Below, one piece after another: positions 1-64,000 of a stretch of 64,000 nt of DNA. The stretch lies in assembly GCF_900107995.1 (NCBI RefSeq), contig NZ_FNUM01000001.1, positions 321,695-385,694 of the forward strand. The letters are read 5' to 3'. The position numbers and the translations under genes were made by a program. The first letter of the stretch is position 1; the number at the start of each line of letters is the position of its first letter. The notes under the pieces were generated by a model that saw nothing but the letters and a program-made list of their open reading frames with translations, searched no databases and had not been told where the DNA came from. Source of the stretch: Alcanivorax sp. DSM 26293. Its GTDB lineage: Bacteria; Pseudomonadota; Gammaproteobacteria; Pseudomonadales; Alcanivoracaceae.

Positions 1-201
1 CCTGCGGACTGATGCCGGGGAAGCCATGACTGGCGGGCTTATATGCACTTTCGTGCAAAAATTGACCTGGCGGGCTAAACAGAAAGTCTACAAAGCGAAT
101 GTTTCGGCGAACAACTGTCCACATAATGCCAGGCGTCGATGAGGTCCCATCCATCGACTCCGGAGTTTTACTCCGTGATAGCTCTCCCGAGCCAAACTAT
201 T
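1..201. other. left-edge sequence, no gene identified
   Basis: Two of the three plus frames close at once. The third is open from the window edge to a TGA at 140-142, which would be a 46-residue tail with no recognisable similarity. A small hairpin with GGAGT and ACTCC arms lies near 162-176. The strong plus-strand terminator that follows implies that a transcript enters from the left, either the 3' end of a gene or an RNA. Nothing more can be supported. Confidence 0.3.
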
Positions 202-229
202 ACGGCGCCTTATGGCGCCGTTTTTTTTT
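202..229 (+). terminator. intrinsic terminator
   Basis: An 8-bp perfect stem (ACGGCGCC at 202-209, GGCGCCGT at 214-221) with a TTAT loop runs into nine T residues at 221-229. Seven G residues follow at 230-236. It would end a plus-strand transcript coming from the left edge. Confidence 0.85.
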
Positions 230-245
230 GGGGGGGAACTCACAG

Positions 246-478
246 GTTGCTACGAAGCCGCTGTAGGAGCGGAGTAACGCACGTAGTTCCGTGCGGCCCG
301 AAGGGTGAGCGTAGCGATTAACATCGCTTGAGGCGCGAATCACCCAGGTTCGAGTTGCGAGAAGCCAGTTTCGAAAATCAAAACCCAACTCATGAATTGC
401 GCTTTTCGCAACTCGCTCCTCGTGACTCGCATCTCTTCTCTGCTAAGCCGGTTCGCGCCTCGAGAGGCGCTCCTACGG
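246..478. repeat. composite repeat: reversed REP tail, heptad array, REP
   Basis: Positions 246-320 are the reverse complement of the tail of the larger composite repeats near 26800 and 60000. Positions 348-375 and 402-436 are facing arrays of 7-nt units ending in CGAG (left) or CTCG (right) around a short core. Positions 446-478 are a REP-like unit (TTCGCGCC...GGCGCTCCTAC). No coding sequence is supported between 230 and 510. Confidence 0.65.
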
Positions 479-510
479 CGGATTCCAGAAAAGTTAGCGG
501 CTAATATCAA

Positions 511-1881
511 TCAATGCAGCATAAATGTGCTGTACTCCAGCTCCCCCATCTTCCGGTTCACCAGCCACAACCCCAGCATTACACACACCGCCAGCGACAA
601 CAGGAAACCGAAACCGAAAAACTGCGGGCCCAGGTACAGACTTATGGCAGTGAAAAACACGTTCAACACAAAGAACAGACCGGTGAGCAACACCAGCATG
701 CGGCGCTGGTCCAGATAACAGAACACGTTGATGATAGCCAGGAATACCACCTGCAGCGCGGTGGCCACCAGCTGTACCTTGAGCAAAGGCAAGTAGAGAT
801 CCGTAATCCCCAGCGCGGCGAAAATCTGTGCGCCGGCCACCATGATCAGCAGGGCGGAAATGGCCTGAATCTTGAGAATCTGAAAGATCCCCTGGCGGAT
901 CACGAACACCATCTGGTTGCGCATGTCCTCGATATAGGACAACGAGCCCCCTTCCCGAACCGCGTCGTAGAAGTTGCTGTAGTACTCCACAAAATCGGTT
1001 TCCATGCGCACCAGAAACACGGCCATGCCGGGAATCAGGGACAGGTAGGACAGGAATACCGGAACGTCATAGATCAGCGAGGCGCGCAACGGACCAATCA
1101 CATCACTGCCGGTACCGCTGTAAAACCAGAACATGGCCTTGTCCGCCCACACCCCGGCATTATAGAACAGGCCCACCAGCATCAGACTGGGATACAGATA
1201 AAGGGGGCTGAACATCTGAAAAGACACCATGCTGCGCGCCGGATAGCCACGCACAATCAAAACCAGCATGCCGGCCAGCAAGGTCACCTGCCCCAGCAAA
1301 AAGCCCAGCAACAGGCCCTCCAGATCCAGAAAGCGCAACAACAGGGCGCCCACCACGGTAATCCCGTAACCCAGGGCGTACAGCGTCAAGATCGCCTTGT
1401 ATTGCTTCATACCGGACAGGAACACGGTGGCAATCCAGATATTGCACAACACCACAAAACTGGCCGCCAGCAGCACCCGGAACAGAATGCTCTGTTCCGG
1501 AAACAGGAACAGCGCTACCAGCAACGAAAGCACGCCGGAAATCACCGTCACCAGCAAGGTAACGCCGCCATAATTGGGGAGGATCAGATCCTCTCGCTGC
1601 TCGAAAGCACGGTCGGCACAGAAGCGGGTAAACGCCAGCTGTACGGTACCGGTGAGCACAAGACTGGTGGCGATCAGATACGTCACCGTAACCTGGAACT
1701 GGGACACGGCGATATCCGGTACCACTGCGCCCAGACTGAAAATACCGATGATCAGGATGCCGATAATTGACAACACCCAGGGACCCGAGCTGATGACACC
1801 GGCGTAGGTGTAGGCACGGATCAGCCCCAGCAAGGTATCCTTGCGCAGCAGTTTTCGCAGTTCGAAACCAATACCTGCCAT
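511..1881 (-). CDS. pelG: Pel polysaccharide inner-membrane protein PelG
   Basis: 456 residues, the same length as Pseudomonas aeruginosa PelG. It is almost wholly hydrophobic, with about a dozen membrane segments, and begins MAGIGFELRKLL, typical of the family. PelG is a flippase-like polytopic protein that forms the inner-membrane Pel synthase/export complex with PelD, PelE and the glycosyltransferase PelF. It is the last gene of the operon; its ATG overlaps the pelF stop codon by one base (TGATG at 1879-1883), implying translational coupling. REP-like DNA follows it. Confidence 0.95.
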   Translation of the reverse strand: MAGIGFELRKLLRKDTLLGLIRAYTYAGVISSGPWVLSIIGILIIGIFSLGAVVPDIAVSQFQVTVTYLIATSLVLTGTVQLAFTRFCADRAFEQREDLILPNYGGVTLLVTVISGVLSLLVALFLFPEQSILFRVLLAASFVVLCNIWIATVFLSGMKQYKAILTLYALGYGITVVGALLLRFLDLEGLLLGFLLGQVTLLAGMLVLIVRGYPARSMVSFQMFSPLYLYPSLMLVGLFYNAGVWADKAMFWFYSGTGSDVIGPLRASLIYDVPVFLSYLSLIPGMAVFLVRMETDFVEYYSNFYDAVREGGSLSYIEDMRNQMVFVIRQGIFQILKIQAISALLIMVAGAQIFAALGITDLYLPLLKVQLVATALQVVFLAIINVFCYLDQRRMLVLLTGLFFVLNVFFTAISLYLGPQFFGFGFLLSLAVCVMLGLWLVNRKMGELEYSTFMLH

Positions 1882-3401
1882 CAGCTATCCTCCCCCAGCA
1901 GGCCCTGATAAAGCGCACGGTAGGAAGCAAACATTTGCTGCTGGGTATACAGGTTCTCCACACGGCGAATACCGGCCTGCTGGGCCTGATGCCAGGTGTC
2001 GGGATTCTTGAGCAGATGCGCCACCGCCTTGCCCAATGCTTCCGGGTCCGCAATACCTACCACGGAACCGGCTTTGCCGAAGGCCCGGTCCTCTTCATCC
2101 AGGCCTTCGATTAATTGACGACAGGAGCCCACGTCCGTGGACACTGCCGGCACCCCGGCGGCGAACCCCTCCAGCAATACCAGTGGCAGGGCCTCACTGA
2201 TAGAACTGAGTACGATCACTCCCACTTTCGGCAGTAGCTCGTCAATCTTCTGGAAACCGAGAAATTCCACGTTTTTTTCCAGTCCCAGGCTGCTTACCAG
2301 CGCGCGACATTCCGCCGCATAGTCCTTGTCTTCGTCTTCCGGGCCGGCAATCCAGCCTTTCGCGTCCGGTATCTCGTTGACCAGGGTGCGCATGGCACGG
2401 AGGAAGGTTTTGACATCCTTGATGGGCACCACACGGCCAATCAGGCAAGCGGTATGGGGGATGCCTTCACCCCGGGCGGCACGGACCTTTTCCATGCGCG
2501 GCAAATCAATGCCGTTGGGAATATTCAGGGTACGCTCGGCAGGCGCCCCGTCTTCCACTTGCCGTTGCCGGTTGCGTTCATACAGTGCCACGATACGGTC
2601 CGAGGACTGGTAGCACTCGCGGCCCAGCTCGGTGAAAAAATTCACCCACTTCTCGCGGAAGTACGCCATTTCCGCATTGTTTTTTTCCACCAGTCCGCGG
2701 TTATCACTGATCCATTCACTCTGAAACAGATCAATCTTCCGTTCCTTGGTGTAGATACCATGCTCGGAAAGCAGCAATGGCTTGCCTGTCCGTCGTTTCA
2801 GCATGGCACCCAGAAAGCCGGCATAGCCGGTGGAGATGGTGTGATACATGCGCGCCGGGATCAGATTGCTGGCAATATCATTCAGTACCCACAAGGGGGA
2901 ATGCATGATGCGCACGGTCCAGAAATAATCCACAAAGGAAGGGTCGCGGCTGTACTTGCGATAGGCATCGGAGATGAAATCCCAGCTTGCCCGACTGTGC
3001 AGGAATGCATCCTCGGAATAACAACAGCCATCGCCAAGGCCATCCAGAGCCTCGCCCAGCAAAGCCTCACGCTCCCGGGAATGTCGCCCTGTGCGCATCA
3101 ACTCGTGGAGCCGACGTAACCGTTCGAACGCCTCCGCGTCACCTTTTTTGGGTTTTTTCTCAGCCCCGCGCTGGAAGTCATGCAAGTAGTGCACTTCCAG
3201 GTGCACCACATTGTCCGGCAGGGTGTACTTCATGTCGCCGTAATCTTCCGGTCGGCTACCGACGAAGCAACAGGCAAACGTATATTCGGGGAAACCACGG
3301 ATAATCTGGTTTACCCAGCTGGACACGCCGCCGCTGACATAGGGAAAAGTTCCCTCAAGCAGCAGGCAGATATCCGCCTTATCCGCTCTGGGCAGCGCCA
3401 T
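1881..3401 (-). CDS. pelF: Pel glycosyltransferase PelF (GT4)
   Basis: 506 residues. It is a cytoplasmic GT-B fold enzyme that polymerises the amino sugars of Pel from UDP-activated donors. The N-terminal ICLLLEGTFPYVSGGVSSW segment is characteristic of PelF. The C-terminal half has the GT4 EX7E motif (E403 and E411), matching E405/E413 of the P. aeruginosa protein. The start lies inside the end of pelE (23-base overlap) and the stop overlaps the pelG start, so it is part of a tightly coupled operon. Confidence 0.96.
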   Translation of the reverse strand: MALPRADKADICLLLEGTFPYVSGGVSSWVNQIIRGFPEYTFACCFVGSRPEDYGDMKYTLPDNVVHLEVHYLHDFQRGAEKKPKKGDAEAFERLRRLHELMRTGRHSREREALLGEALDGLGDGCCYSEDAFLHSRASWDFISDAYRKYSRDPSFVDYFWTVRIMHSPLWVLNDIASNLIPARMYHTISTGYAGFLGAMLKRRTGKPLLLSEHGIYTKERKIDLFQSEWISDNRGLVEKNNAEMAYFREKWVNFFTELGRECYQSSDRIVALYERNRQRQVEDGAPAERTLNIPNGIDLPRMEKVRAARGEGIPHTACLIGRVVPIKDVKTFLRAMRTLVNEIPDAKGWIAGPEDEDKDYAAECRALVSSLGLEKNVEFLGFQKIDELLPKVGVIVLSSISEALPLVLLEGFAAGVPAVSTDVGSCRQLIEGLDEEDRAFGKAGSVVGIADPEALGKAVAHLLKNPDTWHQAQQAGIRRVENLYTQQQMFASYRALYQGLLGEDS

Positions 3402-4389
3402 AGCCCCTCCAGTACTCCACGGATTTATTCAAGGCAGTAAACTGACTGCCATCGGGAATTTGTTCCATCAGCAAACGCACCATGGGTAATTGCCGGCGTT
3501 GCAGAGCGATTTCCGCCAACCAGGGATTTACCTGGGCCGGGGACAACCCCAATCTGCGGGCAAATATCAGGGATTCATGGGCTTCTCGAAGATTCTCCTG
3601 ATTCATCTTGATGCGACCTCGCAGCAACCAGAGGCCGGCATCCTCAGGGGATTCCATCAGTCCCATATCGGCATAAAAACTGGCCCGCTCCAGGGTCAGG
3701 GTGAGGATGTCACCGCGAACCAGGTCCTGATAGCTCAGTTCCCAGTAAAGTTCAGCCAGACGCCGGGCAAGTCGGTATCGACGCGACTCTTTGGCCCGCT
3801 CCAGCAATTGCAACACCCGGTCGATATCACGGGTAATCTCTTTTTCCTTCTGATCCAGAATACCGTAGGCAAGCAGGCGCAAATCCTCATAGGAATCACC
3901 CAGTGAATCACGCAGCAATCGGCCCGTGACCCGTCCAGGCATGTCCTTGAGTACCAGCATGCCCTGAATCCGCAAGGCGTTGGGCGCAGTCTCACTGGTA
4001 AGCAGGGTTTTCAGGTCAACCTGCCGGAAACCGGCGCTTTGCTGATTGTTCACCGGAGTGAAGTAAGGCTTGGCTACCTGTGAAAAAGGAAGCGGCTTGA
4101 ACAACGCCGGCAACATGACGCCGAGGGCAATCCCGCCGACGATGGTCAACAGGCCGATCGCCGGAATGAAAAAAGCGAAGGAAAAAATCAACGCCAGCGA
4201 GAATACTTTCGGTTCCCGAAAACGGGTGGGAAGAAAGGTCCATGCCACTGCGGAAAGCAGGGCCGAGGCCAAACCGTGAGACACCAGATAAAGCAGGAAA
4301 TAGGATAGCGAGCTGTTCTGGCTAAGCAGCAGCAGCAAAGAGCCCAGTTCGGCACTGATGGCATAGATAAGCAGCTTCCAGCTAGACAC
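3379..4389 (-). CDS. pelE: Pel inner-membrane scaffold PelE
   Basis: 336 residues. The N-terminal third contains about four hydrophobic segments in two pairs (roughly residues 6-25 and 30-50, then 60-95). The remainder is helical and TPR-like (YRLARRLAELYWELSYQDL and following repeats). In Pseudomonas PelE bridges PelD, PelG and PelF. The call rests on position between pelD and pelF and on this topology as much as on sequence. It overlaps pelD by 8 bases and pelF by 23. Confidence 0.9.
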   Translation of the reverse strand: MSSWKLLIYAISAELGSLLLLLSQNSSLSYFLLYLVSHGLASALLSAVAWTFLPTRFREPKVFSLALIFSFAFFIPAIGLLTIVGGIALGVMLPALFKPLPFSQVAKPYFTPVNNQQSAGFRQVDLKTLLTSETAPNALRIQGMLVLKDMPGRVTGRLLRDSLGDSYEDLRLLAYGILDQKEKEITRDIDRVLQLLERAKESRRYRLARRLAELYWELSYQDLVRGDILTLTLERASFYADMGLMESPEDAGLWLLRGRIKMNQENLREAHESLIFARRLGLSPAQVNPWLAEIALQRRQLPMVRLLMEQIPDGSQFTALNKSVEYWRGYGAAQSG

Positions 4390-5716
4390 CCGCCACCCCC
4401 AGCAGTTCGTTCAGCTGATCGGCCGGATCACGCTCGTCCAGTAGCCGATGGAAGTACTTGACCCCCGCCTGGCGCAGACTGAAGAACGCAAAGTCGTCCT
4501 GCAACCACTGTTCGGTGCGCAACACAAAACCTTCCAGACTGGACTCCCCGGTCATCGGCATCATGATCATCAATACGTTGTCATGCACCCACCAGGCCAG
4601 GTCCAGACTGCGCAACCCACGGGCCAGCATTTCCAGAATCTGTGCAGCCTGTTCGCTGTCATCCGCGACAAACAGCGTCAGAGCGGTATCTACCCGGGCC
4701 TCCCCACGGAGTCGGGCCAGGGCTGTGAGCTCGCTGGCGAAACGGTTGGGCAGGTTCGGCCAGGTGTCCAGAAGACTGTCGACCTCTTCCCCGTTGTGAG
4801 CCACATCCGCATAGAAATTCAACAGTACTGAGAGCAGCTGAAGGTTTTCATAATTCATGGAAAGAAATGGCAACCGTTCCACCACCAGTGCGCCAATCAT
4901 CTCCCCGGCACTGTTGGTCACCGGCGCAGCCACCAGGTAACGGCCCACGTAGGGGTCATCCTGGGTATGCTGTTGCACATGGGCGAGCATGCCGATGTCC
5001 AGGGCGTGGTTCAGCAAGGCGTCGTTCGGGTCCAGGGGTTTGTTCTCACCCAGCAGCGCAGCAGGCTGGTCGCTGACCTTGCCATCGATGATCGGGTACA
5101 GGCCTGCACGCTGCAGCTGGCAGTACTCTGCCAGCAGGTTGATCAGATCATCCGCCGCCGGCAGAACCTTTCCGTCACTTTCATCCAGGGTCAGATCCCG
5201 TAACCGAAAAAGCGCATCCCGCACGGTGTAAGGTTTGACCAGCAGATTTTCTTCAAGGCGGTCATGGGACAGTCGCAACAGCACGTGACGCTGAGTCAGG
5301 TTCTGCAGACGCTCCAACGCATAGCTGGCAGCACTTTCCGCCCGTTGCAGACGCACCCGCCAGAGGTCGGCAAATTCACCACAAACCAGGCTGAGAATGA
5401 AACCGCCCAGCATGGTGCCCTCAGGAAAACTCCAGTCCGCATAAAAGCCCACCTTGCGAAGCACGAACCAGCTCGCCAGCAGACACAACATCCCGAATAC
5501 GCCTGCCAGACTGCCGTATCGCAGCGCGACCACAATGGGCACAAAGAGACCCCAGCGGAAGTTGGCACCCAGCGCCAGCGGGTCATCGGAACGCAACCAC
5601 AGCCCGATCCCCACAGCCGCCACGGTCAGTATTATCGCCTCCAGCACCACCCATAAGGGTCTTGCCGATGGCGCCACCAGTGCGGGGATGACAGTGTTAC
5701 CCAGCCACTTGCGCAT
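4382..5716 (-). CDS. pelD: cyclic-di-GMP receptor PelD
   Basis: 444 residues: about four membrane helices within residues 20-118, a short coiled region (120-160), a GAF domain (about 160-310) and a degenerate GGDEF domain (about 315-440). The catalytic GGDEF signature is absent, but an RSLD inhibitory-site motif at R369-D372 corresponds to the RxxD (R367/D370) that binds cyclic-di-GMP in P. aeruginosa PelD. It should therefore activate polymer synthesis post-translationally when c-di-GMP rises. The start overlaps the pelC stop codon (TAATG). Confidence 0.95.
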   Translation of the reverse strand: MRKWLGNTVIPALVAPSARPLWVVLEAIILTVAAVGIGLWLRSDDPLALGANFRWGLFVPIVVALRYGSLAGVFGMLCLLASWFVLRKVGFYADWSFPEGTMLGGFILSLVCGEFADLWRVRLQRAESAASYALERLQNLTQRHVLLRLSHDRLEENLLVKPYTVRDALFRLRDLTLDESDGKVLPAADDLINLLAEYCQLQRAGLYPIIDGKVSDQPAALLGENKPLDPNDALLNHALDIGMLAHVQQHTQDDPYVGRYLVAAPVTNSAGEMIGALVVERLPFLSMNYENLQLLSVLLNFYADVAHNGEEVDSLLDTWPNLPNRFASELTALARLRGEARVDTALTLFVADDSEQAAQILEMLARGLRSLDLAWWVHDNVLMIMMPMTGESSLEGFVLRTEQWLQDDFAFFSLRQAGVKYFHRLLDERDPADQLNELLGVAGV

Positions 5717-6228
5717 TAGCGAATGACCGGTGCCAGCAGCTTATCGATCACTTTCTGCCCCGTTTGGCTGAGCGACGATCTTGCCCAGCCAGCACGGGCT
5801 CCTGTCCCGCTGTAAACGATATTCCCGGTGGGCAATTCACGGATTTCCAGCATCACACCCACTGCCGGTTCGCCATCCACACCGGTCTTGTAGCGCCATT
5901 CATGGACCACACCGCTGACCACATACTGGGCCGATTGCGACTGTACCCAGCGATCCATTTTCTCACGGTTGGCAGAGGACGAGGCTTCGAACAACAAGCC
6001 GTCATTACCGGTTTCCGGGTAGCTGTCCACGGTGGTGACGCCATGGCGATAGAGTACCGACTCGACGATGGCCGCTGCCCGCAATCCGGCCTGGGGGGTG
6101 CCGGTGCGGTTGACCAGCGGCAGCACCAGCCAGGTCCCTTCCGCGTCCAGCGAGACGTCCTGACTACTGCGTACATGGGTGCAACTGGCCAGCATCAGTG
6201 CCAGCAACAAAGCAACAACCTGTTTCAT
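5716..6228 (-). CDS. pelC: outer-membrane lipoprotein PelC
   Basis: 170 residues with a lipoprotein signal and lipobox LASC (Cys16). PelC forms a ring on the periplasmic face of the outer membrane that funnels Pel into the PelB channel. An AGGAG lies just before the ATG, and the upstream pelB porin gene ends 9 bases earlier. Length and operon position match P. aeruginosa PelC (172 residues). Confidence 0.93.
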   Translation of the reverse strand: MKQVVALLLALMLASCTHVRSSQDVSLDAEGTWLVLPLVNRTGTPQAGLRAAAIVESVLYRHGVTTVDSYPETGNDGLLFEASSSANREKMDRWVQSQSAQYVVSGVVHEWRYKTGVDGEPAVGVMLEIRELPTGNIVYSGTGARAGWARSSLSQTGQKVIDKLLAPVIR

Positions 6229-6237
6229 CTCATGCTC

Positions 6238-9006
6238 CTAATAGTAAATCCTGTATTGCAGTTCGGCCCGGTAGCTGTCTTCGTCGTTGCCACCGGTATT
6301 CAGTTGGCGCTCCAGAGACAACTGCCAGGCATCGCGCCCCAGCAGCGGACCGGCGAGCCCTAACCGGCCGATAAAGCCATCGCCGGAAATGCTGTTATTC
6401 ACATAACCGATTTCACCCCATCCCTGCAGGCGGTGTGGCCGTATATGCACATCCGGCATTCCCAGTAACAGGGAGGCGCCGGATTCGTTGTAATCCTGCG
6501 GTAAAGGACCGGTGTCCGCCCCCGGTGGCAGCAGCGCCCGAACCTCCCCCATGCTGTCCCCGGTTTCGGTAAAGTCGGCGCGGGTATGTCGCAGACGCAA
6601 GCCCGGCGAGAAACGGGACAGCCAGGGCCGCCAGGTAGTTTGCAGATTGAGGATACTGCCATCTCCCAGGGTCTGGTCATTGAGATCCCGGTACTCATAA
6701 TCCGCCCAATCCACACTGCTCTGCCAGGTAGCCTGGGGTGACCAGTTGAGTTGAAGCTGGTTTCCCGTTCGCGACCCACCCAGCAACAACAGGGAGGTCT
6801 CATCCGCTGGCATTCGCCACTGGTATCGCCAACTGGCTGACCAGTCGGAGTGCCAGTTGCCCCCCACTTCAAGCTCCGCCGTGGTTTCGCTGTTATCCAG
6901 CAACTGACGCTGACCCAAAGAGAGACGCTGACGGTAGCGTTCGCGCTGATATTGCCATTCCAGGCTCAGCCACTCTTCCGCTTCATTCACGTCAAGCTGG
7001 GTGCGGTCATTACTGCCAAACTGCCGCTGACGATAGCGGGCCGACAGGGTGCTGTAGTCGCTGAATGGCTGGTACTGGGTGAATGCCCAGTCGGTCATCT
7101 CCAGGGCCCCCAGACGGCGTTGCCCCACTACCAGCTCACTGGAACGGGCGCTGGGTAACAGCAGCGACTCCTGCTGATTGTTGGCACCGGCCAACTCCGG
7201 AGAACCGGCCTGAATGGCCATCAGTGTGGCAGTAGCGCGCCGTTCCTCGTCCAGCTGTACCCGAGCCTCCAGTTGCTCAGAGAGGGTCAACTGGCCGGCA
7301 TAACGCTGACGGATTTGCGCAACCGCATCCCGGTCGCTGTTCAGCATGGCATAGGCCAGTGCCGACCCGGCATGGAGGGCTCCGGCTGCCTGTTGCTTGC
7401 GCAAGTACCAGGCACGGGCCTGCTCCGGCTCGCTATGGCCGAGCGCCCATTGGGCCAGCCATTCCGCACGGGCTTCCTCATCCCCCTGCTGCTGACGGAT
7501 CTGTTGCGCCAGTTGCCAGGAACTGTCTCCACCGTCGAACCGTTGACTGAGGGCCAAACGCATATCGCGATACAGATTCTGCTTATCGTCACTGACCGGG
7601 AAGGGCACACGGTGGTGCAAGTTGCGCAGTATCGGCCAGGCCTCACCGTCCCGGCCTGCTGCGATCAGCGCCTGGGCATACTGCCACTGCCGTTCCCAGT
7701 CACCGGGAGCGGTTTCCAGCAGACGACTTTCATAGCGGACCGCCTGCTCGGTATGTCCCAGGGCCATGTGGGCAGCGGCAAGCACCTCCCAGTAACGCCG
7801 GTCAAGGCGGATACCCGCCTCCCAGGCTGCCAGAGTCTGGGCCAACTGAGTATCATCACCACTTGCCACCAGCAGCCACAACCAGGCAATACGGGTTTCC
7901 CGATTGCCGGGGGCAAGCTCCAGCGCCTGCTGCAACCACTGCTCAGCCTGTTCCGTCTCCCCCCTGCGCAATAGCAGGTTGGCGTAAAAGCGAAGAAAAC
8001 TCGGATCCTGTTGCAGTTTTTGCAACTGGGCGTCACTCAGCCGGGCCAGGAAATCATCAATGTCCTGCCAACGCCCCGCATCCTGCATTTGGTAAAGCGC
8101 GCCCATGGCAAAGGCCTGATCACCATTGCGCTGCCAGGCCCGCTCCATTAACGCCACGACCCGCTCCCGGTCGTAATAACGGGCCAGTGTGATGTACTGA
8201 TAAAGATCGGGCAGGGTTTCGTCGCCCTGATCCAGCAAAGTCTGGTAGTCATCCATGGCCGCCTGCCATTGCCCCAGCTCGCTGGCCATGATCGCCAGAC
8301 GACGGGTGAGATCCGGATCATAGGGAAGGCCCTGCGCATCGGTACGCAGATCCCTGTAGGCCTGTTCCCGCTGGCCATCCAGCCAACGATAGCGGGAAAC
8401 ATTGAGCGCCATCTCCCGATCCGGACCGTAGCGATCCATGTACTGTCTTGCGTAACGGGCTGCGCGTTTTTCCTCACCCTGATTCCACGCCAGTCGCTGC
8501 ATTTCCCACAATACGGCCTGGCCCGGATAGCGGCGATGCCAGTCCGCGAGAAAATCGACCCCCTCACTCACCTGGCCGAGCAGCTCATACTGACGAGCCA
8601 CGGTAGCCAGCATATCCCTGTCGCGGGGAGAGGTTTCCAGCAACTGCTTGTAAACGCGCAGGGTCAGCTGGTGATCGTAGGCCAGCGGAGCGCGCTGGCG
8701 CACCTGCTGCCAGGCCTGTGGATCATCCGTGGTTTCTGCCACTTTCCACCAGGCTCTCAGGGCGGTCGGACTGTCTCCCTGCCAGTCGGCAATCTGTGCC
8801 AGGCGCTGCCACCAGCGGATATCCTCGGGCCGCCAGTAGAGGGCGTTCTCCACCACCTGACGCGCCCGCCCCAGATTGCCGGCTGCCACGAAAACCTCAT
8901 AGCTGTGCAGGTAATAACTTTCCACGTAGGGTTCCGGTGCCTCTGCCAGGGCAACGCCAGGACATAACGACAGGGGCAATAACACCAGGACAAGCAGCCG
9001 CTTCAT
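6238..9006 (-). CDS. pelB: PelB C-terminal part: periplasmic TPR array and outer-membrane barrel
   Basis: 922 residues. A clear signal peptide (residues 1-21, cut after VALA) is followed by TPR-type helical repeats to about residue 600. Beyond that, beta-rich sequence with alternating aromatic residues ends in a barrel-like ELQYRIYY terminus. This corresponds to the periplasmic scaffold and export porin of PelB. In P. aeruginosa PelB is one chain of about 1190 residues; here the porin part starts afresh with its own signal peptide. Its ATG overlaps the stop codon of the N-terminal ORF (TAATG at 9004-9008). Confidence 0.93.
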   Translation of the reverse strand: MKRLLVLVLLPLSLCPGVALAEAPEPYVESYYLHSYEVFVAAGNLGRARQVVENALYWRPEDIRWWQRLAQIADWQGDSPTALRAWWKVAETTDDPQAWQQVRQRAPLAYDHQLTLRVYKQLLETSPRDRDMLATVARQYELLGQVSEGVDFLADWHRRYPGQAVLWEMQRLAWNQGEEKRAARYARQYMDRYGPDREMALNVSRYRWLDGQREQAYRDLRTDAQGLPYDPDLTRRLAIMASELGQWQAAMDDYQTLLDQGDETLPDLYQYITLARYYDRERVVALMERAWQRNGDQAFAMGALYQMQDAGRWQDIDDFLARLSDAQLQKLQQDPSFLRFYANLLLRRGETEQAEQWLQQALELAPGNRETRIAWLWLLVASGDDTQLAQTLAAWEAGIRLDRRYWEVLAAAHMALGHTEQAVRYESRLLETAPGDWERQWQYAQALIAAGRDGEAWPILRNLHHRVPFPVSDDKQNLYRDMRLALSQRFDGGDSSWQLAQQIRQQQGDEEARAEWLAQWALGHSEPEQARAWYLRKQQAAGALHAGSALAYAMLNSDRDAVAQIRQRYAGQLTLSEQLEARVQLDEERRATATLMAIQAGSPELAGANNQQESLLLPSARSSELVVGQRRLGALEMTDWAFTQYQPFSDYSTLSARYRQRQFGSNDRTQLDVNEAEEWLSLEWQYQRERYRQRLSLGQRQLLDNSETTAELEVGGNWHSDWSASWRYQWRMPADETSLLLLGGSRTGNQLQLNWSPQATWQSSVDWADYEYRDLNDQTLGDGSILNLQTTWRPWLSRFSPGLRLRHTRADFTETGDSMGEVRALLPPGADTGPLPQDYNESGASLLLGMPDVHIRPHRLQGWGEIGYVNNSISGDGFIGRLGLAGPLLGRDAWQLSLERQLNTGGNDEDSYRAELQYRIYY

Positions 9007-9878
9007 TACTGCTCCCCCGAATCCGGCAAACGCAACAGACGTACGGCATAGCGTTGGGCCTGGGCCAGGTTGCCTCCCGCCTGGGCCAGGCGCATGAGTC
9101 GATACAGCACCTCTTTGTCCCGGTAGTAGAGATGTTCGTAGCGCGACGCAAACCGCAAGGCCACCTCATGGAGGCTGCCCGCTTCGAGGGCCGCCAGCGC
9201 TTCCAGGAAATAATATTTGCTTACGGCAGGGTCACTGGACGCTCGCATGGCTTCGCCATAGGCCAGCCCGGAGGCCAGATAGTTGCCCTCCCCCAGCAGA
9301 ACGCGCCCGGCTTTTTCATACCAGTCCCCCGGCCGCTCCGCCTCGCCGGCGAGCAGGCGGTAGTAACGGACCGCCTGCTCCGCAGCCCCCAGTACCAGGG
9401 CCATTTCCGCCAACTCCCGGCGCTGCTCGCCGTTCAGCATGGACCAGTCCTGGGCACGGACACTGGCCAGGGTCTCAGCTTGCAACCGTGAGGCCGGACG
9501 CAGTTCAGGCTCCATGGCCATCAACCGCTTGAAATCCCATTTCAGTCTCAGCCAGCGTATCTCTGGCAGATAGCCCGCATCGGCGGCTTCAACCCAGTCC
9601 AGCTGTGCATCGGCCTCAGCAAACCGGCCAAGCACGATCAACTCCCGGGCCATCAACAGTCGCAGTTCATGGTCATCAGGTTTGGCTTTCAGCCAGGCCT
9701 GCATGTAACTCAATGTCACCGCATCCAGGCGCGCGTTACGCAGTGTGATGGCCAGATCCCGCGGAAAGGTCAGCCAGCACACCACCGCAATCAACAACAG
9801 GCAGGCAAGCAGCTCTGTTGGACCGAAAACCCGTAATCGCTCAGTGCGAACAGTGTAGCCGTAGCTCTTCGAGCCCAT
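9006..9878 (-). CDS. pelB: PelB N-terminal part: inner-membrane anchored TPR protein
   Basis: 290 residues: a short cytoplasmic N-terminus, one membrane segment (about residues 21-38, ELLACLLLIAVVCWLTF), then TPR-like helices. It corresponds to the N-terminal anchor and first TPRs of one-piece PelB; together the two ORFs make about 1212 residues. I chose the ATG at 9878 because AGGAG lies 8 bases before it; a GTG at 9887 sits directly on that AGGAG. The gene overlaps the 3' end of pelA by 38 bases. Confidence 0.88.
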   Translation of the reverse strand: MGSKSYGYTVRTERLRVFGPTELLACLLLIAVVCWLTFPRDLAITLRNARLDAVTLSYMQAWLKAKPDDHELRLLMARELIVLGRFAEADAQLDWVEAADAGYLPEIRWLRLKWDFKRLMAMEPELRPASRLQAETLASVRAQDWSMLNGEQRRELAEMALVLGAAEQAVRYYRLLAGEAERPGDWYEKAGRVLLGEGNYLASGLAYGEAMRASSDPAVSKYYFLEALAALEAGSLHEVALRFASRYEHLYYRDKEVLYRLMRLAQAGGNLAQAQRYAVRLLRLPDSGEQ

Positions 9879-12630
9879 GCTTCGCACTCCTGTAGTGATA
9901 GAGGGTTCCTTCCCGACGTACCGGTGTCAAAGACCCACCATTATGGTTGAGGGTGCAACCGACAGCATTGCCGATGGCAAATTCCAGGTCGGTATGACCG
10001 GCAAGAGAAAAACGAAAACCCTTCTCCTCCCGGGCAAACATGGTCAGACGGGCATTGGCCTGTTGCAGGTAAGGCACCGGATCCGGGCCGGGCTGCCAGT
10101 GGGCCTCATTCGCGGACAAATGCACATAGCGACCCGGGCCATCTTCACGGTAACCGGCAATGCCCTTGCTGCCGGGCAGCGACGGCAAAGCCAACGCATC
10201 AGGCAGACGCAGGGTACGCAGCTGTCCCTCCCCTTTGATGCGCCAGCCATTACCTTCCCTCGCGATCACCATGGTATTGAAATCCAGAACCTTGCGGGCG
10301 TAGTCCGACGCAAACACCGGATGCAACGGCTGGGACTGTGCCCAACGGTAGACAGTCAACAGGGATTCCAGTGCCGCCGTCTTGCTGGCGATATAGGTGT
10401 GGTAATAGATATTGACCGGCTTGAAACGGTGGGGCGTTTCCGTCAGCTTGAACGTTTCAATCACCCGCTCGAAACCGTAGAAAGGACCGGTCCACTCTCT
10501 GGTGTAGATATTCTCGTTCTGGTTGGGCGCATACACCTGGTATTCGTCACCCTTGGGCACGCCAATGCCCTTTACCAGGGTCCAGGTGGGTGCACTTTCG
10601 GTGATAATGGTGTTACTGCCGTTCATATTGAGCAGGTTACCCTGCCGGGCTGCGGCCAACGCCTCGGGAGTGGGAATGGTGTCCCCGCTCCACAACACCA
10701 TTTCCGTTCGCTTGTCCCCGCTGAGCAGGTTCTCATTGATGTATTCTGCAGAGCCGACAACCTCACGAACCGGATCCATCCGGTAGCCCGGAATGGGCAA
10801 ACGCAGCTGTCCTTCCGGACCGTACAACTGGCCGGGCATTCGCTGAGCGTCATACCAGAAAAAGGGATGGGAGTAGGTGTGGGTCGCCGCTTCCACATGG
10901 GGCAAGGCGAACATGTCCCGGGCAATCTGCTCCAGCTCGGCGGACATTTTCGGGTAAAGCCCGTGGGGAGCCACTTCCCCCTCAATCACCGAGATGGTGG
11001 TGGGCAGCTCAAAACGCTTGAGCACTTCCTCCAGCAATACCCGTGCATCCGTTTGCCCCTGATAGCCCTTCACCTCCGCAAGGCTGGGAAAACCATCACC
11101 ATCCATATGCGCAAACAACAGCCGTCGACCATTTTCCGTGGTCACATCCGGAATCGGCATGGCCGGCAGCTGCAGGGCCTCACGAATAAAGGTGAGTGGA
11201 TTCACCACCCAGCGATCCAGCCCTTCGCCTTCCTCGCCGGGCAATACCGAGCGGATCATGAAAGGCTGGAACACATAGCCCCCCCAGGGGGTTGTTGCCG
11301 CCGGCGTATAGGTATGCTCCCCGGAACGCAGTTCCAGCCAGGGCTGGGCGGAAACATTGTGCAAGGGTGAAGACAACTCAATCAGCTTGGGCAACGCCAA
11401 CTCAAATCCCATGGCCTGGTGTTGACGGGTAATAGCTGGCGGCGACAAGGGAGTGGGTCGAGTTTCAAACCCGAAGGCCTGGGCATTCGGGCCTACCGGA
11501 TCCACCGCGGGATAGCCCAGCATGGCAATGGGAACCCCGGCCTCTTTCTGTTCCACCAGCCAGGCCTCGAAGTCGTCGTCGGAAAGGTCTTCCTGTTCCA
11601 GCCACACCACGATACCCGCATAGCGCCCCTGCAGGTTACCGGCCGGCATCGACGTATTGATGGCGCGAATCTCCGGCACAAGACCCTGAAACTGCAGGGG
11701 CATCAGGCCATAGCGAACCGCATCGGAGAGCTCCCATAGCTGCTCATCGGAGCCGCCATGGACCAGCAATACTTTTCGGGGAAGGACCTCGCGTTGCCCC
11801 AGACCAAACATGTCCAGCTCCGGATTGGTGACCCAGGGAATCACATCATGTCCGGCAATTTTGTCCGCGATTTCCCGCGCCTGCTGACGCTGGCCGGGCG
11901 GCGTGTAATCAATGGCAATGGTCGCCACCTGATATTGTTCTCGCATGGCCGCAAACTGTCCCAGCAACCACTGACGGTCTTCCTCGGGAACCGCTGCATA
12001 GCGTTGCTTGCCGGCTTCCCAACGCTGGTAGAGGGATTCCGCCGCAATGGCATCCACTGGCGCCTCAACCAGTGGCATCAACTCGAAACCACGATTGAAA
12101 ATAAAACGGGCCTCGGGATAACGCTGCGCGATCTGGTTGATCAGCGCGGCGAGCCCCTCACGCTGCTGCTGACGTTGCTCCGGTGTTTTGGCAACCAGCT
12201 GATAACTGTCCAGAGTGTCGAAGAAAAAGCCCTGGTAACCCTGCTTCCACAATGGCGCGACCACCTGTTCGACAAGGAAGTCCCGCAAATCCGGCGAGGA
12301 CAAATCGAAAATATGGGAGCCCCAGTCGGGGTTTTTGCCCAGCAACCATTCCGGTTTCAGGCTTTTGAAAAACGGGCGGGATGCCAGCACTTCACCCAGG
12401 CTGACATAGGCATAGAACCGCTCACTGCGATACCGGTCGGGCACACCGCTGGCCTGATCGGGCTCAACCACAGGGAAGTCGTAGACAGAAAGCATGTGCC
12501 AGGGGATATCCGGCCCATAATAAAAGGCAGCCGCCTGATCCAGGCGAGACTGTGCCCCGGCCGGTCCCCAAAGAAGAACAAACAGAATCGTCACAAAAGT
12601 ACGAATCAATGAATTCCCCAATTCACTCAA
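9841..12630 (-). CDS. pelA: Pel hydrolase/deacetylase PelA
   Basis: 929 residues. A signal peptide ends near residue 26 (GPAGA). An N-terminal glycoside hydrolase TIM barrel follows, with candidate acidic catalytic residues in GFFFDTLDS (D138) and AAESL (E198). A C-terminal polysaccharide deacetylase domain has HMDGDGF near residue 508 and THTYSHP near 582, the metal-binding motifs. It deacetylates Pel in the periplasm and can cleave it. No ATG is available: the first start is TTG at 12630, and a TTG at 12609 preceded by GGGGA gives a neater signal peptide, so the exact start is unsure. Confidence 0.94.
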   Translation of the reverse strand: MSELGNSLIRTFVTILFVLLWGPAGAQSRLDQAAAFYYGPDIPWHMLSVYDFPVVEPDQASGVPDRYRSERFYAYVSLGEVLASRPFFKSLKPEWLLGKNPDWGSHIFDLSSPDLRDFLVEQVVAPLWKQGYQGFFFDTLDSYQLVAKTPEQRQQQREGLAALINQIAQRYPEARFIFNRGFELMPLVEAPVDAIAAESLYQRWEAGKQRYAAVPEEDRQWLLGQFAAMREQYQVATIAIDYTPPGQRQQAREIADKIAGHDVIPWVTNPELDMFGLGQREVLPRKVLLVHGGSDEQLWELSDAVRYGLMPLQFQGLVPEIRAINTSMPAGNLQGRYAGIVVWLEQEDLSDDDFEAWLVEQKEAGVPIAMLGYPAVDPVGPNAQAFGFETRPTPLSPPAITRQHQAMGFELALPKLIELSSPLHNVSAQPWLELRSGEHTYTPAATTPWGGYVFQPFMIRSVLPGEEGEGLDRWVVNPLTFIREALQLPAMPIPDVTTENGRRLLFAHMDGDGFPSLAEVKGYQGQTDARVLLEEVLKRFELPTTISVIEGEVAPHGLYPKMSAELEQIARDMFALPHVEAATHTYSHPFFWYDAQRMPGQLYGPEGQLRLPIPGYRMDPVREVVGSAEYINENLLSGDKRTEMVLWSGDTIPTPEALAAARQGNLLNMNGSNTIITESAPTWTLVKGIGVPKGDEYQVYAPNQNENIYTREWTGPFYGFERVIETFKLTETPHRFKPVNIYYHTYIASKTAALESLLTVYRWAQSQPLHPVFASDYARKVLDFNTMVIAREGNGWRIKGEGQLRTLRLPDALALPSLPGSKGIAGYREDGPGRYVHLSANEAHWQPGPDPVPYLQQANARLTMFAREEKGFRFSLAGHTDLEFAIGNAVGCTLNHNGGSLTPVRREGTLYHYRSAKHGLEELRLHCSH

Positions 12631-12732
12631 AACAATAGGTTCTTATATACCTATTCAAGGCAGCGTGAATAATGGGGGAAACATCATGTAACCCAAATAC
12701 GACAAAAAGGGCATTTATGTAAAATTTACGTG
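12631..12732 (-). promoter_or_regulatory. pel operon upstream region with inverted repeats
   Basis: This 102-base gap separates the HNH gene from pelA. Directly before pelA is an inverted repeat, AATAGGT (12634-12640) and ACCTATT (12649-12655). Another palindromic AT-rich stretch (GTAAAATTTAC) lies near 12719-12729. These are candidate operator or promoter elements for the operon; no known factor site is recognised. Confidence 0.4.
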
Positions 12733-13293
12733 TTACAACAACCGACTATTCTTGCCAAACTGGCTGCGTAAAAACGCCATCTGGTCACCACGGATACGGT
12801 GGCTGTTAATCAATGCCAGGTATTCGGCCATGTTGGGCACATAGGGCAATGCCAGCAAATCCATATCGATGTCTTCCAGAGAGCGGCTGCCCTTGCGCTG
12901 GTTACAGCGTCGGCAGGCGGAGACCACATTGGACCAGCGATCCCGCCCCCCTTTCGAAGTGGGAACAATATGATCACGGGTAAGCGCGTGCTCCGGGAAA
13001 GGCTTACCGCAATAGAGACAAAGATGCTGATCGCGCCGGAACAGGGCCCGGTTAGTCAGCGGAGGGGCCGGGCGCTTGTGGGGATAGGCCACGCCGTCGC
13101 AGGCAATGATGGAATGCAGTGACAGACCGGAACGTTCCCCGGACAGGCGACAGGTCCCGCCGCGCAGACGATAGATCACATCCCCCAGCGTCCAGGTCAC
13201 CAACCCCCGGGCGTAGAGGGTGGCAGCCATCTGCCAATCCAGCCATTCAACGGGGGTCCCGGTCTTGTCCAGACGCAGAATGCGCTCACTCAT
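12733..13293 (-). CDS. HNH endonuclease family protein
   Basis: 186 residues with a compact HNH/zinc-finger motif: C92-C95, D107-H108 (RDHIVPTSKGG), N122 and C127-C130-N131. The arrangement matches stand-alone bacterial HNH proteins that bind Zn between two CxxC pairs and cut DNA through a metal-bound His. There is no methylase, integrase or phage neighbour, so a restriction or mobile role is not indicated. It is co-oriented with and 102 bases upstream of pelA, but operon membership is doubtful. Confidence 0.85.
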   Translation of the reverse strand: MSERILRLDKTGTPVEWLDWQMAATLYARGLVTWTLGDVIYRLRGGTCRLSGERSGLSLHSIIACDGVAYPHKRPAPPLTNRALFRRDQHLCLYCGKPFPEHALTRDHIVPTSKGGRDRWSNVVSACRRCNQRKGSRSLEDIDMDLLALPYVPNMAEYLALINSHRIRGDQMAFLRSQFGKNSRLL

Positions 13294-13604
13294 GGGCTAC
13301 CTCACGATCAGTGCTGTACCCCCAGTGGGTACAACGGCCCCGTCCAGGTTTGGCACTAGCATGCCAACGCTCGGGTCAGTATCTCGTAAACCAGTGACGA
13401 TTCTGCGACAGCGGGAAAAGGAGGCAGAGAGGCAGGCAGACTGGGTCTGCCCGGGAAAGTCCGAATTGCCTCTATCGACAGGATCCACACAGCCGTGGTG
13501 CCTTTACCCGGTTATCTCTGATCAAACGACCGTGGCCGACTGATCACAGACACCGGATTGCACAAATAATAAACAGAGGGATGTGCGTATCGCAACCGTG
13601 GGGC
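13294..13604. other. intergenic region with small inverted repeats
   Basis: These 311 bases contain no supported gene. Visible structures are a TACCC/GGGTA dyad near 13316-13332, a GTTTGGCA/TGCCAAC dyad near 13347-13363, and a 7-bp hairpin, GGCAGAC with GTCTGCC, at 13435-13451. The promoter of the HNH gene and the 3' end of the DUF3047 transcript should both lie here. Confidence 0.4.
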
Positions 13605-14240
13605 TCAGGGTGTGCTGCGAAATTCCGGCAACCGGTAGCAACTGCTTACCTGCGTGTTGGTGTTATCCCCGTCGGTCATGATGGCCACCGCATCGACCGT
13701 ATCCACCTCCAGATCATGAAAGCGACGAAAATCCTCACGCACGTTCCGGGAAAAGGATTGCCAGCTGCCGGCACCACCCGGTCCTTGCACCACCACCATC
13801 ATTGCCTGGGAAGCAAAAGGGTTGGGCCAGGATGTCCCTGGCGCCTGCTGCCGGGACCACACATAGTTGATGGCCCGGGTCTGCCAGGGCAGCCAGCCCT
13901 TTTTCACCACGTAGACTCGTGCCTGAAAATCGTCGCCAACCCGGCTCTTCTCGTCCACCGCCGGCCAATCGGCCATGCGCTCCGCACGCCATTGCCAGTG
14001 CAGATGGGGCGTGCGGGTCAGGTCCACGGTATGCTCGTGCACCAGCCCTGACGCCGTACCCCGGGCCCGACTCTGCCAGCATCCTTGCTCAAGGCGGTAT
14101 TGGGTCTTGCCGTCAAAGACCACTTCCCGCCACCCCTCCAGTCCTGCAGAACTGGCCGCGGAGGGCAGCAAAGCCAAAGACAAAAGACACAGCGCTGGTA
14201 TACATTGGACCAACGGGTCACAAACAGGTCTCGTTTTCAT
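13605..14240 (-). CDS. DUF3047 domain protein, exported
   Basis: 211 residues from the ATG at 14240, preceded by AGGA at good spacing. A signal peptide is followed by the DUF3047 pattern: W-H-x-Q-W-R early, INYVWS, a VVVQ strand near the middle, then AVAIMTDGDNT near the end. Family members are periplasmic or secreted proteins of unknown role. The gene is divergent from the GMC dehydrogenase with 107 bases between them, so a shared promoter region is possible. Confidence 0.85.
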   Translation of the reverse strand: MKTRPVCDPLVQCIPALCLLSLALLPSAASSAGLEGWREVVFDGKTQYRLEQGCWQSRARGTASGLVHEHTVDLTRTPHLHWQWRAERMADWPAVDEKSRVGDDFQARVYVVKKGWLPWQTRAINYVWSRQQAPGTSWPNPFASQAMMVVVQGPGGAGSWQSFSRNVREDFRRFHDLEVDTVDAVAIMTDGDNTNTQVSSCYRLPEFRSTP

Positions 14241-14347
14241 GGCTGCGTTTCCTAAAATAGACAATCTGTTTACGACTATTTTCTCCTCCTGCTGAGAGGA
14301 GCTTTCACCGGATTTTCCTGTCTCAACCCAAGCTCAAGGCAGACATC

Positions 14348-15943
14348 ATGCAGTTTGATTACATTATCGTCGGCGCCGGTTCCGCCGGCTGCGTACTCGC
14401 CAACCGTCTCTCCGAAAACCCCAATAACCGTGTTTGCCTGCTGGAAGCGGGCCCGGCAGACAACAGTCTCTTTATTCGCATTCCTGCCGGCATCATTCTG
14501 ATGATGCGTTCCAACGCGCGTAACTGGCGTTACTACACGGTACCCCAGAAAGCCTTGAACAACCGCCAGATCTACATCCCGCGGGGCAAGACCCTGGGTG
14601 GCTCTTCAGCGGTGAATGCCATGTGCTACACCCGCGGCCACAAGTGGGATTATGACCACTGGGCATCACTGGGGAATGAAGGCTGGAGCTTTGACGATGT
14701 CCTGCCGGTGTTCAAACGCTGCGAACACTATGAGCCCGGGGAGAGCGAATTCCACGGCACCCACGGCAAGCTCAACATTGCCGACCTGCGTTTCACCCAT
14801 CCTGTCAGCCGGGCCTTTATCGAAGCCGGCGTCCAGGCGGGCCACCCCGCCACGGATGACTTCAACAACGATGTCCAGGAAGGCATGGGCATGTACAAGG
14901 TGAATCAGAAGGACGGGGAGCGTTGTGGCGTCTCCCGCGCCTATCTGCACCCGGTCATGGACCGGCCCAACCTGACCATCATGACCGGCGCCCTGGTAAA
15001 CCGGGTTCTGTTCGACGGCAAGCGTGCCATCGGCGTGGAAGTGGAACACAACGGCCAGATCCGCACTCTCAAGGCCGACAATGAAGTGATTCTCTCCGGC
15101 GGTGCCATCAACTCCCCACAGATTCTCAAGCTCTCCGGCGTGGGCCCGGCGGCGGAACTGGCCGAGCACAACATCCCGCTGGTGCACGAACTTCCTGGCG
15201 TGGGCGAAAACCTGCAGGATCATCCGGACGCCCTGGTGGTCCACAAGAGCTTGCGCAAGGACACCCTGAGCCTGGCGCCGGGCGCCCTGCTCACTACCGG
15301 CCTGAAAGGCTTTATCGATTTCTTCTACCGTCGCACCGGACAGCTTACCTCCAACGTGGCAGAGGCCGGCGGCTTCATCAAATCCCGTCCGGAAGAAACG
15401 ATCCCGGATCTGCAGCTGCACCTGACCGCCGCCAAACTGGATAACCACGGCCTCAACCTGCTATTCAGCATGGGCTATGGCTATTCCGGCCACGTCTGCA
15501 TTTTGCGTCCCAAGAGCCGGGGCAACATCACCCTTCGCGATGCCAATCCGCGCTCCCCGGCCCTGATCGATCCGCGCTTCCTGGAACACCCGGATGACAT
15601 GGAAGGCATGGTCCGTGGCGTCAAGGCCATGCGCAAGATCATGGCCCAGGATGCGCTCAACGACTGGCGTGGTGATGAAATCTTCCCCGGCAACGATGTG
15701 GAAAGCGACGAGGACATCCGTAACTTCCTGCGCCAGAAATGCGACAACATCTATCACCCGGTGGGTACCTGCAAGATGGGCAACGACGACATGGCGGTGG
15801 TCGACAGTCAGTTGCGCGTGCACGGCCTGGAAGGCCTGCGCGTCATCGATGCTTCCATCATGCCCACCCTGATCGGCGGTAACACCAATGCGCCGACGGT
15901 GATGATTGCCGAGAAAGGGGCTGACGCCATTCTCGGGGAGTAA
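14348..15943 (+). CDS. GMC-family FAD alcohol/choline dehydrogenase (AlkJ-like)
   Basis: 531 residues. The Rossmann dinucleotide motif VGAGSAGC starts near residue 8 and E34 ends the ADP-binding unit. GMC signature 1 is RGKTLGGSSAVN and signature 2 SGGAINSPQILKLSG. The C-terminal active site has YHPVGTCKMG and GGNTNAPT (His and Asn of the catalytic pair). Members oxidise medium-chain alcohols (AlkJ) or choline (BetA). No betaine genes are adjacent, so an aliphatic alcohol substrate is likelier in this setting, but sequence alone does not settle it. A heptad-type terminator follows. Confidence 0.93.
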   Translation: MQFDYIIVGAGSAGCVLANRLSENPNNRVCLLEAGPADNSLFIRIPAGIILMMRSNARNWRYYTVPQKALNNRQIYIPRGKTLGGSSAVNAMCYTRGHKWDYDHWASLGNEGWSFDDVLPVFKRCEHYEPGESEFHGTHGKLNIADLRFTHPVSRAFIEAGVQAGHPATDDFNNDVQEGMGMYKVNQKDGERCGVSRAYLHPVMDRPNLTIMTGALVNRVLFDGKRAIGVEVEHNGQIRTLKADNEVILSGGAINSPQILKLSGVGPAAELAEHNIPLVHELPGVGENLQDHPDALVVHKSLRKDTLSLAPGALLTTGLKGFIDFFYRRTGQLTSNVAEAGGFIKSRPEETIPDLQLHLTAAKLDNHGLNLLFSMGYGYSGHVCILRPKSRGNITLRDANPRSPALIDPRFLEHPDDMEGMVRGVKAMRKIMAQDALNDWRGDEIFPGNDVESDEDIRNFLRQKCDNIYHPVGTCKMGNDDMAVVDSQLRVHGLEGLRVIDASIMPTLIGGNTNAPTVMIAEKGADAILGE

Positions 15944-15948
15944 CCGCT

Positions 15949-16206
15949 GCAAGCCTCAAGCTACAACGCGGGCCGGGCCGTGCTAATCACATAGCGCCCT
16001 GCCCGCGTTTTTTTGTGGTAGGTTGCCCAGCCCCTCGCCGTTGGAGCCATGCTCGCATGGCGAATAGGTTCGCAGGTTGCTCCAGATTGGGGAGAAATGC
16101 ACAGACCTGTCGAGCCCTGAGATTCCTGATCGCCCAGCGGGCGATTTCCGCGCAAGCGCGGTTCGCGGCTCAAGCTCCGCTCCTGCAGAGGCTTCGTAGC
16201 AATGCC
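15949..16206. repeat. composite intergenic repeat, copy 1
   Basis: Modules in order: heptad terminator; a REP-like unit with CATGCTCGCATGGCGAA (about 16045-16064); a segment beginning ACCTGTCGAG near 16105 with two small hairpins (ATCGCCC/GGGCGAT type and CCGCGC/GCGCGG); and a tail ending GGCTTCGTAG near 16199. Copies 2 and 3 at 26497 and 59742 share the order and are longer. The rest of the gap to 16341 should hold the promoter of the next gene. Confidence 0.75.
15950..16014 (+). terminator. heptad-array terminator after the GMC gene
   Basis: Three 7-nt units of the CAAGCCT type (15950-15970) begin 6 bases after the stop codon. They lead into a 9-bp stem, AACGCGGGC (15965-15973) with GCCCGCGTT (16001-16009), followed by T residues. 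The same module recurs at 26501 and 59746. Confidence 0.8.
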
Positions 16207-16341
16207 AGGGTCTCGGGAATTTCCCAACCTTTGCCTATCCAAATAGCCTGGCTTTGTAGCTTTCGACTTTTCACCTTCCTGTCATCTTTCTTTTACACAC
16301 TGGCTCTTTTCGAATATCGCCTGATCCGATTGGGGGGATTT

Positions 16342-18000
16342 ATGGTGGATGAAGTATCGTCTCCGCGTGCACAGCTTGTGGAATTGCTGTGGCAGCTGAA
16401 GCAAAATTTTGATCAGGAAAACGACAGCAGCCTGCGGTTTGTTCATTTCAATACGCTTCTCAACGACCCGGCGTATCGTGCTGAAGTGATTCAGCGGGCG
16501 GTCAATAGCGAGAACAAAAAAATCCGTAACCTGGGTCTGAAACTGCAGGATGCCAACCGCGACGGCATGCTGCTACACAAGCGCCCGTCAGCTCCCGGCT
16601 CCTCGCTGCCCATCACCAACCCGGACATCGCCGAAACCCTCGGCCATTCCTCCCTTGCCAGCAGCCGCAACGCAGGATTTCACTGGATGTACGCCTGGCT
16701 GGGACTGGCTGCGATCATGCTTGGCGTGATCGGCTACTTTGCCTATCAACCTTTGCACCAGATGATTGCCGGCAAACAGGTGGTAAAAGGCGCTTTACTG
16801 GGTAACCAGACATGGCATGCCGGCACCACCTGGATTCTGGATGGCATCGTCTATGTGGAAGCCGGTGCCAGCCTGACCATCGAACCCGGTACCCGTATCG
16901 AGGGCCGACCCGGTTCTGCCCTGGTGATTACCCGCGGCGCGACCCTGTTTTCCCGGGGCCAGGAGACGGCTCCCATCGTCTTTACCAGCCATCAGCCTGA
17001 GGGGAGCCGTTCAACCGGCGACTGGGGGGGTGTGGTCATGCTGGGAAGCGCGCCGGTGAACAGGGCCGACGCACAGATCGAAGGGGTACCCCACGGGGAT
17101 ACCCGGGGCGCCTTCGGCGGAAGCGATGCCGGCTCGTCCTGCGGCATCATGGAATATACCCGCATCGAATTCGCCGGCTTCGAGGTATATGCCAACAACG
17201 AGCTCAATGGACTCACCCTGGGCGGCTGCGGTGATGGCACCATTGTTCGCCATGTCCAGGTAAATCGCGCCCTGGACGACGGCATCGAAGTGTTTGGCGG
17301 CACCGTGGACTTGCAGAACATCGTCATCACCGGTGCCGGCGACGATTCCCTGGACTGGGATATGGGATGGCGTGGCCGGGTGCAGTTTCTCGCCATTCAG
17401 CAACATGCGGATACCGGCGATAATGCCTTTGAGGGGGACAACCAGTCCGGCAACCCGGATGCGTCTCCTGTTTCTGCCCCGACCATGTACAACGTGACAC
17501 TGATCAGTCCCCGTAGCCACGAAAAATACCACCGTGCCATGACACTCAAGGCTGGCTCCGGCGGGCATTTCCACAACATCATCATCGATGGCTTTTCCGG
17601 TGAAACCATCGACCTGAAAGGCACGGAAACCGTAGCCCGCATTGAGCAGGGAGAATTGAGTTTCCAGAGCATGATGGTTAACCGGGTGGGCAGTCGCGGG
17701 CTGACCTTCTTTGACCCGGAAACCGGTGACAACGACGATGATGGTGATTTTGACGAGCGCCGTTACTTCCAGAGCAGCGCCGTGGCCGCCCAGTTTGGCA
17801 CCGACCCGCTGTTGACCCGTGACGCCACCAGCGCCTCCCACCCGGACTTCGCCCCCACCTCCCGGTCTCCGGCCCGCAACGGCGCCAGCCCCATTCCCCA
17901 GGGAGAATTCTGGGACGAAGCCGCCAATTATCTGGGGGCAGTACGCCCCGGCAGCGTACAGAACTGGACCGACGGCTGGACCGCCTATCCGCTGAACTAG
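16342..18000 (+). CDS. membrane-anchored parallel beta-helix protein
   Basis: 552 residues. Residues 1-112 are a charged, helical, presumably cytoplasmic domain; one membrane helix spans about 114-134. The outside part is a right-handed beta-helix: a GTTWILDGIVYVEAGASLTI segment, then PGTRIEG, IVFTSH, GDWGG and LGGCGDGT turns. Similar helices occur in secreted proteins of many marine bacteria, usually with a cleaved signal peptide or lipobox rather than a cytoplasmic domain. The ATG at 16342 follows a run of six G. Substrate and role are unknown; it could bind polysaccharide or act in surface adhesion. Confidence 0.75.
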   Translation: MVDEVSSPRAQLVELLWQLKQNFDQENDSSLRFVHFNTLLNDPAYRAEVIQRAVNSENKKIRNLGLKLQDANRDGMLLHKRPSAPGSSLPITNPDIAETLGHSSLASSRNAGFHWMYAWLGLAAIMLGVIGYFAYQPLHQMIAGKQVVKGALLGNQTWHAGTTWILDGIVYVEAGASLTIEPGTRIEGRPGSALVITRGATLFSRGQETAPIVFTSHQPEGSRSTGDWGGVVMLGSAPVNRADAQIEGVPHGDTRGAFGGSDAGSSCGIMEYTRIEFAGFEVYANNELNGLTLGGCGDGTIVRHVQVNRALDDGIEVFGGTVDLQNIVITGAGDDSLDWDMGWRGRVQFLAIQQHADTGDNAFEGDNQSGNPDASPVSAPTMYNVTLISPRSHEKYHRAMTLKAGSGGHFHNIIIDGFSGETIDLKGTETVARIEQGELSFQSMMVNRVGSRGLTFFDPETGDNDDDGDFDERRYFQSSAVAAQFGTDPLLTRDATSASHPDFAPTSRSPARNGASPIPQGEFWDEAANYLGAVRPGSVQNWTDGWTAYPLN

Positions 18001-18019
18001 GAAAGTCTCTGAAAATTTC

Positions 18020-18104
18020 GTGGGAGCCATGCTCGCCATGGCGAAAAGCCTCAGCAACATCGAGCATGTTCGCCATGCAAGCGTGGCTCCTACAGGGAGA
18101 CGGG
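18020..18104. repeat. facing pair of REP-like units
   Basis: GTGGGAGCCATGCTCG... near 18020 faces ...AAGCGTGGCTCCTACA ending near 18100, each with the GGAGC/GCGAA signature of Pseudomonas-type REP sequences. The pair lies between the beta-helix gene and deaD. Confidence 0.75.
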
Positions 18105-18221
18105 GCGCCAGGGCCACCAGCCTCATTGGCGAAAAAACGTGCAATAACCCCTGTACACGCGTATACTGCCGCGTCCTCGCCGACGCTCGCTCGGCCCCTC
18201 CTCCCAATCCATAGGTAACAC

Positions 18222-19877
18222 ATGTCAGATTCCCGTTCCGGGTTCGCCGATTTAGGCCTGCCCGAGGTATTGCTCGCTGCGATTGCCCGCCAGGGCTTCC
18301 AGGAGCCGTCGCCGATTCAGGCGCAAGCCATCCCGCTGTTGCTCGATGGTCACGACCTGCTGGGCCAGGCACAAACTGGCACAGGTAAAACCGCCGCTTT
18401 CGCCCTGCCACTGCTGGCACGGCTGGATGCATCCCTGCGTCAACCACAAATGCTCATTCTTGCCCCCACTCGCGAACTCGCTATCCAGGTGGCCAAAGCC
18501 TGCGAAGAGTTTGCCCAGGGCATCAAAGGACTCAAGGTACTGCCGATTTATGGCGGCGGTGAATACCGTACGCAGCTCAAGGGCCTGCGTGACGGCGCCC
18601 AGGTGATTGTCGGTACCCCCGGACGTGTCATGGACCACATCGAACGTGGCTCCCTGAACCTGACCAACCTGCAGGCACTGGTACTCGACGAAGCAGATGA
18701 AATGCTCCGCATGGGCTTTATCGACGATGTGAAATGGGTACTTGAACGGACCCCGGACGACTGCCAGCTGGCATTGTTCTCCGCCACCATGCCACCGGTG
18801 ATTCGCAAGGTGGCCGATCAGCATCTGAAGAACCCCAAGCTGGTACGCATCGACAATGGCGGCGCCACCACCGGCACCAGCATTCGCCAGCGTTTCTGGC
18901 CGGTCGCCGGGCTGAACAAACTGGATGCCCTGTGCCGCATTCTGGAAGCCGAAGAGCACGATGCCGTGATCGTCTTTGTGCGAACCAAACAGGCAACCCT
19001 GGAACTGGCGGATCAATTGAACCGTCGCAATTTGCGCGCCGAAGCCCTTAACGGCGACATTCCGCAGCAACAGCGAGAAAAAACCGTTCAACGGCTGAAA
19101 GACAAGCGTTTTGACCTGCTGATTGCCACCGATGTGGTGGCCCGGGGCCTGGACGTTCCGCGCATCACCCATGTGGTGAACTACGACATGCCCGGTGACC
19201 CGGAAGCCTACGTACACCGTATCGGCCGTACCGGCCGCGCCGGTCGCGAGGGTGACGCGATCCTGTTCGTTTCCCGTCGTGAGCAGCACGTGCTGCGTCA
19301 GATCGAGCGCACCACCCGCCAGAGCATCGAAAAGATGACCCTGCCGTCCGTGGACGACCTGAACGCCAAGCGCATTGCCCGTTTCCAGGAGCAGCTCACC
19401 ACCGTACTGGAAGGCAGCGGCCTGGACGAAACCCGCGCTCTGGTCAATCAGCTACGCGACAGCATGGATGTCAGTGACAAAGACATGGCCACTGCGTTGG
19501 CGGTGATGATGTTCAAACGTGAACCGCTGATTCTGAAAGAACCGAAAATGATCAAGGAAACCCGCTCCCGTCGCGAACCGGCCCACGCTGCCGGCGGCCG
19601 CCGCGAGGATCGTGCCCCCCGTGGCAACAGGGGCAAAAGCGACAAGACCATGCGCCGCTACCGGATTCAGGTCGGCCATGACCACGGCGTCAAGCCGGGC
19701 AACATTGTTGGTGCCATCGCCAACGAAGCCAAACTGCCCAGCCGCCTGATCGGCCCGATCAAGATCCACCAGGACCACAGCACCGTGGAATTGCCGGAAG
19801 ACCTGTCTCCCCGCCAGCTCCACGTGATCCGCACCGCGCGGGTCTGCCAGCGTTCTCTGGATCTGGAAGCGGTTTAA
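18222..19877 (+). CDS. deaD: DEAD-box ATP-dependent RNA helicase
   Basis: 551 residues. It carries the helicase motifs: Q motif region, AQTGTGKT (I), PTRELA (Ia), DEAD (II), SAT (III) and HRIGRTGR (VI). A C-terminal DbpA-type RNA-binding fold (about residues 475-551, YRIQVGHDHGVKPGNIVGAI) places it with DeaD/CsdA, which helps ribosome assembly and mRNA decay in the cold. A charged RG/RR-rich linker separates core and tail. It converges on the dodecin gene, with heptad arrays in the gap. Confidence 0.94.
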   Translation: MSDSRSGFADLGLPEVLLAAIARQGFQEPSPIQAQAIPLLLDGHDLLGQAQTGTGKTAAFALPLLARLDASLRQPQMLILAPTRELAIQVAKACEEFAQGIKGLKVLPIYGGGEYRTQLKGLRDGAQVIVGTPGRVMDHIERGSLNLTNLQALVLDEADEMLRMGFIDDVKWVLERTPDDCQLALFSATMPPVIRKVADQHLKNPKLVRIDNGGATTGTSIRQRFWPVAGLNKLDALCRILEAEEHDAVIVFVRTKQATLELADQLNRRNLRAEALNGDIPQQQREKTVQRLKDKRFDLLIATDVVARGLDVPRITHVVNYDMPGDPEAYVHRIGRTGRAGREGDAILFVSRREQHVLRQIERTTRQSIEKMTLPSVDDLNAKRIARFQEQLTTVLEGSGLDETRALVNQLRDSMDVSDKDMATALAVMMFKREPLILKEPKMIKETRSRREPAHAAGGRREDRAPRGNRGKSDKTMRRYRIQVGHDHGVKPGNIVGAIANEAKLPSRLIGPIKIHQDHSTVELPEDLSPRQLHVIRTARVCQRSLDLEAV

Positions 19878-19970
19878 AACCGTCGCGAGGACCGAGTTGA
19901 AAGAAGCGAAAACAGTCTCCAACGGATTGCTGTTCTTCGTTTCTCGAAACTCGCTCCTCGCAACGCGTTA
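19878..19970. terminator. bidirectional heptad/stem-loop element between deaD and dodecin
   Basis: Plus-strand units ending in CGAG begin 5 bases after the deaD stop (19883-19910). Facing units run back from a point adjacent to the dodecin stop (19971). A short AACAG/CTGTT core lies between them (19911-19934). There is no strong poly-T tract, so terminator function is inferred from position. Confidence 0.55.
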
Positions 19971-20186
19971 TCAAGACCCGGAAATCCGGAAGCCCACCTT
20001 CAAACTCACCTGATAATGCCCCACCTTGCCATCCACGATATGGCCGCGGGTTTCGGTCACTTCGAACCAGTCCATCATTTTCAGGCTTTCCCTGGCAGTG
20101 GCCAGAGCGTTGTCGATGGCATCCTCAATGCCGGTTTTCGATGAGCCAACCAGTTCCACTTTCTTGTAAACGTGATGATCGGACAT
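19971..20186 (-). CDS. dodecin flavin-storage protein
   Basis: 71 residues, the usual dodecin length, beginning [19 protein letters not shown]. Dodecins form hollow dodecamers that bind riboflavin, FMN or FAD (and CoA in some bacteria) and buffer free flavin. The [11 protein letters not shown] segment includes the aromatic residue that stacks on the isoalloxazine ring. It is a single-gene unit convergent with deaD; GGAGAG precedes the ATG. Confidence 0.93.
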
Positions 20187-20360
20187 TTCGCTCTCCTTTT
20201 CTGTCCTCGGTCACTTCATCTGTGACACTCAAGAACCGGGATTACAAGGGTCACCTCCATGACATTGTTTAAAGATTAATCAAAAAACCATTGAAACCGG
20301 GGCGCACTTCCCTCAAAACAGACAGGGAAAGCACTTTCCTTTCGAGAAGGAGGTCATGCG

Positions 20361-20876
20361 ATGGATATGCACAAAATGACGCCCTGGAACTGGTTGCGCC
20401 AGGAAAGCAGCCGGGAACGGCCGTTGCCGCAACGTCAACCTCGCCATCCGCTGTTGCGTTGGGAACGAGAGTTCGACAACTGGTTTGAACAGATGCTGGG
20501 TGATATGGCCTGGACGACGCCAGCGCCCCACGCCGAACCCAGCATCCCGTTTCGTCCCAACCTGGACATTCTTGAGCGCGATGATCATTACCTGATTACC
20601 GCAGAACTCCCGGGTGTGGAAAAAAAGGATCTGCGCATCACGCTTCATCAGGACGCCCTGACCATTGCTGGTGAAAAGCAGGAGGCACTGAGCTCGGAGC
20701 GGGATGGCTATCACTACAGCGAACGCCGTTTCGGCCAGTTCCAGCGCCTGCTCAATCTACCCACCGATGCGGATGGTGAGGCCATGGAAGCGGTGTTCCA
20801 CAATGGCGTGCTGTCGCTAACCATTCCCCGCCACGAACACCATGGACAAGCCAGCAAGACCATCGAGATTCATTAA
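20361..20876 (+). CDS. Hsp20 small heat-shock protein
   Basis: 171 residues. An alpha-crystallin domain (about 67-160) starts at FRPNLDILERDDHYLITAEL and contains AELPGV; the GVLSLTIPR near the C-terminus is the conserved beta-8/9 motif. It is an ATP-independent holdase that keeps unfolding proteins soluble. A very strong GAAGGAGG lies 7 bases before the ATG, suggesting high expression. A TTGAAA at 20291 could belong to a heat-shock promoter, but no convincing -10 element was found. Confidence 0.93.
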   Translation: MDMHKMTPWNWLRQESSRERPLPQRQPRHPLLRWEREFDNWFEQMLGDMAWTTPAPHAEPSIPFRPNLDILERDDHYLITAELPGVEKKDLRITLHQDALTIAGEKQEALSSERDGYHYSERRFGQFQRLLNLPTDADGEAMEAVFHNGVLSLTIPRHEHHGQASKTIEIH

Positions 20877-20896
20877 GACAGGGCAACCATGACTTC

Positions 20897-20979
20897 CCGT
20901 AGGGTGCACTGAGCCTAAGCGAACTGCACCATCGGGCGTTGGATTGGTGCAGTTCGCTTAGGCTCAGTGCACCCTACGG
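20897..20979. repeat. perfect 34-bp inverted repeat
   Basis: The left arm (20897-20930) begins CCGTAGGGTGCACTGAGCC and the right arm (20946-20979) is its exact reverse complement, with a 15-base loop. It lies 20 bases after hsp20 and 88 bases before the metallo-beta-lactamase start. It resembles GTAGGGTGC-type intergenic repeats of proteobacteria. As RNA it would form a very stable hairpin, but no T tract follows. Confidence 0.9.
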
Positions 20980-21067
20980 AAATGAAAAACTCTTTCCCGG
21001 TGCCAACCCTGTCACACGGCCGATCGTAAACCGTCGTACCATGGACTTCCTGATCCGGAGGTTCGTG

Positions 21068-21820
21068 ATGCGCATCGTTGTTGCCCTGCTGGTATTGTTC
21101 TCCCTGCCTTTGCACGCAGATGAAATCCGACTCAGCGATGATCTGCAGGTCTACCCGCTGACCCAACACACCTGGGTGCACCGTTCCTGGGAAGTCATTC
21201 AGGGTCAGCGCTACCCCTCCAACGGACTGATTATCGTCGAAGAGAACGCCCTCACCCTGATCGACACCGCCTGGGGAGACGCCCCCACGGCGTTGTTGCT
21301 GGACTGGATCGAACAGCAGTTCGGCAAGGTGCCGGATCGGGCCATCCTCACTCACTCCCATGACGACCGCATGGGCGGCGCCAGAACGCTGGCGGAACGG
21401 GGGATTCCCGCCTGGGCGCATCCAGCCACTCTGGCCCTCGCCCGCAACGATCCCGATACCTTTTACGATCCGGACATTCCCCTGCCCCGGCTCCTCAAGG
21501 CTTTCACGGAGCAATCACGGATCACGTTCGCTAATCTGGAACTCTATTACCCGGGCCCGGCGCACAGCCCTGACAACATCCTTGTCTGGTATGCCCGCGA
21601 TGAGGTATTGATCGGCGGGTGCGCTGTAAAGGGAGGCTCGGCCACTGCTATCGGCCACGTGGAAGGCTCGGACGCCAGCCACTGGCCTGTTGCCATGGAC
21701 AATGTGTTGGCTCACTACGGTGATGCCAGTATCGTCGTCCCCGGCCATGGAGACATCGGCGATGCCAGCTTGCTTACCCATACTCGTAACCTGGCCGCGC
21801 GGGCTCTGGAGAATCCGTAA
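21068..21820 (+). CDS. subclass B1 metallo-beta-lactamase
   Basis: 250 residues. A signal peptide ends after LHA (residue 17). All zinc ligands of subclass B1 are present: H96, H98 and D100 in HSHDDR, H166 in GPAHSPDN, C185 in GGCAVK, and H227 in PGHGD; K188 is the usual B1 substrate-contacting lysine. The enzyme would hydrolyse beta-lactams in the periplasm using two zinc ions. The ATG at 21068 has GGAGG six bases upstream. No integron, transposon or resistance cluster surrounds it, so it looks like an intrinsic chromosomal gene. Confidence 0.93.
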   Translation: MRIVVALLVLFSLPLHADEIRLSDDLQVYPLTQHTWVHRSWEVIQGQRYPSNGLIIVEENALTLIDTAWGDAPTALLLDWIEQQFGKVPDRAILTHSHDDRMGGARTLAERGIPAWAHPATLALARNDPDTFYDPDIPLPRLLKAFTEQSRITFANLELYYPGPAHSPDNILVWYARDEVLIGGCAVKGGSATAIGHVEGSDASHWPVAMDNVLAHYGDASIVVPGHGDIGDASLLTHTRNLAARALENP

Positions 21821-21836
21821 CGCCCTGCTAACGGGG

Positions 21837-22217
21837 ATGTTTGTCACCGCTGCCAGTTCGGCTGCCCTGGCTGACAACGATACGGTTTTGCGTTTCGACA
21901 CCCCGGTGCAAATTGACGGTGAGGCCCGCTTTGATCGCGACAGCCCGCTGCAGCCCAACGCCAGCAGCTTTCGCATCCGGGAAGCCAACACGCTCAGCAG
22001 TGACAGCGGAGAACGCTGGGCCCTGGTCACCCTGGAGAACCGGGATGGAGGCAAGCGACTGCTGCAGAACAACTATCTGGTAGCAGAATTTGCCAACGGA
22101 GAGCGGCGCCACCCTACCGGCCTGGAAGGCTCCTTTGCCGCCGGGGAATCGCAACGCAAGATGGTTTTCTTTGGCTATCACCGCTTCCCCATTCTGCGTA
22201 TCTTCACGGCACGCTGA
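21837..22217 (+). CDS. small probable periplasmic protein of unknown function
   Basis: About 126 residues from the ATG at 21837, 16 bases after the metallo-beta-lactamase stop. The N-terminus (MFVTAASSAALA) looks like the end of a signal peptide. The frame is open upstream with a hydrophobic ALLTG before the Met, so the true start could be an unusual codon inside the end of the lactamase gene. The mature part is beta-rich and polar, with WALVTLENRDGG and MVFFGYHRFPILR. I do not recognise the family. Spacing suggests co-transcription with the lactamase. Confidence 0.65.
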   Translation: MFVTAASSAALADNDTVLRFDTPVQIDGEARFDRDSPLQPNASSFRIREANTLSSDSGERWALVTLENRDGGKRLLQNNYLVAEFANGERRHPTGLEGSFAAGESQRKMVFFGYHRFPILRIFTAR

Positions 22218-22220
22218 GGA

Positions 22221-22937
22221 TTATTTTTCCGGGATCAATAACGCATCAAGAGGCTGGCGGTCCGGCCGGAACTGGTTGATGCGGGTATCTGCCTCGTAAC
22301 CCAGCGACAACCCGCACAGCAACTTGTAGTTGTCCGGCAACCGGAAATGCTGTTCCAGCGGCGACCGCCACAGCCCCAGCGCCCCCTGGGCACAGGAGCC
22401 CAGACCCGCATCGGTGGCCGCCAACATCAGATTCTGCAGAAAGATACCGGCATCCAGCGCACTGTAGACACCCAGACCTTCATGGATAAAGACAAACAAC
22501 GCGACCGGTGCATTGAAGAAACGAAAGTTGTCACGCATCTGTTCATGGCGAGCTTGTTTGTCCTGCCGTCCGATATCCAGCAACTCATAAAGCCTGCGTC
22601 CGGTGGCCACTCGGCGGGGTTGCAGATCATCGGGATAATTCACAACCGGGCGAAAATCGCCGTCGGGAATGCCGTCCTTGCGCAACCAGGCCAGGACTTT
22701 TTTTGTCATGGGGGCTTTCTGTAGCGCCGCCAGTTTGTCAAAGCGCGGAGGCAATTCCTCTCGCAGACTCTCCAGTACCTTTCCCCGGGCAATGGCGATC
22801 TGATAAGGCTGGGTATTGGACCAGCTTGGGGCCGTGGTGGCAGCGGCAAGCAGCGCTTGCAGCTGGTCATCGCTCACCGGCTGATCGGTAAAGGCACGCA
22901 CACTGTGGCGAGCCCGTATCACATCACTGAATTCCAT
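22221..22937 (-). CDS. nitroreductase family FMN oxidoreductase
   Basis: 238 residues. The N-terminal RARHSVRAFTDQPV is the FMN-phosphate binding start of the family; SWSNTQPYQIAI follows, and the C-terminal FRLPDNYKLLCGLSLGYEAD is the standard ending. Such enzymes dimerise and reduce nitroaromatics, quinones or flavins with NAD(P)H. The substrate cannot be told. The gene converges on the small periplasmic protein with only 3 bases between stop codons. Confidence 0.92.
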   Translation of the reverse strand: MEFSDVIRARHSVRAFTDQPVSDDQLQALLAAATTAPSWSNTQPYQIAIARGKVLESLREELPPRFDKLAALQKAPMTKKVLAWLRKDGIPDGDFRPVVNYPDDLQPRRVATGRRLYELLDIGRQDKQARHEQMRDNFRFFNAPVALFVFIHEGLGVYSALDAGIFLQNLMLAATDAGLGSCAQGALGLWRSPLEQHFRLPDNYKLLCGLSLGYEADTRINQFRPDRQPLDALLIPEK

Positions 22938-22989
22938 TAACGTCTCCTGTTGCTGGTCATATCATGGCAGATGCCTACAATACGCAGCC

Positions 22990-23508
22990 ATGACCAAGTC
23001 CGTCCCTACCCTGCAACGCAGCGCCAATTTTTCCCGTTGCCGCCAATATCGCTATGCCCTGTGGCGACACTGGGGCCCCGGGGATGATTTTTTATTGCTG
23101 ATCGGTCTGAATCCGTCCACTGCCGACCATCGTCAGGATGACCCGACCATTCGCCGTTGCATGGGCTTCGCCCGGGACTGGGGCTACTCCGGCCTGTGCG
23201 TGGCCAACCTGTTTGCCTACCGGGCCACCTACCCGGAGGACCTGTTTGCCACCGACAACCCGGTGGGCCCGAAAAATGACCGATGGCTGCGCAAGCTGGC
23301 CCGTCAGGCGGACCTGGTCGTCGCAGCCTGGGGCAACCATGGCCGATTCATGAACCGTGCTCGCATCGTGTCTGATCGATTACCCGCCATGCACTGCATT
23401 CGCCTCAACGGCTCCGGAGAACCGGCCCACCCGCTTTACCTGCCCAAACATCTCACTCCCACACCCTGGAAGGTCCGCGAGCCAAGCCCCCTGAGAGCCT
23501 CTGAGTAG
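22990..23508 (+). CDS. DUF1643 domain protein
   Basis: 172 residues. The family pattern is visible: RYALWRHWG, LIGLNPSTAD, DDPTIRRCMGFARDWGY, NLFAYRATYPEDL, a VVAAWGNHG strand and LRLNGSGEPAHPLYL near the end (here IRLNGSG). The fold resembles uracil-DNA-glycosylase-like proteins, but the function is unknown. It is divergent from the nitroreductase with a 52-base gap. Confidence 0.9.
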   Translation: MTKSVPTLQRSANFSRCRQYRYALWRHWGPGDDFLLLIGLNPSTADHRQDDPTIRRCMGFARDWGYSGLCVANLFAYRATYPEDLFATDNPVGPKNDRWLRKLARQADLVVAAWGNHGRFMNRARIVSDRLPAMHCIRLNGSGEPAHPLYLPKHLTPTPWKVREPSPLRASE

Positions 23509-23588
23509 CGCCGCCCATACTCAGCGGTTCCCTTGTCTTCACCTTCACTCCGGGCGCAAGATAATAATCACATTCCCTAACATCATGG

Positions 23589-24050
23589 ATGACCGCCTTG
23601 GGCCCTCATACCGTCAACAATATTCGCCGTGCACGCTGGCTCGCTTACGGTGGCTTGATTCCCTTCTACGGCCTTGCCTTACTGGCCTGGATAGAGACCT
23701 GCCGAGAGTGGGCACTGCAAGGCATCGCGGCCTATGCCGCCATCATCATTGCCTTTCTGGGTGCCGTTCACTGGGGGAGAGCCCTGCAGCAATTTGACCG
23801 CGGCAATCAGTTCCCCACCTTGCTATTCGGCATCATGCCGGCGGTACTGGGCTGGTTTGCCTTGCTGCTGCCGCTGGAGTTTTCCCTGCCCATGCTGGCT
23901 GCCGGCCTGGTTTTTGTCTGGGGCACCGAGCAGATGGTGTTCACCGAAGCCTTGCCCGACTGGTATCGCCACTTGCGACACCAACTCACCGCCGCCGCCG
24001 TGATTGCCGTTTTGATAGGCTGGGCCGCCACCATGATCCCCATGTTCTGA
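23589..24050 (+). CDS. DUF3429 membrane protein
   Basis: 153 residues with about five membrane segments. The family marker AFLGAVHWGRAL lies near residues 57-68 and GTEQMVF near 112. DUF3429 proteins are inner-membrane proteins of unknown role. The ATG at 23589 is the only good start; the preceding stretch has no strong ribosome site. Confidence 0.88.
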   Translation: MTALGPHTVNNIRRARWLAYGGLIPFYGLALLAWIETCREWALQGIAAYAAIIIAFLGAVHWGRALQQFDRGNQFPTLLFGIMPAVLGWFALLLPLEFSLPMLAAGLVFVWGTEQMVFTEALPDWYRHLRHQLTAAAVIAVLIGWAATMIPMF

Positions 24051-24163
24051 TCCTCCCCCTCAATGCAGTTTCTCCCGCTTTTCCCGGCACCGTTTGCCGC
24101 ACAAGCGTAGCCACTTCGCACCGACACAGATAGACTGATTCAAATTCACAAGGAGACGGTGAT

Positions 24164-26491
24164 ATGTCCTTGTTTCCCCGATATCGGGTCTGTCTGAGTC
24201 TGTTTGCTGCGCTTTTTTTGCTGACGCCTGTGACTGCTGCCGAGCGGCCACTCAAGTATCAGACCGATATTCAGCCTATTTTTGAAACCAAGTGTCTGGC
24301 TTGCCACGGCTGTTACGACGCTCCCTGCCAGTTGAAACTGGAAGCCCCGGAGGGGCTGGACCGGGGCGCCAGCAAGAACAAGGTCTACAATGGTGTGCGC
24401 ACCGAATCCGTGCCGCCTACCCGCCTCTTTGAAGACGCATTCACCACCGCGCAATGGCGCGACAAGGGTTTCTTTTCGGTAATCGACAGCACCCACGGTA
24501 TGGAGTCATCGCTGCTCTACAACATGCTCGAGCTGGGCAGAGAGCAGCGTTTTGCTGACAACGAAAAATTACCGGATGACATCGTACTGGGGCTGAAGCG
24601 AATCAACAGCTGCCCGACTCCGGCAGAATTCGACGATTACGCCGACAAGCATCCCATGGGCGGTATGCCCCTGGCCGTCACCGGCCTCACTGACCAGGAG
24701 TTTGCTACCGTCAGAGAATGGCTGAAGCAAGGCGCTCCGCTGTCTTACCAAACGTTTTCTCTGTCAGAGGATGAGCAGCGCCAGATCCTTGCCTGGGAGA
24801 AAATGCTCAACCAGCAAGACAAGCGCCATCAACTTGTGGCTCGCTGGCTCTACGAACATCTGTTCCTGGCCCACCTGTATTTCGGCAATGACAGTGACAG
24901 CAAACCGGATCATTTCTTCAAGCTGTACCGCTCCAGCACCCCTCCGGGCGAGCCGGTGAAGCCCGTTGACAGCGTGCGCCCGAATGACTTGCCCCCCGAG
25001 CACTTCTGGTACCGCCTGGCACCGGTGCGCGGTAGCCTGGTCCACAAGACACACATCACCTTTGCCCTTAACGATAAAAAACTGGCTCGCACCCGCGAAC
25101 AGTTCTTTGCCGGCGACTGGGAAGTGGAAAAGCTGCCCGGCTACAGCTATGAACAACAGGCCAATCCCTTCCTGACATTTGCAGATATTCCCGCGCGAGC
25201 GCGTTATCAATTCATGCTGGATGAGGCCGAATACTTTGTGCGCACCTTTATCCGCGGTCCGGTATGCCGGGGTCAGGTGGCCACCGATGTGATACGCGAC
25301 CAGTTCTGGGCCGTGTTTCAGGATCCCGATCACGACCTCTACATCACCGACGCCAATTACCGCGCCAAGGTCAGTGGTCTTCTGGGTCTGCCGGGCCAGG
25401 AAGACAATTTGCTGTCACTGGGTCCCCAGTGGCTCAAGTACAGCGAAAATCGCAATGAATACCTGAACGCCCGGCACCAGGCCTATGGCGAAAAGGACCC
25501 GCAGGGACCCACCTGGGAGAGTCTCTGGGATGGCGACGGTGAAAACCGCAACGCCCTGCTGACCATCTTCCGTCACCATGACAATGCCTCGGTGCGCAAG
25601 GGACTGATCGGGGATCTGCCCCTGACCACCTGGGTGATGGACTACCCATTGTTCGAACGCAGCTATTACAACCTGGTCGTCAACTTTAATGTCTTTGGTT
25701 CCGTCTCCCATCAGGCCCAGACCCGCCTCTACTTCGACCTGATCCGTAATGGCGCTGAACAGAATACCCTGCGTTATTTCCCTCGTGAGCTGCGCACACC
25801 GGTGGTGGAAAACTGGTACCAAAACACTGGCAAGCTGCGTCTGTATGTGAGCTACGCATCAGTGGATACCAAGCATCCCACCGGCATCCAGTACCAGACC
25901 CGTACCCCGGTGAATGAATTCAACGATGCCCTGTTGAAACGTTTTGCCGCCATCAACGCCCGTCCTGACCCGATCAATCGGTGCGATGGGGAAGACTGTC
26001 ATCGCAATGATATTGCTGACTGGTTAAAAGCGCCGGAAACCGCGCTGGTGGGTATTGCTTCCACCCTGGCCCAGGACCTGAAAGCGGTGAACTTCATGCC
26101 CGAAGTCACCATGCTGCGCGTGGAAAATGACAACGGTGAGCGGGAGATCTATACCCTGATTCGCAATCGGGCCCACACCAATGTGGCCTTCATGCTGGGG
26201 GAGTCGCTGCGCTACCAGTCCCCGCTGGATAGCCTGACGATCTACCCCGGTGTTCTGGCCAGCTATCCCAACTTCATGTTCAACGTGAAAGCGAAGGAGG
26301 TAGAGGATTTCGTGTCCGCCATGCAGGCGATCAAGAAAGAAAAGGATTTCACGGCACTGACCGCCCGTTTCGGCATCCGACGAACCCATCCACAGTTCTG
26401 GACCTACTTCCACGACCTGACCCGCTACCTGGAAGAACACGAGCCTACCGAGGCCGGGGTCCTGGACATGAATCGCTACGAAAATCTGTAG
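24164..26491 (+). CDS. cti: fatty acid cis/trans isomerase
   Basis: 775 residues with a signal peptide (about 1-26) and a c-type heme site CLACH (C44-C47-H48) directly after it, as in Pseudomonas Cti. The periplasmic enzyme converts cis-unsaturated acyl chains of phospholipids to trans, quickly stiffening the membrane against solvents, hydrocarbons and heat. CDGEDCHR near residue 606 is a second Cys-His cluster. An AAGGAGA precedes the ATG. It stands alone and ends in a heptad element. Confidence 0.95.
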   Translation: MSLFPRYRVCLSLFAALFLLTPVTAAERPLKYQTDIQPIFETKCLACHGCYDAPCQLKLEAPEGLDRGASKNKVYNGVRTESVPPTRLFEDAFTTAQWRDKGFFSVIDSTHGMESSLLYNMLELGREQRFADNEKLPDDIVLGLKRINSCPTPAEFDDYADKHPMGGMPLAVTGLTDQEFATVREWLKQGAPLSYQTFSLSEDEQRQILAWEKMLNQQDKRHQLVARWLYEHLFLAHLYFGNDSDSKPDHFFKLYRSSTPPGEPVKPVDSVRPNDLPPEHFWYRLAPVRGSLVHKTHITFALNDKKLARTREQFFAGDWEVEKLPGYSYEQQANPFLTFADIPARARYQFMLDEAEYFVRTFIRGPVCRGQVATDVIRDQFWAVFQDPDHDLYITDANYRAKVSGLLGLPGQEDNLLSLGPQWLKYSENRNEYLNARHQAYGEKDPQGPTWESLWDGDGENRNALLTIFRHHDNASVRKGLIGDLPLTTWVMDYPLFERSYYNLVVNFNVFGSVSHQAQTRLYFDLIRNGAEQNTLRYFPRELRTPVVENWYQNTGKLRLYVSYASVDTKHPTGIQYQTRTPVNEFNDALLKRFAAINARPDPINRCDGEDCHRNDIADWLKAPETALVGIASTLAQDLKAVNFMPEVTMLRVENDNGEREIYTLIRNRAHTNVAFMLGESLRYQSPLDSLTIYPGVLASYPNFMFNVKAKEVEDFVSAMQAIKKEKDFTALTARFGIRRTHPQFWTYFHDLTRYLEEHEPTEAGVLDMNRYENL

Positions 26492-26496
26492 AGACA

Positions 26497-26866
26497 GCTG
26501 CAAGCCTCAAGCCAGAAGCTGCAACGCGGGTTGGGCCGTGCTAATTGGATGCCGCCCTGCCCGCGCTCAACGGTACGACCCGGGCTGTAGGAGCGTCGCT
26601 CGCGGCGCGATTCGGCCACCAGTGCAGCCACCTTCCCCCCGTTGGAGCCATGCTCGCATGGCGAATAGGGTTATGGTGGCACCGGATCGGGATGGTTTGG
26701 ATAGACCTGTCGAGCTCTGCGATTCCTGATTCCCCTCCGGGCGATTTCCGCGCGAGCGCGGTTCGCTTGCAAGCATAGGTTATTCGCTTCGCTCACCCTT
26801 CGGGCCGCACGGAACTACGTGCGTTACTCCGCTGCGCTCCGCTCCTACAGCGGCTTCGTAGAAATG
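26497..26866. repeat. composite intergenic repeat, copy 2
   Basis: It starts 6 bases after the cti stop. Units of the CAAGCCT type (26501-26528) lead into a CGCGGG/CCCGCG stem (26525-26565) without a T tract. REP-like units lie at about 26580-26605 and 26643-26670, the ACCTGTCGAG hairpin module at about 26704-26764, and a long tail ends GGCTTCGTAG near 26860. The rest of the gap to 27035 holds the promoter of the acyl-CoA dehydrogenase pair; I see no gene in 26492-27035. Confidence 0.78.
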
Positions 26867-27035
26867 ATAGCCGTTACCAGCTTCCCTCCCATACCCTTCA
26901 CCGCCCGTAGTTACCAGGCCTTTGGCGCCAACGTGTTGCTACTTGGCCCGACCCATCGGTCACACTGGTCAATGTGACTGAGCCCCTCCGGTCCATAATC
27001 GAGTGCAAATAGACACAACAACGAGGCGAACTCTC

Positions 27036-28343
27036 ATGGCAAAAGATGCAGTTGGTTATGCGCTGACCGCGCTTAACCGCCTGGCCAGCTCGGAAGTGCT
27101 GGACAAGATCGGCATGCGCAAGACCGTGGAACGGCTTGCCTACACGCTCACCAAAAGCGGCTTCCAGGTGCTCACCACCACGGCCCGTACCTTCAAGTCC
27201 AGCAACCCGGGCAGCAAGCCGGAACGGCTGAATGCCCCGGGGCATACCCGCGACCTGTTCGATCTGGGTATCACCGACGAGCAGCAGATGATTCGCGACA
27301 GCGTGCAGTCCTTTGCCCGCGATGTCTTGCGTGACAAGGCCGAAGAAGCGGATGCCGCCCAGAAGACCAGCGATGAGGTGATTGCCCAGGCACTGGAACT
27401 GGGGCTCAACTATTTTGCGGTACCGGAATCCCTGGGCGGCGCAGCCACCGAGCGCTCCACCGTCACCAGCATGCTGGTGGCCGAAGATCTGGCCCACGGC
27501 GACATGGGTCAGGCCGTGGCGATCCTTGCTCCCATGGGGGTGGCCAATGCCCTGACCCAGTGGGGCACCGCGCAACAGCAGGACAAATACCTGAGCACCT
27601 TCGCGGAAGAAAGCCCGCCCAAGGCCACCATTGCCGTGTGCGAGCCTTATCCGCTGTTCGACCCCATGGCACTCAAGACCACCGCCCGCAAGGACGGTGA
27701 CAGCTATGTCCTCAACGGTGAAAAGTCCCTGGTGCCGCTGGCCGCCGAAGCAGAAATCTTCCTGGTGGCCGCCCAGGCCGATGACGGCCCCGCCGTGTTC
27801 ATCGTGGAAGGTGGCAGCGACGGTCTGGTGGCCGGCGATGATCCTTCCATGGGCATCCGCGCCAGCGGCCAGCGTCCGCTGAAGCTGGACAATGTGCGCG
27901 TGCCGGTGGAAAACCGCCTGGGTAACGGTGATTTCGATTACCGTGCCTTTGTGGACCTGGGCACCCTGGCCTGGTGTGCACTGGCCGTTGGAACCTGTCA
28001 GTCCGTGCTCGACTATGTGGTGCCCTATTGCAACGAGCGCACCGCCTTTGGCGAACCCATCAGTTACCGTCAGGCGGTGGCGTTCATGATTGCCGACATC
28101 GCCATCGAGCTGGATTCCATGCGCATGCTCACCTACCGCGCTGCCAGCCGTGCCGAACAGGGCAAATCCTTCCAGCGTGAGGCCCATCTGGCCCGCACCC
28201 TGGTCAAGGACAAGGCCATGAAGATCGGCACCGACGGCGTGCAATTGCTGGGCGGTCACGGCTTCACCCATGAATATCCGGTGGAGCGCTGGTACCGGGA
28301 TCTGCGTGCCATAGGCGTCGCCTTCGGCGGCCTGCACCTGTAA
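27036..28343 (+). CDS. acyl-CoA dehydrogenase-like protein, probable partner subunit
   Basis: 435 residues. The acyl-CoA dehydrogenase fold is clear (EKSLVPLAAEAEIF, ERTAFGEPISYRQAVAF, LLGGHGFTHEYPVERWYRDLRA), but two features are missing. The FAD-binding TEPxxGSD loop is replaced by CEPYPLFDP (202-210). The chain also ends at FGGLHL, where other members continue into the EGT segment with the catalytic glutamate. An extra 75-residue helical N-terminus is present. The next gene is a complete homologue 14 bases downstream, so this may be the non-catalytic half of a heteromer. Confidence 0.85.
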   Translation: MAKDAVGYALTALNRLASSEVLDKIGMRKTVERLAYTLTKSGFQVLTTTARTFKSSNPGSKPERLNAPGHTRDLFDLGITDEQQMIRDSVQSFARDVLRDKAEEADAAQKTSDEVIAQALELGLNYFAVPESLGGAATERSTVTSMLVAEDLAHGDMGQAVAILAPMGVANALTQWGTAQQQDKYLSTFAEESPPKATIAVCEPYPLFDPMALKTTARKDGDSYVLNGEKSLVPLAAEAEIFLVAAQADDGPAVFIVEGGSDGLVAGDDPSMGIRASGQRPLKLDNVRVPVENRLGNGDFDYRAFVDLGTLAWCALAVGTCQSVLDYVVPYCNERTAFGEPISYRQAVAFMIADIAIELDSMRMLTYRAASRAEQGKSFQREAHLARTLVKDKAMKIGTDGVQLLGGHGFTHEYPVERWYRDLRAIGVAFGGLHL

Positions 28344-28357
28344 GGAGGGAGACAACC

Positions 28358-29563
28358 ATGAATATCGAAATTCCCAAGAAGTTCAAACCCCTGATCAACA
28401 ACGCCTATCAGGTGGCCCAGAGCACCCTCCGCCCGATCTCGCGCAAGTACGACCGAGGCGAGCACGAATATCCGAAAGAGCTGGATATGCTGGCGTCGGT
28501 GCTGGATGGCTTCAACGAGGGTGATCCGGCCAACTCCGCCGGCGCCGCCACCACCGGTAGCGGCAAGGTGAAGGACGACGGCAGCGTGAAAAACGGCGCC
28601 AATATGGGCGTTTGCCTGGGTGCCATGGAAATGTGCTACGGCGATACCGGCTTCCTGCTGGCCATGCCCCGCCAGGGCCTGGGCAATGCGGCCATCGCCG
28701 CGGTGGCCAACGACGAGCAACTGGAACGCTTCAAGGGCAAGTGGGCGGCCATGGCCATCACCGAACCCAGCTGCGGCTCCGATTCCGCGGCCATTCGCAC
28801 CACCGCCAAAAAGGACGGCGATCACTATGTGCTGAACGGCGAGAAGATCTATGTGACCTCCGGCTCCCGGGCCGACTGTGTGGTGGTCTGGGCGTCGCTG
28901 GATCCGAAACTGGGCCGTGCTGCCATCAAGTCCTTTGTGGTGGACTGGGGCACCCCGGGCATGGAACTGGCCCGTCTGGAGAAGAAGCTGGGCATCCGTG
29001 CTTCCGACACGGCGGCCATTAACTTCAATGACTGCCGCGTACCGGCAGAGAACCTGCTGGGCAGCCCGGAGATCGATACCAAGAAGGGCTTTGCCGGGGT
29101 CATGGAGACCTTCGACAACACCCGCCCGCTGGTTGCCGCCATGGCCATCGGCTGCGCCAAAGCTTCCCTGGAGCGCATCAAGGAACTGCTGAAGGACAGC
29201 ATGACCTATGATTACGGCAAGCCGGTGGACAACTGCTCCGCGGTGGAAGCGGAAATCTATCGCATGGAAGCGGACTGGGAAGCGGCCTACTGGCTGGCCG
29301 TGAAAGCCGCCTGGATGGCCGATAACAAGAAGGCCAACACCCTGGAAGCCTCCATCTGCAAGGCCAAGGCCGGGCGCGTGGGCAATCAGATCACCCTGCG
29401 CTGCGTGGAACTGGCCGGTAGCATCGGCTACACCGAAGACGAACTGCTGGAAAAGTGGGCCCGCGACTCGAAGATTCTGGATATCTTCGAAGGCACCCAG
29501 CAAATCCAGCAACTGGTCATTGCCCGCCGGGTACTGGGATTGAGCTCCAAGGAACTGAAATAA
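28358..29563 (+). CDS. acyl-CoA dehydrogenase, catalytic
   Basis: 401 residues with the full set of family motifs: the FAD-contacting loop AITEPSCGSDSAAI (132-146), the VTSGSRAD strand and the catalytic glutamate E378 in FEGTQQIQQL. It performs the first, FAD-dependent step of beta-oxidation, passing electrons to ETF. It is separated by 14 bases, which include AAGGAGG, from the preceding degenerate homologue, so the two are certainly co-transcribed. Chain-length preference cannot be read from the sequence. A strong terminator follows. Confidence 0.94.
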   Translation: MNIEIPKKFKPLINNAYQVAQSTLRPISRKYDRGEHEYPKELDMLASVLDGFNEGDPANSAGAATTGSGKVKDDGSVKNGANMGVCLGAMEMCYGDTGFLLAMPRQGLGNAAIAAVANDEQLERFKGKWAAMAITEPSCGSDSAAIRTTAKKDGDHYVLNGEKIYVTSGSRADCVVVWASLDPKLGRAAIKSFVVDWGTPGMELARLEKKLGIRASDTAAINFNDCRVPAENLLGSPEIDTKKGFAGVMETFDNTRPLVAAMAIGCAKASLERIKELLKDSMTYDYGKPVDNCSAVEAEIYRMEADWEAAYWLAVKAAWMADNKKANTLEASICKAKAGRVGNQITLRCVELAGSIGYTEDELLEKWARDSKILDIFEGTQQIQQLVIARRVLGLSSKELK

Positions 29564-29592
29564 TCCCGCTCCCGGCAGTCATGCCGACCTGA

Positions 29593-29621
29593 AAGCCGCA
29601 CCTCCGGGTGCGGCTTTTTTG
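29593..29621 (+). terminator. intrinsic terminator of the acyl-CoA dehydrogenase operon
   Basis: AAGCCGCACC pairs with GGTGCGGCTT around a TCCG loop and runs into six T residues. It begins about 30 bases after the stop codon. Confidence 0.92.
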
Positions 29622-29750
29622 TTGCGGGTCCCCGCCCTCTCCGTCCGCACTTCCATGTCTTTCCTATTACTCACCACGGCTTTTATCGGCCGAAATCCCT
29701 ACTGCATAAAGAGACATAACGATGATGTTGCGGTGACATCGTCTGTGCCA

Positions 29751-29799
29751 CCATCCAGGGAGCCTCTACAAGGAGTTATGCCGAGGCTCCCTGGTCGAT
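29751..29799. repeat. 12-bp stem hairpin in the leader region
   Basis: CCAGGGAGCCTC (29755-29766) pairs perfectly with GAGGCTCCCTGG (29783-29794); flanking CCATC and GATGG extend it. The 16-base loop contains AAGGAG. It lies about 115 bases before the small secreted-protein start, possibly in that gene's 5' leader. No T tract follows. Confidence 0.7.
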
Positions 29800-29912
29800 G
29801 GAATGTAAAAAAACACTACACCCCGGTTACAGCTTTACTGACATTGCACAACAGGTCGGGCCAGTACGCCGCAGTAAGGTGTAGGTGTAACAATAAAAAG
29901 GAAGGGATCCCC

Positions 29913-30245
29913 ATGTCAGCACTGAAACTGCATCTGCTCGGTGCCGGTCTTGCGGGCTGTATGTTGCTCGGTCAGACAGCACACGCCAACCAGCAACAGG
30001 CCACCGTCATTCTCAGTCAGAGTTGCGAATACATGTTGCTCAATACCCGTGGCGGCATGGTGCTGGTCAAACAACTGGACGGCACCACACCCCAGGCAGG
30101 CGACACCCTGAAAGGCAATATCGTTGCCGGCGACTTCACCAAATTACAGAACACCCGGGATCAGGCGTCCATGCAGGTCTGGGTGGATCTGGTGGATCCG
30201 CACAGCAGCAAGGCCCTGAGCCAGTACGGTCGCTACTGTACCTGA
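29913..30245 (+). CDS. small secreted protein of unknown function
   Basis: 110 residues with a signal peptide (about 1-25, cut after AHA). The mature part of about 85 residues starts NQQQATVILSQSCEYMLLN and has two cysteines (in SCEY and at the C-terminal RYCT), suggesting one disulfide. The ATG at 29913 has GGAAGG upstream; the frame is open further 5' but has no better start. I do not recognise the family. Confidence 0.75.
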   Translation: MSALKLHLLGAGLAGCMLLGQTAHANQQQATVILSQSCEYMLLNTRGGMVLVKQLDGTTPQAGDTLKGNIVAGDFTKLQNTRDQASMQVWVDLVDPHSSKALSQYGRYCT

Positions 30246-30263
30246 GCGTAGACTCGCCTGAAC

Positions 30264-30297
30264 GAAAAAGGCCGCCCTGTTGAGTCGGCGGCCTTGA
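30264..30297. terminator. bidirectional terminator
   Basis: AAGGCCGCC (30268-30276) pairs with GGCGGCCTT (30287-30295). On the minus strand the stem is followed by a T run (complement of 30264-30269), ending the DoxX transcript. It also lies just after the plus-strand small secreted protein. Confidence 0.8.
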
Positions 30298-30327
30298 GAC
30301 AGTGCGTGCGAAAAACTCCGCCTGCAC

Positions 30328-30714
30328 TCAGTTCCTCACGGCGTATTTACCAGCCCCCAAAAAGAAAATGGCAACTGCGGTAAACAGGAAAAAGCCCTGT
30401 AATTCCAGCGCCCAGCCTCCGGTCTTGCTCAATGCAAACAGCTCGCCCATGTGCACCAGCACCAAAGCCACCAGCATATTGCCGGCGATCAGCACTGCGC
30501 CAATACGGGTATGCACGCCCAGGATCACCATCAACGGGGCAATAATTTCACCGATAAAAACCCCATAGGCCAGAAAGCCCGGCAGACTGTGAGACGCCAG
30601 CTCCGCTGAAATCCAGCCCACCCCATGCTGCAGCTTGCTGATACCGTGCAACAACATCAGTAACCCCAGCATCAAACGCAGCACCAACTTGCCGATATCC
30701 GGATTGTTGACCAT
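30328..30714 (-). CDS. DoxX family membrane protein
   Basis: 128 residues from the ATG at 30714, which has GGGAG five bases upstream. Four membrane helices are visible. The first contains LRLMLGLLMLLHGISKL, the DoxX signature; GVFIGEIIAPLMVILG and AGNMLVALVLVHMGELF follow. DoxX-type proteins are inner-membrane proteins linked to redox and oxidative-stress functions, with unclear chemistry. Confidence 0.9.
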   Translation of the reverse strand: MVNNPDIGKLVLRLMLGLLMLLHGISKLQHGVGWISAELASHSLPGFLAYGVFIGEIIAPLMVILGVHTRIGAVLIAGNMLVALVLVHMGELFALSKTGGWALELQGFFLFTAVAIFFLGAGKYAVRN

Positions 30715-30866
30715 CTTTACTCCCAGTGAAGAATTTCGTTGCCCGTCATTCAACCGGTTCGTCCGGGAAAAGAAAAGTGCCATCACCCTCAATACCATTC
30801 TCTTCATGGCCCATTGAGCTCTGCCACGCCCCGTCCCATACTTTCGCTTTTGCGGCGGAGAACGGG

Positions 30867-31886
30867 ATGAGCACTTTTCGTTACTGGCAGACACCCCGCG
30901 CCGGCAATATGGCGCGGCTGACGCTGTATACCGGTAACCTGCCCGCCCTGGCGGACAACCATGTCCGCATCAAGGTCCATGCCGTGGGCCTGAACTTTGC
31001 CGATATCTTTGCCCTCACCGGGCTCTATTCCGCCACCCCGCAGGGCGCTTTTATCCCCGGCCTGGAGTTTGCTGGCGAGGTGCAGGAAGTCGGCCAGCAG
31101 ACACAAGGGGTTGCCGTGGGCGACCGGGTCATGGGCGTCACCCGCTTCGGTGGCTATACCTCCGTCATCGACAGCGAAGCGGATTACCTGATCCCGCTGC
31201 CCCCCCAGTGGGACTATGCCCAGGGCGCCGCCTGGCCGGCACAGACCCTGACCGCCTGGTACGCCCTCACTCACCTCGGTGCCCTGCAAGCGGTCCAGCA
31301 AGTGCTGATCCACAGCGCTGCCGGTGGTGTGGGCCTGCAGGCCATGAAACTGGCACAGGCGCTGGGCGCCCGCCCCACCGGCACGGTAGGTAGCGAAGAG
31401 AAAGCGAGCTGGCTGCGGCAACAAGGGTTCGAGGATGTGCTGGTACGGGAGGCAGACTTTGCCCGGCAACTGCAACGGGATGAACGAGGCTTCGACCTGG
31501 TGCTGGATGCCATCGGCGGCAAGGTCCAGAGCGCCAGCTTCGACGCGCTCAATCCCATGGGTCGGCTGGTAGTTTTCGGTGCCGCCGAGTTCACTCCCAG
31601 CCACAACCGCCCCAACTACCTGAAAGCCGCCTGGCGCTATCTGCGCCGCCCCCGCTACGACGTGATGGAGATGATCAGCAGTAATCGCTCGGTACTGGCG
31701 TTCAACCTGATCTGGTTATGGGAACAGAAAGACAGGATGCAGGCGCTGCTGGAAGAATTGCAAACGATTGCCCTGCCACCGCCCCACGTAGGGCACCGCT
31801 TTGCCTTTGACGATGCCCATGGGGCATTGGCGCTGCTGCGCTCGGGGCAGTCGGTGGGAAAGGTGGTGCTGGAAACCGGGCAATAA
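30867..31886 (+). CDS. zinc-independent quinone oxidoreductase-type MDR protein
   Basis: 339 residues from the ATG at 30867 (GGAG upstream). It has a GroES-like N-terminal domain with GLNFADIFALTGLY and PGLEFAGEV, and a Rossmann domain with HSAAGGVGLQAMKLA (about 150-164). The cysteine and histidine zinc ligands of alcohol dehydrogenases are missing, as in quinone reductases and synaptic-vesicle VAT-1-like proteins. It should reduce quinones or enones with NADPH. It is convergent with the thioredoxin gene. Confidence 0.9.
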   Translation: MSTFRYWQTPRAGNMARLTLYTGNLPALADNHVRIKVHAVGLNFADIFALTGLYSATPQGAFIPGLEFAGEVQEVGQQTQGVAVGDRVMGVTRFGGYTSVIDSEADYLIPLPPQWDYAQGAAWPAQTLTAWYALTHLGALQAVQQVLIHSAAGGVGLQAMKLAQALGARPTGTVGSEEKASWLRQQGFEDVLVREADFARQLQRDERGFDLVLDAIGGKVQSASFDALNPMGRLVVFGAAEFTPSHNRPNYLKAAWRYLRRPRYDVMEMISSNRSVLAFNLIWLWEQKDRMQALLEELQTIALPPPHVGHRFAFDDAHGALALLRSGQSVGKVVLETGQ

Positions 31887-31960
31887 CGCTCTGGTGCGCG
31901 GTGCCCTCCACGGTCAGATGCTTTTGATCCAGGCCGGAAAGCGCGCCGCCAGCGACACTC

Positions 31961-32275
31961 TTACGGGAAAAGCTGGCGGATCTGTTCAGCACTGGTGGGA
32001 CGCACCACACGGTCTATTTCCTGACCGTCACGAACCAGAATCAGCGTGGGCCACAGTTTGACTCGATAACTACGCCCCAGGGGACGGCCCGGGCCATCGG
32101 CAATCTTTTCGTGGTTCACCTCTGCCCGGGAGGCCAGGACGGTTTCAATGTCCTTCTGGGCCGCGATGCAGTGGCCGCACCAGTTGGCACCGAATTCCAG
32201 CACCCAGGTGCCCGGGCGTTGCTCCACGGCGTCGCGGCTGAGAGTTTCCTCTTCGTAGGTCTTCACATAACTCAT
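31961..32275 (-). CDS. thioredoxin-like protein
   Basis: 104 residues with the thioredoxin fold and a WCGHC active site (C33, C36) in place of the usual WCGPC; the cis-proline is in LWPTLILV. A GHC centre makes the redox potential more oxidising than a standard thioredoxin and is found in family members outside the main TrxA group. It begins 1 base after the stop codon of the LysR regulator, so it is translated from the same mRNA. Confidence 0.9.
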   Translation of the reverse strand: MSYVKTYEEETLSRDAVEQRPGTWVLEFGANWCGHCIAAQKDIETVLASRAEVNHEKIADGPGRPLGRSYRVKLWPTLILVRDGQEIDRVVRPTSAEQIRQLFP

Positions 32276-32276
32276 T

Positions 32277-33164
32277 TCATAATTGCTCGCGCAGAAATTC
32301 CACAAAGGCCCGCACCTTGGCCGGGGTATGCCGCCCCGGCGGGTAGACCGCGTAAATGCCACCTCCGGGAAGATCCCAGTCAGGCAGAACTCTTTCCAGC
32401 TCGCCCCGCGCCAGTGCTTCTGCGGCAATGGAGTCCGCCAGCACCGACAGGCCTGCCTGTTGTAGCAGCAACTGCTTGGTCACTGCCGTGGTGTTGGCTT
32501 TCAGAGCCCCCTGCATGCGTACTGTGCAACGCTCGTCTGCCCGGGAAAAAGTCCAGGTCAACGGTGACGGCAAAGGAGTAAACGTCACCCAGGGCAAGGC
32601 AGCCAGATCCCGGGGATGACTGACCGGCCCATGGTTTGCCATGAAGGCCGGCGACGCCACCAGAAACTGCTCGAACTCGCCCAGGCGAGTGGCGCGCAAG
32701 GAAGAGTCTTTCAACCAGCCCAGGCGAATGGCCAGGTCGATGCCCTCCTTGACCATGTCCGCCACGCTGTCGCCGGTGCGCAATTCAATTTCCAGTTGCG
32801 GGTGACGCTCACTGAAGGCCACCACCGCCGGGGCCGCCACCTGGGCCGCGAAATCCTCCGGGGCGGTAATGCGCAGCTCCCCCTGCAGGGTCTGCTGGTC
32901 GGTTTCCACCTGATCCAGCAGGCCTTCCAGCTCGGCAAACAGGGGGGTCAGCCCGGCCAGCAGCCGCTCACCGGCTTCAGTCAGGTGCACCTGGCGAGTG
33001 GTGCGGGTCACCAGCGCCACACCCAGACGCTGCTCCAGCCGCTTGATGGACAGGCTGATCTTGCTCTTGTTGCACCCCAACCGTTCCGCCGCGCCTGTAA
33101 AGCTGCCCGCCCGGGCCAGCGCCAAAAACAGGGGCAAGGCATTAAGATCGTATTCCGCTTCCAC
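32277..33164 (-). CDS. LysR-family transcriptional regulator
   Basis: 295 residues. The N-terminal winged helix-turn-helix (about 8-65) has the standard GSFTGAAERLGCNKSKISLSIK pattern split over helices 2-3, followed by the linker helix and the periplasmic-binding-like effector domain (about 90-290). It is transcribed divergently from an NAD(P)H-binding protein gene, with a dyad in the 110-base gap. Control of that neighbour and of itself is the likely role. The effector is unknown. Confidence 0.94.
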   Translation of the reverse strand: MEAEYDLNALPLFLALARAGSFTGAAERLGCNKSKISLSIKRLEQRLGVALVTRTTRQVHLTEAGERLLAGLTPLFAELEGLLDQVETDQQTLQGELRITAPEDFAAQVAAPAVVAFSERHPQLEIELRTGDSVADMVKEGIDLAIRLGWLKDSSLRATRLGEFEQFLVASPAFMANHGPVSHPRDLAALPWVTFTPLPSPLTWTFSRADERCTVRMQGALKANTTAVTKQLLLQQAGLSVLADSIAAEALARGELERVLPDWDLPGGGIYAVYPPGRHTPAKVRAFVEFLREQL

Positions 33165-33192
33165 GCCGGTCTCACTGTTTAGAAATCAACAA

Positions 33193-33229
33193 CACTGATT
33201 TACTTATTAGGCTATTTTCCCAATCAGTG
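33193..33229. promoter_or_regulatory. candidate LysR operator
   Basis: CACTGATT (33193-33200) and AATCAGTG (33222-33229) are a perfect 8-bp dyad separated by 21 bases. Nested within it are ATTAGG (33206-33211) and CCCAAT (33219-33224). It lies in the divergent promoter region between the LysR gene and the NAD(P)H-binding gene. Confidence 0.55.
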
Positions 33230-33274
33230 CAAATGCCGATACTGCTCGAAACACATCGAATCAGGAGATACCCC

Positions 33275-33916
33275 ATGAAGATTGCATTGATCGGTGCCAG
33301 CGGTTTTATCGGTTCAGCGCTGCGCGAAGAAGCCCTGGATCGCGGCCATCAGGTGACCGCCCTGGTCAGTCACCCGAAAAAGCTGAATGCCACGGCCACC
33401 AACCTGAGCGTCAAACAGGTAGACGTACAGAACACCGCGCAACTGACTGAAGCGCTCACCGGCGCAGAGGTGGTTATCAGCTCCTTCAGCGGCCACGCCC
33501 AGGACGATATCCGTGGCTACTATGTGCAGGGGGTGAAATCCATTATCGCGGCAGCGAAAGCCGCTGACGTGCCTCGCCTGGTGATCGTGGGCGGGGCCGG
33601 ATCCCTGCGGGTAGCGGCGGACACACGGTTGATCGACACCCCGGCCTTCCCGGAGGAGTACAAAGCCACCGCTCTGGGCGCCCAGGATGCCCTGGCCCTG
33701 CTGCAGGCAGAGTCAGCATTGAACTGGACCATGCTGTCGCCGGCAGCGGAAATCTTTCCCGGTGAGCGCACCGGTCAGTTCCGTCTGGGCCATGATGATC
33801 TGCTGGTGGATGACCAGGGCAACAGCCGGATTTCTGTACAGGATTATGCGGTGGCACTACTGGATGAAGTGGACCATCCGCAGCATGAACGTCAGCGTTT
33901 CACCCTGGCCTACTGA
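33275..33916 (+). CDS. NAD(P)-dependent SDR-like protein (NAD(P)H-binding)
   Basis: 213 residues from the ATG at 33275, with AGGAG upstream. The N-terminal GASGFIG is the Rossmann nucleotide-binding loop of the atypical short-chain dehydrogenase group (NmrA/BVR-B-like); VIVGGAGSLRV follows. No YxxxK catalytic pair is visible, as in that subgroup. It is divergent from a LysR regulator, which probably controls it in response to an electrophile or redox signal (inference). Confidence 0.9.
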   Translation: MKIALIGASGFIGSALREEALDRGHQVTALVSHPKKLNATATNLSVKQVDVQNTAQLTEALTGAEVVISSFSGHAQDDIRGYYVQGVKSIIAAAKAADVPRLVIVGGAGSLRVAADTRLIDTPAFPEEYKATALGAQDALALLQAESALNWTMLSPAAEIFPGERTGQFRLGHDDLLVDDQGNSRISVQDYAVALLDEVDHPQHERQRFTLAY

Positions 33917-34007
33917 AAACTGAAAAGCGGAGCGGTAACGACCACCGCTCCCCTTCCGGCTTTCTTTTATGGTTAGATGCGGAAAACGGCAGCAAACGGA
34001 TAGCCCT

Positions 34008-34790
34008 GTGACTGAACAACCGGTAATCACCGAGGCCCTCGACGACCTTTTCATCATCACCCTCAACCGCCCCGAAAAGCGTAACGCGGTGGATCGCCCC
34101 ACTGCGGATGCGTTACGTACCGCCTTCGAGACCTTTGAACGCAACGCTGACCTCAAGGTGGCTATTCTCACCGGCGCCGGTGGCAACTTCTGTGCCGGCG
34201 CCGATCTGTCCGCCCTGTCGGATCCGCAACGACGCAATGAGATCGATGAAACCGGCAGCGGCCCCGGGCCCATGGGACCCACCCGCATGCTGCTGAGCAA
34301 ACCGGTAATTGCCGCTGTCAGCGGCTTTGCCGTGGCCGGCGGCCTGGAGTTGGCGCTGCTGTGTGACTTGCGGGTGGTGGAGACATCAGCCACTTTCGGC
34401 GTCTTCTGCCGACGCTGGGGAGTCCCTCTGATCGATGGCGGTACCGTGCGTTTGCCACGCCTGATCGGCCATAGCCGAGCCATGGACATGATCCTCACCG
34501 GCAGGCCGGTGGCCGCCGATGAGGCGTTGCAGATTGGACTCGCCAACCGGGTGGTCGCCGACGGCACGGCGCTGGATGAAGCCATTGCCCTGGCCCGACA
34601 AATCGCCGCCTTCCCGCAACACTGCCTGCAGGCTGACCGGCTTTCTGCCTATCGACAATGGGATCTGCCCCAGGAGGAAGCCTTGCGTCAGGAAGGCGCT
34701 GGCGGATATCCGGTAGTGTTCGAAGAAGCCATCGGTGGCGCCGAACGTTTCCGGCAAGGCGCCGGTCGACATGGGAAATTTGAAGAGTGA
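34008..34790 (+). CDS. enoyl-CoA hydratase/isomerase family protein
   Basis: About 260 residues from the GTG at 34008 (VTEQPVITEALDD), the usual N-terminus for the family; an ATG at 33969 would add 13 residues but has no ribosome site. Crotonase motifs are present: GGNFCAGADLSAL and GFAVAGGLELALLCDLRV (oxyanion hole). In the segment FGVFCRRWGVPLIDGGTVRL the column of the hydratase Glu144 is a cysteine, so true hydratase activity is uncertain. The substrate is unknown. Confidence 0.88.
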   Translation: MTEQPVITEALDDLFIITLNRPEKRNAVDRPTADALRTAFETFERNADLKVAILTGAGGNFCAGADLSALSDPQRRNEIDETGSGPGPMGPTRMLLSKPVIAAVSGFAVAGGLELALLCDLRVVETSATFGVFCRRWGVPLIDGGTVRLPRLIGHSRAMDMILTGRPVAADEALQIGLANRVVADGTALDEAIALARQIAAFPQHCLQADRLSAYRQWDLPQEEALRQEGAGGYPVVFEEAIGGAERFRQGAGRHGKFEE

Positions 34791-34849
34791 GTTTTGTGGA
34801 ATGACCACCCTGACAGTGAAATACTAGCAGCCGATCCGGTTTCTCTGGC

Positions 34850-34991
34850 CAAGGTTCGCCATGCAAGCATAGCTCCTACAGCGCCATCAGCGCTTTTGCA
34901 GAAATGAAACGCGGGCACAGCCTGGCAGTTTTAAACACCAGACTCGCCCGCGCTTTTTTACTTTCAACTTTGAACGTTCAACTCAACCGAA
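34850..34991. repeat. REP remnant, stem-loop and heptad array
   Basis: A REP-like half unit lies at about 34853-34880. A CGCGGGC/GCCCGCG stem (about 34912-34953) runs into T residues, giving a plus-strand terminator for the crotonase gene. The array TTTCAAC, TTTGAAC and GTTCAAC (34962-34982) ends 9 bases from the degP stop, so in the minus direction degP is followed by heptads and then the stem. Confidence 0.7.
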
Positions 34992-36377
34992 TCAGCGAAT
35001 CACCACGAAGAACACACCACCGTTACGATTGACCCGCAACAGCAGAGTGCCATCCTTGTCGTCGATGGCATTACGCAGTTCCGCCGTATTCTGCACATCC
35101 TGACGGTTGGCATTGATGATCACGTCACCCCGGCGCAGACCCGCGCGCCAGGCCGGCGAACCCTGCTTCACCTCGTCCACCAGCACGCCGCTTTCAGCAT
35201 GTTGCAACTCGCCTTTACGCAGGTCCCGCAGGCTGGCGCCCTCCAGATACTTGGAAACGGTCTCACCGCTGGATGCCTGCTCGGAGGACTCGCTGATCAC
35301 CGCAGTCATCTCGCGCTTTTTGCCATCACGCAGCACCGTCAGCTTCACCTTCTCGCCTACCGGCGCCATGCCGACCTTGTTACGCAGATCCGCGGCGCGC
35401 TTCACCGGACGGTCATCCACGGCAATCACCACATCACCGCTTTTGATACCCGCTTTTTCCGCCGCGCTCTCTTCCATTACCTGAGTGATGACCACACCAC
35501 TCTTGCGCTTGACCCCGAAGGCTTCCGCCAACTCGCTGGTGAGATCCTGGATGGTCACCCCCAGCACGCCGCGGCGCACTTCGCCATGCTCAATCAACTG
35601 ATGCATCACGTTCTCGGCCATTTCCGTGGGGATGGCAAAGCCGATGCCCACATTGCCGCCGGCGGGGGCAATAATGGCAGTATTGATCCCCACCAGTTCG
35701 CCATTCAGGTTGACCAGGGCCCCACCGGAGTTACCCGGGTTGATGGAGGCATCGGTCTGGATAAAGCTTTCATAGCCTTCAATGCCCAGGCCGGTCCGGC
35801 CCAGCGCGGAGACGATGCCACTGGTGACGGTCTGCCCCAACCCGAACGGGTTGCCGATGGCCACCACAAAATCACCGACCCGCAGCCCCGTGGAATCGGC
35901 AATGGCAATCTGAGTGAGATCCTCGGCAGATTCCAGCTTGAGCACTGCCAGGTCCACTTCCTCATCGGTACCCACCAGCTCGGCGGACAACTCACGACCA
36001 TCGGTGAGGGTCACCTCGATGGAGTCCGCGTTCTTGACCACATGGGCATTGGTCAGTACGTAGCCCTCCCTGGCATCCACGATAACGCCGGAGCCAGCAC
36101 TGGCGGCACGGCGCTCCCGTTGCTGGTGCTCGGGGATATTGAAAAAGCGACGGAAAAAAGGATCTTCCATCAAGGGATTTCGGGCAGTGCGGATCCGCGT
36201 TTCGATGGCGATATTGACCACCGCCGGGGAAGTTTTTTCCAGCATCGGCGCCAACGATGGCAGCGCCTGGCCGTCACCCGTAGCCGATGGCAACGCCGCC
36301 CGGGCCGGGGAAAAGGCGATGACACAGAGTGTCAGCATCCAGACAGCGGGGTATAGCGGATTCTTGGAATTCAACAA
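34992..36377 (-). CDS. mucD: Do-like periplasmic serine protease (DegP/MucD)
   Basis: About 461 residues. A signal peptide is followed by a trypsin-like domain with the triad His (TNAHVV), Asp (EVDLAVLKL) and Ser (NPGNSGGALV), and two PDZ domains (about 265-355 and 370-460). It degrades or refolds damaged envelope proteins; in Pseudomonas MucD also restrains the AlgU stress response. I chose a TTG start at 36377 because AGGAGG lies 7 bases before it; an ATG-led extension upstream would place this ribosome site inside the gene. Confidence 0.93.
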   Translation of the reverse strand: MLNSKNPLYPAVWMLTLCVIAFSPARAALPSATGDGQALPSLAPMLEKTSPAVVNIAIETRIRTARNPLMEDPFFRRFFNIPEHQQRERRAASAGSGVIVDAREGYVLTNAHVVKNADSIEVTLTDGRELSAELVGTDEEVDLAVLKLESAEDLTQIAIADSTGLRVGDFVVAIGNPFGLGQTVTSGIVSALGRTGLGIEGYESFIQTDASINPGNSGGALVNLNGELVGINTAIIAPAGGNVGIGFAIPTEMAENVMHQLIEHGEVRRGVLGVTIQDLTSELAEAFGVKRKSGVVITQVMEESAAEKAGIKSGDVVIAVDDRPVKRAADLRNKVGMAPVGEKVKLTVLRDGKKREMTAVISESSEQASSGETVSKYLEGASLRDLRKGELQHAESGVLVDEVKQGSPAWRAGLRRGDVIINANRQDVQNTAELRNAIDDKDGTLLLRVNRNGGVFFVVIR

Positions 36378-36508
36378 CGTCGTTCCTCCTGTATTGAGAA
36401 AACACACCAAAAGCGACTTACAACGGGGGAGGCCTTCCCTCCTCCCTACGGCAGATGCAGGGGCCGCCGGGGCGGATAGCTACGCCGTACAGCTTTTCTG
36501 ACATTGCT

Positions 36509-37186
36509 TCATGGCGACGGTTCCGAGGCAAACACTCGTACCCCGTTATACTCGCTGGATTCTCCCAGATCCGGCCAGGTACAGGACTGCCACTGGCCCA
36601 GCAGCCGGTAACCGGGCGGATTCAGGTCCGGCACCCGGGAGTCGGCCAGCAGCACCTGACTGGCCTGCTGGAAGCGGGCCAGCAGGGGCAGATTTTCCCG
36701 GTCGTAAAGGATATCCGCCGCAGTCACCAGATCCGCCACCGCCAGGGCACTGTCCAGATCCTGGCTGAGTTCCAGATTCACCCGGTTTTCCGCCGCATTC
36801 AGGGCGGTGGCCGTAAGAGCATCCTGGTCCAGATCGCAGGCAATCACACGACTGGCGCCGGCCATCGCCGCGGCAATCGCCACCACCCCGGAGCCCGGCC
36901 CCACATCCACGACACAGCGCCCTTGTACCCACTGCGGGTTCGCGAGCAGAAATTCCGCCAGCACCTGACCGGATGCCCAGCAAAACGACCAGTACGGCGG
37001 CTCTTCCATGATCGCGTTGACGATTTGCGGGTCCAGCGCCTGTTCGGGAAACAGCTCATCCAGCAGCCACAAACGGATTTGCGGTGTCTTCGGCAAAGCC
37101 TGGCAGGACAGGGATACCGCCGGTAATACGCGGTGGAGCCGTTCATGCAAGGCGTCAAGGCCTACTCTTTCCTGATTGCTTGTCAT
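36509..37186 (-). CDS. class I SAM-dependent methyltransferase
   Basis: 225 residues. The SAM-binding glycine loop is VVDVGPGSGVVAIAA (about residues 91-105), with an acidic residue closing the next strand (VIACDLDQDA). The preceding EEPPYWSFCWASGQVLA matches the PrmA/ETF-beta lysine methyltransferase-like group, suggesting a protein substrate. It is divergent from the large exported protein next door (49 bases). Confidence 0.85.
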   Translation of the reverse strand: MTSNQERVGLDALHERLHRVLPAVSLSCQALPKTPQIRLWLLDELFPEQALDPQIVNAIMEEPPYWSFCWASGQVLAEFLLANPQWVQGRCVVDVGPGSGVVAIAAAMAGASRVIACDLDQDALTATALNAAENRVNLELSQDLDSALAVADLVTAADILYDRENLPLLARFQQASQVLLADSRVPDLNPPGYRLLGQWQSCTWPDLGESSEYNGVRVFASEPSP

Positions 37187-37235
37187 ACCCTAGGGCCTTG
37201 TTTCGCCAATCCAAATTGTCCAAGAGAATAACAAA

Positions 37236-39143
37236 ATGACCGGCAGACAGGCATGGATCGGTCTCACCGCCCTTCTCCTCACTCTGGTGAGCCCATTACA
37301 GGCACGGGAAATCTGGACCGAGGGGGTCCCCGATCCCTACTTCGAGCATTTCCTGGATTTCTACAAGGCGGACCCCAGTGCCATGGGCCGCTGGGCCTCC
37401 GGCCTGCGCAACATTTCCACCGATCAGCTTGATCGCACCCTGAAAGCCCTGGATACCACCCAGTTCACCTACCTCTACCCCATGGAAATGAAGGGCTTCC
37501 AGCTGGCCAGACATAACGGCATCCCCACCGGGGAATTGTCACTGATGGCAGTGCGGGCGGGCAAACTGGTTCCGATTCCTTTCCAGATTGACGAATTCGA
37601 CAAGACCGGCCTGATCTGGATCGAGGGTCACAATGATCACAAGCCGGAGGGCAAACCCGGCATCTTCGATGATTTCGATGAGCTGGCCTTCATGTTTCGC
37701 GATGGCGGCTGGGACCGTTTTGATCCCCGGCAACATTCACTGAAAGAAGGCAGGATGCTGGAGGAAATCCGCCTGGATTCCCCCCGCAACCAGCCCCGCT
37801 ATATTTACCTGGTGCGTAACAACAGCGAGCGCTCACGGGCGGACTATGTGCAGGTGGACCTGGACAAGGGCCGTATCGAGACCACACTGATGCAGATGGA
37901 CTACGAGCCCAAGGATTTCACCCAGATCAAGGGTATGTCCCCCCGGCTGGGTCCACACAAGGACGAAAATGTCATCGACAACATTTACGTCAACATCAGT
38001 ACCGGCATTTTCAACCAGAACCTGCGGGTGGATCTGGATACCCGCAAGAACATCAAGGCCACTCCCATTGCCGTCAAGGACGGACCGGTGCGGGCATCCA
38101 TCCTGGTCAAGGCCCGCATCTGGTATGCCTACTTGCCGACGTTTTTCAGCCAGAAATTCCAGGTGGATTTTTACGAGCAGTCGGTGACGATTCCCTCCCG
38201 TTTTGCCATCGGCAGCGTCAAGGTATTGAAGTTTTTCATGATGTTCCTGCGCGAACCCCGCATTCACTTCGCCATCGATTTTCACAATCTGGATGGCGCC
38301 CGCATTACCTATGATTCCGTGTATGGCAAAGGCCAGTACGGCACCGTGGATGGCGAGATGAGTGATTTCGAGCGGACTCTTGGCGCTACCCGCCTACCCG
38401 GCGACTGGCTGCATATGGACTCCAATCAGGGTTGGGAAATGTTTTTCAGCAACCACATGCCGGTGGTGCCTGATGGGTTATTCGATGCTTTCCTCAACGG
38501 CATGACCATGAACATGTTCTATGAGGACGACAAGGCAAGCATCACCGATTATGAACGTCATCCGGGGGCAACCCCACGACTGGGTTTTGAAAGCGAAGGC
38601 ATGCCAGCCACGGTCATTGATCTGATGGGTGCTATCCCCAAACTGGATTATCTGGACATGGACAGTCTGGGCGAGGCGATTCTGGCGTTGGCGGACGCAG
38701 AGGATGACGGCGCCTTTAAAAAATACGATGAGGTAGTCAATCAGCGTTTGCGAGAGCTGAAGAAGGAGGATCGTTTTGCTTCAGTGGATGATCTGGCTGA
38801 TGCCTTCCTGGCCGACCTTAACCGGATGAATTTTTCCGGTATTGCCCGTGATGATTTAAACCGGCTCATGCGTCAGGCCATGCTGGATACCATCAAGCAC
38901 GTGGATCAGGTGCACCATGGCAAGGTTCTGCAGCGCATGGTTGAACTGGCCAAGGAGAGCAACATCGATATTCGCCGGCTACGATACGCCACCATGGACA
39001 ACACCCTGTGGTTCCCGGCCTGGGTAGGCGAAGGCGGTGCCGCCGATTTCCACTGGCAGGTCAGTCATGCCCCGGTGGCCAAACCGGTGACAAGCGACGC
39101 GGTGGCCGTTTCAGGAGAGGACACCGCCAAGGACAAACAATAG
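37236..39143 (+). CDS. large exported protein of unknown function
   Basis: 635 residues. A signal peptide (about 1-23, cut after LQA) precedes a mature chain without cysteine and with many beta-type segments (TYLYPMEMKGFQLA, PIPFQIDEFDKTGLIW). Residues 465-585 are helical and charged, and the last 25 residues are a polar tail. I do not recognise the family. It is a single-gene unit, divergent from a methyltransferase and convergent with trmH. No lipobox is visible, so it is probably periplasmic or outer-membrane associated. Confidence 0.75.
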   Translation: MTGRQAWIGLTALLLTLVSPLQAREIWTEGVPDPYFEHFLDFYKADPSAMGRWASGLRNISTDQLDRTLKALDTTQFTYLYPMEMKGFQLARHNGIPTGELSLMAVRAGKLVPIPFQIDEFDKTGLIWIEGHNDHKPEGKPGIFDDFDELAFMFRDGGWDRFDPRQHSLKEGRMLEEIRLDSPRNQPRYIYLVRNNSERSRADYVQVDLDKGRIETTLMQMDYEPKDFTQIKGMSPRLGPHKDENVIDNIYVNISTGIFNQNLRVDLDTRKNIKATPIAVKDGPVRASILVKARIWYAYLPTFFSQKFQVDFYEQSVTIPSRFAIGSVKVLKFFMMFLREPRIHFAIDFHNLDGARITYDSVYGKGQYGTVDGEMSDFERTLGATRLPGDWLHMDSNQGWEMFFSNHMPVVPDGLFDAFLNGMTMNMFYEDDKASITDYERHPGATPRLGFESEGMPATVIDLMGAIPKLDYLDMDSLGEAILALADAEDDGAFKKYDEVVNQRLRELKKEDRFASVDDLADAFLADLNRMNFSGIARDDLNRLMRQAMLDTIKHVDQVHHGKVLQRMVELAKESNIDIRRLRYATMDNTLWFPAWVGEGGAADFHWQVSHAPVAKPVTSDAVAVSGEDTAKDKQ

Positions 39144-39206
39144 CGAACAACCGCGCGCGGGTTTCATTGAAAATGGATAACGCACGGAATCTCTCCTCCT
39201 TGCCCG

Positions 39207-39250
39207 AACCCAAAGGCCGCGCCAGGATATTGCGCGCGGCCTTGGGGTTT
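39207..39250. terminator. stem-loop between convergent genes
   Basis: AAGGCCGCGC pairs with GCGCGGCCTT across a short loop, between the exported protein (+) and trmH (-). T-rich bases follow weakly on both sides (GGTTT on plus, TTTGGGTT on minus). Confidence 0.6.
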
Positions 39251-39282
39251 CCGATCCATTCACGACGTTGATCGCGTCGTTA

Positions 39283-39978
39283 TCAATGACAGTCCTGATC
39301 CTTCTTCTTGAGCAGCGCGGAAAGTGCGGCACTATCTTTCACCTGCCCCTCGTCATCCAGCTCCGGGTAGGCAATGCCCTCGGCATCACAAAGGCGGGCA
39401 ATTCTTTCATGCCCCCAGCGGAACAGCAGCTCGTGGTAGCGGACGGGATCGATGCGAGGCTGATCATAGAACCCTTTCGCCCGGCGCTGCTCGCAGGCTT
39501 CCGCCAGAATAATCGCTGCTGCCACACTCACGTTGAAGGATTCCACCATGCCCATCATCGGAATGATCACATGCTGATCCACCGCCGCTGCCGCCTCATC
39601 GCTGACGCCAAACTTTTCCGTGCCCAGCAACAACGCCGTGGGCCGGGTGAAATCCACCTCGCGATAGGGTACGGCGGTATCGGATAGATGCGCCGCCAAC
39701 ACCTGCACCCCCTGACCCTGCAATTCACGAATCACACTGCTGCTTTCGTCCCGCTTGTGCACCTTTACCCAGCGCTGGGAGCCCATGGCAGTGCCAGCAG
39801 CCATCCGCGCCCGGTTATTGGGCAAGATCGCGTGCACATCAAGAATCCCCACCGCATCGCAGGTGCGCACAATGGCAGCAATATTATGGGGTTTGTGGAC
39901 GCCATCCATGATCACGGTGAGATCAGGCTGGCGACGGTCCAGGGTGTCGCAAATACGACGATAGCGTTCCGGGGTCAT
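39283..39978 (-). CDS. trmH: tRNA (guanosine-18-2'-O)-methyltransferase
   Basis: 231 residues. SPOUT-fold motifs are visible: motif 1 around HKPHNIAAIVRTCDAVG (Asn-His in the substrate pocket), motif 2 LLLGTEKFGVSD and motif 3 IPMMGMVESFNVSVAAAI, which forms the SAM-binding knot. It methylates the 2'-OH of G18 in the D-loop of tRNA. A C-terminal extension beyond the knot is typical for TrmH rather than RlmB. Confidence 0.94.
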   Translation of the reverse strand: MTPERYRRICDTLDRRQPDLTVIMDGVHKPHNIAAIVRTCDAVGILDVHAILPNNRARMAAGTAMGSQRWVKVHKRDESSSVIRELQGQGVQVLAAHLSDTAVPYREVDFTRPTALLLGTEKFGVSDEAAAAVDQHVIIPMMGMVESFNVSVAAAIILAEACEQRRAKGFYDQPRIDPVRYHELLFRWGHERIARLCDAEGIAYPELDDEGQVKDSAALSALLKKKDQDCH

Positions 39979-40170
39979 GGGCTTTCCTCATGGCTGGCCG
40001 CGGATTGTATAGGCTGCGGGCGAGCAGGCAAAATCCGGCGCCCGAGCCCCATGCCTTAACGCTTGCCGAGACTGACCTTAAATCATTCGTTGCGAGCATT
40101 TTGGACACTACCACGGGGCTTTCAATCCGCTAGGCTTATGCTCCAGAAAACCGCAATCTTCGGAGGTTCC

Positions 40171-41379
40171 ATGCCCGAGACTCCATCCCGCCGCCTGCCC
40201 CTGGACGGTGTCCGTGTTATCGAGCTGGGCCAGCTGCTGGCTGGCCCTTTTACCGGCACCCTGCTGGCCTATTTCGGTGCCGATGTGGTGAAGGTGGAAC
40301 CCCCTGGCGGTGACCCCATTCGTGGCTGGCGCAAGCTGGACGAGGACGGTACCTCGTACTGGTGGCGCAGCTTGGGGCGCAACAAGAAATCCGTGACCCT
40401 GGATCTGAAATCCGAGCAGGGCAAGGGACTGGTGCGCAAGCTGATGAGCAGCGCGGATGTGGTGATCGAGAACTTCCGCCCCGGCACCATGGAAAACTGG
40501 GGCCTGGGCCCGGACAGCTTTGCCGATGACAACCCGGGCCTTATCTACACGCGCATTTCCGGCTACGGCCAGACCGGACCCTACGCCAGCAAACCCGGCT
40601 ATGCATCGGTGTGTGAGGGCATTGGCGGCCTGCGATATGTCAATGGTTTTCCCGGCGAGCGCCCGGTGCGCCCCAACCTCTCCCTGGGCGACACCATTGC
40701 CGGCCTGCACGCAGCCCTGGGCATTCTGCTGGCCCTGTTTGAACGGCAAGAAAGCGATAAGGGCCAGGTGGTGGATGTGGCCCTTTATGAATCCGTCTTC
40801 AACCTGCTGGAGGGGGTGATCCCGGAATTTGATGGTGCCGGGGTCATCCGCGAACCGGCAGGCTCCACCGTCACCGGTATCGTGCCCACTAATACCTACC
40901 GCTGCGCGGATGGGAAGTTTGTGGTGATTGGTGGCAATGGCGATTCCATCTTTAAACGGCTAATGACCACCGCCGGCCGACCGGACATGGCAGACAATCC
41001 GGCCATGGCCAGCAACGCCGGACGGGTGGAACACGAGGCTGAGATTGATAGTGCTCTTGATAGCTGGTGTCGCAGCCTGCCCAGCGATCAAGTCCTGACT
41101 CTGTTGGAAGAAGCCCGGGTCCCGGCAGGTCCCATCTACTCGGTTTCCGATATGTTCAACGATCCCCACTTCCAGGCCAGGGGCCTGTTCCAGCAGGTGG
41201 AAATCAACGGCAAACCTCTCAAGGTCCCGGCCATCACTCCGCGCCTGACCGACACCCCCGGGGAAACCCGCTGGCCGGGTGGCGAAGTCGGCAGTCATAA
41301 CGAGGCGGTTTTACGTGAGGAGTTGGGGCTGAGCGACGAGGAGTTTGCGGCGTTGAAGGCGGACGGGGTGATCGGGTAG
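40171..41379 (+). CDS. CaiB/BaiF family CoA-transferase
   Basis: 402 residues from the ATG at 40171, with GGAGG upstream. Class III CoA-transferase features include RVIELGQLLAGPF at the start, GADVVKVEPPGGDP, NKKSVTLDL and NFRPGTMENWGL, with the catalytic Asp in LGDTIAGLHAALG. Such enzymes move CoA between acids such as succinate, carnitine or fatty/aromatic acids. The substrate cannot be told. A heptad array begins 7 bases after the stop. Confidence 0.92.
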   Translation: MPETPSRRLPLDGVRVIELGQLLAGPFTGTLLAYFGADVVKVEPPGGDPIRGWRKLDEDGTSYWWRSLGRNKKSVTLDLKSEQGKGLVRKLMSSADVVIENFRPGTMENWGLGPDSFADDNPGLIYTRISGYGQTGPYASKPGYASVCEGIGGLRYVNGFPGERPVRPNLSLGDTIAGLHAALGILLALFERQESDKGQVVDVALYESVFNLLEGVIPEFDGAGVIREPAGSTVTGIVPTNTYRCADGKFVVIGGNGDSIFKRLMTTAGRPDMADNPAMASNAGRVEHEAEIDSALDSWCRSLPSDQVLTLLEEARVPAGPIYSVSDMFNDPHFQARGLFQQVEINGKPLKVPAITPRLTDTPGETRWPGGEVGSHNEAVLREELGLSDEEFAALKADGVIG

Positions 41380-41386
41380 AAGAGCA

Positions 41387-41652
41387 GTTGAAAGTGTAAA
41401 GTTCAAAGTTGAAACGCGATGACGGCCTTCCTGACAACAAGGGCGAAGGCCGCGTTCAGACGCTTTCAGGAAACACGGATGTAGGAGCGCCACTTGAGGC
41501 GCGAATTACCCCCCGTGGCTGTTCGCGCCTCAAGCGGCGCTCCCAAAGTAGCTTAGTAGAAGATCTCTTCCTGCAGAGAAACGCGGCCACCCTGCTCTCC
41601 GTTTGGCAACGAACATCAACCGCGTTTCAACTTTGAACGTTAAACTTTCAAC
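41387..41652. repeat. heptad arrays flanking a REP pair between CaiB and globin genes
   Basis: Plus-strand units of the GTTGAAA type occupy 41387-41414; their mirror (TTTCAAC type) occupies 41625-41652. Between them lie a GGCCTTC/GAAGGCC stem (about 41424-41452) and a facing REP pair (about 41480-41545, GTAGGAGCGC...GCGCTCC). The right array contains the globin stop codon. Confidence 0.75.
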
Positions 41653-42080
41653 TCACGCCTTTTGCTCAACTGCGCATACAGATTATCCATCACCCGAAAG
41701 GAGATATGCCGCGCCCGGTCGGTATAGGGGCCGGCGAAACGGCCGTCGAGATTGTTCATGAAATGCTGCAGCCAGCGTTCATGATGCTCACCCGTCAGCG
41801 GCTGTTTGTCATCCAGGGCCCGGTGTTTGGCCATCATGTGGCGCCGGTAGTCAGTCTCACCCAGCAGCATCTTGTACCAGTACTGGCAGATGGTGGGCAG
41901 GTGCTGCTGCAGATCAATGGCAGCCACATCCAGGAACATGGGCGCCATCACCGGATCATCCAGCAACCGGCGATAAAAGCCATGGACCATGGCATCGATA
42001 TTCTCCCGACAATCCAGATCGGGTAGCGCGCTGTCTTGCTGCGGGGAAATGCCGGGTTGAAAGTGCTGAACAACGGTCAT
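41640..42080 (-). CDS. group III truncated hemoglobin
   Basis: 146 residues with a 2-on-2 globin fold. ENIDAMVHGFYRRLLDDPVMAPMF matches the N-terminal helices (B/C region) of group III globins, a His in the E helix (DLQQHLPTICQYWYKMLLG) precedes the proximal His of the F helix, and the H helix is VMDNLYAQL. Such proteins bind oxygen or NO, perhaps passing electrons under low oxygen. The final residues ELKV and the TAA are formed by the heptad repeat that follows, so the C-terminus may have been altered by repeat growth. Confidence 0.85.
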   Translation of the reverse strand: MTVVQHFQPGISPQQDSALPDLDCRENIDAMVHGFYRRLLDDPVMAPMFLDVAAIDLQQHLPTICQYWYKMLLGETDYRRHMMAKHRALDDKQPLTGEHHERWLQHFMNNLDGRFAGPYTDRARHISFRVMDNLYAQLSKRRELKV

Positions 42081-42154
42081 TGCAATATTTTTGGCTCATG
42101 GATTCCCGGCACCAGCCGCGCTGAAGCATCAGGCCGGGAGCGTGACGGGATGCC

Positions 42155-42475
42155 TTACCAGTCGATACGACGGGTGAGGATGTCCTTGTACATGACAAAG
42201 TCACCCATCAGGCTGTACCAGGGGTGCTTGAAGGTAGCCGGGCGATTTTTCTCGAAAAAGTAATGCCCCACCCAGGCAAAGCCATAACCCACCACTGGCA
42301 GGGCAAACAGCCACCAGGCACTCAGGGCACCGACAACGATGGCCGCCAGCAACACCAGCAATAGCGTGGTGCCGACCACATGCAACCGGCGGCAGGTGGG
42401 GTTGCCATGCTCCTGCAGGTAATAGGGGTAAAATTCAGCGAAACTCTGAAAATCGGACTGCTTGATGGTATTCAC
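42155..42475 (-). CDS. DUF962 (Mpo1-like) membrane protein
   Basis: 106 residues. Family motifs are FAEFYPYYLQEHGNPTCRRLH, two membrane helices and VGHYFFEKNRPATFKHPWYS. In yeast, Mpo1 is an iron-dependent alpha-oxidising enzyme acting on 2-hydroxy fatty acids; bacterial members are mostly uncharacterised. The GTG start at 42475 has AGGAGG just upstream, while no in-frame ATG gives this N-terminus. A longer frame upstream lacks the family match. Confidence 0.9.
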   Translation of the reverse strand: MNTIKQSDFQSFAEFYPYYLQEHGNPTCRRLHVVGTTLLLVLLAAIVVGALSAWWLFALPVVGYGFAWVGHYFFEKNRPATFKHPWYSLMGDFVMYKDILTRRIDW

Positions 42476-42766
42476 GTAACCTCCTGAAAATGCTTCTGTT
42501 ATTCTGGGTATCACGCCCTTAATCCTGCAAGGATCATGGGACAAAATCTTGTAACCTGCGGCTAGCCTCTGCGGCTCACCGCCATTGTACCGCAGTGACT
42601 TCAGCCCGCACGGCCAAAACATTGTGATCTGGCGCCATGAGGATGGCACGGGTGGCCATTGCAGGACCGTCTGCCACGTGGACAATGTCGTCCTTTCACA
42701 ATAAACATCACGTCGACATATATCCCGTCATTTCGGGCCCGACACGACCTGTTATCCGAGATCCTT

Positions 42767-44017
42767 ATGGCTTTACGTCCCCGCATCAACCGAATGCTCA
42801 GCGCCCACGGCACCCCTATTCCCCGCAGCCTGGATGGCCTGATCCGCCAGGGGCAGGAAGCCCTGCCGGAGAAAACCGGCATGGGATCCGAGCAGGTAGA
42901 AGCCATCTGGCGGGCCACTCGCAAACTCTACCGGGGTGGTATGAGCCCGGCCATCAGCCTGTGCCTGCGACGCCATGGGGAAATCATGCTGGACCGCAGC
43001 ATCGGCTATGCCGACCCGGAGAGCCAGCGAATCATGACCCCGGACACCCCGGTCTGCCTGTTTTCCGCTTCCAAGGTGGTGGCCGCCATGATGGTCCATC
43101 ATCTGGTGGAAACCGGGCAGCTGGACCTGGACGACCCCGTCACTCGCTACCTGCCCAAATATGGGCAGAACGGCAAGGGGCGCACAACCATCCGCCACTT
43201 ACTGACCCATCAGGCCGGTATCCCCCGCCCCCCTGCCCAGGTGGAACCGGACATTCTTTACCGCCCCCAGGAAATCATCGATCTGCTGTGTGCGGCCAAA
43301 CCTTCTGGTCTCAACAATCAGGCCTACCATGCCATTACCGCCGGCTTTATCCTCGGCGCCATTGTCGAGGCGGTTACCGGCGAGGACCTTAATGCCACCC
43401 TGGATCGGGTAATTCGCCAGCCCATGGGCATGAAATACTTTACCTTTGGCCAGACCGGCCCGGAACGCGCCCGGGATGTATCCACTGGCGTACCCATGAA
43501 ACTGGTGGATTTGTTTCTGACCTATGCGGTGGGAGGCAGCATCGATGAGGTAGTGGAAGTCACCAATGATGACCGCTTTCAGGACATCATCGTGCCGGCG
43601 GGTAACCTCTATGCCACCGCCGAAGAAGCCAGTCGATTCTTTCAGATGCTTCTCAATGACGGGTATTACGAAGGCCAGCAAATCTTCAAACCGGAAACCG
43701 TGGCTCGCGCTCTGCAGCCGGCCTATCACCGCCCGCGCTTCGATCGCAGCCTGTTTCTCCCCCTGAATTTCTCCAGCGGCTTCATGCTGGGAAATCGGGG
43801 CATGGGTATGTTCGGCCCGGGCGCTCCCCACGCCTTCGGTCACCTTGGCTTTATCAGCATCTATTGCTGGGCGGATCCCCAGCGGGCACTGAGTGGTGCG
43901 CTGTTGACCACTGGCAAGGGCGTGGTCGGTCCGCACCTTCCCGCCCTCTTTGGCCTGCAGCACACCATCAACCGCCATACCCGGTTACGTCAGGATGGCT
44001 CACCCGCCACGGTTTGA
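42767..44017 (+). CDS. serine hydrolase, beta-lactamase/esterase (class C-like) family
   Basis: 416 residues from the ATG at 42767. The catalytic SxxK is S100-A-S-K103 (VCLFSASKVV); LLTHQAGIP and the C-terminal GHLGFIS (equivalent of the KTG/HxG box) are typical of EstB-type esterases and family VIII carboxylesterases. There is no signal peptide, so it is more likely an intracellular esterase than a secreted beta-lactamase. Its last 18 bases overlap the end of the DUF3565 gene on the other strand. Confidence 0.88.
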   Translation: MALRPRINRMLSAHGTPIPRSLDGLIRQGQEALPEKTGMGSEQVEAIWRATRKLYRGGMSPAISLCLRRHGEIMLDRSIGYADPESQRIMTPDTPVCLFSASKVVAAMMVHHLVETGQLDLDDPVTRYLPKYGQNGKGRTTIRHLLTHQAGIPRPPAQVEPDILYRPQEIIDLLCAAKPSGLNNQAYHAITAGFILGAIVEAVTGEDLNATLDRVIRQPMGMKYFTFGQTGPERARDVSTGVPMKLVDLFLTYAVGGSIDEVVEVTNDDRFQDIIVPAGNLYATAEEASRFFQMLLNDGYYEGQQIFKPETVARALQPAYHRPRFDRSLFLPLNFSSGFMLGNRGMGMFGPGAPHAFGHLGFISIYCWADPQRALSGALLTTGKGVVGPHLPALFGLQHTINRHTRLRQDGSPATV

Positions 44018-44221
44018 AGGGAACGGCATACCACGCTGACATTGGTTGCAAGTGAGCTCCCTCCCCAGATGCCGGGCACGCCCGGCTTCACGGGTAACCC
44101 AGGGGCGATTGATAAAGGGTGGTTGATGGCGCACATGCTGGCGATGGCCACATGACAACAACATCACCCAGTCTCCCTGTTCATCCTGTGCAAAGCTGCA
44201 GATTCTGACCTGAAACGTCAT
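44000..44221 (-). CDS. DUF3565 protein
   Basis: 73 residues starting MTFQVRICSFAQDEQGDW. The family pattern LSCGHRQHVRHQPPFINRPWV followed by a CxxC near the end (TCNQCQRGMPF) suggests a small metal-binding protein; the function is unknown. I chose the ATG at 44221 over one at 44233 because the latter sits at the edge of a terminator. It overlaps the serine hydrolase tail to tail. Confidence 0.85.
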   Translation of the reverse strand: MTFQVRICSFAQDEQGDWVMLLSCGHRQHVRHQPPFINRPWVTREAGRARHLGRELTCNQCQRGMPFPSNRGG

Positions 44222-44234
44222 TTTTCCATCCATA

Positions 44235-44263
44235 AAAAATGCCCGCACATGCGGGCATTTTTT
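44235..44263. terminator. bidirectional intrinsic terminator
   Basis: AAAAAATGCCCGC pairs with GCGGGCATTTTTT around an ACAT loop. On the minus strand it ends the BCCT transporter transcript 15 bases past its stop, just ahead of the DUF3565 start. Confidence 0.9.
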
Positions 44264-44277
44264 GCTTTCCTGCGCGA

Positions 44278-45855
44278 TCAAGAAGTCTTGATGGCTCGTA
44301 GCCGCTTACTCTCTACGGAAAGCCCCATGTAGAGGCTGACGCACATCAGCAAGAGCACCAGTGTAAACGGCAAGCCCGTAGCAACCGCGCCGGACTGCAA
44401 GGCCTTGAGGGCTTCCTTGCCACCACCATACAACAACGCACCGGCGATGACGCCCTCCATCACCGCCCAGAACACACGCTGGGGTACCGGCGCATCCACC
44501 TTGCCACCTGCGGTAATGGAATCAATCACCAGGGAACCGGAGTCGGAGGACGTTACGAAAAACACCAGTACCAGTACGATCCCCAGGAACGACATGATGC
44601 CGGTCCAGGGAAGATTTTCCAGCATCTGGAAGAGCGCCAGGGAGGCATCATTGACGCCACCGGCCAACTCGCCGACACCATTGATGGCCTGGTCCAGGCC
44701 TGCACCGCCGAACGCGGACATCCAGATAATGGTGATGATGGTCGGCACCAACAGCACGGCGGTAATGAACTCCCGTACGGTACGGCCTTTGGAAATACGG
44801 GCGATAAACATACCGACGAAGGGTGACCAGGAAATCCACCAGGCCCAGTAGAACACGGTCCAACCGTGGAACCAGGCATCATCTTCACGACCGATCCAGT
44901 TACTCAGCGGCACAATATTGGACAGGTAATCCACTGCCGTGGTGCCAAAGCCGGTGATGATCAGTAACGTCGGGCCGGCGATAATCACGAAGAACAACAG
45001 GAACAGCGCCAACGTCATATTGATGTTGCTGAGAATCTTCACGCCACCATCCAGGCCACGCATCACCGAGACCACAGCCACAGAAGTCACACCGAAAATG
45101 ATCGCCAACTGCATGTTGATGGCATTGGGGGTATCAAACAGGAAGTGCAAACCACCGGATGCCTGCTGAGCACCCAGCCCCAGAGACGTAGCCAGACCGA
45201 AGATGGTTGCCACTACCGCTAGCGTATCAATGATGTGGCCCGGCCAGCCCCAGCAGCGCTCACCCAGAATGGGATAGAAGGCGGAGCGAATGGTCAGCGG
45301 CATCCCTTTGTTGTAGGAAAAGAATGCCAGCGACAGGGCTACCACGGCATAGATCGCCCAGGGATGCAGACCCCAGTGATACATGGTTGCCCCCATAGCC
45401 ATGTGACGGGCTTCTTCAGAGCCGGCTTCCACTCCCAGGGGCGTCCCGTACCACTGGCCGTTGAGATAGGCCACCGGCTCCGCAACGCTCCAGAACATCA
45501 GGCCGATGCCCATACCGGCAGCGAATAACATGGCAAACCAGGACAATGTGGAAAACTCCGGCTTGGCTTTCTGACCACCAAGACGAATCTTCCCGGTTGG
45601 CATCACCGCCAGGGCCACACAGAACAGTACAAAAAGATTGCCACTGACCATGAACAACCAGTCGAAATGCTCGATGGCCCAGCCCTTGGCGCCATTAAGC
45701 ATGCCGTTGGCACTCTCCGGGAATGCCAGGGTGCCGACAACAAAGGCAATCACCAGTACGGCACTGATAAAGAAAACAGGATTGTGCAGATCCATCCCCA
45801 GGACCTGCACATTATCCTGGCCGACATCATAGTCGGTCTCGTAATCAATACTCAT
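44278..45855 (-). CDS. BCCT-family osmolyte/choline transporter
   Basis: 525 residues with about 12 membrane helices. Family motifs are present: GMGIGLMFWSVAEPVAY (helix 3 glycine stretch), the Trp-rich AWWISWSPFVGMFIA (helix 8 aromatic box) and ISKGRTVREFI. These transporters take up betaine, choline, carnitine or DMSP, driven by sodium or protons. The SAQQASGGLHFLF-type stretch (here GAQQASGGLHFLF) is standard. No choline oxidation genes are next to it. Confidence 0.93.
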   Translation of the reverse strand: MSIDYETDYDVGQDNVQVLGMDLHNPVFFISAVLVIAFVVGTLAFPESANGMLNGAKGWAIEHFDWLFMVSGNLFVLFCVALAVMPTGKIRLGGQKAKPEFSTLSWFAMLFAAGMGIGLMFWSVAEPVAYLNGQWYGTPLGVEAGSEEARHMAMGATMYHWGLHPWAIYAVVALSLAFFSYNKGMPLTIRSAFYPILGERCWGWPGHIIDTLAVVATIFGLATSLGLGAQQASGGLHFLFDTPNAINMQLAIIFGVTSVAVVSVMRGLDGGVKILSNINMTLALFLLFFVIIAGPTLLIITGFGTTAVDYLSNIVPLSNWIGREDDAWFHGWTVFYWAWWISWSPFVGMFIARISKGRTVREFITAVLLVPTIITIIWMSAFGGAGLDQAINGVGELAGGVNDASLALFQMLENLPWTGIMSFLGIVLVLVFFVTSSDSGSLVIDSITAGGKVDAPVPQRVFWAVMEGVIAGALLYGGGKEALKALQSGAVATGLPFTLVLLLMCVSLYMGLSVESKRLRAIKTS

Positions 45856-46020
45856 GTTAGCTCCGTATTCCGTCTTGCTTCAGGGTGCGCAGTGAATGCC
45901 GCAACTCACAGCCAGTCGGTCCGGACGATGTCAGGGTTGCGCCCCCGAAACATGCACTCCTCAAAAGGCACTTCATCATCTGAACCCGAGTAGGCGACCC
46001 CGCAGGGCCGCTACCGGCAA

Positions 46021-47157
46021 TCAGAAATAAAAATCAAACGAGGCGTAGACGGCGCGGAAATCCGCTTCGTAAATGTCGCCATTACGATCTACATCCCCAT
46101 CAGACCACAGATACTCCAGATACAGCCAACCCGGGCCGTACTTGTAGCTGACACCGGGTGCGTAGAACTCCACATCGTCGGCGTTGTTGCCGCGGGTATC
46201 GGTGCTTGCCACACCCGCGTCCAGGTAATAGCTCCAGCGATTCTGGTTGTAGATCAGCTGAGCCATGTGAACCTGGGTTTCCACTTCTTCATCGGCTGGG
46301 GCAGCACCACCCGCAAGAAAGGCATCCATGCCGCCGAAATCGCGCATGGTATCGATGAACTGATAACGGGCTGTGAAGTCATTCATGGTGAAGGTGTAGT
46401 GCAGATTCAGCGCTTCATGATCACCCTCATCATCCCGTGCTTTGGCCTCAGCCGCAGTCAGGTCCTGCAAACGCCCTTTCTGGTAGGAGAGTCCTACCGT
46501 GTGGCCATCCATGAAATTCCAGTCACCATTGACCACACCGGTCTTGATTTTGCGGTAGGACGTGGCACTACCCCAGTGACCGTTGTCATCCACGGTATCG
46601 GTACTGGTTTCACCCCAGTCATCCTGGTGGTAGTAGGCCACATCGTAGCTGAAGGCATTCAGTGAAGAGCTGAGCTTGAAGCCCACATCCATCTGATCGC
46701 CGTAACCCCCCAACACCCCTTCACCGGGCCAGAAGTTGACGGTTTTCCAGCCGAAAGGTACCTGGCTTTTCCCCACTGTGAGCAAGGTTTCGTCGTCAAA
46801 CTCGTAACCAATCCATGCCTTGTGCATGGTAAAGGTATCACCGGAGTTGTTGTTGGCCGGATCGGTGAAACCACCGGTGCCAATGCGGCCTTCTGCACTG
46901 AAGCGCCAGGGCCCATGGGAGCCATCGTCATTGGCATAGAGAATCAGGGCGGGATCCGCGAAGTTACCCCCGGTGGTGTTATCCAGATCTTCATCAAAGG
47001 CGGACGATGGACCGGAAAAATCGGAGTCAGTGACATATTGATAAACCCACCAGACACCAGCGCTGAGCTCGGCCCCCGCATGGGCATTGAGTGGAATGGA
47101 CGCAGCAAGCAGACAGCTCAGGTAGCCAGTGCGCTTTGCAAAAGCACGCTTATTCAT
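46021..47157 (-). CDS. outer-membrane porin-like protein
   Basis: 378 residues. A signal peptide ends after NAHA (about residue 27). The mature protein is beta-barrel-like: alternating aromatic residues, GVWWVYQY at the start, HKAWIGYEF, and a C-terminal ASFDFYF ending in Phe, the BAM recognition signal. It probably forms a passive channel for small solutes. It lies 166 bases downstream of the BCCT start on the same strand but appears to have its own promoter. Confidence 0.88.
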   Translation of the reverse strand: MNKRAFAKRTGYLSCLLAASIPLNAHAGAELSAGVWWVYQYVTDSDFSGPSSAFDEDLDNTTGGNFADPALILYANDDGSHGPWRFSAEGRIGTGGFTDPANNNSGDTFTMHKAWIGYEFDDETLLTVGKSQVPFGWKTVNFWPGEGVLGGYGDQMDVGFKLSSSLNAFSYDVAYYHQDDWGETSTDTVDDNGHWGSATSYRKIKTGVVNGDWNFMDGHTVGLSYQKGRLQDLTAAEAKARDDEGDHEALNLHYTFTMNDFTARYQFIDTMRDFGGMDAFLAGGAAPADEEVETQVHMAQLIYNQNRWSYYLDAGVASTDTRGNNADDVEFYAPGVSYKYGPGWLYLEYLWSDGDVDRNGDIYEADFRAVYASFDFYF

Positions 47158-47606
47158 CTAACGCTCCCTTCTCTGATTTTCTTTACAGACTAAATATTGA
47201 CCAAGCAAAGTCAAATCACCGGGTGATACCCGATTGTGTGCAGACACAAAAACTTCGAACTAAAACGATGACAATACAAGGAGAGGAATAGCCGCAAAGG
47301 GCTATAGAACAGGCAAAAAATCAGCCCGGAAAAGACAATATACAGGTAGGTGGTTTCAATAATCTCGACACGGAGTCGTGGTTCCCTTGCTTCCCGACAA
47401 GAAAGCGCACCCTAACATATTCTTGCCAGATTGTTTCTCGCAATCGCCAAAACAAATGCAAAATTCCCGGTTTATTGGTTGCTGCCCTGTTCACAAAAGC
47501 CGCACTTAAATACCGGTAAGTAGCCGGGGCATGAAAAAAATCACAGCAAAAATTAAAAAAAACGGAGCGCCATGCGCTCCGTTTTTGGGTCGAGCGTTGT
47601 TGCAGA
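47158..47606. other. promoter of the porin gene and thrC terminator
   Basis: No gene is supported in these 449 bases. The porin promoter should lie in the AT-rich part near 47180-47270. At 47557-47586 AAAACGGAGCGC and GCGCTCCGTTTT form a strong stem with A and T runs on either side, a bidirectional terminator for thrC (minus). No other structure was recognised. Confidence 0.7.
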
Positions 47607-48689
47607 TCAGGACATATTGGAGAGGATGGCACCTTTCACTGCGTCCAGATCCGCATCGATGGTGACCATGCGGCTGTCCTGGCACTGGGCGATGGCCGTA
47701 TCAGGATCTTTGAGACCATTACCTGTCAGGGTGCAGACAATGGTGGAGCCTTCGGGAATTTTTCCGGCCTTGATATCGCGCATGGCGCCACCCAGAGATG
47801 CCGCAGACGCCGGCTCACAGAAAATGCCTTCCTTTTCGGCCAGCAGCTTCTGCGCCGCCAGGATTTCCTGGTCGCTCAGCTCGTCGAACCAGCCGCCGGA
47901 TTCTTCCTGCAGGGCCCAGGCCTTGTCCCAGGACTGCGGGTTACCGATACGAATCGCCGTGGCAACGGTTTCCGGTTCTTTCACCGGTCCGCCGCGCATG
48001 AACGGGGCTGCCCCTTCGGCCTGGTAGCCGACCATCTTCGGGGCACTGTTCACCACGCCGGCTTTCTTGTATTCGCTGTAACCCATCCAGTGAGCGGAAA
48101 TGTTGCCCGCATTGCCCACCGGCAGGCAGTGGAAATCCGGAGCGCGACCCAGCTCTTCGACAATCTCGAAAGCCGCAGACTTCTGGCCCTGGAGACGATA
48201 GGGATTAACGGAATTCACGATGGTCACCGGCGCCTTCTCGGCAACCTGTTTGACCAGTTCCATGCCCTGGTCGAAATTACCGCGAATCTGCATGATCACC
48301 GCGCCATACATCATCGCCTGGGCCAGCTTGCCCATGGCAATCTTGCCTTCCGGAATCAGCACGAAAGCGGTAATGCCAGCACGGGCCGCGTAGGCCGCCG
48401 CTGCTGCAGACGTATTGCCGGTGGACGCACAGATAATGGCTGTGCTGCCCTCTTCCACGGCCTTGGTCACCGCCATGGTCATGCCCCGATCCTTGAAGGA
48501 ACCGGTGGGGTTGAGGCCCTCATACTTGACGTAGATATCCACGTCCTTGCCCAGCATTCGGGGAATATTCTTCAGACGGATCAGGGGCGTATTGCCCTCC
48601 CCCAGGCTGATAATGGGCGTGTCATCATTCACCGGCAGGTGGTCACGGTAGCGGTTGATCAGGCCGGTGTAACGGTCACGAAAAGGCAT
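47607..48689 (-). CDS. thrC: threonine synthase
   Basis: 360 residues from the ATG at 48689; a TTG two codons earlier is too close to the ribosome site. It is a PLP enzyme: the cofactor lysine is in TGSFKDRGM, and GNAGNISAHWMGY binds the phosphate. It converts O-phospho-homoserine to threonine. It lies downstream of hom in one operon with a 58-base gap, so the last steps of threonine synthesis are co-expressed (homoserine kinase is not in this window). Confidence 0.95.
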   Translation of the reverse strand: MPFRDRYTGLINRYRDHLPVNDDTPIISLGEGNTPLIRLKNIPRMLGKDVDIYVKYEGLNPTGSFKDRGMTMAVTKAVEEGSTAIICASTGNTSAAAAAYAARAGITAFVLIPEGKIAMGKLAQAMMYGAVIMQIRGNFDQGMELVKQVAEKAPVTIVNSVNPYRLQGQKSAAFEIVEELGRAPDFHCLPVGNAGNISAHWMGYSEYKKAGVVNSAPKMVGYQAEGAAPFMRGGPVKEPETVATAIRIGNPQSWDKAWALQEESGGWFDELSDQEILAAQKLLAEKEGIFCEPASAASLGGAMRDIKAGKIPEGSTIVCTLTGNGLKDPDTAIAQCQDSRMVTIDADLDAVKGAILSNMS

Positions 48690-48747
48690 GTTCAAATCTC
48701 TCTTAAAAAGCGTCTGAAGTCTGACGTCAAACGTCGGACCCGGTATT

Positions 48748-50049
48748 TCAGGCGTCCAGAGTTTCCACTCTGATGCGCATTATATCGCTATCCACGGTGT
48801 CCAGGGCACCGATCTTGGCCAACGCCAGATTCATGTCTCCCTCGCGCACTTCGTGGGTCATCATCACGATGGGTACCAGCCCCTGATCCACTTCCCGCTG
48901 CACCATGGCATCAATGCTGACATTGTTGTCACTGAGGATACGGGTCACATCGGCCAGCACCCCTTTCTTGTCCTGCACGTGCAGGCGCAGGTAGAAACAG
49001 CAGGTCACATCGTCGATGGTGAGGATCGGCTCATCGGACATGTGGTCCGTATGGAAGCCCAGATACGGTACTCGTTCGTCATGATCCACGGTCAGGGCGC
49101 GGCCCAGTTCGATGATGTCCGCCACCACCGCAGACGCGGTGGGCTCAGCGCCGGCACCGGCGCCGTAGAACATGGTCGGACCCACGGCATCGCCGTGGAT
49201 CATCACCGCATTCATGACGCCATTGACCGCGGACAGCATGGTTTCCTTGGGCACCAGGGTCGGATGCACACGCAGTTCAATCCCCTTGCCGGTGTCCTTG
49301 GCGATGCCGAGATGCTTGATGCGATAACCGAAGTGCGCCGCGCTGGCCACGTCCTCGGTGGTAATGCGGCTGATCCCTTCGGTGTAGACCTGGGAGAACT
49401 GCAGCGGAATCCCGAACGCAATGGATGCCAGGATGGTCAGCTTGTGGGCCGCATCAATGCCTTCCACATCGAAGGTCGGGTCCGCTTCCGCATAACCCAG
49501 CTGCTGGGCTTCAGCCAGCACATCATTGAAGTCACGACCGCCCTCTTCCATCTCGGTGAGAATGAAGTTGCCGGTGCCGTTGATGATACCCGCCAGCCAG
49601 TTGATATGGTTGGCGGCCAGCCCTTCGCCCAGGGACTTGAGGATGGGAATCCCCCCGGCGACGGAAGCCTCGAAGGCCACATCCACGCCGTTATCCTGGG
49701 CCGCCTGGAAAATTTCATTGCCATGTTCGGCGATCAGTGCCTTGTTGGCGGTCACAATATGCTTGCCGTTCTTGATGGCGGTGAGCACCAACTCACGGGC
49801 GGTATCGATGCCGCCGATCAGCTCCACCAGAATATCGATATCCGGATCGGTGGCCACGGCGAAGATATCCCGGGACAGGCGAATACCCTGGGTGTCGCAG
49901 GCGGGGTTGTCCCGGCGCGCACCGATGTGGGTAATTTCGATCGGACGTCCCACACGGCGGGCAATATCCCCCGCATTGCGTTTGAGAACGTTGACGGTGC
50001 CTGAGCCCACAGTGCCCAGACCAGCAATACCCACCTTCACCGAATCCAC
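48748..50049 (-). CDS. hom: homoserine dehydrogenase
   Basis: 433 residues. The N-terminal Rossmann loop is GLGTVGSGT (NADP binding), the catalytic domain has GIINGTGNFIL and EADPTFDVEG, and a C-terminal ACT domain (about 350-430, CFYLRLHVQDKKGVLADVT) provides threonine feedback. It reduces aspartate semialdehyde to homoserine. The GTG start at 50049 has GAGGA upstream. It is followed by thrC. Confidence 0.96.
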   Translation of the reverse strand: MDSVKVGIAGLGTVGSGTVNVLKRNAGDIARRVGRPIEITHIGARRDNPACDTQGIRLSRDIFAVATDPDIDILVELIGGIDTARELVLTAIKNGKHIVTANKALIAEHGNEIFQAAQDNGVDVAFEASVAGGIPILKSLGEGLAANHINWLAGIINGTGNFILTEMEEGGRDFNDVLAEAQQLGYAEADPTFDVEGIDAAHKLTILASIAFGIPLQFSQVYTEGISRITTEDVASAAHFGYRIKHLGIAKDTGKGIELRVHPTLVPKETMLSAVNGVMNAVMIHGDAVGPTMFYGAGAGAEPTASAVVADIIELGRALTVDHDERVPYLGFHTDHMSDEPILTIDDVTCCFYLRLHVQDKKGVLADVTRILSDNNVSIDAMVQREVDQGLVPIVMMTHEVREGDMNLALAKIGALDTVDSDIMRIRVETLDA

Positions 50050-50137
50050 AGCCTATCCTCGTTTCATTTATCAGGGTGACAAAAGCCCAGCAACGGCTTT
50101 TCCCGACGCCCGCGGCCAAGTGCCGCAAGAGCATTTC

Positions 50138-51328
50138 TCAGCCCAGCAAACCGTCCTGGCGAAACATCTTCTTGATGCCGCGGATGGCCTGCCGGGTACG
50201 TTGTTCGTTCTCGATCAGCCCAAAACGGACATGATCGTCGCCATAGTCGCCGAAGCCAATGCCCGGAGAGACAGCAACGCCGGCATCGACAAGCAGTTTT
50301 TTGGAGAATTCCAGCGATCCCATGTCACGATACGCCTCGGGGATTTCTGCCCAGACGAACATGGTGGCACGGGGCCTTTCTACCTGCCAGCCGATCTCCG
50401 CCAGCCCATCCACCAGCACGTCCCGGCGCTTGCGGTACATCTCGCAGATGTCGGCCACACAGCTCTGGTCCCCTTCCAGAGCGGCGATGGCGGCCACCTG
50501 AATCGGCGTGAAGGTGCCGTAATCCAGATAGGACTTGATCCGTGCCAGGGCGTGGATCAGTTCCTTGTTGCCACAACAGAACCCCACTCGCCAGCCGGGC
50601 ATGTTATAGCTCTTGGACAGGGAGAAGAACTCCACGGCCACCTCTTTCGCCCCTTCCACTTCCAGAATGGACGGGGCCTTGTAGCCATCAAAGACGATAT
50701 CCGCATAGGCCAGATCATGAACCACCCAGATCTGGTGCTCACGGGCGATGGCCACCACCTTCTCGAAAAACGCCAGATCCACACACTGGCCGGTGGGGTT
50801 GCCGGGGAAATTGAGCACCAGCATCTTCGGCTTGGGCCAGGATTCCTTGATCGCCCGCTCCAGCTCCACAAAGAAATCCACCCCTTTCACCATGGGCACG
50901 TGGCGGATATCCGCGTTGGAGATCACGAAACCGTAGGGATGGATCGGATAACTGGGGTTGGGCACCAGTACCGTATCCCCCGGCCCCATGGTAGCCAGCG
51001 CCAGATGCGCCAGCCCTTCCTTGGAGCCGATGGTAACGATGGCTTCAGATTCCGGATCCAGGTCCACCGCATAGCGGCGCTGATACCAGTCGGCAATGGC
51101 CTTGCGCAGGCGCGGAATGCCGCGGGACTGGGAATAGCGGTGAGTATCCCCGCGTTGCACCGTTTCGGTGAGCTTGTCGATGATGTGCTTCGGGGTGGGC
51201 TGGTCCGGATTGCCCATGCCGAAATCAATAATATCCTCACCCCGCGCTCGCGCTGCTTTCTTCAAATCACCAACGATATTGAAGACATAGGGCGGCAGAC
51301 GACGAATGCGCTGGAAATCTGTTTCCAC
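50138..51328 (-). CDS. alaC: PLP-dependent aminotransferase (AlaC-type)
   Basis: 396 residues. Class I aminotransferase motifs include [31 protein letters not shown] and [12 protein letters not shown] with the PLP lysine. Pyruvate-glutamate transaminases (AlaC) upstream of hom are common in Pseudomonadales. The GTG start at 51328 follows AAGGTG. It probably makes alanine. It is not proven to be co-transcribed with hom (88-base gap). Confidence 0.88.
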
Positions 51329-51449
51329 GACAGCACCTTGGGTGAGGGAAAAATGAAGGCGGACACATTAACGGCGCATCTCTGCGCCGTCAATGTATTC
51401 ACGCTGTATTCCCGGGCCGAAAGCGCCGGATTACGCGGGGTCCAGCCCG

Positions 51450-52196
51450 TTAGTTGAGTCGCTGGAGAAGCTGTTCCGGGGTCACATAGCCCCCCAGTTG
51501 CTCGCCTTCGGTGGAATAGATGGCCGGGGTGCCACGGACGCCGAAGGTATTACCCAGCTGATACTGCTCATCCACCGGTTTGGCGCAGTCGCTCAGCTCA
51601 GCCTGGATCACTTCGTTGTTCAGCTTGGCATCGGTGAGTGCCTGGGCCCGATCCTCCGCGCACCAGATATGGCGCATGGCCGCTGCGGCTTCGGTGGTCG
51701 CACCGCCACGGGGAAAGGCCAGGTAGTGAACGGTCACGCCCGCAGCGTTGTACTCGTCAATATGGCGGTGGAGTTTGCGGCAGAACCCACAGCTGATATC
51801 GGTAAACACATACACCTCGGCCGTCTCGTCATCCGCCGCGTAGGTAATCATGTCTGCCGGGTCCAGCTCCTTGATGCCCGCTTTGCGCACCTTCTCGAAG
51901 CGCTCTTCTGCCGGGTTGACCACCTCGCCGTCCTTGATCTCCAGCAGCTTGCCAATCAGGATGTGACGACCATCTTCGGTCATGTAAACACTCTCACGAC
52001 CGTTCACATCCAGTTCCACCATGCCCGCCATCGGCGCAGCACGGACTTCGGTCACTGTCATGCCCTCAAAGGCTTCCTCGAAAGCCGCCTTGGCCTGGTC
52101 GCCATTCACGGCATTTTTGCCAGCCTCTGCGGAACCCGTATCCGCACCGCAAGCCGTCATCAGCCCCGTCAGTACCACTAAAAACCACTTGTTCAT
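51450..52196 (-). CDS. dsbC: thiol:disulfide interchange protein DsbC
   Basis: 248 residues with the DsbC dimerisation domain (about 35-100) and a thioredoxin domain with CGFC (C136-C139; the usual motif is CGYC). The cis-Pro is in RGTPAIY. It isomerises wrong disulfides in periplasmic proteins. The N-terminus GLMTACG resembles a lipobox (C16), so this copy may be a lipoprotein. It follows xerD at 46 bases, the usual neighbour order. Confidence 0.92.
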   Translation of the reverse strand: MNKWFLVVLTGLMTACGADTGSAEAGKNAVNGDQAKAAFEEAFEGMTVTEVRAAPMAGMVELDVNGRESVYMTEDGRHILIGKLLEIKDGEVVNPAEERFEKVRKAGIKELDPADMITYAADDETAEVYVFTDISCGFCRKLHRHIDEYNAAGVTVHYLAFPRGGATTEAAAAMRHIWCAEDRAQALTDAKLNNEVIQAELSDCAKPVDEQYQLGNTFGVRGTPAIYSTEGEQLGGYVTPEQLLQRLN

Positions 52197-52242
52197 TTTG
52201 TCGTTACTCCTTCAGCTGATGTCTTGGAGCCCGGCGAGCGGG

Positions 52243-53151
52243 TCAGGTTCCCGAACGGGGGTGATGTTTCTGGTACAGATCCTGTAAGCGCTGCTGCGCC
52301 ACATGGGTATAAATCTGGGTGGTGGACAAGTCACTGTGGCCAAGCAACAACTGCACCACTCGCAAGTCTGCCCCGTGATTCAGCAGATGGGTGGCAAACG
52401 CATGACGCAGTGTATGGGGTGAGAGTTTTTTTTCCACCCCGGCGACCATAGCCATTTGCTTGATACGATGCCAGAACGTCTGGCGGGTCATACAGGTGCC
52501 TCGTCTGCTGGGGAACAGTAGCTCCTGATTGTCCCCCAACAGCAAAGGTCGCGCCTCACGCAGGTACCGGGCCAGCCAGTGAAGCGCCTCTTCGCCAAGG
52601 GGAACCAGACGCTCCTTGTCTCCCTTGCCGATCACACGAACCAATCCCTGGCGGGGATTGATCTGGCTCTGGGTCAGGGTAACCAGCTCGGTGACCCGCA
52701 ACCCGGTCGCGTAGATAAGCTCAAGCATGGCCCGATCCCGCAATCCCAGTGGGGTGGACACATCCGGGGCCGCCAGAAGCGCCTCCACATCGGCTTCGGT
52801 AAGGGTTTTGGGTAGCGGCCGGCCGGTTTTGGGGCGCTCGATCAACAGCGCCGGGTCCTCTTCGATGCGCCCTTCCCGCTTCAACCATCGGTAAAAACTC
52901 TTCACCGCTGACAATTGCCGGGCCACCGAACGGGCTCCCACTCCCTGCTGATGGCGGTCCGCGAGAAATTCCAACAACTGGTAACGCTGGCATTGCAGCA
53001 AATTGGCATGCTGGCCCTGCAGCCAGATGGCCAACTGGCGGATATCCCGCCGATAGCTCTCCAGGCTGTGCTCACTGAGCCCTTTTTCCAGCCACTGCTG
53101 ATCCAGCCAGCTGTCGATCAGGCGCCCATGGTCATCGGTTAACTGATTCAT
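52243..53151 (-). CDS. xerD: tyrosine recombinase XerD
   Basis: 302 residues. It has the SAM-like N-terminal domain and catalytic residues in GLRVTELVTL (Arg), HTLRHAFATHLL (His, Arg) and LGHSDLSTTQIYTHV (His, Tyr). With XerC it resolves chromosome dimers at dif. The length and the dsbC neighbour match housekeeping XerD, not an element integrase. Confidence 0.95.
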   Translation of the reverse strand: MNQLTDDHGRLIDSWLDQQWLEKGLSEHSLESYRRDIRQLAIWLQGQHANLLQCQRYQLLEFLADRHQQGVGARSVARQLSAVKSFYRWLKREGRIEEDPALLIERPKTGRPLPKTLTEADVEALLAAPDVSTPLGLRDRAMLELIYATGLRVTELVTLTQSQINPRQGLVRVIGKGDKERLVPLGEEALHWLARYLREARPLLLGDNQELLFPSRRGTCMTRQTFWHRIKQMAMVAGVEKKLSPHTLRHAFATHLLNHGADLRVVQLLLGHSDLSTTQIYTHVAQQRLQDLYQKHHPRSGT

Positions 53152-53335
53152 TCCTGAATAAAGCCCTAAACAGCAAGAAAAAACAATGGGTTAACGACAT
53201 TCTGCATGGCCGCTTCAAACTGTCTTTTACCAAAAATTACGCCCGGAGCGCGCCACATTAACGACAGCGGCCGCCTTTTGCGGCAACAATGGGTCTGTCC
53301 TTACAACTGACAATCAGCTACCAAGGAGAGGAAAT

Positions 53336-53590
53336 ATGGGCATTCTATCGTGGATTGTGTTTGGTTTGATCGCCGGGATCATTGCCAAGTGGATCATGCC
53401 GGGCAAGGACCCGGGTGGCTTTATCGTCACTATTCTGATTGGTGTGGCCGGTGCCTTCGTGGGCGGCTGGCTTGGCTCCATCACCGGTATCGGCGGCTCC
53501 ATGGGCGATTTCAGCCTGGGCAGTTTTGTGACCGCCATCGTCGGTGCATTGGTGTTGCTGGCGCTCTACCGGATGCTCAGAAAAGCGTAA
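53336..53590 (+). CDS. GlsB/YeaQ/YmgE stress-response membrane protein
   Basis: 84 residues with three glycine-rich membrane segments (IVFGLIAGIIAKWIMPGKDPGG, VAGAFVGGWLGS, FVTAIVGALVLLALYRML). The family is induced by general stress; the molecular role is unknown. AAGGAGAGG lies upstream of the ATG. It is divergent from xerD and is followed 54 bases later by the diguanylate cyclase start. Confidence 0.9.
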   Translation: MGILSWIVFGLIAGIIAKWIMPGKDPGGFIVTILIGVAGAFVGGWLGSITGIGGSMGDFSLGSFVTAIVGALVLLALYRMLRKA

Positions 53591-53644
53591 ATCTCCCCCT
53601 TGCGGTTTCGCTCTCCGCGAAACCGCAACCCAACCGCGACAGCC

Positions 53645-54802
53645 ATGATAAAACCATTAGAAGAACTCTATCGGCTCATCGGTCAGCAAATTAATGGCAG
53701 CCCCCGGGAAAAAGGCATTTTCATCTGCTGGATCGGGCAACCCATCTACTGGATTATCTTCCTGGGATGTGCCGCGGGACTGACCCTCTCCGTCTTTATT
53801 GAGGGCGTCTACAACCCCCTGCTTTGGGCTGGCTTGGCGTGGGGCCTTATTGCCAGTCTGATGTGGCTGGCCATCGCCCTGTTCGGCAGCCGCACGCCCA
53901 TGTCCGAGAGCGGGGAAACCCGGTTTGCCAATTTCACCATCCTGCTTTTCGGGCTCAGCGGCATCGTCTCGTTGTTACTGGTAGGCCCATTCAATCTGGT
54001 TACCGGCATTGTCCTCACCGGCTGCGTCCTTATCGGCCTGCTGCTGTTTCCCGCGCCCCAGATCACCCTGGTTTTCGCCTGCTCCATGGCCGCCATACTC
54101 GCCTACGCCATTGCCGTCAGCCTGGATAGCACGCTGTATCGGCCCTTGCTTTCCCCCGTGGACTACCGCCCGGCACAGGTCTGGTATGACATGATGACAA
54201 TCATGGCGGCTGGCCTGATCATCATTAAAGATTCCTTTACGGTTGCCGCACTTACGTCTACCTGGCGCCATCGGGAAGCCTCCACCTTTGACCGCTCCAT
54301 ACGCGATCCACTCACCGGTGTGGTCAATCGCGGGCACTTGTTACAGACCCTCAACCAGCAACTTTCCCTGCCAGTGCGCAATCGCAAAAGCCTGGCTGTG
54401 GTGCTCATGGATGTGGACCATTTCAAACAGATCAATGACCGTTACGGCCATGCCATTGGTGACCAGGCTCTGATTCATGTTGCCGAGACGCTGCAGGACA
54501 ATCTTCGCGACAATGACCTGCTGGGGCGTTACGGGGGCGAGGAGTTTCTGATGCTGCTGCCCGGGGCCACCCTGTCCCAGGCGCAAAATGTTGCCGAGCG
54601 GTGTGCCGAGGCGCTACGTCGCAACACAATGCCGATTGCCGGTTCTCCAGCCATCAAGCTCACCGCCAGTTTTGGTGTCAGCAGTACCGGGGAGGCATCT
54701 GCGATAGATGCCCATACGCTGATTGAGGAAGCAGACCGGGCCATGTACACCGCAAAACACCAAGGGCGAGACCGCGTGGTGACCTATTCACGGCCGCAGT
54801 GA
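53645..54802 (+). CDS. membrane-anchored GGDEF diguanylate cyclase
   Basis: 385 residues from the ATG at 53645: about six membrane helices (residues 25-205), then a GGDEF domain with DPLTGVVNRGHL, the DVDHFKQINDRYGH metal site and the active-site loop RYGGEEF. An RDND inhibitory site lies just before it, so the product should feed back on the enzyme. It makes c-di-GMP, the signal read by PelD elsewhere in this window. No input domain other than the membrane part is recognised. Confidence 0.93.
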   Translation: MIKPLEELYRLIGQQINGSPREKGIFICWIGQPIYWIIFLGCAAGLTLSVFIEGVYNPLLWAGLAWGLIASLMWLAIALFGSRTPMSESGETRFANFTILLFGLSGIVSLLLVGPFNLVTGIVLTGCVLIGLLLFPAPQITLVFACSMAAILAYAIAVSLDSTLYRPLLSPVDYRPAQVWYDMMTIMAAGLIIIKDSFTVAALTSTWRHREASTFDRSIRDPLTGVVNRGHLLQTLNQQLSLPVRNRKSLAVVLMDVDHFKQINDRYGHAIGDQALIHVAETLQDNLRDNDLLGRYGGEEFLMLLPGATLSQAQNVAERCAEALRRNTMPIAGSPAIKLTASFGVSSTGEASAIDAHTLIEEADRAMYTAKHQGRDRVVTYSRPQ

Positions 54803-54841
54803 CCCGAAGCGTGCGCACCCTTTGTCCTCTGTGACAGACAC

Positions 54842-54876
54842 AAAAAAGCCGCGCCCTTTCGGGAGCGGCTTTTTTG
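54842..54876. terminator. bidirectional intrinsic terminator
   Basis: AAAAAAGCCGC and GCGGCTTTTTT pair around CGCCCTTTCGGGA. It lies after the diguanylate cyclase (+) and about 95 bases past the rplS stop (-). Confidence 0.92.
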
Positions 54877-54971
54877 TGTGGAGCATTCTGTTTGGCCAGA
54901 GGTCGATTTCGCATGCCCTACAGCAAAGGCTAAACCGACATTCGCTCGCGACAGAAGATACGCGCAGGATC

Positions 54972-55328
54972 TTAGCGGATTTTTTCCTTGATCCGGGCAG
55001 ACTTGCCAGAGCGGTCGCGCAGGTAGTACAGCTTGGCGCGGCTTACATCACCACGACGATTCACTTCGATGGAATCAATCAGCGGGCTGTGCAGCTGGAA
55101 TACACGCTCAACGCCCACACCGTGGGAGATTTTGCGAACGGTGAAGGCAGAGTTCAGGCCACGATTGCGACGTGCAATCACAACGCCCTGGAACGCCTGA
55201 AGACGCTCACGGCTACCTTCCTTTACTTTCACTTGCACGGTGACGGTGTCACCGGCGCCGAATTCCGGCAGATCGGATTTCAGCTGGGCTTCTTCGATGC
55301 CCTGGATAATCAGGTTCTTGCCACTCAT
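54972..55328 (-). CDS. rplS: 50S ribosomal protein L19
   Basis: 118 residues with the highly conserved [15 protein letters not shown] and [11 protein letters not shown]. It lies at the 30S-50S interface. It is the last gene of the rpsP-rimM-trmD-rplS operon, 10 bases after trmD. Confidence 0.98.
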
Positions 55329-55338
55329 GGCAGTGCTC

Positions 55339-56121
55339 CTAGTCTGTCGTTTTTGCTGTATGCGGCGACTGCTCGGCGATGTATTCGTCCAGCAGCTGCT
55401 GCTCTTCAACGCTCAAACCCCGCGCCCGGCGGGCTTCCAGCAGGTCGGGACGCTGTTGCCAGGTCCGTCCCAGCGCCTGTTTCAGACGCCAGCGGCGAAT
55501 CAGCTCGTGATTGCCGCTCAGCAGTACCGGGGGTACTGCCTGCCCGTTGTACACCTCCGGGCGGGTGTAGTGGGGGCAATCGAGCAGGTGTTCGAATTCA
55601 CCGGAAAACGAATCCTGCTCGGCGGAATCCTGGTGTCCCAGCACTCCGGGTAACAGTCGGCTGACCGCATCGGTCAACACCAGCGCCGGCAATTCGCCGC
55701 CGCTGAGCACGTAGTCGCCGATGGAGATCTGTTCATCCACTTCCGCCTCGAGCAAACGCTCGTCTACGCCCTCATAACGCCCCGCCAGTAATACCAGACC
55801 GGGCTTTTCCGCCAACTCCGCAGCTTTCGCCTGGGTCAGCGGCTGCCCCTGGGGGGACAGATAGATCACGGTGGCCGCCGGATTGGCTGCGCGGGCCGCC
55901 TGCAGGGCTTTCGCCAGCGGCTCCACCTTCATCACCATGCCTGGGCCGCCGCCAAAGGGGCGATCGTCCACGGTACGGTGACGATCTTCGGTGAAATCCC
56001 GAGGGTTCACGGTGTCCAGCTGCAATTGGCCGTTTTCCACCGCGCGCCGGGTCACACCGAAGTCAGTAATCGCTTTTGCCATTTCCGGGAACAGGGTTAC
56101 CAGCGTCACCGAAAAAGGCAT
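55339..56121 (-). CDS. trmD: tRNA (guanine-37-N1)-methyltransferase
   Basis: 260 residues. The SPOUT knot has [13 protein letters not shown] and [20 protein letters not shown]. It adds m1G37 next to the anticodon and prevents +1 frameshifts. Its ATG directly follows the rimM TAA, so the two are translationally coupled. Confidence 0.98.
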
Positions 56122-56661
56122 TTAAAACTCCGGATCCCAGTCCACCGTCATCCGGCCTTCGGCCAGATTCACTTCGGTGATCACATCGTCCGGCAGCCAG
56201 GGAATCAGGCGCTCGCGCCGATCCAGGCTGTTGCTGTCGCCGCGTACCGCCAGCACATCGTTGGCACCGGTTTCCAGCATGCGTACCACCTTGCCCAGGT
56301 CCATGCCGTCCACGTGATGAACACGCAGGCCGATCAGGTCGCGCCAGTAGTACTCCCCCTCCCCGGAGGTGGGAAGCAGATCACCGGGAACCCCGATGTC
56401 TTGCCCCACCAGGCTTGCCGCCGCTTCACGATCGGTGATTCCCTCGATCTGCGCGATAAGCCCCTTGCCCTGGGGGCGAAAGCCGGTCAGTTTCACCGGC
56501 TTCCAGTGGCCACCCTGTTTCAGGTGCCAGGGTTGATACTGCTGGAGGTTGTCCATGGGATCGGTATAGGAATACACCTTTACCCAGCCCTGGATGCCGT
56601 GCACCCCGAGGATGCGACCGACCACCTCCAGCTTAGAGGACACTTGCCCTCCCCCTGCCAT
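56122..56661 (-). CDS. rimM: 16S rRNA processing protein RimM
   Basis: 179 residues with the N-terminal GRILGVHGIQGWVKV beta-barrel and the PRC-barrel domain (EYYWRDLIGLRV). It binds S19 and helps mature the 30S head. The start overlaps the rpsP stop by one base (TGATG). Confidence 0.97.
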   Translation of the reverse strand: MAGGGQVSSKLEVVGRILGVHGIQGWVKVYSYTDPMDNLQQYQPWHLKQGGHWKPVKLTGFRPQGKGLIAQIEGITDREAAASLVGQDIGVPGDLLPTSGEGEYYWRDLIGLRVHHVDGMDLGKVVRMLETGANDVLAVRGDSNSLDRRERLIPWLPDDVITEVNLAEGRMTVDWDPEF

Positions 56662-56909
56662 CAGGCTTCCTTACGGGCCTGCTTAGCCAGGGATTTGACA
56701 CGGTCAGACAGCTGCGCGCCTTTGGCAACCCAGGCGTCCAGGCTTTCCAGGTTCAGCTTGAGAGGGATTTCACCGCCGCGGGCGATGGGGTTGTAGAAAC
56801 CCAGCTGCTCGATGAAACGGCCGTCACGGGCGTTACGGCTATCGGCAACAACAATGCTGTAGAACGGGCGCTTCTTGGAACCGCCACGGGCAAGACGAAT
56901 AATTACCAT
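56661..56909 (-). CDS. rpsP: 30S ribosomal protein S16
   Basis: 82 residues beginning [17 protein letters not shown], the universal S16 start. It is the first gene of the operon; its promoter should lie in the 56910-57060 gap toward ffh. Confidence 0.98.
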
Positions 56910-57076
56910 GGTTCATTTACCTTTTATCAATCCGGTTTCCCGGCCTATCTCGTGATAAGCCATCGTATCCGCTTGAAAGCCAGCCCTGACAGACAGGGAA
57001 GGCCGCGAAGGGCGCGAATTATACAGAGAGAAGCGGCAGGCAACAAGCACCACGCAACACGCTTTCTACAGCGCCC

Positions 57077-57225
57077 CTGTAGGAGTACCTCTTGAGGTGC
57101 GAACCTCGCGCAGCGAGGACATTGCCCGCAGGGCAATCAGGGCTTGCCGAACTCGACAGGTTTCTCCCCTGGGATACACACCCTCAAGGACAGTTCGCAC
57201 CTCGAGAGGTGCTCCTACAATAATA
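57077..57225. repeat. facing pair of REP-like units
   Basis: GTAGGAGTACCTCTTGAGG near 57080 faces CCTCGAGAGGTGCTCCTAC ending near 57221. Between them are further small hairpins (TTGCCCGCAGGGCAA near 57122) and CGACAGGTTT, the reverse of the ACCTGTCG module seen in the composite repeats. The whole gap 56910-57314 holds this, the rpsP promoter and the ffh terminator element; no gene is visible. Confidence 0.75.
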
Positions 57226-57249
57226 TCGGGAGCCCTACCCCCAAACGCA

Positions 57250-57314
57250 ACGCGGGCAGAGAGGCGGCTTAACCACCCACTCTGCCCGCGTGGCAGCTTG
57301 CGGCTTGCAGCTTT
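57250..57314 (-). terminator. heptad-array stem-loop after ffh
   Basis: Reading the minus strand, three 7-nt units of the CAAGCNG type (57294-57314) directly abut the ffh stop codon and lead into an 11-bp perfect stem, CTCTGCCCGCG (57280-57290) with CGCGGGCAGAG (57251-57261). Only a short T-rich tail follows. Confidence 0.75.
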
Positions 57315-58730
57315 CTACATAGGCGGCATACCGCCCGGGCCGCCCATGCCCCCCATTCCGCCAGGGCCACCGGGGCCGCCATTGCCCCCCATCATGCCTT
57401 CCATGCCCCGCATCATGTTCTTCATGCCACCCTTGGTGCGCATCTTCTTCATCATCTTGGCCATCATCTTCTGCTGTTTCATCAGACGATTCAGGGCCGG
57501 GATATCCAGGCCGGCGCCGGCGGCAATGCGCTTCTTGCGCGACCCCTTGATCAGATCCGGGTTACGGCGCTCTTTCGGGGTCATGGAGTCGATCAGCGCT
57601 TCCATGTGTTTCATCTGCTTCATGGCCGCCGGGTCCTGGGCCGCCTGCATCATGCCGCCCATACCAGGCAGCTTGTCGAGCAGGCCCGCCATGCCACCCA
57701 TGTTGCGCATCTGCTGGAACTGGTCCTTGAGGTCCTCGAAGTCCATGGCCTTGCCTTTCTTGAACTTCTTGGCAATTTTCTCGGCCTTGGACTTGTCCAG
57801 CTTGCGCTCGGCTTCTTCCACCAGGGACAGCACGTCGCCCATGCCGAGAATCCGGCTGGCGATACGGTCCGGGTGGAACGGCTCCAGGGCATCGGTCTTC
57901 TCGCCCATACCGATAAACTTGATCGGCTTGCCGGTAAGGTGGCGAACCGAGAGAGCGGCACCACCGCGGGAATCACCATCCGCCTTGGTCAGAATCACAC
58001 CGGTGAGCGGCAGGGCTTCATTGAAGGCCTGAGCCGTATTAGCAGCGTCCTGACCGGTCATGGCATCGACCACGAACAGGGTTTCCACCGGGCTGATGGC
58101 CCCGTGCAGGCGCTTGATCTCACTCATCATGTCTTCATCGACATGGAGTCGACCGGCGGTATCGACGATCAACACATCCATGTAGCGACGACGGGCTTCT
58201 TCCAGAGCGCCGTTGGCGATATCCACCGGGTCCTGATCGCCGGTGGAGGGGAAGAAGTTGGTCTCCACCTCCCCCGCCAGGGTTTTCAACTGCTCGATCG
58301 CCGCCGGGCGATACACGTCGGCGGACACCACCATGACCTTCTTCTTCTCCCGTTCCTGCAGGAAGCGGGCGAGTTTGGCCACGGAAGTGGTCTTACCGGC
58401 ACCCTGCAGGCCGGCCATCAGGATAATGGCCGGCGGCTTGGTGGCCAGGTTAAGGGCGTCATTGGCGTCGCCCATGGTGTGGACCAGCTCGTCATTGACG
58501 ATCTTCACGAATGCCTGGCCGGGATTCAGGCTCTTCAGGACTTCCTGGCCCAGGGCCTTTTCTTTCACCTGTTCGACAAACTCTTTCACTACTGGCAAAG
58601 CCACATCGGCCTCCAGCAGTGCCTTGCGCACTTCGCGCAGGGTGTCGCGGATATTGTCTTCGGTCAGTGAGCCCTGACCTGCCAGGTTTTTAAGCGACGA
58701 TCCCAACCGGTCGGTGAGATTCTCGAACAT
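57315..58730 (-). CDS. ffh: signal recognition particle protein Ffh
   Basis: 471 residues from the ATG at 58730 (GGAGG upstream). The N and G domains carry GLQGAGKTTSVAKLA (P-loop), DTAGRLHVD and TKADGDSRGGA; the methionine-rich M domain (about 330-440) binds 4.5S RNA and signal peptides. The C-terminus ends in a Gly-Met-Pro-rich tail of about 25 residues. It targets inner-membrane proteins to FtsY and SecYEG. It is divergent from ypjD, the usual arrangement in Pseudomonas-like genomes. Confidence 0.97.
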   Translation of the reverse strand: MFENLTDRLGSSLKNLAGQGSLTEDNIRDTLREVRKALLEADVALPVVKEFVEQVKEKALGQEVLKSLNPGQAFVKIVNDELVHTMGDANDALNLATKPPAIILMAGLQGAGKTTSVAKLARFLQEREKKKVMVVSADVYRPAAIEQLKTLAGEVETNFFPSTGDQDPVDIANGALEEARRRYMDVLIVDTAGRLHVDEDMMSEIKRLHGAISPVETLFVVDAMTGQDAANTAQAFNEALPLTGVILTKADGDSRGGAALSVRHLTGKPIKFIGMGEKTDALEPFHPDRIASRILGMGDVLSLVEEAERKLDKSKAEKIAKKFKKGKAMDFEDLKDQFQQMRNMGGMAGLLDKLPGMGGMMQAAQDPAAMKQMKHMEALIDSMTPKERRNPDLIKGSRKKRIAAGAGLDIPALNRLMKQQKMMAKMMKKMRTKGGMKNMMRGMEGMMGGNGGPGGPGGMGGMGGPGGMPPM

Positions 58731-58936
58731 GGGGTTACCTCCAAATACACCGTGTCTGCGGCTGGCCTTCGCCACCGCAGGGACAGGGGCGCGATTATAG
58801 CCTTCCTTGACCGCCAACGTCATGGGGCAGACACCGGCAGAAAATGAGAATGATTGTTGATAGTCAAGTTATGCCTATGCCAGACTTCAGCGGCCCGCCA
58901 CTTTATTCGGGTAATGACGACGGATAACAACGACCT

Positions 58937-59737
58937 ATGAACCTTTCCGTGATCAGTGGTTTTGCCGCCTTTGCCCTGTATCTGGTTGCTTGCCTGATCC
59001 TTTACCGGCAGTACCGCGGGCAACAGCGCCCTTCCCGGGTCTCCGTGCTGCTCCCCGGGAGTCTGGCCGTGCTGGCCCATGGACTCTGCCTGTGGCAAAT
59101 CATCCTGACTCCCCAGGGGCTGCAACTGGGCGTGTTTCCGGTGGCGTCCACGGTGGCTTTCACCGGCGCTATCGTGGTGCTGCTTTCCAGCCTCTATCGA
59201 CCCTTCGAGTGGATTTCTGCGCTGGTCTATCCCTTTGCGGCACTGACTATCCCCGCCATGCTCTGGGTCAACACAGGTTATATCGCCCACCCCCTGGCCC
59301 ACGGCCTGGGGGTGCATGTGCTGTTTTCCATTCTTGCCTACGCCGTGTTGGCCATTGCCGCCTGCCAGGCGGTACTGCTGTGGGTGCAGGACCGGCAGTT
59401 GAAGAGCGGCCATATCCGCGGCGTGATGCGGGTTTTTCCGCCCATCCAGGTGATGGAATCCATGCTGTTCGAAGCCATCTGGCTGGGGCAGATCCTGCTT
59501 ACCGTGGCGATCTTCAGTGGCTTCCTTTACGTGGACAACCTGTTCGCGCAGAACCTGGCACACAAGAGCATCCTGACGCTGGTGTCCTGGGTGGTATTCG
59601 CGATCCTGCTCACCGGCCGCTATTTGCGCGGCTGGCGGGGGCGCACTGCTATTCGCTTTACGCTGGGTGGTTTCGCGGTGCTGCTGGTAGCCTTCTTCGG
59701 CAGCCAGCTGGTGCTGGAATTTATTCTCAAGCGGTGA
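58937..59737 (+). CDS. ypjD: cytochrome c assembly (CcsA-like) family protein YpjD
   Basis: 266 residues with eight membrane helices and the family histidines and Trp in the HGLGVHVLFSILAYAVLAIA helices. It resembles the CcsA/CcmC heme-handling fold. The conserved position between ffh and corB in gammaproteobacteria supports the name; the biochemical role is not established. A heptad terminator begins 8 bases after the stop. Confidence 0.9.
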   Translation: MNLSVISGFAAFALYLVACLILYRQYRGQQRPSRVSVLLPGSLAVLAHGLCLWQIILTPQGLQLGVFPVASTVAFTGAIVVLLSSLYRPFEWISALVYPFAALTIPAMLWVNTGYIAHPLAHGLGVHVLFSILAYAVLAIAACQAVLLWVQDRQLKSGHIRGVMRVFPPIQVMESMLFEAIWLGQILLTVAIFSGFLYVDNLFAQNLAHKSILTLVSWVVFAILLTGRYLRGWRGRTAIRFTLGGFAVLLVAFFGSQLVLEFILKR

Positions 59738-59741
59738 GGCA

Positions 59742-60068
59742 GCAACAAGCCTCAAGCCACAAGCTGCAACGCGGGCTGGGCCGTGCTGATCGGATAGTGC
59801 CTTGCTCGCGTTTTTATAAAAGCTGTCCGTAGGAGCGTCGCTCGCGGCGCGATTCGGCGTTGATTGTGGCAACGCATTGCCGGGAAACCTGTCGAGCTCT
59901 GATATTCCTGATCGCCCTGCGGGCGATTTCCGCGCAAACGCGGTTCGCATGTCGCAGATCCCCCATGGGGGACAAGCATGGATTATTCGCTTTGCTCACC
60001 CTTCGGGCCGCACTGCACTACGTGCGTTACTCCGCTGCGCTGCGTTCCTGCAGCGGCTTCGTAGGAAC
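59742..60068. repeat. composite intergenic repeat, copy 3
   Basis: CAAGCCT-type heptads (59746-59773) lead to a stem AACGCGGGC/GCTCGCGTT (59768-59810, one G-U pair) and a T run, making a terminator for ypjD. Then follow a REP-like unit (59830-59858), the ACCTGTCGAG double-hairpin module (about 59888-59950) and a long tail ending GGCTTCGTAG near 60063. It shares the order and much sequence with copies at 15949 and 26497. No gene lies in 59738-60143. Confidence 0.8.
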
Positions 60069-60143
60069 GCAGCGCGCTGCTTGACACCTCCAGCCCCCAG
60101 CCCGAACAATAGCGGGCCGATTGGCGGATAAACGATATTTCCT

Positions 60144-61400
60144 TTGGATACCTACTCTGACGGGTGGCTGATAGGCGCCCTGATTGCCCTGATTCTTGGC
60201 TCTGCCTTCTTCTCCAGCAGTGAAACCGGCATGGTGGCGATCAACCGCTACCGACTGCGTCATCTGGCCCGCCAGGGTAACAAGGCCGCTTCCCGGGTGG
60301 AGGGGCTGCTCAAGCGTACCGATCGGCTCTTGTCCGTCATCCTGATCGGTAACAATTTCGTCAATAATTTCGCTGCTACTGTGGCCGCCATTCTGGCGAT
60401 CCGCTGGCTGGGCGACAGCGGGGCTGCGGTGGCGCCGGTGGTGATCACGATCATCATGCTGGTGTTTGCCGAAATTACCCCGAAGACCTATGCAGCCATG
60501 AAGCCCGAGCGCGTGGCCTTCCCCGCCAGTGTGCTGCTGAAACCCTTGCAGGTGCTGCTTGCCCCCCTGGTGTGGATGGTCAACGGCGTCAGCATGATGC
60601 TGCTGCGGCTGGGCGGCATCCGTCCCCATGACCAGGACGACGATCACCTGAGTCCGGAGGAGCTGCGTACCGTGGTCAATGAAGCCGGCGGCCTGATCCC
60701 GGAAAATCACCAGAAGATGCTGCTCAATATCCTCGACCTGGAAACGGTGACCGTGGAAGACATCATGGTGCCCCGCAACGAGATGGTGGGTATTGATCTC
60801 GAGGATGACATGCACGAGATCCTCACCACCCTGCGCGCCAGCCAGCACACCCGCCTGCCGGTTTTCAACGGTGACCCGAACAACATGATTGGCCTGCTCC
60901 ACCTGCGCAAGCTCAGCCGCTTGTTGCTCAAGGATGACATCAACAAGGCAGAGCTGATGCAGCACACAGTGGAGCCCTACTTTGTCCCCGAGGGTACCTC
61001 CCTGCACCAGCAGCTGATCAACTTCCAGAATGCCAAACGCCGTATCGGCATCGTGGTGGATGAATACGGCGATGTGCTCGGCCTGGTGACCCTGGAAGAC
61101 ATTCTCGAAGAGATCGTCGGCGAATTCACCACCGACCTGGCCGCCAGCAGTCCGGACATCCACCCCCAGGACGACGACAGCTATGTCATCGATGGCTCCG
61201 CCACTCTGCGCGAAATCAACCGCAGCCTGGACTGGGAACTGCCCACCGATGGACCCAAGACCCTCAATGGCCTGATTCTGGAATACCTGCAGGACATCCC
61301 CGATGCCAACATTTCGATAAAGATCGATCAATACCAGATCGAGATCCTGCAGGTGAAGGACAATATGGTGAAGGCGGTGAAGGCCAGGAAAGCAGGGTAA
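60144..61400 (+). CDS. corB: HlyC/CorC-family (CorB/YfjD) membrane protein
   Basis: 418 residues: a DUF21 membrane domain (about 1-190, SETGMVAINRYRLRHL, EITPKTYAAM), two CBS domains (about 200-320, MVPRNEMVGI) and a CorC-HlyC domain at the end (VIDGSATLREINR). Family members transport Mg2+ or regulate its efflux. The start is a TTG at 60144; no ATG fits. Heptads begin immediately after the stop codon. Confidence 0.93.
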   Translation: MDTYSDGWLIGALIALILGSAFFSSSETGMVAINRYRLRHLARQGNKAASRVEGLLKRTDRLLSVILIGNNFVNNFAATVAAILAIRWLGDSGAAVAPVVITIIMLVFAEITPKTYAAMKPERVAFPASVLLKPLQVLLAPLVWMVNGVSMMLLRLGGIRPHDQDDDHLSPEELRTVVNEAGGLIPENHQKMLLNILDLETVTVEDIMVPRNEMVGIDLEDDMHEILTTLRASQHTRLPVFNGDPNNMIGLLHLRKLSRLLLKDDINKAELMQHTVEPYFVPEGTSLHQQLINFQNAKRRIGIVVDEYGDVLGLVTLEDILEEIVGEFTTDLAASSPDIHPQDDDSYVIDGSATLREINRSLDWELPTDGPKTLNGLILEYLQDIPDANISIKIDQYQIEILQVKDNMVKAVKARKAG

Positions 61401-61566
61401 GTTGACAGTTGATAGTGGACAGTTGACAGCGTCGCGATAAAGGGTACTTTGAACTGAAACGCAAGAGGCCGCGCCCATGCTTTGTACGCGGCCTCTTGCG
61501 TTTCAGTTCAAAGCTAACTCGGAACGCGTAGCTGTCAACTGTCCACTATCAACTGTCAACTGCCCT
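61401..61566. repeat. bidirectional heptad/stem-loop element between corB and patatin
   Basis: Two perfect nested inverted repeats. The outer arms are 30 bases each (61401-61430 and 61531-61560), made of four 7-nt units of GTTGACA type plus GC. The inner arms are 27 bases each (61447-61473 and 61487-61513) with a 13-base loop. The left outer arm directly abuts the corB stop; the right one ends 6 bases from the patatin stop. Confidence 0.92.
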
Positions 61567-62493
61567 TCAAACCCTATCCGCTACCGGTGAGCCCACCCAG
61601 GCGAGGATGTCGGCTTCATAGCGTTTAACCAGCGAACGCCCCTCTTCGATGGCTTCCTTGGCGCGATGAAAATCCATCAGCGCAAAATCCTCCAGCAAGG
61701 GCACCAAGGTGACTTCCGGCGGATCACCAGCCATTCGAGAACGGGTGATGCGGTCCTGCATGATATTGATACTGGACGCCACCACATCAAAGAAACCCGG
61801 GTCTTCATCGTCTTCGGAGATGAAGTAACCCATCATCTTGTGCCAGATGCTGCGCTCTTCGTCACTGCCGTCTTCCCCTTCGGCCTGGGTGCGGGTATCC
61901 CGGGACAGGTGGGCGCCAACCAGCTGGGCATTGAGGTTCACGGCGATGACCACATCCGCCCCCATGGCACGGGCGGCAGACACCGGTACCGGGTTGACCA
62001 GGCCCCCATCCAGCATCCAGCGACCCTGCATTTTTACCGGAGAGAACAACCCCGGCAGTGCACAGGATGCCCGGGCGGCATCCAGCATGGTGCCTTTGGT
62101 GATCCAGATTTCCCGGCCACTCTTCATGTCCGTGGCCACAGTCACCAGCTTTTTCTCCAGGGTTTCAATATCCGGGTTGTCATGATGCTCACGAAAGAAA
62201 TTAAACAATTTCTCCCCCTTCACCATGCCCCCAGACAGACTGATATCCAGCAGCCCGAACACATCCTTGACGGTGAGCGACTGCACCCAGTCAGCGAATT
62301 CATTCAGCGTGTTGGTAACGTAGGCACCCCCCACCAGCGCACCAATGGAGGTCCCTGCCACCACCTGGGGCTGTACGCCGATTTCCTCCAATCCCTGGAT
62401 CACACCGATGTGGGCCCAGCCCCGGGCAGAACCACTGCCCAGCGCCAAACCGACCACCGGCTTGTGAGGCGCCTGATCATGAATATTCGTCAT
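61567..62493 (-). CDS. patatin-like phospholipase (RssA/NTE family)
   Basis: 308 residues. It has the Ser-Asp dyad hydrolase: oxyanion glycine loop GSGSARGWAHIGV, nucleophile GTSIG (Ser in VVAGTSIGALVGG) and DGGLVNPVPV with the Asp. Family members (RssA, YchK) are cytoplasmic lysophospholipase-like proteins. It is the third gene of an operon; its ATG overlaps the DUF1289 stop (ATGA). Confidence 0.92.
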   Translation of the reverse strand: MTNIHDQAPHKPVVGLALGSGSARGWAHIGVIQGLEEIGVQPQVVAGTSIGALVGGAYVTNTLNEFADWVQSLTVKDVFGLLDISLSGGMVKGEKLFNFFREHHDNPDIETLEKKLVTVATDMKSGREIWITKGTMLDAARASCALPGLFSPVKMQGRWMLDGGLVNPVPVSAARAMGADVVIAVNLNAQLVGAHLSRDTRTQAEGEDGSDEERSIWHKMMGYFISEDDEDPGFFDVVASSINIMQDRITRSRMAGDPPEVTLVPLLEDFALMDFHRAKEAIEEGRSLVKRYEADILAWVGSPVADRV

Positions 62494-62696
62494 GATGAAC
62501 TCTTCTCCTTGCGAACCACACAGGGCGCCGGCTCGCCGTTCATGCGTTGCTCGATACGACGAAACACTTCCCGCTTTTCTTCATCGGAAAGCAGCCCCCA
62601 GATGGAAATCTCTCCACCACTGCGGAAACAGCCCACGCAGATATCATTTTCATCCAGCGCGCAGATAGAAACGCAGGGGGATATCAACTGGCTCAT
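62490..62696 (-). CDS. DUF1289 protein
   Basis: 68 residues with the family cysteine pattern SPCVSICALDENDICVGCFR (three Cys, likely metal or Fe-S) and the EIxxW element (EISIWGLLSDEEK). The function is unknown. The ATG at 62696 overlaps the end of the gamma carbonic anhydrase gene by 4 bases, and the stop overlaps the patatin start. Confidence 0.9.
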   Translation of the reverse strand: MSQLISPCVSICALDENDICVGCFRSGGEISIWGLLSDEEKREVFRRIEQRMNGEPAPCVVRKEKSSS

Positions 62697-63229
62697 GACG
62701 AAAACCGTTCGTCCACTTCCAGGTGCTCGCTGAATTCCTTGGCATGGGCCACATAATGCATGCTGCTCATGGTCAGCATGGCCTTGTGGCCGTCGGTGAT
62801 TTCCTTGACCACCTTGGCCGGGGAACCCATCACCAGGGAATTGTCGGGAATCTTCATCCCTTCCGGCACCAGGGAGTTGGCACCTATGATGCAATTCTTG
62901 CCCACCACCGCCTTGTTCAGAACCACCGCATTGATACCAATCAGGCTGTTGTCGCCAATGGTGCAGCCGTGCAGCATCACCTTATGCCCCACCGTCACAT
63001 CACGGCCAATTTTCATGGGCACGCCGGGGTCCACATGCAGTACCGCACCGTCCTGGATATTGGTGTTTTCGCCAATCTCGATCACATCATTATCAGCGCG
63101 CAATACCGCGTTGAACCAGATGCTGGTGTTGGCTTCCATGATTACCGAACCGATTACGGTAGCGTTGTCCGCGATCCAGTGGCCGGCGCCCCGTTGTTCC
63201 AGTTGCCGGCTGCCAATTTTATAAATCAT
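62693..63229 (-). CDS. gamma carbonic anhydrase-like hexapeptide protein
   Basis: 178 residues with a left-handed beta-helix of hexapeptide repeats (VIGSVIMEANTSIWFNAVLRAD, DGAVLHVDPGVPMKIG, VGHKVMLHGCTIGD). The metal-binding His residues of the gamma-CA/YrdA/PaaY group are in VDPG (HVDPG), TVGHKV and LHGC. It may hydrate CO2 or act as a thioesterase-like enzyme, as PaaY does. It heads a three-gene operon with DUF1289 and the patatin gene. Confidence 0.92.
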   Translation of the reverse strand: MIYKIGSRQLEQRGAGHWIADNATVIGSVIMEANTSIWFNAVLRADNDVIEIGENTNIQDGAVLHVDPGVPMKIGRDVTVGHKVMLHGCTIGDNSLIGINAVVLNKAVVGKNCIIGANSLVPEGMKIPDNSLVMGSPAKVVKEITDGHKAMLTMSSMHYVAHAKEFSEHLEVDERFSS

Positions 63230-63247
63230 CAGTGCTTTCCTTCGTTG

Positions 63248-63961
63248 TCAGTCCGTCACTTCAAACGCAATGTTCGCATCATAAACGTGGTTGATCAGGT
63301 CCAGAATCATGAAGGCGGTGAGCCCCCAGATGCGCTTGTCTTCGTAGTAATAACTGGGAATGCGGAAACGACGGCCAAAAAAATCGATGGGGCTGGACAG
63401 CTCCGGCACTTCATCCAGAAAGAACCGCAGCGGCACCTGAAAGATGGTCTCGATTTCACCGGGCTCCGCCACCAGCGGTGCCTCCGGCCGGACGATACCC
63501 ACAAAGGGCGTGACCTTCATCCCATAGCGGGACGCCAGCGGTGACAGCTGCGCCAGCACCTCCACATAGCCAGGGTCCAGACCCACTTCTTCCTGACTTT
63601 CCCGCAGGGCGGTCATCAGCAGGCTCTTGTCACCCGGGTCCCGCTTGCCCCCCGGAAACGCCACCTCGCCGGCATGGGTTGGCATGGTACTGGAACGCAC
63701 GGTCAGGATCAGGCGCGGTTCCGGGTCATCAATCAGCGGCATCAGCACCGCTGCCTCCGGCAGTGCCAGCGGCAGCTCCGTGCGTTTGTAGTCCGGCAAT
63801 CGCTGCCTGAGCTGATCGAGCACAACCTTCTCCTGTAATGCATGCAACGGTGCATCCAATTCAAACGGTAGTTTGAACAGGCGGGCCGCCGGCGGCAAGT
63901 CCGCGATCACAGTAACATCGTCACCGTGCCGATGGGGCCGCCGGAGATTCTCCTGTATCAT
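63248..63961 (-). CDS. Nudix CoA pyrophosphatase
   Basis: 237 residues. The Nudix box is FPGGKRDPGD...ALRESQEEVGL (about 120-145); the D in place of the first E is usual in the CoA pyrophosphatase (NudL/UPF0035) group. The C-terminal helix region (GLTAFMILDLINHVYD) matches. It cleaves CoA and acyl-CoA to 3',5'-ADP and phosphopantetheine. It lies 18 bases before the gamma carbonic anhydrase gene on the same strand. Confidence 0.9.
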   Translation of the reverse strand: MIQENLRRPHRHGDDVTVIADLPPAARLFKLPFELDAPLHALQEKVVLDQLRQRLPDYKRTELPLALPEAAVLMPLIDDPEPRLILTVRSSTMPTHAGEVAFPGGKRDPGDKSLLMTALRESQEEVGLDPGYVEVLAQLSPLASRYGMKVTPFVGIVRPEAPLVAEPGEIETIFQVPLRFFLDEVPELSSPIDFFGRRFRIPSYYYEDKRIWGLTAFMILDLINHVYDANIAFEVTD

Positions 63962-63994
63962 CAGGTTTTTGCCGCGTCCGGAGCGAGAGGTTTC

Positions 63995-64000
63995 ATGAAA
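63995..64000 (+). CDS. start of a gene cut by the window edge (tentative)
   Basis: ATGAAA at 63995-64000 is preceded by GAGAGG at good spacing and diverges from the Nudix gene. Only two codons are visible, so the product is unknown. Confidence 0.25.

Follow-up and report, generated by a model that had tools for sequence, protein, structure and literature searches.

The window, a stretch of 64,000 nucleotides from an Alcanivorax genome near A. jadensis and others (G000:C7:321695-385694), contains a corB-like gene (60144..61400, + strand) that converges on a patatin-like gene (61567..62493, - strand), both names being those of the preliminary description. The gap between the two genes is filled by an outer and an inner inverted repeat. 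The left outer arm (61400..61430, + strand; AGTTGACAGTTGATAGTGGACAGTTGACAGC) consists of the heptads AGTTGAC AGTTGAT AGTGGAC AGTTGAC followed by AGC, and the same four heptads stand inverted in the right outer arm (61531..61561, - strand). On the interior side of each arm there is a CGCG box (61433..61436 on the left, 61525..61528 on the right), which is frequent in the wider element family. The inner hairpin is made up of a left half (61447..61473, + strand), a loop of 13 bases (61474..61486) and a right half (61487..61513, - strand). Its left half contains the conserved family core GAGGCCGCG at 61465-61473 and its right half the core CGCGGCCTC at 61487-61495, which is followed by a terminator-like tail, TTGCGTTT, at 61496-61503, with the other-strand mirror at 61457-61464. 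The left arm begins with the last A of the corB stop codon (TAA, 61398..61400, + strand), and 5 bp separate the right arm from the patatin stop codon (TGA, 61567..61569, - strand).

The preliminary description had reported a heptad palindrome of outer and inner perfect inverted repeats, with four heptads in each outer arm and with arms at or near both stop codons, and all of this was confirmed. Its inner arms of 27 bp around a 13-base loop also stood, with perfect pairing between 61447-61473 and 61487-61513, but the outer arms were found to be perfectly complementary over 31 bp rather than 30 bp (95% over 37 bp). A single perfect arm of 57 bp does not exist, as 16-17 nt of poorly pairing sequence stand between the outer and the inner arms. 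Arrays of at least three heptads did not arise in any of 50 Markov shuffles of the window, and a chance origin of the heptad arms is excluded. The predicted RNA fold of the element had an energy of -129.9 kcal/mol, compared with -48.4 ± 4 in shuffles (z = -20), and its stem is long enough for cutting by RNase III. There is no GGG in the heptads, and thus no G-tract for a quadruplex. An Rfam search of the element gave no match at gathering score, with weak matches far below it.

Searching the same genome for similar elements yielded about 40 loci. The family was present in 17 of 17 Alcanivorax genomes and in none of the 11 other genera of the order covered by the same search. Arrays of four heptads were found in all 17 Alcanivorax genomes and in 13 of 13 from a sister genus, which the named loci point to as Alloalcanivorax; the rest of the taxonomic family had hardly any. 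The unit was of similar length across copies, about 160 bp, and ran from a heptad arm through AGC, CGCG, some 25 nt peculiar to the locus, the GAAACGCAAGAGGCCGCGCCCA hairpin, another 25 nt or so and a second CGCG to the inverted heptad arm. The interior was mostly 103-107 bp long with mostly unconserved spacers, and the hairpin, which was 31 nt in 57 of 61 copies, had T-rich tails (TTGCGTTT) conserved on both strands across the family. With gene contexts taken from a crude gene finder, 51 of 75 elements lay between convergent genes versus 30 of 139 gaps that were 100 bp or longer (p = 3e-11), and most stop codons fell in the range between 20 nt within the arms and about 6 nt beyond them. Termination of both convergent genes, as had been proposed at the outset, is probable, as predicted from the convergent site and the hairpin with its T-rich tails.

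The family also included short forms with interiors of 30-40 nt that adjoined the start codons of neighbouring genes (L232-L235), elements that enclosed another core (for example, a terminator at C7:388335) and forms that lacked the hairpin or lay between divergent genes. Because the dispersed arrays of other lineages (G274, G276 and G124) were mostly single, the 160-bp palindrome may be a form confined to the family to which Alcanivorax belongs. One locus (L231, G003 C16) showed a partial duplication, in which a stretch about the size of a short gene lies between an intact element and a second right half with a near-identical spacer.

Heptads fitted the consensus A[AG]T[TG][GA]A[CT] and fell into the dialects GTTGAC, GTTAAC, AATTAAT and AATTGAT, with one dialect running across all eight units of an element. 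Both arms agreed in dialect in 72 of 76 elements, only 13 of 620 heptads deviated at position 5 from their own arm, and the order of the units varied between the two arms. When arms were shuffled within a dialect, an element's own arms matched no better than foreign ones (3.09 vs 2.77 mismatches per 28 for GTTGAC, P = 0.91; 4.54 vs 4.44 per 28 for GTTAAC, P = 0.66). The perfection of the window's arms is that of a common GTTGAC sentence, which occupied both arms of 5 of the 23 GTTGAC copies. Because own arms were no closer than foreign arms and differed in unit order, dialect is a property of the whole unit, and the arms are neither copied from nor corrected by each other. The active arm-to-arm correction suggested in the preliminary description was rejected on the strength of this shuffle and of the copy of the window element in G001, the nearest relative with the element, which is 97% identical and has single-arm changes that break both outer and inner pairing; independent drift of the arms, which the preliminary description had named as contrary evidence, was thus seen there. 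A further candidate, that the 7-bp period serves to provide stop codons in all three frames, was rejected as a general function, since the GTTGAC sentence has no stop in one frame.

Comparison between genomes revealed that elements at the corB/patatin site were replaced as a whole. Strains DG881 and NORP25 had wholly different elements beside patatin genes that were 98% identical. The elements of A. jadensis and G001 were also wholly different, with the dialect switched in both arms, and the corB end was nearly identical over the aligned stretch. In two genomes with patatin genes 79% identical (L061 and L063), the same element was found inverted, 55 of 60 spacer letters agreeing in a manual count of the printed spacers; a different element was common to A. 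jadensis and G006. Near-copies were also present at unrelated sites within G000 (L037/L043 and C7:118198/L034), with homology that stopped at the arms. A target-site duplication was not visible at the two relocated pairs, and a clean empty site was not found among the genomes compared. These comparisons indicate that the unit behaves as a cassette that is swapped whole between genomes. The recent formation claimed in the preliminary description holds only in the form of frequent whole-element replacement at the corB/patatin site, not as perfection kept by correction. In the corB/patatin gaps of L070 (Alloalcanivorax) and L076 (titled Alcanivorax sp.) there was no full element, and short degenerate heptads with very different words, CTAGGGG and TCTCTGG, followed the patatin stop.

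Heptad elements were linked physically, phyletically and in dialect to genes for S23p (PF05635/TIGR02436), the 23S rRNA intervening-sequence protein, which is a four-helix bundle. In G003, an inverted pair of GTTGAC heptads (L230) encloses an S23p open reading frame (PF05635 match, E = 4.5e-21). Period-7 arrays were present in 55 of the 102 windows flanking 51 untruncated gammaproteobacterial S23p loci, compared with 1 of 306 control windows; neither periods of 4-6 nor those of 8-12 gave a comparable signal, and period 14 represents 7 doubled. Arrays were located on 63 of 116 S23p sides versus 1 of 17 other gaps in the same loci, nearly half of the S23p sides being without an array at the threshold used; arrays occurred in 8-13% of Alcanivorax intergenic gaps in general. 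The left word matched the inverted right word around S23p far better than in shuffled pairs (18.8 vs 6.1 ± 0.7, n = 32). Period-7 arrays also adjoined 12 of 12 plasmid S23p genes examined, most with a word of their own, in a sample from Treponema, Bernardetia, Monoglobus, Chlorohelix and cyanobacteria (Spirochaetota, Bacteroidota, Bacillota, Chloroflexota and Cyanobacteriota). The second S23p paralog of G000 (C7:197229) adjoins an AGCTTGT array.

Of the genomes in the family of Alcanivorax, all 28 that are rich in heptads had PF05635, as did 1 of the remaining 18 (p = 1e-11). The two exceptions within the heptad genera, G305 and G015, which we take to be A. borkumensis SK2, were without S23p and had hardly any intact heptads; the hairpin cores of G015 were intact and its arms had decayed. 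G328 had S23p without the Alcanivorax type of heptad, and G221 had dispersed AGTTGAA arrays and a different word at its S23p gene. Within the literature searched, beyond which most subscription papers and preprints lay, no report linking S23p genes to heptad arrays was found. S23p is homologous to Avd of diversity-generating retroelements (PMC10053308), and its solved relatives, 2RLD and 2GSC, have five chains each. S23p genes inside cas loci have been described (PMC3936711), and S23p genes with heptad arrays were found inside defence operons on plasmids of Anabaena and Pseudanabaena (L337 and L338) and in Monoglobus (L334), where the sites of the S23p cassette were the interval from cas2 to cas1, a position immediately upstream of cas1, and the interval from hsdS to hsdR.

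The S23p-bearing member of the family in G000 (C12:45869-46177, L310) lies between glyA and nrdR, as named from the flanking translations, a location at which S23p-B is bracketed by matched inverted heptads whose dialect differs between species. The S23p-B tree had two clades (support 100/98), which in each of the two genera coincided with whether heptad position 5 was G or A, and about 10 S23p residues switched with the dialect (for example, Q/Y, S/H, L/I and E/D). Since the S23p-B clades track the dialect while the G/A split requires 8 changes on the trees of the flanking genes, at least 5 of them forced, the S23p gene and both arms move as one cassette. Because they travel together, the dialect matching in cis can be a matter of linkage. 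In trans, among 22 related genomes, those with G-type S23p were richer in dispersed G-type heptads (p = 0.002, uncorrected for phylogeny), a correlation that was also seen, likewise uncorrected, within Alcanivorax only (p = 0.0005) and with the genome's own cassette left out (p = 0.004). Several genomes with GTTGAC-type S23p still had mostly GTTAAC-type elements (15 vs 307 in G001).

The window element probably derives from a heptad-armed S23p cassette, having no S23p but carrying a terminator, and would work in the manner of REPIN/RAYT systems, in which a gene is flanked by repeats that it supposedly acts on and gene-less palindromes are dispersed through the genome. The heptad family with S23p has the same two components, a repeat-flanked gene and dispersed gene-less palindromes, but S23p is not a tyrosine HUH nuclease, the units are heptads, and the RAYT-like loci inspected have separate REPs. 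In this arrangement, the gene-bearing member would be S23p between glyA and nrdR with inverted heptads of one dialect around it, and in the dispersed members the place of the S23p gene would be taken by the conserved hairpin, flanked on either side by a T-rich tail; the window element has no room for a PF05635 open reading frame. The hairpin probably ends transcription of both convergent genes, as a putative working terminator. S23p may bind the heptad arms, either as DNA or as folded RNA, and may be needed to keep or spread them, so that a role of S23p in heptad upkeep is inferred from these sequence associations. Strand exchange would be left to other enzymes because S23p has no known catalytic domain, arm binding assisted by host recombination being the simplest proposal. 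A reverse transcriptase was rejected as the mobilizing enzyme: no RVT_1 was detected in G000, G003, G004, G006 and other genomes with many elements, and it was present in G015, which has no such elements. A resident reverse transcriptase is unnecessary for the elements. A phage or plasmid origin was also rejected, as the exact arm was absent from viral contigs and the sole plasmid match was a 32-bp heptad array in Crinalium. That array (L250; cyanobacterial plasmid pCRI9333.07, 1501-1532) is 97% identical to the GTTGAC arm over 32 bp and overlaps the first hsdS codons.

A plain bidirectional intrinsic terminator kept by selection, with heptads that are simply 3' untranslated sequence containing stops and with a coincidental S23p, would account for the convergent position, for stop codons at or inside the arms and for the conserved, very stable hairpin with TTGCGTTT tails on both sides. 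We consider it unlikely, since it leaves unexplained the matching dialect of the two arms, the near-copies at unrelated sites, the replacement of whole elements beside genes that are 98-99% identical, the hairpin-less and divergent-gene forms and the association with S23p; moreover, a terminator scan with a loop limit of 8 nt did not call the window copy, with its 13-nt loop. That the heptads are simple repeats formed by slippage without any dedicated protein, with S23p landing in repeat-prone gaps, is quite improbable. Long uniform arrays such as AGCTTGT and the AGTGAAC runs of G006, and the variable order of units within dialects, are what slippage might leave, but only period 7 was enriched, both at S23p and in Alcanivorax stretches, the words on the two sides of S23p match in inverted orientation, few of the intergenic gaps in the same genomes have arrays, and the loss of S23p accompanies decay of the arms.

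It is very improbable that the elements are conventional MITEs moved by a DDE or HUH transposase, or REPs moved by a RAYT, even though they have terminal inverted repeats, many copies and relocated copies, and RAYT-like Y1_Tnp genes exist in these genomes. The two RAYT-like loci inspected (G000 C7) have different REPs of their own (GTTGGAGCCTTGCTCGCAAGG and others), the relocated pairs lack a visible target duplication, and among the loci examined the gene found within heptad arms was S23p and never a transposase. The view in the preliminary description of a palindrome that either formed recently or owes its perfection to correction between the arms, for which template switching would be a route, draws on the perfect arms of the window copy and of other GTTGAC copies, but the within-dialect comparison of own and foreign arms and the single-arm changes in the closest relative, G001, make it extremely unlikely.

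Several known repeats resemble the heptad family in part. The 23S rRNA intervening sequence of Coxiella burnetii (PMC4990558) has terminal inverted repeats of about 28 bp, heptamers (GACAGAT), an S23p open reading frame in its gene-bearing form and, at -143 kcal/mol, a fold that is very stable like that of the window element. In contrast, the heptad elements are intergenic rather than in 23S rRNA, the window copy lying between two protein genes with a hairpin core instead of S23p, and they form many dispersed copies in several dialects. The GGGAATC repeats of Xanthomonas (PMC4692102) are likewise mostly of four units in inverted pairs (70-75), beside stop codons and at positions fixed between species, but their word is G-rich and quadruplex forming, and the available part of that source reports no S23p link or dialect matching. 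The TAACTGA repeats of Beggiatoaceae (PMC4679880) are short heptamer arrays of related words that abut coding sequences; unlike the heptad elements, they are direct, lie upstream of start codons and almost never form inverted pairs.

The link between S23p and heptads suggests that a protein and dispersed DNA repeats are paired here in a new way. More tentatively, S23p may be a sequence-matched partner, each lineage reading or helping to write its own 7-base word, and the cassette with its gene-less relatives may then represent a new type of small homing element present in several phyla. If so, it would explain both the heptamer repeats of bacteria and the intervening-sequence protein of 23S rRNA, and two old puzzles, the over-representation of heptamers in gaps and the role of the four-helix protein, would become one testable question. 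The dialect switch, position 5 (G/A) against about 10 S23p residues, offers naturally occurring pairs, both matched and mismatched, with which binding and exchange could be assayed.

ERIC, RU and YPAL are intergenic palindromes of 130-170 bp for which a mobilizer is not known, and we know of no heptad arms or partner gene in them. Their likeness to the heptad elements lies in size and intergenic palindromic form. Within G000, RAYT-like Y1_Tnp genes lie amid REP arrays of their own (GTTGGAGCCTTGCTCGCAAGGCGAA; TGTGGGAAGCGATGCTTGCATCGCGAA) at C7:225900-231200 (L165). Elsewhere in the window, an inverted heptad pair of the GTTGAA/GTTCAA dialect (41386-41653) encloses a REP-like GTAGGAGCG inverted repeat and is conserved in G001, and a single GTTGAA-type array (34956-34983) is shorter in G001. 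At the gap at C7:246768 of G000, comparison with G001 revealed GTTGAA heptads in one species and AGCTTCT units (about 12 on the left) in the other, both as inverted pairs.
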